NCBI RefSeq assembly: GCF_052324685.1
Contig: NW_027506896.1
Coordinates: 35,001 to 99,000 of the forward strand
Direction of reading: 5' to 3'
DNA length: 64,000 nt
From: Brachyhypopomus gauderio
Taxonomy: Eukaryota; Chordata; Actinopteri; Gymnotiformes; Hypopomidae
Part shown: positions 1-64,000 of the stretch, in pieces
Layout: every line of letters begins with the position of its first letter
Position numbering within the stretch: the first letter of the stretch is position 1
Made by a program: the position numbers and the translations under genes
Notes under the pieces: model-generated
What the model was told of the DNA's origin: nothing
The model's database searches: none
The model's input: only the letters and a program-made list of their open reading frames with translations

Positions 1-313
1 TCAGAGTAAACACTATTTCCAGTAATTCAGCAATGGAGCTGGAAATTTGACAGGAAAAAAAAAAAAAAAAAACAACATTATTTACTTAGTGGATAAATAA
101 TGCATAAAAATCTGCATAAACACAGTTTTACGACTGTGGCCAGAGTGTATTTCATGGCAGGAGGATACAGGTGAGAACAGTTCTGGTGTAAAGTAAGAAC
201 ATGTGGCAGTGTGGATAATGCCCTTGAGTTAGTGAGGAGGTGAGTAAGTCAGTAAGCATGTGTGCGCGTGTGTGTGTGCACACCTGTGTGTGTTTGTGTG
301 TGTGTGTGTGTAC

Positions 314-23813
<23,500 letters not shown>

Positions 23814-24587
23814 ATGGAAACGCACTTTGGCTCCAACAGTAAACCAAGTCACGCAGTGAAACGTGCAGTATCGTAAATCATGAAAATGCGCGAATTGTGT
23901 GTTGCAGTCCAGTGGTGGTGAGCAGTTCACTAGCTACAAATCCGATGTCAAAGCAAATAAAAGTTTTCAGTTTGCTGGTCAGCGGTGCATTGCGGTGCAT
24001 GTTTTTTGCATGTGGTTAATTAACAACAAGCAAAAAAACGTTTGCCCACTGCAAGTATGAGGCCAAGCAAAACTTTAGTAAAAGACTGCAATCACAACAG
24101 AGCTCGAGGTGACGCTCACTGGTTGTTGTGGAAACGGGACGCTCCCGGGCAGTTGCCGGGGCAATAGAATGCCAGCTTTCCCGTTTCCGTAGTTACAAGG
24201 ACGCAAGAGCTCGCGGTTTTGAGGCCTGCGTTAGCAGAGAACTACCAACTAGCGTCTGTGCTGTGGTCTGTGCAAGTTAATCATAACCATAATCATACGT
24301 TGCAAAAACGAGAGAGGGCCACCTTGCAAGGGGCGTTAATCTGCACCTTTTACCTCTGATCATTTGGTAACAACTAGCATATTTGCCAGCATAGTTTTAT
24401 GGTGTGTCCCTGATGAATGAATATGTTCATAATATATAAATCATTACAATATCTAAGTTTATTAGCTATATTAAGGGGGATAACAAAAGTATTTTTGACA
24501 TTCTTACACATGAACCTTTTACCAGCTGCCATGGTTGCAAAATTCAATATCAAACTCGAAACTCAAATAAGTGCAAACACGCACGCA

Positions 24588-24631
<44 letters not shown>

Positions 24632-25071
24632 CATACCCACCCACTCACACACACACACACACACACACATACATACCCACACACACAAACCAACCCACCC
24701 ACCCACCAGAAAAGAAAAATAAACATAAAAGTTTGTTTGCACCAAAATAAAAATAAATAAAACAATACAGTTAACAACAGTGCCTTAAATATTCTGTTAC
24801 TTTTTTAACCGTTCTAAAGTATAATTGTTAGTGTAACTACATTTACAAAAAGCTTATATAAACAAGTTGTTGGTAAAAATGCAGTCAGGGGGAAAAAAAA
24901 TCACACAATAATATATTAGTACTTTTTTTTTTACTTCTTTCATACAGCTTAACTGTACTGGAGGACACTTTCTCTGAGGTCCAAATGACGTAGCACCACA
25001 AGACGCCCTCATGTGATTGGGCTGTAGTACCGGTGCACAGGGGCAGACCCCTGGTGTCCTCGCCCAATCTG
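23814..25071. other. Intergenic region between klhl30 and crocc2
   Basis: About 1.26 kb that must hold the crocc2 promoter and 5' UTR and the klhl30 3' UTR. The interval 24090-24250 is relatively rich in CpG (CGAGG, CGGGACGC, CCGGG). An AC run with CCCACC variants lies at 24588-24710. I see no clear TATA box and no plain AATAAA on the minus strand for klhl30. Confidence 0.5.
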
Positions 25072-28000
25072 TTACGTCTCCTCGCGGAAGAGTTCAGTCC
25101 ACTGTGAGGGGTCCACAAAAACAGCACAGCAGCCACTGTAGCACCACAGTCTGGGCAGGAAGCACTCCACCTTCCAAGAGTTGGAGGCTCGGTTGAAGAC
25201 CTCCACCTCCACACTATAGTCCCCCTCCATGCCTTTCCAATGGCCCCCCGTCACATAGAGCTGCTCTCCCAGAACCACCAGGCCTCCGTTCTCATGGAGC
25301 ATGTGAAGGAACTGGATCTGGGGAAGAACACGGTCTTTCCTTATTTCAGACAAAGAGTTTTTCATTTACGGGTGTTCAGTGAAGGATCCATTTTTAAAGA
25401 AAAAAAAATGTTTGTAGTGAAAATGTAAAAACTCACTTTTTGCCACATATTGGCTTCTGGGTCATAGAGGTAGACCTTTTTGGTGTTGTCTGCTATCAGA
25501 TAAATGACCCCGTCCATAGAGACGGAGCGTGGGGATGACAGGTACTTTGGAATAAACGGAGAGCAGACAATACTCCAGCTATCTGTGTTAAGAGAAGCAG
25601 TGGTTGTGTAAGTCGTAGTGCTCGGGGCACTAAGGATGCATGGGCATACAGCTGCAATGAGGATGGCACACAAGACAACACTGAGGTCACGGAGCTGCAG
25701 AATGTTACGATGGTACTGTTGCCACATTCATTCGCTTTTGTGTGTAACAAACATCCCATGAACATGTTGCAGACACAGTTAACTGCACCTTATATAACAG
25801 GTGCTGTAACTTCTGCTGGCTGCAGTAAGCGTGTATGACGTGCAGGGTATTATCTGTGGTGACTCCTACCTATGACGGGGTTGTAGCACTGCAGTGTCAG
25901 GGCGTTGTACTTGACTGCACAGGAGCCTATAACATAGAGCTTCCCCAGACACGCGGTGGCCGTGAAGTTTGACACGTATTTTAGCGCAGGGGCTGTGAGT
26001 GCCCAGCCGTCACTGTAGGGGTCATAGTGCTCCACCTCCACCACGTCCATCGTTGTGCCTGTCAATAAAAAGACACAACACTCTCAAAACGCTCTGGAAG
26101 AGGTGCATAGCTGAAAGCTATCGCCCTGTCCTGTAGATAAGATCATTCCTTTGCTCCACGGTGTGTAAATAAGGGACAGCTTCTCTGAAGACATCAGCAG
26201 GCCTTCTGGAACAGTCCGCGGCCTGTTGCTCCCCGTTTGTTTCCTTACCCCCAATGACGTAAATCTCTCCATTGAGGGTTGCTGATGTGTGGTTAGTGCG
26301 GGGCCGCAGCATCGGAGCTACTGTAACCCACCGGCCCTCCCGAGTGATGTACTTCCAGGTCTCTGTGGTTGACCAGGTGTTGGACTGCGAACCTCTGGAT
26401 CCTCCTGCAAAAGGCAAAACCAATTTAAGTCATAAATATATTATGACCCCCCCCCCAAATATACTGACTAAAATCACAAAGTCTTTGAACAGTTAGCGTT
26501 CCATTAGCCAGTGCGTTGTAGGCTTCACATTTCTTAAGTGGTTCCAGTTCTTATGAGAATCCTGGGGAGGGTTTCTGTGTGGTGAGAGAGTGTTTTCTTT
26601 CATCCTCTCCAAACCCTCCATGGAGATGATGTTTCATACATATAATACAGCTTTCAAATACAGGGAGGGAAACCATAAATCTGGCTGGTTCCTGCTCCAG
26701 AAGGCTCAGCTGCCATAAATACCCCCAAAACACCCAGAATCTTCATGGGCTTCGTTTCTGTTTTCTTGGTAAAAATAGAAACTATCATCTGCACAGTCCT
26801 TTGGTCTCTGTATTTATTCGTTCCTCCTGTTTCTCGCACAGTGCAGTTCAGTTCGAAGCACAACAAGGCACGAGCTTCAGCTCACCTGTCACATACACGT
26901 CGTTGTTTAAAGAGACGACAGAATAACCCCACTTGTTGTAGTTGGGAAAGTCAGGAAGCTGGTGCCACAGCTCTGTGAGGAGAACAGACAAAGGGGTTTG
27001 AGATCTGACTAGTAATGAAGATGCTTCTGTGGTAAAGAGAAGGCTAACAGGAGAAGAGTTCTGGTGTCGTACTCACGAAGTTTTGTGTTGTAGAAGGCAC
27101 AGTTCTTGGGATGAATTCTTGCATCTCTTTCACGATCATCATCATCATCATCCTCATCATCAGAGTCATCCAGCGAACGGCCGCCTATCACAAACAACAC
27201 TTCCTGCAGGTTGTGGGGTGTGTTTCGGCAGAGGCCCTGTTCTGATTCACCTGGTTTTGTATTCACTTTCTACAATAACAATAAGAAAAACAGAAAAACA
27301 AAACATGCTACAAGCCGCATTTAAATTTTATAAGGGTGGAATAAAAATGAGTTCATGAAAAAAAAAAGCAATAGTAGAAAGCAAGCGTGGCATGCTGACC
27401 TCTCTGCAAACATCCTCTAGCAGCTGCCTGCAGTCCAGCGAGTCCTGAATCAGTGGATCTTTCATTAGGGTGTCCATGAGGTAGGACACAGGCAGGTGCG
27501 GAAGTCTCGCTAGCCTCAGCAGCTCTGGCAGGTGACCCAGGCGGCTGTCCCTGCGGTGTCTGACCCACACCAGAGCGGCCTCGGCCCAGGCCCGATCGTC
27601 CCGCATCTGCAGCCTCTCGTCCTTCAGGTAGGCCACCAGCTGGTTCTTCTCCAGCAGCAGGAACTCCTCGTGCTGCTGCACTGCCTCAAAGTTCTCCAGC
27701 AGGAAGGCCTTGGCTTTGGCGACCACCTCAGGACAGCCATGGATCTCCCCAAATTCCTGGATGCCCAGACAGTTGCTGGCGTCTATCTGGTGCTGAAGGT
27801 ATCGGCTGCACACAGCGCGGACCGTGTGGAACTGGAGCTGGCTGGATGTGCAGATCAGGCCCTCCACGTTCCCCTGGTTGATGGTGAGTTTTCCGGTGTA
27901 GGCAAAGTTGAGCAGAATGTTGAGCACATCGGGGTCTACATCGTGAAGCTCCACGCGGGCAGCAATGCTCTCCATGAAGTCCCCTGAGAACATGGAGCGG

Positions 28001-28173
28001 AAATAAAGGCTGCAGAGGGCCAGGACACCTCTGTGGCAGGGGAAGTCCCGCCCCCCGGCACTTAGAGTGACATCCACAAACTTGGGCTGAGAGCAGAGAG
28101 AATGTAGGCCCTCCAAGATGCTCTTTGGATGAGAGGAGAGGTAGAAGTCCAGGTCATCCACGTTACGCACCAT
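25072..28173 (-). CDS. klhl30: Kelch-like protein 30 (BTB-BACK-kelch)
   Basis: Predicted substrate adaptor of a CUL3-RING ubiquitin ligase. That is the known role of BTB-BACK-kelch proteins; no substrate can be read here. Seven coding exons: 27400-28173, 27077-27269, 26886-26972, 26249-26404, 25870-26058, 25437-25582, 25072-25317. All junctions are AG/GT with matching phases; total 1791 nt, 596 aa, close to the mammalian protein. The start ATG at 28173 opens [10 protein letters not shown], the KLHL30-type N-terminus. The BTB domain is at about residues 20-125 ([20 protein letters not shown], then the FSGDFMES region) and BACK at about 130-235 ([10 protein letters not shown]). Kelch repeats follow from about 280, seen in exons 2-7 as VIGGRS, YVTGG, YVIGG, YVIGS and LYVTGGHW. 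An acidic run, [16 protein letters not shown] (residues 292-307), sits in the first kelch repeat; I recall a shorter acidic insert in the mammalian protein. The stop TAA is at 25072-25074. The next gene, crocc2, starts 1.26 kb downstream on the same strand. Confidence 0.95.
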
Positions 28174-29603
28174 GATGAAATTCTCTGGCTCCGTGACAGA
28201 TGGCCTTCATGGATTTCAACCCAGCTAATACTTGTGTTAACCGTTTACCTGCACAGAGATAAGAGGGGCGTCTCAGACACAATGAAAACCATAGTTATCC
28301 AGAACTGTAGGAGACTGCTAATATTACCATGAGCCACCAGCTATTATCATTGCTCTCTGAGACACAGTAAACACTTTTGGAGAAGCCCAAATGAAGGAAT
28401 GAAGTCATGACAGCAGGCAGAGGTCAAAAAGCCAAGAATAGTTTGGCTGTTGGGTGTTTTGTTATAGGATTTCATACAATTATTTAAAGGAATGCAAAAA
28501 TATGGCACAGGTAACCTTACTTACACAACACACAATCAACATGTCTAAGGCACAGATATAGATTTAAGCCTTTTTAAAACCAGGAAATTGTTGATGGGTT
28601 TAATGATGTGTTTAATAATGTTTTCATGTCACATACCGAATTGTCTCTGGTCTGTTTAGTTAAATGTAAATGTAATGATGTGATAATGCTGATCATCATG
28701 TGAGGTTTTTTTTTCCTTTGTAAATGATTTTTGTTGTTTTACTCCGAAGCAGGTAGAGACAGACACAAAGATCTGGTACTTAGATAAATGTTATGATAAA
28801 AATAAAATGTGACCTTACCTGTGAGTCAAATGAAAGCAGATATCACACATTGTTTGGAATAACACGTCTAAAAGACTGAAGATGTTTGCGGCTGCTTGTC
28901 GATCTGGAGCACAGACCTCTTCTGCCAGCCCAGAGAGATAGCATACGATAACACACGTGGCTGTTTTTAGTACAGTCAGTGCTCAGATTCTAAAATAGTA
29001 TAGACAGAACTTCCACCTGCTCTTAAAGGGACACACACACACACACACACACTCACACTCACACTCACACACACACACTCTTGGATATGCTGAAGCTGGT
29101 CAGATGATGGTTCATTAAATCATTTGAGTCACAAGTCACAACTAGCCCACAAGTGTGTCAGCATTTGTTTACCTGATTACCGAGCTTGAAATGTACAGTG
29201 AGCCTTAAAAGGGAATTAAGGTGGAAATGAGGTCAAATTCAAAAGCTACATCAATACAAATGTTTATGAGTCCACTTAACAGCATATTAATCATTCTAAC
29301 ATATTAAGTCACAGGCTTAAATCAGTGCAAAAAACATGCTCAGAAATATTCACCCTTTCATCACGTCAACAGCAAACAAAAAAGTAATAATAATAATAAA
29401 TTAATTAATTACAAATAAAAACAATCCCACCTTCAACAATTTTGTTTAAAAAATCCTACCAAACATCTAAACTAAAACTACAAGGTATACAATAACATAC
29501 AATAACATACAATGGCAGTACTGCTCATACAAAGAAACCGGGAACAAAACACATGGTTATGAATTTACAGAAAGATCAGAAACGTGAAAAGGGCATGTCC
29601 ATA
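28174..29603. other. Intergenic region between espnl and klhl30
   Basis: About 1.43 kb holding the espnl 3' UTR and the klhl30 5' flank. An AC/ACTC microsatellite is at 29030-29081. No other gene or mobile element is recognisable. Confidence 0.5.
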
Positions 29604-32600
29604 CTATTCACAGTCAAAGTCAAAAAGCTCTGCCTCCTTTTCTTTCCAGAAGGCAAAGCTCCTGTCAATGTACTTGCAAATCTCATCATTGCTCAAACTG
29701 CTAATGTCTGGGCTTCTGTTCAGGGTATCTCCCTCATCTGGGGTTGGACTTTGGATAATGACCTTGGGCACTGGCCTCGTCTCTGCTGGAGGGATCTTAT
29801 CTGGGTCCCTTGTCTCCAGTTGGCCGGATGTCTCACCAAAGAACCTGAGCTTGATGTCCTCAAACCCGTCCCTCCACTCCCTGTTCCCAGTCTCGATGTC
29901 CTGGATCACGGCCTTGTGGAAGTCGCGAACCGTCTCCCAGCTGAAGCGGCCCACGTGGTCGAACACCTCGAAACACAACAGGTGCCTCATCTTCCTCTCG
30001 TCTGAGGACAGGTCCTGCTCGAGGATGTGGAAGTAGCCCAGCATGAAGAGGTCAAGGGTCAGGGTGTCGTACTCAACAGGCGCTCCTCCCATGCGGGGCA
30101 GGAACTGCTCAGGCGAATAGGCGGCCTGCTGCCGATTGAGGCGGCGGATCTGGCGTGAGGGAACGATGGAGATCATGCTTCTCCAGTTCCCGATCATCTT
30201 GTTGATGGCACTCCTCTGCTTAAAGAACCGCCCCAAGGAACCGTTCTCCATCATCTTCTTGGGCGAGATGTCCAAGCTCGCCTTGCGCTGAACCTTGCTC
30301 CTGTCAGTCATCTCCAGACCGTCCACGCTAAGCTTCCTCTGGGCGTTTTTCACCGCTACAGAGTAAGCAGACTTCTTCCAGTGACCCAGGAACAAGACTA
30401 CGATTCTCTCCTTACGCAGGCTTGTGCTCTCCATAACATCATTGACTTCACTGTAGTCGATGCCTGAACCGTTCTGCTCCACCCCTGTTCCCAGAATGCT
30501 CTTCTCTGAGGCTTGGCTCTCGGGTGAATCTTCCTCCGGTGCAGACGGGTTGGTCCTTTCTGAGTGCTCGGCTTCGGGCTGAACTTGATTCTCAAAGTTG
30601 GACTTCAGATTGCGCACCGACACCCCAAACTCGTGGATCTCATTTTCAATCTTCTCCCTCCGACCCCTGGCTGAGTTCTGCCTCTCAAAGTTCTGAGAGA
30701 AGACGGTCACAAGCTCGGTGTTAAGCATTTTGCAGTAGGGTTCGTCTGTTAAGTTAGTCAAGAGCAGAGACATGCTCTTCACTATGCCCGATATCCTGTT
30801 GCACCACACGGGCAGGGGAATCTGTGTGTTGAGGTCCCTGTACTGAGTGTTGACTGTAATGTTGACAATGGGTGCTGGAAGAATGTTCCGTAGTTCCTCG
30901 GCCAAGCGTGCCAGCTCCATCTCATAGCCCTCACAGTGCTTCTGCATGGACACGCTCTTGATCTGCTTCTCCAAGTAGATGAGGTCATCTTCAGTCAACA
31001 GCTCCCCGAAAGGACCCAGAATGGCATTGTGGGCCTGAGAGTACCTCCAGCTGTCCATCTTTGCGTATCTACTTCCATTCTCCTGTTTAAGCCACATTAC
31101 AAAATAAGAGTCATGACTAGAGGTCTATAAGCAGACTTTTGTTATGTTTGATGAATCCACAATGTTTACCCTTCTTCTCTGAGCCTCGTCATCCAGCAGC
31201 CTGGCCTGGAGCTGCCGCACCATCACCTGTCTCTTCCACTCGGCTATGGGTCTGCTCTTCTCGTCGTGAGTAGGCACCAGGTAGTCGATGTCACACAGGT
31301 TAGCCTCCTCTGTGGGCAACACCACCATCTTGTTCTGACAAGAAAACCGAACGCAACAGATTTTTAAACATCTGCTTTACATCAGAGGGCACTGCTGATG
31401 CTTTGGTGCCGATTGGCTTTGTGGTTAAGGGAACTGTAGCTGGTTCTTTTATTGTTTCTCAACCCAAACATATCTCAACCACAAGTCAATGCATTACTCA
31501 ATACGCTACAGTTAAATTAAATTAGGCTAAATTCAGTTCAAATTCAATTTAAATCAATTTTATATGTTTAGTGCTTTTTACAACAGACACTGTCACAAAA
31601 TAGCTTTATGGACTGTCAGTTTCCATTCAAAGTGCACTCAAATGGTAGCTAGCAAACTCTGTGCAGTGGGAACAATTATGCTTTGTGATAATAAATAAAG
31701 CTTGCAAATTCCCGTACAACGATGGTGAAGTTTTCTGTTAGTCCGGTCTTCTTGAGAGAGGTGATGGACTTCAGCTCTCCCAGTTTCATGTCACTCAGCA
31801 GTTTCTTCCCTTTCTCAGGTCCGGATCTGCTCACGGGTCTGGAGTTGAAGCCCTTCATCACTGCAGAGACACCAACGTTATTTATTCCCCATCATGTGTT
31901 TCTGCTCACGGTCCGATCATATTTACACAGGCTGATTAACATTTACTCACTACTGTGGAATTCAGTCATTAAGGGAAATGAAGGCAGAATGAAGCAGTGA
32001 TGACGTCAGCTCCCGTGAGCAGCTGTCTGTGCTGGGGAGTGAGCATCACTGTGTGATGTGGCTAACGACCAGGCCCCCTGAGGCTCTCTCACCCGTGGTG
32101 GCCATTTGGATGTGGTGGATGCTGCTGGTGACGCCCTTCTCCTGGGGAGCTGAGGTGGAAGGGGTGGAGGAGGAAGATGGGGGCAGAGGAGGGGCAGGTG
32201 GAGGGGCAGGGTAACGAGCCTGGGGGGTATCTTCAGTCTCAGGGTGCTGGAGGAAGAGATGACGTGACCGTTTATTGCTCATTCCAGATGTGTGTACATC
32301 ACATAGGATGAAAAATATGAACAATTTGTATACAAGGTCTGTGATTCCTTAACTGGTGTGGTTTACTACATCTGAATCGCCATTGAACATTTGTTTTAGT
32401 CTCGGCTTTTGGGCATTATCAGGGCCTGGACATCTCAAATGGAGATGAAAGAACAGCGCACTGAAACCGACACACTTTACACACCGCAGCTATTTCTGCT
32501 GAGCATTATGGGATGCCACAGGACACACCACAGCCTGTGTCCAGCATTAACGGGGACAACCTTAAGCCTGTCCATGTCTTGGTGTGCTTCGCTGATGTCT

Positions 32601-34911
32601 CTGTAGTAATCCCTCACGCTGGTCTGCCACGCCAGCGCTGCCGTTTCCCTCGGCTCCTCCTGCACGGGGCCGCTCTCCTCCACGGGGCCGCTCTCCTCCA
32701 CGGGGCCGCTCTCCTCCACAGGCAGGGCGGCACAGTGCGGCTGCGGAGAAACCACCAACAACAATGAGCCTGGTGCCACCACGTCCACAGCGCAGGATGA
32801 GGTGGTGATGGGTACACCGAGGTACCCATACGAGGGGTTAAAACAGCTGCAACAAAGGCAAGATGCCGACGCTCAGCACGGAAACACTTGGATCGGCCTT
32901 AACCGACCAGTCAAGTCCTAACTAAGTCTGTGCAAAATGCATATCAAACGTGGCCTTCCGAGAACGCCCTTCACAACACGCGCACGCAGGCATGAACACA
33001 CGCAGCATCAAAGGGGAGGCCGATAGGTGCCGGTCCTCATCGCCGTGTGGTGGTCCCGTTCATGTCCTCTCCCAGGGCACTTTGATGTCCAAACAGCGTA
33101 AAACGCACTGTGACACGTCTCGGGGCGCGTCTTCCCAGAAAACTGCGCAATCCGTAAACAGATAAACACTCGGGTGGTGGAAACTCGGATATGATGATCA
33201 GAGGGAACAAAACAGAACCTTGTCCTTTTTTTCCGTGACCTCTTTCACGGCAGTTCAGCACCGTCTCTCATGACCATCTGCTCCTGCGAGCGGGTTTAAT
33301 CAGAGCCAGTGGACAGCACAGGGCATTTGCTTCCCATTATCCCAGCCACTTCTCTCCACAGCTAGTGCAGGAGGACGCTGCAGGCCTACAGCCAAACCCC
33401 CTCCACCCATCCCACAGGCCACACAGGCACCGATAAGACAGCAAGAAGCTGAGAGACACAGTAAAAAGCCCCTTGATGCGAAACACTCTACATGTGGCTG
33501 TGCTATTGATGGGACACACACTTAGAGATAACACCACCCAGAAACCAAGCTACTCCAGACGTTGAAAAAAGAGAGAAGGGGCCTCTTTGAGCTTTGAGCA
33601 ACAAAAAATACACATGCATTTCCTGAATGAGACACCTCATGTGTTATGATGTTTTAAAATGTCCGAAAGAGTCTGAATCTTCACATACATCATCTGAATC
33701 TTCACCTACATCATCATCTGCCTGAGGTACTGATGTCCAAAAACCTCAGCATGGCCGGCAGAGCCATGACATGCTGTTTTCACACATAATGTACATAATA
33801 CAAACTTTAAATAAAGGCTTTAAGACCACCTACTTTTTGTTAACATTTAAGCAGCATATGGCATTCTAAATCCCATTTACACCTTGAGTCAAAGGAACTG
33901 ATGTATCTGAAAGTGTCTGAAATAAGGAAGGTTGACTGAAAATGCCACGGAGTGTCTAAGCTAAATCCTCACATTGTAAACACGTTCATGCTGACCTCAT
34001 AAAAGAAACGATAAAACCAGACCCATTCTATGAGGTCTGTAGATAGCATGTACACATTCTTTCCACATAATCACTTACAACATTCCTGTCTTACACATGC
34101 ACAGCATGTATTCCTGTCTTCTGCAGAGTAGTGCATTTCTTTCTTATCCTGCCCTGTCCAAGGGTAAAAAAAGTGGCAAAGAAGGTAAAACACAGGACAC
34201 ACAGCACGAGAACATTTACATCGGCCTCAACCGACCTTTCTTGTCCCAAGTCCTAGAAGAATGAATGTTAAAATGTGGCCCTGCCTAGAACGCCCTTCAC
34301 CACACACACGTTTACACACACATGCGTGCACATGCCCATACGCACGGATGTGCACACGTGTCTACCTGCACGCAGACCCATGAACGTGCCACATCTGTCA
34401 GCTCTGAGATGACTATAGCTAAAAGGCAGTGATGGCACAGGTTTCAGTTACTGTAACTAGAGAAACTCTACACACTGTCTTTAAACACAGCTCAGAATAA
34501 CAACTCTGCTTTTTGCTTAATTAGAAGCTAGAAGCTATTAACATGCCACACGGTAACAAATATTCATGTATGAAAAAAGATGATTTTTTAAAATGGTTAA
34601 AATAAAATATGGTAAAGTTGGTGTTGGTAATTTTCTTTTTGAGGTCCACATAAGCAAAATAAGTAATGAAGAATATAACGTCTGATGAGCTAAAACCTGA
34701 TAAGTGAACCTGCTGGATATTACACACCTGAGAACTCTTCTCATGTAGAACGTCATCTCATTTATCTCATTTATCCATCTAATGATCAATAGTCTAGAAA
34801 CTTTAGACATTTGACTAAAAACACAGATGCATAAATAGTAAATACATGAAAATAACAGAATAACATATAGTACTCTGTGATAAGACATTAGCAATGCACA
34901 CACACACACAC

Positions 34912-34980
<69 letters not shown>

Positions 34981-37900
34981 CAATTAGCTTTATAACTATG
35001 GAAGATGCTGTTACTTACAAAACCCCTGACCGCCTGAAAGTTATCCACACAACCTGTGACTGCTGAGTCACCAGCGATGTCTACCCACCGACACACAATC
35101 TGGAGATCAAAGCCACGAGTCGTTCTACACCATCAACATCACCACAACCACTGTTGGCATGATGCCACTACAGCCAACAAACAGCACGCTCTGATTGGGT
35201 GCCATCCTTGATTCACACAGAGGATTGGTTGTCCAGCAGCATGACTAACGGGGGTTCGAACCAATAGCCACATGGAACAAATGGCGGCAGGATGGAAAGG
35301 AAGCGGGGGGTGATATTCGAATCAGCTGGGAAGCAGAGAGACACTGAATCCCCTGCTTTCCCCTGCTTGTTTTTCCACCGCCTGGCCCAGCTCCGAGCAG
35401 GCGGCTACCATGTCAGGGGCTCTGGCAAATCATCACTAACGGAAATAATCAGTAATCGATAGCACATGGGTCCTTGGAGATTAGGCAGGAAGGACAGAGT
35501 GTGATTGGGTTTTGAGGCGACCTCCATTAGCCTTTGTGGCCTGAAATGACAGACGACTAAACACTTGGGCCAATCAGATCCTTTAACATTGCCAAAGTCA
35601 AATGGTATTGCATGCAAACCCTCAATGTACCACTTATTAAGTTAGGACAAGGCACAGCACACTGGATGCAAGCAATTTTTCTTCAGAATAGTCACCCACA
35701 TCACTTTTATAACACATTCGCAGAGAATCCTACACTACCGTTGGACATTACAGTGCAGTGATGAATAGGAGAATCGTACACATTGGTCAGTGAGCCTCTT
35801 GGTTGGAGTGTCCGTGTCAGTGTGACAGGTTTTGACCTGTCCATGCTGGTAAATATCACACAGATCAAGTGTTGACAAATTCCTCAGATGTGTAACCAAC
35901 ACACACATTCAGTTTTTTAGAAAACCTACCAAACTGATTGGTATGGTGGGAAACAAACAAAACCGTTGCATTTAGGGTTGGGATGACTGTGACGACCCCT
36001 GCATGGATCATCAGAATGCCTTTCATGCACTCTGAAATTCACACCACTTGCACTTGCAGTAAAATCCTGCTCTTCCAGGAAGAATCTCTGACACACTTTT
36101 AACTGTGGGGTAAACACAGTCCAGTGCCAATATCTGACCACTATGGTTCAAACAATCTGAACATTCTTGCAGGCTCAATGAGAAACATGCTTGAGGATTC
36201 TTCTTCAGTAATTAAGAGCATGTTACATTTGTAACACAGCTCTCTTATCGCCCTCTAGTGGTTGAGTGGTAGTGTGCTCAAGATGGATTTGAGGTCACTG
36301 ATAACTGAAGCAGAGCATACCTTTAGAATCGTACATATTTTATACAATAAACAAATCACTCACAGAAGCATTAAAACAAAATGAATAACACCACCTCAGC
36401 TCAGTTTCCAGGATGCTTCACAACCCAACCGTACGACTTGTGGGTAATATAAAGATCCTATGAGTACCCCAAAGAGACACATTTAAGACAGCTGGCCTCT
36501 TGGCCCCCTGGCTGAGAGGGAGAGGGGGGGACCCACAGATCTGTGCTGTAAAATAAACCTGTGCTCTGCTTGTTTGATTACAGCTGTCTCAGGAAAAATG
36601 GCTCTCGCACGTCGAGCAGTGGACTGCTCCCAGGGAGGGTGACCTCTTTGGGATGAAACCCAAACATGAAGAAATGCCTAGCACGCAACTCTTTGGCTAG
36701 TGGCCCAAACAATCCATTACAGGCACCATGAGGAAATGAGAAGACCTGGCCCAACCACATTAAGGTGGAACGAAACCGTACAAATGGCATGGTAACTTAC
36801 AAACCCTACTAATGGCATGGTAACTTACAATCCCTACTAATGGCATGGTAACTTATAAACCCTACTAATGGCATGGTAACTTACAATCCCTACTAATGGC
36901 ATGGTAACTTATAAACCCTACTAATGGCATGGTAACTTATAAACCCTACTAATGGCATGGTAACTTACAATCCCTACTAATGGCATGGTAACTTACAATC
37001 CCTACTAATGGCATGGTAACTTACAATCCCTACTAATGACATGGTAACTTATAAACCCTACTAATGGCATGGTAACTTATAAACCCTACTAATGCCATAG
37101 TAACTTACAAACCCTACAAATGGCATGGTAACTTACAAATCCTACTAATGACATGGTAACTTATAAACCCTACTAATGTCATGGTAACTTATAAACCCTA
37201 CTAATGGCATGGTAACTTATAAACCCTACTAATGGCATGGTAACTTATAAACCCTACTAATGGCATGGTAACTTACAATCCCTACTAATGGCATGGTAAC
37301 TTACAATCCCTACTAATGGTGTGTTAACCTACAAACCCTACTAATGACATGGTAACTTACAAACCCTACTAATGGCATGGTCACTTACAAACCCTACTAA
37401 TGGCATGGTAACTTATAAACCCTACTAATGGCATGGTAACTTACAAACCCTACTAATGGCATAGTAACTTACAAACCCTATTAATGGCATGGTAACTTAT
37501 AAACCCTACTAATGGCATGGTCATTTACAAACCCTACTAATGGCATGGTAACTTATAAACCCTACTAATGGCATGGTAACTTATAAACCCTACTAATGGC
37601 ATGGTAACTTATAAACCCTACTAATGACATGGTAACTTACAAATCCTACTAATGGCTTGGTAACTTATAAACCCTACTAATGGAATAGTAACTTATAAAC
37701 CCTACTAATGGCATGGTAACTTACAAACCCTACTAATGGCATGGTAACTTATAAACCCTACTAATGGCATGGTAACTTACAAACCCTACTAATGGCATAG
37801 TAACTTACAAACCCTATTAATGGCATGGTAACTTATAAACCCTACTAATGGCATGGTCATTTACAAACCCTACTAATGGCATAGTAACTTATAAACCCTA

Positions 37901-40900
37901 CTAATGGCATGGTAACTTATAAACCCTACTAATGGCATGGTAACTTATAAACCATACTAATGACATGGTAACTTACAAACCCCACTAATGGCATGGTAAC
38001 TTATAAACCCTACTAATGGCATGGTAACTTACAAACCCTACTAATGGCATGGTAACTTATAAACCCTACTAATGGCATGGTAACTTACAATCCCTACTAA
38101 TGACATGGTAACTTATAAACTATACTAATGGCATAGTAACTTACAAATATGTGCCACAGAGGAGGTATGGAATTAAATATATTTAAAGTCTTTCTGAAAT
38201 ACCAAATTACATATTATGAAACTAGATGTTTGGACCACTAAGAGGAGAAGGTAAACAAATGTAATTAACACAAACAATGTTCAGACAGTAAGGGGTGGAG
38301 AAACAGACTATTCAAAGAACTGATCAAATTATCCTAAACTTTGAGAATCATTTACCTTCTTTTGTAGGAAACCAATTTGCTTAAGCCATCCTAGTACATC
38401 ATCTGGCATTTTTTTCATGATCCTCTTTGCCCTCACTCTCTACTTTGTTTTGTCTTTTAGATTTTCCAGTTTTGTTTTACCATGTTTTGGAACTTTTTTT
38501 TAATTTTGACAATCCCTGTTCACAAGGTGTGGGCCGCACAGATGGGCTACCCTTGGCTACAGTGTCAATCTATAGGATGAGTCGGTCAAACAGAGAAGGC
38601 AACAATTAGATTCAGGTTTTATGCCAACACACATTCTGCTCTCTAAGCCTTCTCCTAGATTGGATTTCCATTTCCAAGCATTGGAACGGTGAAAACCCTG
38701 AACCTGATCTCTATGGATCCCATAACCAGTGCTACCTGAGCCAGGCCTGTGGAGAGAAGGTAACTGATAGGCCCTCGGATCGTAAAGAGTGCAAACAGCA
38801 GCATCAGATGCCTCTCACACACACACGCACACGCATACACACACACACACACACACTCAGTAATTAGCTCCCTATTGTTGAGACAGGGTGGATCATTTCT
38901 AGAGATCGGTGGTACCTCAGTCGTCTAACATCATCGAGATACAAGATCCAGACTTCTCCAGATACTTTTATTGCACAGCTGATGAAGGACCTGTCTGAAA
39001 GGTCTTGTTTCTCTGGAAACCTTGTGTGTACCACTGCAATTTTGAGTACACCTACATCATCACCACTCTATGACTAGACATGACATGGTTGTTCTGATTA
39101 CCTCTAAGTCAAAAGCCACCAGCAAGCTACAGTGATTCCAAATTGGTGACTTATGATATTCGAAACCCTAATCGTCATATACCTACTTCGTTTCACTCAC
39201 TATTGGAAAACCACAGTAGAACTGACCCACAGTCAATGCACACATGAAGATAGAGGAATGTTTAGAGTTCAACAGCTGAGGAGTCAGAACACAGTATGCG
39301 GGTTTGTATATCATAAAACCAATTTATGACACATCGTTATAGGGTTGAACTGACATCACATGATCTTCAGCCCTCATATAATCCGAACACATCACTAATT
39401 CTGAATGATCCCCTTGGCACTTGCGCTCTGCACTGGAGAAAATCTGAGACACTACCTATATATCAATCACAGGCTGAGGTTTTATTAGCAGAAACAGCTG
39501 GGAATACAGTTTGTCTCAGGATAATTCTTCCGAATGTACTGTGGATGCACTTATTTTGACACGTAGTAAGAATGGTTCCAAATAATAATAAAAAAAGGTC
39601 ACAGTGGGTTGCAATATATGATAACACATGAGTGTTCCCATGCAGAATAGCCCGTGGGTTTGTGGATGAGCTCCTGAAGTGGACACTGTTTTCCTGTTGG
39701 GTTGAATGTCAGTGCCCTGCCTTGTTCCTTTGCCTCTGATCAACCGGAAAAACATTCATGGCTCAAACTGAAGTACATCTTTCTCACATGTTTAGTTTAA
39801 GGTCTCCTTAGTGACCACTGTGATTGCTCAAATGTCCAGCTCAAAAGCCCCATTTCAGGCATGGTCTGGGCTGTGGATATAAGGCCAAGAACACGAAAGC
39901 TCCCAGAAGGAACGGAGGTGTCAATCAAAACAAGTAGGGTGACCGAGCAGGTAGCCCTGGGGTTGCGGGGTCACAGGGTCACAGGGCAGGAGAAACCGAA
40001 TACTGAGAGTATGAATTCCATACAGGCCATACCTTTAGTGAAACCGATCCAGTTTGGTTGGAGAATGACCCAACACCACCTGATTCTGCTGCTTTTAAAT
40101 TATGTTTTTAAGACTCACGGTTTTTTTGAACATGACCTATGCAGTGGAGATTTTCCCAGTTCTCTATTGTGTTGTGTTGATGTGATCCACTGTTATAATG
40201 TTATATTTTGAAGAACTAAGACAGGCAGCTGGTGGCTTCTGGATGTCTCCACATACGCAGAAATCCCAGTTTAAGCCCATGGTGCTTCTGCAAAGTGTAA
40301 TATTGCATCTGATACTGGGTTAAGGGAATAACACTGCTCTTCGGTCAACACGCCCTAGCAAATGAAATCAAGCTAAAACAGTATCGAGGAATTGATTCAG
40401 AACACAAAATGTGGGGCTGTGTTCAGCAACCCTGCAAGAAAAAAAACAAAAGTCAAAGTAACAGAAGTGAAATCCTTTCTGTTTTAATGAGTGTAGTACA
40501 TTTACATGTAGCAAGCTGTTTTGCCTCATTAAAGAAACAACACTGTTTAAATGACATTACACAGAGTGTAGTAGTTAAATGTGCATGAGGGAAAGAGAGA
40601 AAGTATTAGTATTTAGAACTGTGATACTGTACAAAACCAAAGGTGAACCATCAGGCCAATTAAAAGTGAACATGGGACACCAACAGGAACAACTGATATG
40701 AAAGCACCTCCACCCCAGAACAACAGCTGAGTCCCTCTACGCCAGAATCCGTTTCTGAGTCTCCACACACACACACTGCTAATAAAGGGATTTATTGACA
40801 GACAGATCCAGTGGAAGAGAGAAGAGCAGCATGACTTACATTTCTCTCCACTAGCCGCAGGTACCGGCAGCACTCGTAGTGGCCGTTGTAGTCCGCCAGT

Positions 40901-41660
40901 TCTGCTGCCGTCAAACCGTCCACATCCTTCTCCAAGGGCCGCACCCCGTGCCTCACAAGGACTCTGCAGCACTGAGAAGACACGGTCAAATCATTCCTCA
41001 CTAGCAGTTAAAGTAAAAATAAAGTAATATAGTGTATAATATATGGTACATAATTGAATAAATAAGGTATCTCAGGTTTCATCCAATCATAAGCGAGATA
41101 TCTGACCATGCTCAAGACCCACACCTCCATCTCTCCGTTCTCCGCTGCATCGTGTAAAGGAGTGCCACCCCAGTAGTCCTTAATGACCTTGGAGCCCATG
41201 TGCAGCAGCCTGTCCAGGATGCTATGATGCCCCCTACTGGCAGCATAGTGCAGTGCCGTGGCACCTTCCATGTCCTGACTGTTCAGACTGATGTCTGTGA
41301 AGGAGATCTGTGAAAGGACGAGTGAAGTTGGACCAGCGTGGAGTAATCAGACTCTTGACATCTAGTGTTTCAGACCAAAATACGGAACAGCTTGGGGATT
41401 CACAAATATATTCTTAGGTTCATACATTCAGCATAATAGAAAACCCAAGTCCATCTCCCTGTCGACAGGAGGTAGTGGAAAGAGAACTGAGGACCAAGAG
41501 TTTTGGCAAAAGCTCCACACCTGTCTTCTCAGGAAGGTTACCTGATCCTGCAGAGCTGCAGAACCATACATTCCTGTGTAACCCCCTGCAGCATGCTAGA
41601 AGCTTCCACGTACAACCTGCCTGGGGTCTGGTGTTCAGCCCAGGACCACTGCTACCTACC

Positions 41661-41721
<61 letters not shown>

Positions 41722-44700
41722 TGTGTGTGTGTGTTTATGAGATACACAGAGAGAGATATAAATGGGTGTGTATAGTATATCTCACCAGCCAGAGAACAAG
41801 AGCATGGTGGCCCATGTGTGCGGCTGTATGAAGAGCACTCATGCCATCCTTGGCTCTGAGATGCACGTCAGCTCCACAGTCCTTCACCAGATACTCGACC
41901 ACGGGCAGGTGCCCCTCCTGACTGGCCAGGTACAGCGGTGTGGCACCACTCAACGTCTGATGGTTCACACACCTGGAAGAAAGATGCACCACCAGGTGCA
42001 ACACCTGTTAAAGGAAAAGGGACCACTGCCAGGGAACTACACCCTAACCTTGTAACCCTAAATGACCTCAGGCCATCAAAGACCTTCATGGAAGTAGATG
42101 TATTTCATTTTTAGGATTTTCTGTTCTTTGCTAATGTCTGATTTGAGTGACCCCCCACCCCGATGGCCCTTTGAACCCTGCCGCTCAGACATTTCCCTCT
42201 TCCTGAAGTGCCACATCATTTGCTTATTCAGCTGTTGGACCTGTGTGTGGCCGAGTGAGATTTGCTCATCTGATCCAGTTATAATCTTGCCATATGCGAT
42301 AGAAATTGTGAGGTGTCAATGCACAATACACTTGTTGAACCTAAACATGAAATCTCTAGTTTGTACTGATGGTTAAATATAGAAAAGGTTGCCAGAAAAT
42401 GACTTTTCCAAATCTGTCAGGGCTTCTACATTGGGACCTAGTGTTAAGCACCAAGAATTACACCTGCAAAACCAATCAGTGTCTTCTCTATTAATCACAC
42501 TGGGTTTATGTAAAGTTCAGGCAATCTCTTGAGTGTTTGGAAGCCTTGTCATATCCAACCACAATCTGAGATCTGCAGGTTTTAATTTACCACTCAGAAG
42601 CATTTCTCTGTCTTCTTTTGTGACTGGCCCATAATTTGCTCATGGGAAATCACGTAATTATGAATACCTACTGTCTCTGGAGAAACTGAACACATACAGA
42701 CTACAGGCCACAGGCTGGGTGTTTAGAACATTAGAGCTCTTTAAAACAACAGGACAGCTGTTAAGAACATTACAGCTTCCTTCGAACATTAGCATTTTAA
42801 AACATAAGAAGTAATTAGAACTCTTAATTTATTTCTTTACAGATCTCATTCCAGTCTTCTCCCTCCCATAATGGTGTGGATGGAGCATGCAGCCCCCCCC
42901 CCCACACGCCTGTAAAACGTCAACTGCTGGACCTGGGGTAGCAGTAGTGAGTGTTGCCCTCACGTGAGCTGGGGTAGCAGTAGTGAGTGTTGCCCTCACG
43001 TGAGCTGGGGTAGCAGTAGTGAGTGTTGCCCTCACGTGAGCTGGGGTAGCAGTAGTGAGTGTTGCCCTCACGTGAGCTGGGGTAGCAGAGGTGAGTGTTG
43101 CCCTCACGTGAGCTGGGGTAGCAGTAGTGAGTGTTGCATGGGGCAGACGCACAGGCCTCATCTGCTCTGCACCTGCTAGTCTTTAGCCACTTGTGATTTG
43201 TCGTCTCTCAGGACTGATATCACAACCACGTGCCCGATCTCGTACAAACGCGCTCACGCAGTCACTCACAAACGTGTGCACACGTATTTGTCTGTGCCTA
43301 TCCATGCATTACTGTCTCAGTTTCCACTGCTGACATGCCACTGAGGCATAAAGGATCTGTATATACACAGTCACAGGAAGTTAAGTGTCTGAGAGCCCTG
43401 TAGGTTTACACACAATCTGATAATGTCAGTTCAAGATGGGTAAGGCATTAATTCACCTCCCCTACTCCTGTACCATCTAATTAACCCAAGAGGCCCTGAG
43501 TGGTTATCCAAGGAGCATTAGGTCAAAGTCTACCTGCCCAAGGTGAGAAGTGAAACAATGGAGTAAAAAGGTTGCTTCATTAAAATATGGCTAAATATTA
43601 TATCAATAATTATTAAATCATTAAAATATTAAATTCCCAATGCTCCCTACCTCTAAATTGTGTTCTTTTTGTGCTCATGGAACTACTCATGCTTAATTTT
43701 AGAGAAACATATACATACACAAACAATTATACACACATATAACAAACATACAAAAAAGTGACACACTGGTTACATTCTAAATCTTTTTCCTATTACAAAA
43801 ATGCACTATACAGTTCGTCAGCCATTCTGTAGTGGTGTTCAGAACATTACGGGTACGCTTAACTCCCTAGCTTACTATCAAGTACCCACAATGCACTGCA
43901 TTTTTTATTTTTCTTCTGAAGTAAGCGTACTCATTTACAAGCTGATTAACATGCTAAGTATGATGGAAAATCTGAGCTCTCCTACTGTGATACTGCATGT
44001 CTTTTAAACATTATCCACCATGCTAAAGCTAATGGACAAGAATTAGCATATCATTTACATATACGTGGCACCATATTCTAAGTGGGGGCCATGTGTCGAC
44101 AGGTAGCCTCCTACCCTGGATCTCGGCCAATCAGAAGTTTCAGACATGTAAGGTCACCCTTGGCAGCGGCATAATGGGCGGGGAGAGCGCCACAGTCAGT
44201 CTCCTGCTTAGCCCCGCCCCCAAAAGCCAGCAGCCAGGAGACAACCTCCACTTTCCCAAAGCGAGCAGCAAGATGGAGAGGAGTCGCACCCGCAGCATCC
44301 TGGTCCTGAAAACAAGACCGAGTTTTAAGATGCACAATGTCATTTCCTGAACAACAGTGAACAAACCTTTAAAACATTGCAGAAGGAACTATCCTTCTCA
44401 AGTTTTATACTGAAGTGGTCATTTCAGGGAAGTGACTATTGGGTTACTTCTTTCACTTAAGGTCGTGTTGTTTACATTGTAACAGTGTTGTACGTTACAT
44501 TGTTTACATTGTAACACTGTTGTCCTACATTAGTTACCCTGTCACTTCATTTGCCAATCACAAACCTGGAAGAACATTCTGATACCATGAGATCACGTCA
44601 TCGCACGAACAGCCCAGCACCATCGTGCAAACACTGCAAACAAGTACTGAGCTGCTCGCCATCGTATTACTCCAATCAAATTAGGGAATCCATCTTTATT

Positions 44701-45884
44701 TAATCACGCTGAGGAAATGACCATTAATAATTCAACCCTTGTACAACTTTGACCTCATGTTGGCATACGTGGACAACAAAAAAACGAATCCCTCATCCAC
44801 ATCTTCCTGACAAACTCCTGCTAGACCACCAACTTGGATTAATGTTATCGCTTTAGTGAACGATAACAAGGCACCTAAAACATGTACTTTAATTGAAACC
44901 AGCCGGCTGTAAATGTGATCAAGAGGTTGTTGAGGTTAAAAGAGCTGGTTTACATTAGCGCGAGTAAGGTCTGTGGTGGTGTCTCGGAGGGGCGGTGTGG
45001 AGCACTGCCTCCACCAGTAAACAGGCCACACGGGAGGGTGGAGCACACGCCCTGAGCCCCGCTGCTGCTGATTAGCCCGGTCATGCAACACTACTGGACC
45101 ACGAGCAAACAGAAACCACGCACACGGTCCTGCAGCCGGGCCCCCCACCGACCCCCACCGGCCCCCGATGAGGTGAAAGCCTATATTTAGAACAGGTGGC
45201 AATGACTAGTGTTATTTAACACATGAGCTCATGATGTTGTTAGCCTTGTTTACCGTATGAGTTCACTATGTGCTCAGGAAATAAGGGTGTGAGAGCTTTA
45301 ATCAGGCTCAAACTGCTTTTAAACTATATATCCACTATCAGCGCTAGCACTGCAAGTCACTCACCAGCAGTTATGAATGAATTCCGTTATGGTTCAGCTA
45401 GTGAAACGTGAGCCTCACTCAGGTCCAGAAGATAATTACTTCTAGCCACACTAACCCCCGGCAATATACTTTGTGCCCGATACAAAAGATGAAACCACCG
45501 CCTATCAGGTTGCACAGGACACTTTATACATCTTCTCCCCACACCTGTGTAACCCTAGACGACATCAAGCCCATATCAAACACCTCTCACCTGCACGCTG
45601 CATCCCGCACACTGGACCAGCCACTGCAACTCGCGCATGTGGCCGGTTGCCGCGGCGTCGTGGAGCGGCGTGGCGCCATTCAGTGCCCTGCCGTCGGCCG
45701 CCAGCCCCGCCTCCAGCACCAGGAAGCACAGGCAGTCCAGACGGCCGAGACGCGCGGCGTGGTGGACCGGACCGGCTCCCTGTCCGTCCGCCACGGCTGC
45801 CGTCAGACGCCCGGCTGCGGCCAGCGCCCGTAAACACTCCAGGTCCCCGGAACGGGTGGCTGCGATGGCCTCCTGTAGCACCAT
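29604..45884 (-). CDS. espnl: Espin-like protein (ankyrin repeats, actin-binding module)
   Basis: Espin-family actin-bundle protein. ESPNL is known as a class III myosin cargo in hair-cell stereocilia. Ten coding exons: 45591-45884, 44115-44305, 41786-41972, 41125-41307, 40840-40971, 32561-32740, 32093-32246, 31718-31860, 31170-31334, 29604-31082. All junctions are AG/GT and in phase; total 3108 nt, 1035 aa, near the mammalian length. The start is ATG at 45884 ([16 protein letters not shown]), aligning with the espin N-terminus. Residues 1-329 are ankyrin repeats ([54 protein letters not shown]). A proline stretch, [11 protein letters not shown], is at 402-412. A WH2-like motif ([12 protein letters not shown] then SLKKTGL) lies in exon 8. 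The espin actin-binding module ([20 protein letters not shown]) is at about 507-526. The 492-aa last exon opens [18 protein letters not shown], an ESPNL-specific signature absent from ESPN. Exon 6 contains a short in-frame VEESGP repeat. Intron 5 (8.1 kb) holds a 28-bp minisatellite. The gene starts 1.1 kb downstream of scly. Confidence 0.95.
31515..31630 (-). mobile_element. LINE/SINE 3'-tail remnant
   Basis: Read on the minus strand, the segment resembles the end of the scly-intron L2 copies. It has a CTTTATGG-like start of the conserved tail in inverse order, TTTTGTGACAGTGTCTGTTG, then AAAAAGCACTAAACATATAAAA. It is a short, old 3' fragment in the espnl intron between exons 8 and 9. Confidence 0.5.
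32885..33000. repeat. Diverged local duplication, copy A
   Basis: The segment with ATCGGCCTTAACCGACC, CAAGTCCTA, GTGGCC and GAACGCCCTTCAC is repeated at about 34212-34325 in the same order. Both copies lie in espnl intron 5. No family is recognised. Confidence 0.6.
34212..34325. repeat. Diverged local duplication, copy B
   Basis: Partner of the segment at about 32885-33000: ATCGGCCTCAACCGACC, CAAGTCCTAG, TGTGGCCCTGCC and GAACGCCCTTCACCAC. The two copies are 1.3 kb apart in direct orientation. Confidence 0.6.
34896..34979. repeat. (AC)n-(TA)n compound microsatellite
   Basis: About 8 AC units are joined to more than 30 TA units. The TA block is perfectly self-complementary, so cruciform extrusion is possible. 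It lies in espnl intron 5. Confidence 0.95.
34980..36787 (-). other. espnl intron 5, unique stretch
   Basis: About 1.8 kb with no recognisable exon, RNA gene or mobile element. Open frames are short and unlike known families. The 28-bp minisatellite begins at its right end. Confidence 0.5.
36788..38147. repeat. 28-bp minisatellite, about 48 copies
   Basis: The tandem unit contains CTAATGGCATGGTAACTTA then TAAACCC or CAATCCC or CAAACCC. The variants ATAAACCC, ACAATCCC, GACATGG, GCATAGT and GTCATTT recur in blocks; for example, the CATGGTCATTTACAAACC variant appears twice inside similar neighbours. The unit length is not a multiple of 3 and the array has frequent stops. It occupies espnl intron 5. 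Confidence 0.97.
38148..40839 (-). other. espnl intron 5, right unique stretch
   Basis: About 2.7 kb from the minisatellite to espnl exon 5. It contains an AC run at 38816-38856 and the dispersed-repeat copy B at 38965-39070. No exon of another gene is recognisable. Confidence 0.5.
38965..39070. repeat. Dispersed repeat, copy B
   Basis: Shares GCACAGCTGATGAAGGACCT, CCACTGCAATTTTGAGTACA and CCTACATCATC with copy A at 17535-17640. It has an extra stretch of about 20 bp (GAAAGGTCTTGTTTCTCTGG). Found in espnl intron 5. Confidence 0.55.
41661..41735. repeat. (GT)n microsatellite
   Basis: About 36 GT units with two interruptions, between espnl exons 3 and 4 and about 50 bp beyond the exon 3 donor. 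The transcript carries (AC)n here. Confidence 0.95.
41973..44114 (-). other. espnl intron 2
   Basis: A 2.1-kb intron. Apart from the 36-bp tandem repeat at 42930-43137 and a C run at 42891-42904, I see only unique sequence without conserved open frames. Confidence 0.5.
42930..43137. repeat. 36-bp minisatellite, about 6 copies
   Basis: The unit includes GAGCTGGGGTAGCAGTAGTG and GTGTTGCCCTCACGT. Copies are nearly identical; one has AGAGG for AGTAG. 36 is a multiple of 3, so both strands stay open through it (for example Ser-Ser-Glu-Cys-Cys-Pro-His on the plus strand), but there is no support for coding. It lies in espnl intron 2. Confidence 0.95.
44306..45590 (-). other. espnl intron 1, no feature seen
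   Basis: A 1.28-kb intron between the first two ankyrin exons. A short imperfect duplication with TTTACATTGTAACA/TGTTGT lies at 44467-44525. Otherwise the sequence is unique and uninformative. Confidence 0.5.
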
Positions 45885-47024
45885 CTCCTCCACGCCGTAC
45901 TCCCAGTGCTGGAGACCTGCCGGAGACCAGACTAGGCAGGGTATCCATCCGAAGAGGATCAGCCTACCCTGACCACACACACACACACACACAAGCACGG
46001 CCAGTGGAAGCTGACACCAATCCGCCAGACAGCAGGCAAGTGTGTGTGTGTGTGTGTGTCAAGGGAGGTGAGGTGCAGGTGAGGTCCACTGAGCTGTAAA
46101 GGTAATGAAAAAGTCTAGCTGTGGCACAAAAGCCAGACGGCTCACGGTCCAGCGGTCGCCTTTGGTCCTTGACAGACACGAGCCCCCACGCAGTGGGAGG
46201 GCCGCACACACGGGCCTGCCCAGAGTAACAGGAGCCCGCACTGGCACAGACGTGTGAGGAGCAGCGTATGAAAGGTGAGGGCTCACAGTCTGTATTGATC
46301 AACGAGGCATTCACGGATCACATTTTTTTTACACATTACTTTCTTTTTTTGAACACTGTGAAGTCTGATTAAAGTCAGAACCGTGTAATCGACACAGAAA
46401 ACCAGGCATTACACTTGGGTGATTTGGTAGAAGCTTGTGATCTTTAATGAAGACAGAAAAACTAACAGTAACATTGCTGAAGGCCCCAGACCATACCTCA
46501 GGACCTCATGACCTCGTGACCTCATGACCTCAGGAGGTGTGCAACACGAACACCACTGATTTACATGTTCTGCATATACCCCAGTGTATCCACCCGCAGT
46601 TACCGCTGCTTTCAAACAGCAAGGTCACATCCAAACTCCCTTAAGTTATTCCACCAGGTGTAGACTTCAAGAATACATATTAATCACATTAATAAATAAT
46701 TCATGTAACGTTCAAGCTACCCAGCCCAGTAACAGTCCCTTAAATTATTACTGCATTAAGGTCATACAACGGCTGCCTTTTATGCAACACATAATAATAT
46801 ACAACATTCCAAAGCATTCTGAATTAAATATAAAAAACACCTTTTAAAACCCCTTCAAAATATCTGACCTAGTTGCAAAAATCAGCTTGACATTTGTCAT
46901 TAACGGGTCCCCTGAATCATCATCAGTCACCTTGTACTCTTTTCTGCCCTGACCTACACCTGAGGCGGCGGGAGGTAGAGCAGGACGTTTAAAGTCCATC
47001 AGAGAGGAGCACAGGAGCGAGGCT
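45885..47024. other. scly 3' flank and espnl 5' flank
   Basis: This 1.14-kb spacer must contain the scly 3' UTR and the espnl promoter and 5' UTR. It has small AC/GT runs at 45975-45992 and 46038-46059 and a short ACCTCATG repeat at about 46498-46533. A minus-strand ATTAAA (plus-strand TTTAAT at about 46442) is a weak polyadenylation-signal candidate for scly. Confidence 0.45.
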
Positions 47025-50000
47025 CTACATCTGCTCCAGCTGCTCCACGGCGGCGCGGAGGTCCTCCACCACAGCGTCCACGTCACCACGAGATGTTCTT
47101 CTGCCCACGCTCAACCTCAGGGCATTCACTGCCACGTGGTACGGGACGCCGCAGTTCAGAAGAACGTGTGAAGGCCTGTAAGACACAGATGGACGTTAAG
47201 GAGAAGCTCCATACTGTGTGATAATGATGACCAATGACACCTGCGTTAATGCTTTTCTTTCCAGTTGAGAAAAAAGTTTAAAATGATCAGCAGAGATGCA
47301 TGAAAATCGTACTAGGAGAGGCGGGAGAACCACAGCACAGTGGCGTGATTAGTGTGTGCAGGACACTTACTGATCCCCCCTGGTCAGACTGGTGGGAGAG
47401 TCATGGCACAGTGGCGTGATTAGTGTGTGCAGGACACTTACTGATCCCCCCTGGTCAGACTGGTGGGAGAGTCATGGCACAGGGGCGTGATTAGTGTGTG
47501 CAGGACACTTAATGATCCCCCCTGGTCAGACTGGTGGGACAGTCATGGCACAGTGGCGTGATTAGTGTGTGCAGGACACTTACTGATCCCACCTGATCAG
47601 ACTGGTGGGAGAGTCATGGCACAGGGGCGTGATTAGTGTGTGCAGGACACTAACTGATCCCACCTGGTCAGACTGGTGGGAGAGTCATGACACAGGGGCG
47701 TGATTAGTGTGTGCAGGACACTAACTGATCCCCCCTGGTCAGACTGGTGGGAGAGTCATGGCACAGGGGCGTGATTAGTGTGTGCAGGACACTAACTGAT
47801 CCCCCCTGGTCAGACTGGTGGGAGAGTCATGGCATAGGGGCGTGATTAGTGTGTGCAGGACACTTACTGATCCCCCCTGGTCAAACTGGTGGGAGAGTCA
47901 TGGCACAGGGGCGTGATTAGTGTGTGCAGGACACTAACTGATCCCACCTGGTCAGACTGGTGGGAGAGTCATGACACAGGGGCGTGATTAGTGTGTGCAG
48001 GACACTAACTGATCCCCCCTGGTCAGACTGGTGGGAGAGTCATGGCACAGGGGCGTGATTAGTGTGTGCAGGACACTAACTGATCCCCCCTGGTCAGACT
48101 GGTGGGAGAGTCATGGCACAGGGGCGTGATTAGTGTGTGCAGGACACTTACTGATCCCCCCTGGTCAGATTGGTGGGAGAGTCATGGCACAGGAGCGTGA
48201 TTAGTGTGTGCAGGACACTTAATGATCCCCCCTGGTCAGACTGGTGGGACAGTCATGGCACAGTGGCGTGATTAGTGTGTGCAGGACACTTACTGATCCC
48301 ACCTGATCAGACTGGTGGGAGAGTCATGGCACAGGGGCGTGATTAGTGTGTGCAGGACACTAACTGATCCCACCTGGTCAGACTGGTGGGAGAGTCATGA
48401 CACAGGGGCGTGATTAGTGTGTGCAGGACACTAACTGATCCCCCCTGGTCAGACTGGTGGGAGAGTCATGGCACAGGGGCGTGATTAGTGTGTGCAGGAC
48501 ACTAACTGATCCCCCCTGGTCAGACTGGTGGGAGAGTCATGGCATAGGGGCGTGATTAGTGTGTGCAGGACACTTACTGATCCCCCCTGGTCAAACTGGT
48601 GGGAGAGTCATGGCACAGGGGCGTGATTAGTGTGTGCAGGACACTAACTGATCCCACCTGGTCAGACTGGTGGGAGAGTCATGACACAGGGGCGTGATTA
48701 GTGTGTGCAGGACACTAACTGATCCCCCCTGGTCAGACTGGTGGGAGAGTCATGGCACAGGGGCGTGATTAGTGTGTGCAGGACACTAACTGATCCCCCC
48801 TGGTCAGACTGGTGGGAGAGTCATGGCACAGGGGCGTGATTAGTGTGTGCAGGACACTTACTGATCCCACCTGATCAGACTGGTGGGAGAGTCATGGCAC
48901 AGGGGCGTGATTAGTGTGTGCAGGACACTTACTGATCCCCCCTGATCAGACTGGTGGGAGAGTCATGGCACAGGGGCGTGATTAGTGTGTGCAGGACACT
49001 TACTGATCCCCCCTGGTCAAACTGGTGGGAGAGTCATGGCACAGGGGCGTGATTAGTGTGTGCAGGACACTAACTGATCCCACCTGGTCAGACTGGTGGG
49101 AGAGTCATGGCACAGGGGCGTGATTAGTGTGTGCAGGACACTAACTGATCCCCCCTGGTCAGACTGGTGGGAGAGTCATGGCACAGGGGCGTGATTAGTG
49201 TGTGCAGGACACTTACTGATCCCCCCTGGTCAGATTGGTGGGAGAGTCATGGCACAGGAGCGTGATTAGTGTGTGCAGGACACTTAATGATCCCCCCTGG
49301 TCAGACTGGTGGGACAGTCATGGCACAGTGGCGTGATTAGTGTGTGCAGGACACTAACTGATCCCACCTGGTCAGATTGGTGGGAGAGTCATGGCACAGG
49401 GGCGTGATTAGTGTGTGCAGGACACTAACTGATCCCCCCTGATCAGACTGGTGGGAGAGTCATGGCACAGGGGCGTGATTAGTGTGTGCAGGACACTAAC
49501 TGATCCCACCTGGTCAGACTGGTGGGAGAACCACAGCACAGGGGCGTGATTAGTGTGTGCAGGACACTTACTGATCCCCCCTGGTCAAACTGGTGGGAGA
49601 GTCATGGCACAGGGGCGTGATTAGTGTGTGCAGGACACTTACTGATCCCCCCTGGTCAGACTGGTGGGAGAGTCATGGCACAGGGGCGTGATTAGTGTGT
49701 GCAGGACACTTACTGATCCCCCCTGGTCAGATTGGTGGGAGAGTCATGGCACAGGAGCGTGATTAGTGTGTGCAGGACACTTAATGATCCCCCCTGGTCA
49801 GACTGGTGGGACAGTCATGGCACAGTGGCGTGATTAGTGTGTGCAGGACACTAACTGATCCCACCTGGTCAGATTGGTGGGAGAGTCATGGCACAGGGGC
49901 GTGATTAGTGTGTGCAGGACACTAACTGATCCCCCCTGATCAGACTGGTGGGAGAGTCATGGCACAGGGGCGTGATTAGTGTGTGCAGGACACTAACTGA

Positions 50001-53000
50001 TCCCACCTGGTCAGACTGGTGGGAGAGTCATGGCACAGGGGCGTGATTAGTGTGTGCAGGACACTAATTGATCCCCCCTGGTCAGACTGGTGGGAGAGTC
50101 ATGGCACAGGGGCGTGATTAGTGTGTGCAGGACACTAACTGATCCCCCCTGGTCAGACTGGTGGGAGAGTCATGGCACAGGGGCGTGATTAGTAGTGTGT
50201 GCAGGACACTTACTGATCCCCCCTGGTCAGACTGGTGGGAGAGTCATGGCACAGGGGCGTGATTAGTGTGTGCAGGACACTTACTGATCCCCCCTGGTCA
50301 GACTGGTGGGAGAGTCATGGCACAGGGGCGTGATTAGTGTGTGCAGGACACTAACTGATCCCCCCTGGTCAGACTGGTGGGAGAGTCATGGCACAGGGGC
50401 GTGATTAGTGTGTGCAGGACACTTACTGATCCCCCCTGGTCAGATTGGTGGGAGAGTCATGGCACAGGAGCGTGATTAGTGTGTGCAGGACACTTAATGA
50501 TCCCCCCTGGTCAGACTGGTGGGACAGTCATGGCACAGTGGCGTGATTAGTGTGTGCAGGACACTAACTGATCCCACCTGGTCAGATTGGTGGGAGAGTC
50601 ATGGCACAGGGGCGTGATTAGTGTGTGCAGGACACTAACTGATCCCCCTGGTCAGACTGGTGGGAGAACCACAGCACAGGGGCGTGATTAGTGTGTGCAG
50701 GACACTTACTGATCCCCCCTGGTCAGACTGGTGGGAGAGTCATGGCACAGGGGCGTGATTAGTGTGTGCAGGACACTAATTGATCCCCCTGGTCAGACTG
50801 GTGGGAGAGTCATGGCACAGGGGCATGATTAGTGTGTGCAGGACACTAACTGATCCCCCCTGGTCAGACTGGTGGGAGAGTCATGGCACAGGGGCGTGAT
50901 TAGTGTGTGCAGGACACTAACTGATCCCCCCTGGTCAGACTGGTGGGAGAGTCATGGCACAGGGGCGTGATTAGTAGTGTGTGCAGGACACTTACTGATC
51001 CCCCCTGGTCAGACTGGTGGGAGAGTCATGGCACAGGGGCGTGATTAGTGTGTGCAGGACACTTACTGATCCCCCCTGGTCAGACTGGTGGGAGAGTCAT
51101 GGCACAGGGGCGTGATTAGTGTGTGCAGGACACTAACTGATCCCCCCTGGTCAGACTGGTGGGAGAGTTATGGCACAGGGGCGTGATTAGTGTGTGCAGG
51201 ACACTTACTGATCCCCCCTGGTCAGATTGGTGGGAGAGTCATGGCACAGGAGCGTGATTAGTGTGTGCAGGACACTTAATGATCCCCCCTGGTCAGACTG
51301 GTGGGACAGTCATGGCACAGTGGCGTGATTAGTGTGTGCAGGACACTAACTGATCCCACCTGGTCAGATTGGTGGGAGAGTCATGGCACAGGGGCGTGAT
51401 TAGTGTGTGCAGGACACTAACTGATCCCCCCTGATCAGACTGGTGGGAGAGTCATGGCACAGGGGCGTGATTAGTGTGTGCAGGACACTAACTGATCCCA
51501 CCTGGTCAGACTGGTGGGAGAACCACAGCACAGGGGCGTGATTAGTGTGTGCAGGACACTTACTGATCCCCCCTGGTCAAACTGGTGGGAGAGTCATGGC
51601 ACAGGGGCGTGATTAGTGTGTGCAGGACACTTACTGATCCCCCCTGATCAGACTGGTGGGAGAGTCATGGCACAGGGGCGTGATTAGTGTGTGCAGGACA
51701 CTTACTGATCCCCCCTGATCAGACTGGTGGGAGAGTCATGGCACAGGGGCGTGATTAGTGTGTGCAGGACACTAACTGATCCCACCTGGTCAGACTGGTG
51801 GGAGAGTCATGGCACAGGGGCGTGATTAGTGTGTGCAGGACACTAACTGATCCCACCTGGTCAGGCTGGTGGGAGAACCACAGCACAGGGGCGTGATTAG
51901 TGTGTGCCGGACACTAAAGGACATTTCCACACGGGCCTGCTTGGGACGGTACGGTTCGATACAGATCGATTCGCAACGGAGCGGTACGGTCGCGTTGTAT
52001 TTCCATTACAATGGTGGACCACCACAATGTGGGTGGAGTCACTGTTGGCGCGCGGGTTGTAGTGTCGTGACATCATTTGTATGCGACCACAACACACAGA
52101 ACAGACTTTTGGTCCTCCATGCTTCTCTCCTTGGGTTTTAAAAATGGCGGAGGAGTTGATAGCTCTCCTGTGACGCATCCTGTGACGACACTCCCTGGCC
52201 AATCAGTGTCATGCTGTTCCTCCTCGTCACAGAACTTTACCGCTTTGGAACGGTTAGAACCTCGAGCGAGTAGGTACGAAAAAAGTACCTGAAGGTATCG
52301 GCAAACTTGTACCTGGTACTAATGGAAACACTCACAAACCGTCGCGAATCGAACCGTACCGCGCCAAGCAGGCCCGTGTGGAAATGCGCCATAACTGATC
52401 CCCCCTGGTCAGACTGGTAGGAGAGTCATGACACAGGGGCGTGATTAGTGTGTGCAGGACACTTACTGATCCCCCCTGGTCAGACTGGTGGGAGAGTCAT
52501 GGCACAGGGGCGTGATTAGTGTGTGCAGGACACTTACTGATCCCCCCTGGTCAGACTGGTGGGAGAGTCATGGCACAGGGGCGTGATTAGTGTGTGCAGG
52601 ACACTAATTGATCCCCCTGGTCAGACTGGTGGGAGAGTCATGGCACAGGGGCATGATTAGTGTGTGCAGGACACTAACTGATCCCCCTGGTCAGACTGGT
52701 GGGAGAGTCATGGCACAGGGGCGTGATTAGTGTGTGCAGGACACTAACTGATCCCACCTGGTCAGACTGGTGGGAGAGTCATGGCACAGGGGCGTGATTA
52801 GTGTGTGCAGGACACTAACTGATCCCCCCTGGTCAGACTGGTGGGAGAGTCATGGCACAGGGGCGTGATTAGTGTGTGCAGGACACTTACTGATCCCCCC
52901 TGGTCAGATTGGTGGGAGAGTCATGGCACAGGAGCGTGATTAGTGTGTGCAGGACACTTAATGATCCCCCCTGGTCAGACTGGTGGGACAGTCATGGCAC

Positions 53001-56000
53001 AGTGGCGTGATTAGTGTGTGCAGGACACTAACTGATCCCACCTGGTCAGATTGGTGGGAGAGTCATGGCACAGGGGCGTGATTAGTGTGTGCAGGACACT
53101 AACTGATCCCCCTGGTCAGACTGGTGGGAGAGTCATGGCACAGGGGCGTGATTAGTGTGTGCAGGACACTAACTGATCCCCCCTGGTCAGACTGGTGGGA
53201 GAGTCATGGCACAGGGGCGTGATTAGTAGTGTGTGCAGGACACTTACTGATCCCCCCTGGTCAGACTGGTGGGAGAGTCATGGCACAGGGGCGTGATTAG
53301 TGTGTGCAGGACACTTACTGATCCCCCCTGGTCAGACTGGTGGGAGAGTCATGGCACAGGGGCGTGATTAGTGTGTGCAGGACACTAACTGATCCCCCCT
53401 GGTCAGACTGGTGGGAGAGTCATGGCACAGGGGCGTGATTAGTGTGTGCAGGACACTTACTGATCCCCCCTGGTCAGATTGGTGGGAGAGTCATGGCACA
53501 GGAGCGTGATTAGTGTGTGCAGGACACTTAATGATCCCCCCTGGTCAGACTGGTGGGACAGTCATGGCACAGTGGCGTGATTAGTGTGTGCAGGACACTA
53601 ACTGATCCCACCTGGTCAGATTGGTGGGAGAGTCATGGCACAGGGGCGTGATTAGTGTGTGCAGGACACTAACTGATCCCCCTGGTCAGACTGGTGGGAG
53701 AACCACAGCACAGGGGCGTGATTAGTGTGTGCAGGACACTTACTGATCCCCCCTGGTCAGACTGGTGGGAGAGTCATGGCACAGGGGCGTGATTAGTGTG
53801 TGCAGGACACTAATTGATCCCCCTGGTCAGACTGGTGGGAGAGTCATGGCACAGGGGCATGATTAGTGTGTGCAGGACACTAACTGATCCCCCCTGGTCA
53901 GACTGGTGGGAGAGTCATGGCACAGGGGCGTGATTAGTGTGTGCAGGACACTAACTGATCCCCCCTGGTCAGACTGGTGGGAGAGTCATGGCACAGGGGC
54001 GTGATTAGTAGTGTGTGCAGGACACTTACTGATCCCCCCTGGTCAGACTGGTGGGAGAGTCATGGCACAGGGGCGTGATTAGTGTGTGCAGGACACTTAC
54101 TGATCCCCCCTGGTCAGACTGGTGGGAGAGTCATGGCACAGGGGCGTGATTAGTGTGTGCAGGACACTAACTGATCCCCCCTGGTCAGACTGGTGGGAGA
54201 GTCATGGCACAGGGGCGTGATTAGTGTGTGCAGGACACTTACTGATCCCCCCTGGTCAGATTGGTGGGAGAGTCATGGCACAGGAGCGTGATTAGTGTGT
54301 GCAGGACACTTAATGATCCCCCCTGGTCAGACTGGTGGGACAGTCATGGCACAGTGGCGTGATTAGTGTGTGCAGGACACTAACTGATCCCACCTGGTCA
54401 GATTGGTGGGAGAGTCATGGCACAGGGGCGTGATTAGTGTGTGCAGGACACTAACTGATCCCCCCCTGATCAGACTGGTGGGAGAGTCATGGCACAGGGG
54501 CGTGATTAGTGTGTGCAGGACACTTACTGATCCCCCTGGTCAGACTGGTGGGAGAACCACAGCACAGGGGCGTGATTAGTGTGTGCAGGACACTTACTGA
54601 TCCCCCCTGGTCAGACTGGTGGGAGAGTCATGGCACAGGGGCGTGATTAGTGTGTGCAGGACACTAATTGATCCCCCTGGTCAGACTGGTGGGAGAGTCA
54701 TGGCACAGGGGCATGATTAGTGTGTGCAGGACACTAACTGATCCCCCTGGTCAGACTGGTGGGAGAGTCATGGCACAGGGGCGTGATTAGTGTGTGCAGG
54801 ACACTAACTGATCCCCCCTGGTCAGACTGGTGGGAGAGTCATGGCACAGGGGCGTGATTAGTAGTGTGTGCAGGACACTTACTGATCCCCCCTGGTCAGA
54901 CTGGTGGGAGAGTCATGGCACAGGGGCATGATTAGTGTGTGCAGGACACTAACTGATCCCCCTGGTCAGACTGGTGGGAGAGTCATGGCACAGGGGCGTG
55001 ATTAGTGTGTGCAGGACACTAACTGATCCCCCCTGGTCAGACTGGTGGGAGAGTCATGGCACAGGGGCGTGATTAGTAGTGTGTGCAGGACACTTACTGA
55101 TCCCCCCTGGTCAGACTGGTGGGAGAGTCATGGCACAGGGGCATGATTAGTGTGTGCAGGACACTTACTGATCCCCCCGGTTGGAGTGGCAGGCAGCTCC
55201 CACGCTGGCCAACAGTCTCTTGCAGGTGGACAGCACGCGGTGGCCTGCAGCATTGAGCCTTGTGTTAATTATTCAGCAGAGCTATTGTGTTTTACAAATG
55301 GCTGTGGTGAAGCCCTGACCCAGTTTTGTTCTGTGCACAGGACAGATGTGGAAAAAGCTTCACTATGCAAGCTGGTCATTCCTAGGCATGGTATTAGCTT
55401 CCATTGCTACGCAGATGATCTATACAACTGAGTATCTTCCAATCTGGATGATATTACTACTACTCACAAGACTGAGAACTGCATCCAGGACATTAAAAAC
55501 TGGATGGCATCTAATTTTCTTTAACTAAATTCCGATAAGACTGAGGTGCTGATTCTTGGGCCCAAAGCTACTAGAAGCAATTGGGCTGATATTCCCCTCA
55601 CCCTAGATGGTTTTTCAGTAACACCTAAATCTACTACAAAAAGCTTAGGTGTGACTATTGATTTGGATCTTTCATTTGACACATAAATATGCATTATCAC
55701 TACGGCTGCTTTTGTTACTTTCGTTAGCTAATGCAGAGAAGCTGGTCCATGCTTTTGTCTCGTCGAGATTGGACTACTGTAATGGTCTTCTAATTGTATG
55801 CTCTAAACAGTCCATAAAGAAACTACAACTTGTACAAAATGCTGCAGCTAGAGTCCTAACTAAGGCTAGAAAATTTGATCATATTAGTCCCACTCTCACA
55901 GTATTACGCTAGCTTCCGATTATATATTGAATTTAATTTAAAATTCTTGTTGACCTATAAGGCGTTAACTGGTATTGCTCCACAATATCTGAGTGAACTC

Positions 56001-59000
56001 ATTGCTTACAACAACCCATCTCACCCTTTGCACTTCCAAAATGCTGGATTTCTCCTAGTTCCAAAAATTAGTAAGACTACAGCCAGAGACAGAGCTTTCT
56101 CCTTTAAAGCCCCTTTCCAGCTTTCCAGCCCCTTTCTAGCTTTCCAGCTCCAAGAGATTCTGAGACAGTTCCAATCTTTAAATCTAGACTTAAGACTCAC
56201 CTATTTAATCAAGCCTTCAGTTAATATTCCCCTTGTGAAGGTGTGGGGCTCAGGGGCCCCAGACGTTGAGATTTCTGGTAATCTGAGATGTTGATGCTGT
56301 CATCCAGCTGTGTCATGGCATCACTCTATTTGTGACTATGACTTGACTGGACCACATGACTGTGGTCACCTCACCTTAAAACAGAATTGATAATAGTTGG
56401 GTCTAGGGCTGCGAGAGACAAGATACATAATGCAGCATTGAATCTACATTCTTTTACTATAACCCCCAGCGCAGAGGTAAAGAACTTGGGCGTCACAATA
56501 GACCCAGATCTCTCGTTCGATACACATATTAATAATATAACTAGGGTAGCGTTCTTTCACTTGCGCAACATTGCCAAAATTAGAAACATATTAAATATTA
56601 GTGATGCAGAAAAACTAATCCATGCATTCATATCCTCTCGTTTAGATTATTGCAACAGTCTCCTAGCTGGATGTTCTGGTAAATCGATAAACAAACTCCA
56701 GCTGGTTCAGAACGCAGCAGCACGAGTTTTAACAAAAACTAAAAAGTTTGATCACATTAGTCCCGTACTATCGTCATTACACTGGCTGCCAATTAGATTC
56801 CGTATTGACTATAAAATACTTTTATTAACATATAAAACGCTGCATGGCTTAGCTCCAGACTATCTTAGTGAACTTATTGAACAATATAACCCAGCGCGTT
56901 CACTTCGCTCGCAGGACGCAGGGTTATTAACTGTTCCTAGGATCAAAAAGATCACAGCAGGTGGAAGAGCCTTTTCTTTTAAAGCTCCACAATTGTGGAA
57001 TAATCTTCCTGCCTCTATTCGGGACTCAGACACAGTCTCAATGTTTAAAACTCGATTAAAGACTCATCTGTTTAGTTTGGCCTTTGATTAATCTGTTACA
57101 TATTTACTACATCTCGTATCTTTTCTCCGAGGTTCACCTGGAGAGTAACATTGCAGTCGGAGCCTACAATACCAGCATCGCTGCTCCGACACGGAATGAA
57201 AGCCTGGCGTTCATCAACAGACATTTACAGTGACAATATCATAACCCAGAACTTTCATTTTTACCTTTACTTAGTCTGATTGTGTGATTTGTGTGTGACT
57301 TGTGTATTTGTCTGTATTTTGTGTAATCTGTGTGTTAACGGGCCGCCCAATGGAGGATGGGTTCCCTTTTGAGTCTTGGTTCTCCCGAGGTTTCTTCCTA
57401 TTCCCCACTATCTTAGGGAGTTTTTCCTCGCCACTGTCGCCCTTGGCTTGCTCATTAGGGTTCTGGACCCGTAGTATTGTTAACCTTTTAAATCCTGTAA
57501 GGCGCTTTGTGACAACATGTGTTGTGAAAAGCGCTATACAAATAAACTTTGATTGATTGATTGATTGACCTCTGAACCCCTCCCTTTAGTTAAGCTGCTA
57601 TAGATTAGCCTGCCGGAGCCACATACTAATCACTGGAACGTGAGCTATGTATGTTTAAATCAATGGTTGTTTAAATTGATGTCCACACACTCAACCTGTA
57701 CTGTCTATCTTTTTGCATGCTTCTACCTAAGATAATTACATGCAAGCACCTACAAGAACCTAGGAGATGGTCTGGCTTGCTGGTGGATGTACTGATGCTG
57801 GGGTTGGATGTGCCATTGCCACAAGAAGACGTGCTGATGCTAGCTCCTACCTGAGGCTCACCATCTGCACTGAAGGACTGTGAATACTTGGCCGGGGAAC
57901 TAGAACCACAACTATAACTACAGAACTACTTTTTGACCACAAATACGGACTTGTGCTAACGGGCCGCCCAAAGGAGGATGGGTTCCTTTATGAGTCTTGG
58001 TCCTCCCAAGGTTTCTTCTTAATCCCCACCATCATAGGGGGTTTTTCCTTGCCACTGTCGCCTTGCTCATTAGGGATCTGGACCCATACAATTGTAAAGC
58101 TGCTTTGTGACAACATATGTTGTAAAAAGCCCTATATAAATATATTTGACTTTGCATTTGAACAGCTACTGTATATTAGGAAAACGTCTCAATCATGCAC
58201 AGGCTAGACGCCGCATCGAAAGAGCCGAGTGTGGTTACGTTCCTGTGGTTGGTACAGAAGGGGTTTAATCTGCTGTATTTAGCAGAAGACAGTAAGCAAA
58301 AAGAACGCTGTGATCAAAGACTCTTACCGTGTAACCCTTGACCCAAAATAGACACGTTGCATGTGTTAGGTAGTGTGTCAGAGCCAGGGAAATGGCTATT
58401 GAAACGAATCTTCTCCTCTCCAAACACAGCCTAGCAGCAGACAACAGTCACACAACAAGATCATCACTAACATATCACGGTATGGCAACATAAGTAAAGA
58501 AGATACAGACGCAAGCGGTCTTGTTCAGACTACCAGGACCGACCAGAAGTCTCTGCTCCAGGTAGAGTCTGATGTCCAGGAGATGAGCCTCATACTCTGC
58601 TAGGTTAGCGCTCACCAACTCCGCAGCCTGAAACAAAGAGAGTGATTCAAAACGTTGAGACCTACACATAATCAGGCAGATCAAGCAGCCTCACACTGGT
58701 CAGTAACAGGGGTGGGGAGCAGGTGCTGGCCTGGCCCTGCCATTAAGAATGAAGCGCACTGCAGATCAAACACCTCCTACCTTCCCCAGGCCAGCAATCA
58801 TGGGTGTGTTCTCAGTCCTGATGGGAACAAAAAAGATGAAGGCATAATGTCAGTGTCAGAGTTCTGCATATCCTCACGTACTGCTTTAATTAAACAATGT
58901 CAGAGCGATGACAATAATGCAACAGCAGGCAGTAAAGTCATGCCGCACCCAGGTCTGAAGCCTCGTTCCTGTCCTCCACCACACAGCAGAGGGTACAGGG

Positions 59001-61046
59001 GGGTTGTCGTGCCAGGACCGTTCACAAACAAGGCGCCAACTCGAGGGGCATAGAACTGCAACGCATGACATACAAGTGTTAACACCCACTGTTCAGACAC
59101 CTTGAGCCCCTATTACACTCCAAGGACTTGTCAGTGGAGGCAGTCCTACGCTGTAGTTATAATGTAGATAAGGAAAAATTCACAATGGTTGTATCAATAA
59201 GCCTTAACATGAAAGATTAAGTACTAAGCTGGGACTCTGAAGGCATCCCCAGTATCCCTGAGCACATCTCGGCCCTAACCTTGTGCCCGACTATGGTGAT
59301 GTAGTCTACACCGAGGTCTCGTGCATCCACGCAGATCTTCCCAAAGGCCTGAGCTGCGTCTGTGTGCAGGAAAATTTTGGGAGAAGATGGTGGCCTGTCG
59401 ACAGCTCGTACCTTCTCGCTAATCTCCTTGACAGGCTGCATGGGAATTAAATCATTAAAATCATCTCAGTTAACATGTATTTATATGGCACATTTAACAA
59501 AGCGTATCATTGTAAAGAGAGTCCACAGACCCATCAGCCACAGTCAAAACACTCTGCACTTGGCACAAAGGTACAAGAGGCTTCTGTCAGCGTGGCGTGG
59601 CCGTCAGCAGGTCACGCACCATAATGACGCCAGTCTCGTTGTTGGCCAGCATGACCGACACGAGGCAGGTGGTGGGACGTAGCGCCGCAACTACGTCCTC
59701 TGCTTCAACCCGCCCAGTCACCCTGGAAACGGGCAGAAAGGTGACATCTGCAAAAAAAATTAAAAAGCCAAACCAAAACTGCATCAGAGCAAATGTAAAC
59801 ATGCCTTAAATTGATGATGTACCAAAATTCTGGTTACTGTCTTCAAGAAAACCAATAATGAGAGTGTTTAAACAATATGTGCAATTCACAAAGAACAGGG
59901 ACATTATTTAAGAGTTAATGATCGTTCTCCTCACCTGCTCTTCCTGTTTTTAACAGGTGCTCCACTGTGATTTTGACCGAGTCGTGCTCCACGTTGGAGG
60001 TGATTATGTGAGGAAGGACCCCGTCCTCCTTCAGCAGGAGATCTCTCGTTCTCACACCGTTCTCTACAGCACTCGTTTTCCAGAAGTGCTCCACCGCAGA
60101 ATGAAACACCATATTATTCGCCTGAAGAACAGGGAAGACATGTTTTGTTAACTCCAGTATGCACTTGTTAAGGATTTTGGTAACTATGATTTTTTTTTTC
60201 TTTTTGTATGCATTTATTTTGTAATAGCATTATTTAACTTTTGAGTTTGAGTTAAATGTTATTCCTGTAATTTCCTTGATTTATAATCTATTGAAGATTC
60301 ATTGCTATATTGTTCTGAGTTTGTATTTTTTAACCATTGTATTTTGCTTAATTAAGAATGTTTCTTTGTTATTGTCTCGATCATTGGTGTATTATTTACT
60401 CTTTTTCTATTGTTTAGTTGCAGAATCCCTCTGAAAATGAGAGAGGTGATTGTCTACTTAATAAATATGAATGGAAAAAAACTTGAGCTGCTACAATTGT
60501 ATATAAAGTTCCAGTGTGCTAACTAGTAAACGCTGATTACAAAACACACACGTCCTCACCTCAGTGCCCCCTGAAGTGAATATTATATCCACTGGCTTCC
60601 CCCCAACCATCTTTGCTAGGCTGTCCCGGGACTGGTTAATGATATCTTTGGCCTTCAAACCTGGAGACAGACTGCAGTCCATGGGTAACTCTGCTCCTGG
60701 TGGAGTACCACAAGTTCTCCGATTGTTTATTATCCAAAAGAGCTCCAAGTGTGGTGTACATAAGGACCTACCGGGTAGGTATGAGCTGCTTGGGTTCCCC
60801 CAAGCAAAATGTAGTGCATCTGTAATCGCGCTGATGACCTCGGGTTCCAGAGGTGTAGTGGCATTGAAGTCCATGTAGATCCTGCTCGAGAAGCAGGAAC
60901 ACATCCATTTATATCCAATGCAATCATCAAAACAGTGTCAGCACCACAGAATCATGCCCGATGTGGTCGGCGTCTCACCTGTGTAGGGCAGGGTCATCCC
61001 GGGGCTCGGTACCGAGTCCAGGTGCGGCAGACGCCTCCTCACACAT
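47025..61046 (-). CDS. scly: Selenocysteine lyase
   Basis: PLP-dependent class V aminotransferase-fold enzyme (NifS-like) that splits L-selenocysteine into L-alanine and selenide for selenium recycling in the cytosol. Twelve coding exons: 60979-61046, 60772-60881, 60560-60660, 59935-60121, 59620-59747, 59280-59435, 58949-59055, 58781-58817, 58544-58627, 58328-58430, 55169-55244, 47025-47175. All have AG/GT junctions in phase; 1308 nt, 435 aa (human about 445). The start is ATG at 61046 ([10 protein letters not shown]). Landmarks are [14 protein letters not shown] near the start, [25 protein letters not shown], the PLP-binding [10 protein letters not shown] and TIVGHK (Schiff-base lysine K250, the last codon of exon 6), [16 protein letters not shown], and the catalytic-cysteine loop SVGAACHSN (C379) in exon 11. 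Exon 12 encodes the C-terminus ([17 protein letters not shown], stop TAG at 47025-47027). Intron 10 carries nested L2 LINEs. Intron 11 (7993 bp) is nearly all a 71-bp tandem array that starts exactly at the exon 11 donor. Confidence 0.96.
47316..55168. repeat. 71-bp minisatellite, roughly 104 copies, filling scly intron 11
   Basis: Units of 71 bp contain AGTCATGGCACAGGGGCGTG, ATTAGTGTGTGCAGGACACT, TACTGATCCCCCC and TGGTCAGACTGGTGGGAG. Length divided by unit size gives about 104 copies, after removing the MITE at 51918-52391. Variant units (CACAGGAGCG; CTTAATGATC with GGGACAG and CAGTGGCG; AACCACAGCA; TTAGTAGTGTG) recur as ordered strings several hundred bp long, so the array has a higher-order structure. 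On the transcribed strand each unit carries the scly exon 11 end-like GGGGGGATCA followed by GTAAGTG, GTTAGTG or a mutated ATTAAGTG. The array runs up to the real exon 11 donor. Confidence 0.97.
51918..52391. mobile_element. 474-bp Harbinger-like MITE inside the 71-bp array
   Basis: Terminal inverted repeats of about 40 bp are clear: the left end has CATTTCCACACGGGCCTGCT then CGGTACGGTTCGAT, and the right end carries the same read in reverse. The flanks are TAA on both sides (51915-51917 and 52392-52394). The surrounding array unit reads GGACACTAACTGATC, so TAA is a 3-bp target duplication, as in PIF/Harbinger elements. There is no transposase; open frames inside are spurious. It inserted after the array had formed. 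Confidence 0.85.
55370..56360 (+). mobile_element. Older L2-type LINE fragment, reverse-transcriptase region (part 1)
   Basis: Decayed reverse-transcriptase sequence on the plus strand, opposite to scly. [13 protein letters not shown] carries the RT catalytic YADD at about 55385-55425. After frameshifts and stops come [31 protein letters not shown] and [18 protein letters not shown], typical of L2/CR1-clade ORF2 C-termini. It lies in scly intron 10. Its 3' continuation is probably the segment at 57569-58155, split off by the younger copy between them. Confidence 0.85.
56375..57568 (+). mobile_element. Younger 5'-truncated L2-type LINE, nested
   Basis: A better preserved copy on the plus strand. 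An open frame of about 230 codons (56387-57091) covers the C-terminal part of the LINE ORF2: [72 protein letters not shown] and a terminal [15 protein letters not shown]. After it comes the 3' region with GGGCCGCCC and GAGGTTTCTTCC, then GGCGCTTTGTGACAACATG, AAAAGCGCTATACAAATAAA and a (TTGA)n tail ending at about 57568. It is strongly 5'-truncated, as is usual for target-primed insertion. Confidence 0.9.
57569..58155 (+). mobile_element. 3' part of the older L2-type LINE (part 2)
   Basis: From about 57945 the sequence (CTAACGGGCCGCCCAAAGGA, then CCCAAGGTTTCTTCTTAATC, then GCTTTGTGACAACATATGTT and AAAAAGCCCTATATAAATA) is a diverged version of the 57335-57550 tail. It fits as the 3' UTR of the older element that starts at about 55370, interrupted by the younger insertion. 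Confidence 0.75.
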
Positions 61047-61350
61047 GGTTCTGAAGCAGATACGGGAGAACAGTGATAGCAGCTAGCTCCGTGGCTAGCG
61101 CGATGTTTGCTTTGCCACTACTGAAAACACAGGAATAAAGTCACATAAACCTGCCCGACGGTCTCGCCGGGGACCAGGCAGGACCGTTGGATGAGTTAGA
61201 TCCACTTACTAGGGTTGATAATCTTGTCAATGATTCACTTACACCTTCAGACGCTACGAACGCGGAACAGACAGAAAGAAGAAGCTCGATCACCAACCCG
61301 TACCGTGCGGCAGAAACAGCGCCACCTCGTGGCGAGCGCAAAGCATGCTA
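61047..61350 (-). promoter_or_regulatory. scly: scly 5' flank, promoter region by position
   Basis: The sequence immediately upstream of the scly start is locally CpG-containing (GACGGTCTCGCCGGGGACC; GAACGCGG) and lacks an obvious TATA box. The call rests on position and composition only; no transcription start can be fixed. Confidence 0.4.
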
Positions 61351-64000
61351 TATTAGACATGTTCACAATGCTGAAACATTTTGGTTTCTAGTAACAACAC
61401 CTGAGAGCACTTATTTTACGCTAAATAAAGCATCTAAAATGCCATGTAAGGATAACTTCAATGGATAGTGTCATAATGTAATGTCTTTTCAGTGCCACAT
61501 ACTATTTTTTTGGTTTTTCCACTTTTTCTAGTCTGGTAAGTCTTCATTTTTAGAAATGTAAAAACATAATTACCTTTGTCATAGAAGCTGTTTCAGCTTT
61601 TAGAAGAAGACATTTGGCCTTTGTCTTAGCAGTTATGTTCCAGAGCTTAGTAAAGTAGATTACTGGTAAAATCCTTATTCTATAGTGCAGATCTACATCG
61701 ATGGACCTGCCGGTGCATCATTCTTGGTCGCTACTGACTTTCGATTAACATCTTTGGCTTTTCTGTCCTAGATTTCCCACATCCCACAGTAAAAAAACAC
61801 ATTTACACCTTTAATTGGGTTGCATAAGATCCACGTTTATTTTATATTAGACAATGTGTTAAGGTGAAGGCTACACTAATATTTTGACTCATAACTCCAT
61901 CACCCAAAATAGACACTGAGCTACTGACCATTTAAGATGGTACCAGCGGGTTACAGCTGCATATCACACCATTCACAGCAATCTTGTTTATATACAATGC
62001 AAAGTAAAACTAAGAATAAAATGTAGAAAAACACTAGTGAATGGAATTTGTGCATACAGTGAAAATGGAACACAAGTAAATTGGTGATGTACAGATACTT
62101 TGTTCTTTATCTTGATCCTGATGAATTATTTTTATCATGGACTGAGAATGATATTGGGATGCTCAGTCCTTGTTAAAAGACTACAATCAAAAAGTAAAAA
62201 AAAAAAAATCCAACACTCAGCAACATTCTGAAAAGGTGCACAAAGACGACTCTTGCATACACTTATGCACCGCAAAAGGAATCACTTAGATTTTTCATCA
62301 TCATTTTAGATATATGTCGCAGCTGTTTTACTAATTTAAAGCTAGACAAATGCATCAGAGGACCAACAAGCAAAATCTGGAACACAGATGTTTGGATATT
62401 TAGATGGCTTCAAAATCTTTCCATCCGTTAAGGAGGACATCACATAATCAGACAATGTTCACTGTAAACAATGCCTTTCCATACTGAACTGTGTGGAGCA
62501 CAATTTCATATGTAGCCCTGTCAGGTCACTGCTTTGAAATCCAACCACAGAGGTTGGAAGGATTGGTCAAGGATGCATAACTAAACATGATGTATTTTAT
62601 GTAAAAGCGCCTAATGGAGAAGTCTCATGAATTTTTGTGAGAACATTCAAGAATTGCCGTTTACTTCAATACACAACTCTCCTTAGCAAAAAAAAAGAAA
62701 TCTCTCAACACCTGTGCCTGAGTTAGCTTGTGCTGTAGGCTGGCTTAGCCGTCAATCAACGCTATGTCACTCAATAAGGGGCGGGGCTAACAAAACCCTC
62801 TGATCACTTCATGCCACATCACGAGCCACCTGGCTAGGCTATAACCAACAGGGACAGCCGTGCTCAGGTTTAGTGACTGTTCGGCTCACACCAGCACAGC
62901 AGTCTGTCTATATGTGAATACCACATACAAACAAAAGCTGCACAAGCAGACATTCAATAAACAAGGTAAAAAGAAAAAGGTTCAGGATTTTAAATTAAAT
63001 GAAATTTCATGAAAATGCCTGCAAGTTTGACCAACCACAGTCGCACAAATCAGTGGTGTATAGCATTCCTTGAAAATTGAACTTGGCCACAACAAAGCTA
63101 GTGTTAACCAGCATTGTCAGCAATGCAATATGGATACAGATTTTTACTCTTACACAAACAGTGGTGCTTCAGTAACAACACAGACATAAGCCGTTGGGCT
63201 TACACACCTCGCAAAACATTAAGCCAACAGTTACATCACACACATACCAATAATGAGACCTTGAAATTTTGAGTGCCATTGAAACACATAGTGCAGCCTC
63301 TAAACTCACAGTCTCCAAGTGCCACAGCAGTATTTTACAGTATCAAAACTGGGGTTTGGGGGTGGGATTCTGGTGTTTTGAACAGGGTGTTTAGGAGAAC
63401 GAGGTTGTGTTGAGGATCTAGATTTACCTCAGGAACACAGCGTGTGTCAAGTAGGGAAATATCAGTCCATCTGCTAGAAGATGCTTATTAAGTGCATGTA
63501 AACTCAATTTACAATCAGATGAACGTTTGTAGATATGCCTGTGTGCTTGGTGAGTGGCTCAGCTTCATGGCTAAACACACCTTGTCTGAAACAGGGAGAT
63601 TCGCACTGATAAATCAGCAAATCAGAATGAAGACAGGTAATGTTAGAAAGCAACAGGTGAAATGCAGATATGCTCAAAACAAGAGGCACTAGATCACATC
63701 TCTGTTCTAAACTCTGTGATCTTTTACACAGTACTACACGTTTATACCGTAATATTGAAGATTGTACAGAATTTTGTTTTTCATTTGAAATGTGTTATGA
63801 TCCCCTCTTTTGGACAACTCATCCCACAAAAGACCCTTTGTTTGATTTAAGCTACTTAAAATAAATTTAAAATTCAAGTAATCTACAAGGATTAGCAGCC
63901 TTCTCTGCATCAACTCATCTCCTAAACTCATCTCTTAAGCCATTAAAATGTTACATGATGAGAGAATAGCAAAACACAGAAGTAGGCGGTTAGTACACCA
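61351..64000. other. Right-hand region without recognisable gene
   Basis: About 2.65 kb of AT-rich, mostly unique sequence. A minus-strand AATAAA (plus TTTATT at 61836-61841) could end an upstream minus-strand gene whose 3' UTR lies here. In mammals UBE2F precedes SCLY, so ube2f is a plausible but unproven owner. A GGGGCGGGGC box is at about 62779 and an A run at about 62199. The short open frames match nothing I know. Confidence 0.4.

What the first reader, a model, noticed from the sequence alone, without database searches (positions are those of the whole stretch)
47316..55244. 71-bp array seeded on the splice donor of the scly catalytic-cysteine exon
scly exon 11 encodes the catalytic Cys loop (SVGAACHSN) and ends GGGGGGATCA|GTAAGTG. 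The array in the following 8-kb intron begins at that junction. Every unit carries GGGGGGATCA followed by GTAAGTG, GTTAGTG or ATTAAGTG on the transcribed strand, and upstream exon bases also align loosely (GCCACTCCAACC against ACCAGTCTGACC). This suggests the array grew from a duplicated exon end plus 5' splice site, leaving of the order of 100 decoy donors in one intron.
Basis: partly seen in the sequence, partly recalled or inferred. Interest (0 to 1): 0.8.

Follow-up and report, generated by a model that had tools for sequence, protein, structure and literature searches.

The report
Splice-donor copies fill a fish intron
In an electric knifefish, a short stretch spanning the end of one gene exon and its splice signal seems to have been copied in tandem about a hundred times, filling the next intron with spare copies of the signal; a human gene is reported to have a repeat of this kind, so this looks like a large example of something known.

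Summary
The window is Brachyhypopomus gauderio scly (minus strand); my 12-exon model equals the database protein, 435/435 aa. Exon 11 is 55169-55244 and intron 11 is 47176-55168 (7,993 bp). Apart from one inserted element, a 71-bp array fills that intron except its last 144 bp. The array contains the true donor and runs 10 nt into the exon (GGGGGGATCA).

The full 10-nt exon match is in 71 of 103 units. Of 103 non-authentic sites, 38 have the true donor's 9-mer, 50 a weaker GTT form, 14 no GT and 1 is broken by the insert. The looser upstream match is not significant against the present exon (P 0.05-0.31).

It reaches P about 0.01-0.05 when the exon's Asn codon is set to the Asp of most close relatives, and 103 of 103 units carry that Asp base. 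I favour a founding duplication of about 19 exon plus 51 intron nt, then expansion, without function. Decoy use would add an immediate stop.

The closest precedent is the IFI6 (6-16) minisatellite. No relative's intron and no RNA could be examined.

The parts
55169..55244 (-). scly exon 11 (76 nt), [26 protein letters not shown]; its last 10 nt (55169-55178, GGGGGGATCA) are shared with array units
   Evidence: gene model identical to database protein P0001, 435/435 aa; coordinates; match to solved selenocysteine lyases
55163..55171 (-). authentic 5' splice site TCA|GTAAGT of exon 11
47176..55168 (-). scly intron 11, 7,993 bp, phase 2
47320..55178 (-). 71-bp tandem array; TRF core 47335-55178; terminal partial unit 47320-47370 is a 51-nt intron head ending TTCTCCCGCC
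55097..55097 (-). first intron base of the nearest decoy donor, 71 nt downstream of the true one, same TCA|GTAAGT
47370..47370 (-). first intron base of the last decoy donor (GTAAGTG), nearest the acceptor
51919..52390 (-). ~472-bp element with inverted ends (CATTTCCACACGGGCCTGCTTGG near both ends) inserted at a TTA in one array unit; limits approximate
47176..47319 (-). 144 bp of non-repeated intron 11 before the acceptor
47025..47175 (-). coding part of scly exon 12 ([10 protein letters not shown]...EQLEQM, stop)

Best explanation
The array is a minisatellite founded by a tandem duplication across the exon 11 / intron 11 junction. About 19 nt of exon tail plus 51 nt of intron head were joined at a shared GCC; with one inserted A this makes the 71-bp unit. 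The unit was then amplified, partly in blocks of up to 14 units, taking an intron of about 195 bp to 8 kb. Each unit thus inherited the exon's last bases and its 5' splice site. Of the 103 copies, 38 still equal the true donor over the 9-nt site, 50 changed to the weaker GTT form and 15 have no GT or are broken. I infer that the cell splices from the outermost, true donor and that the array is neutral baggage. Using any decoy or retaining the intron adds Gln then TAA, ending the protein at residue 386 of 435, a likely nonsense-mediated-decay target. Shown: gene, junction, unit counts, 10-nt exon match, Asp-state base, stop codon. Inferred: founding event, use of the true donor, neutrality.
For: The exon-unit match runs from the donor 10 nt into the exon in 71 of 103 units, and that 10-mer is absent from the rest of the window. 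The exon tail encodes GDQ in 22 of 23 close relatives with the motif (GDR in one), so it predates the array. All 103 units carry G at the base that is A in the exon. In those 23 relatives the codon is Asp in 21 and Gly in 2, never Asn; the 24th, P0012, lacks the motif. Setting Asp lowers P for the upstream similarity from 0.05-0.31 to 0.01-0.05. The terminal unit breaks after TTCTCCCGCC, 51 nt from its donor, and the exon holds GCC where a 19-nt tail would start. Exact blocks of 14, 9, 8, 7 and 6 units recur. Reading past the donor gives GDQ-stop. The database protein equals the true-donor splice.
Against: No relative's intron could be read, so age and ancestral state are inferred from proteins only, and some of the 23 relatives are the same or closely related species. 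Upstream of the 10-mer the exon and unit differ at 2 of 9 bases plus one indel even with Asp set (3 of 9 with the present exon), and P is only about 0.01-0.05 after I chose that state. At least 6 more distant fish proteins also read Asn. Another array in the window (28 bp, 36773-38147) carries 22 GTAAGT on the same strand although I recognised no exon at its upstream edge (373 bp looked at), so donor-like motifs in arrays can arise otherwise. Copies of the unit elsewhere in the genome could not be sought.
Confidence: 0.8

Rival explanations
1. A dispersed satellite or transposon-borne repeat landed in intron 11 and by chance, or by gene conversion, came to abut the donor and match the exon's last bases.
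For: The window is rich in minisatellites (TRF rows for 12-, 24-, 28-, 36- and 71-bp arrays), and one transposon-like element lies inside the array. Copies elsewhere in the genome could not be sought.
Against: The 10-mer and 17-mer do not occur elsewhere in the window. The match is to coding sequence conserved in relatives and includes an ancestral-looking Asp base in 103 of 103 units. Matching 10 consecutive exon bases at the boundary by chance is about one in a million at equal base frequencies (my arithmetic).
Confidence: 0.1
2. The array is a functional splicing regulator: 38 donors with the same 9-mer compete with the true one, and array length sets how much SCLY mRNA is productive versus truncated and degraded.
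For: 38 decoys share the 9-nt donor, the nearest 71 nt downstream, and reading past the true donor gives an immediate stop. IFI6 is a precedent for repeat units being used as donors (introduction of PMC4526556), and a C. elegans intronic minisatellite is enriched near alternatively spliced regions (abstract of PMC4039745).
Against: Among the 120 proteins listed, one is named for this species and it is the true-donor product (the database is clustered at 90%, so isoforms could be hidden). 65 of 103 copies have lost or weakened the donor, as expected without constraint. No RNA data could be examined.
Confidence: 0.1
3. The resemblance is chance: an ordinary intronic minisatellite that happens to begin at the exon end.
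For: The upstream similarity alone is not significant with the present exon (P 0.05-0.31); the 28-bp array also carries donor-like hexamers.
Against: The 10-nt exonic run, its absence elsewhere in the window and the Asp-state base.
Confidence: 0.05

Closest known systems
IFI6 (6-16, G1P3) minisatellite with multiple splice donors, Turri, Cuin and Porter 1995 (title seen in the reference lists of PMC2572611 and PMC4526556; the paper itself is not held)
   Same: A minisatellite that, by its title, provides multiple splice donor sites; a passage in the PMC4526556 introduction says two downstream repeat units serve as splice donors.
   Different: IFI6 repeats are short and few (recalled) and their donors are used. 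Here the unit is 71 bp, there are 103 further copies across 8 kb, and decoy use would give an immediate stop. Use is untested here.
CeRep25B minisatellite in C. elegans introns (PMC4039745; abstract and passages read)
   Same: An intronic minisatellite linked to splicing choice by position.
   Different: It is dispersed over many introns and its motifs are described as regulatory elements; the words 'donor' and '5 splice site' do not occur in the main text. The scly array is at one place in this window and carries the donor itself.
Intron gain by tandem genomic duplication (potato RdRp, PMC4974935; Drosophila, PMC2891723; search listing and start of abstracts seen)
   Same: A tandem duplication within a gene bears on intron structure.
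   Different: There duplication creates a new intron; here, as I read it, an existing intron was enlarged.
Ordinary intronic minisatellite / VNTR
   Same: Period, multi-unit block duplications and near-identical units.
   Different: The unit includes coding exon bases and a copy of the authentic donor.

Membership tests
Minisatellite providing multiple splice donors (IFI6 type) | Repeat unit spans the exon-intron boundary and contains the donor | tested here: met
   71 of 103 units share 10 exon nt with the junction, and 38 of 103 the 9-nt donor
Minisatellite providing multiple splice donors (IFI6 type) | Several repeat donors are used in mature transcripts | not testable with these tools
   No RNA data; the one protein listed for this species is the true-donor form
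Minisatellite / tandem array | Head-to-tail near-identical units of 10-100 bp | tested here: met
   TRF period 71, 110.6 copies, 88% matches; 84 of 103 spacings between donor-register sites are 71 bp
Intron gain by tandem duplication | A new intron position absent from relatives | not tested
   Intron positions of relatives were not available. The protein is continuous across the boundary with solved selenocysteine lyase 3gzc_A
Dispersed satellite family | Copies at unrelated loci | tested here: inconclusive
   None elsewhere in the 64-kb window; the whole genome was unanswered

The most novel reading that the evidence does not exclude
The array works as a length-dependent brake on scly: dozens of donors with the authentic 9-mer recruit U1 along 8 kb and divert a share of transcripts into a GDQ-stop product. 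The drift to GTT, which weakens U1 pairing and completes a hairpin over the donor, would then be selected compensation rather than neutral decay.
Probability: 0.08. Interest if true: 0.65.

Novelty: new member of a known kind. Interest (0 to 1): 0.42.

Why it matters
It is a natural test of how the splicing machinery picks one 5' splice site among 39 with the same 9-nt site in one intron, where a wrong choice is scored by an immediate stop codon. It also suggests how an intron can grow from about 200 bp to 8 kb by amplifying its own exon boundary, with the array keeping what looks like an older state of the exon. If only the true donor is used, that argues that exon-side context or position, not the 9-nt site, decides.

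Tried and rejected
Searching the fish's whole genome for the unit was tried five times and never answered. Open reading frames in the array: the three of 90 aa or more overlap the inserted element or exon 11, so I did not search array-encoded peptides. RNA families: 0 matches in the window at gathering scores. Local-folding accessibility as the reason the true donor wins was rejected: the true donor's 9 nt are unpaired with P 0.005, below the median of the GTAAGT sites (0.022), although GTT sites are lower still (0.0024). Conversion of the exon by the array was rejected because the exon tail codes for residues conserved in relatives. The idea that the loose upstream match is evidence by itself was rejected. 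A microexon from the ACCAG| acceptor-like site seen in the unit was considered; with the unit's donor it would be 18 nt and in frame (my count), but nothing found speaks for or against it.

Full report
IDENTITY. The minus strand of the window encodes selenocysteine lyase. A 12-exon model that I assembled from the window matches a database protein named selenocysteine lyase [Brachyhypopomus gauderio] at 100% over 435 aa. The last two exons match solved selenocysteine lyases, best 3gzc_A, E 9.4e-26. B. gauderio is a gymnotiform. Exon 11 is 55169-55244, intron 11 is 47176-55168 (7,993 bp), and exon 12 begins at 47175.

ARRAY. TRF reports period 71, 110.6 copies, at 47335-55178. Exact 15-base anchors give 103 copies; 83 of the 102 spacings are 71 bp, 11 are 70, 6 are 74, 1 is 72 and 1 is 619. 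Counting donor-register sites instead gives 104 including the true one, with 84 of 103 spacings at 71 bp and one gap of 548 bp. That gap holds an inserted element of about 472 bp (51919-52390) with inverted ends at a TTA. There are 31 distinct unit sequences among the 104. Exact blocks of 14, 9, 8, 7 and 6 units recur, so growth was partly by multi-unit duplication.

DONORS. Of the 104 sites, 39 read TCA|GTAAGT (one is authentic), 50 TCA|GTTAGT, 9 TTAAGT, 5 ATTAGT and 1 is broken by the insert. With a recalled weight matrix and U1 end, GTAAGT scores 1.46 (U1 duplex -7.5 kcal/mol) and GTTAGT scores -2.57 (-3.6). The other ten scly donors score 0.02 to 7.31, so the true donor is itself not strong. 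T at +3 is not fatal in itself: exon 6 of this gene uses AAG|GTTAGG. The site nearest the true donor (55097) and the two nearest the acceptor are GTAAGT, which suggests that GTAAGT is ancestral and GTT derived. GTTAGTGT pairs with the ACACTAAT that follows it (8 pairs, one of them G-U, 7-nt loop), so the A-to-T change both weakens U1 pairing and completes an inverted repeat. Copying from the facing arm could explain it; that is inference.

IS THE EXON TAIL IN THE UNIT? The run shared with the exon leftward from the donor is 10 nt in 71 of 103 units, 9 in 11 and 7 in 21. GGGGGGATCA is absent from the rest of the window, and the 17-mer is absent even with 2 mismatches. The exon bases encode G-D-Q. 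Of 1,936 proteins found, 120 are listed, and 114 of these have the [AS]VGA[AS]C motif. The 23 closest with it (P0002-P0025 without P0012) end GDQ in 22 and GDR in 1; over all 114 the commonest single form is CHSDSGNRP, 26. The exon is therefore the source, not the copy.

THE ASP BASE. B. gauderio reads CHSNRGDQ. Of the 23 relatives above, 21 read Asp and 2 Gly at the N position, none Asn; P0012 lacks exon 11. Elsewhere in the 114 at least 6 others read Asn (the call printed the 40 commonest patterns, which cover 111 of 114 by my count). All 103 units carry G at the aligned base (87 TCTGACC, 10 TCTGATC, 5 TTTGACC, 1 CCTGACC), the first base of an Asp codon, where the exon has A. With the present exon the upstream similarity is not significant (P 0.12-0.31 shuffles, 0.05-0.14 local DNA). 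With the Asp codon it is 0.017-0.048 and 0.012-0.033, and a fixed 9-mer test gives 0.0096 (Asn: 0.056). I chose the Asp state after seeing the relatives, so these values are supportive, not decisive.

FOUNDER MODEL. The acceptor-side partial unit runs 51 nt from its donor (47370) to TTCTCCCGCC at 47320 and then becomes ordinary intron. The exon holds GCC just before ACTCC(G/A)ACCGGGGGGATCA (19 nt). Joining them with the Asp state predicts a junction from which the modern unit differs by three substitutions and one inserted A; the Asp base itself is a fourth difference from the present exon. 51+19+1 = 71. The intron without the array would be 144+51 = 195 bp. A random 70-bp duplication there would span the junction about one time in four, so no targeting need be assumed.

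CONSEQUENCE. Reading past the true donor gives ...NRGDQ-stop at once, losing residues 387-435. For the nearest decoy the stop lies 67 nt before the new junction, and farther for the others, so decay is expected (rule recalled). The donor 9-mer cannot be what distinguishes the true site, since 38 decoys share it. Exon-side sequence or position must decide, if indeed only the true site is used. The one protein listed for this species is the true-donor form, but it may be an automatic prediction and the database is clustered at 90%. Electrophorus has a predicted isoform lacking exon 11 (P0012).

CONTROLS. A 28-bp array (36773-38147) in the same window carries 22 GTAAGT and 24 ATAAGT on the same strand, and I recognised no exon at its upstream edge in the 373 bp I looked at, though a short open stretch ([18 protein letters not shown], before a GTAAATG) lies about 200 bp away. 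Donor-like hexamers in arrays are therefore not proof of seeding. The 24- and 12-bp arrays carry no GTRAGT on either strand, and the 36-bp array carries 6 on the plus strand only.

LITERATURE. [quoted passage not shown] I saw its title in two reference lists and one introduction passage; the paper is not held. A C. elegans study links the intronic minisatellite CeRep25B to multiple splicing decisions (PMC4039745, abstract and passages). Searches with terms on minisatellites, donors, intron gain or expansion, on Brachyhypopomus and on selenocysteine lyase with repeats (10 of 429 listed) listed nothing on this array; only listings were seen for most of them. I file this as a new member of the IFI6 kind by anatomy; donor use, its second defining feature, is untested.

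Noticed in passing
51919-52390: A ~472-bp element with inverted ends CATTTCCACACGGGCCTGCTTGG inserted at TTA inside one array unit; PIF/Harbinger-like by recall of the TTA target, not tested. The array around it should be older than the insertion.
   Followed up: partly
36773-38147: A 28-bp array (49.1 copies) whose minus strand holds 22 GTAAGT and 24 ATAAGT, with no exon recognised at its upstream edge.
   Followed up: partly
47320-55178: The commonest donor change (GTAAGT to GTTAGT) completes an 8-pair hairpin GTTAGTGT/ACACTAAT over the donor; possibly a templated (quasi-palindrome) mutation.
   Followed up: partly
14814-16669: A 12-bp array, 154.7 copies, open in several frames on both strands (ORFs of 630-674 aa); likely meaningless repeats.
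   Followed up: no
25072-46058: Minus-strand ORFs with ankyrin-like and kelch/BTB-like sequence lie downstream of scly (by eye); by recall this resembles the human SCLY-ESPNL-KLHL30 order. Not tested.
   Followed up: no
P0012 (Electrophorus electricus): A predicted scly isoform lacks exon 11 and has KLLRFFLICVLAR before PSHVLL; a prediction artefact or an alternative exon.
   Followed up: no
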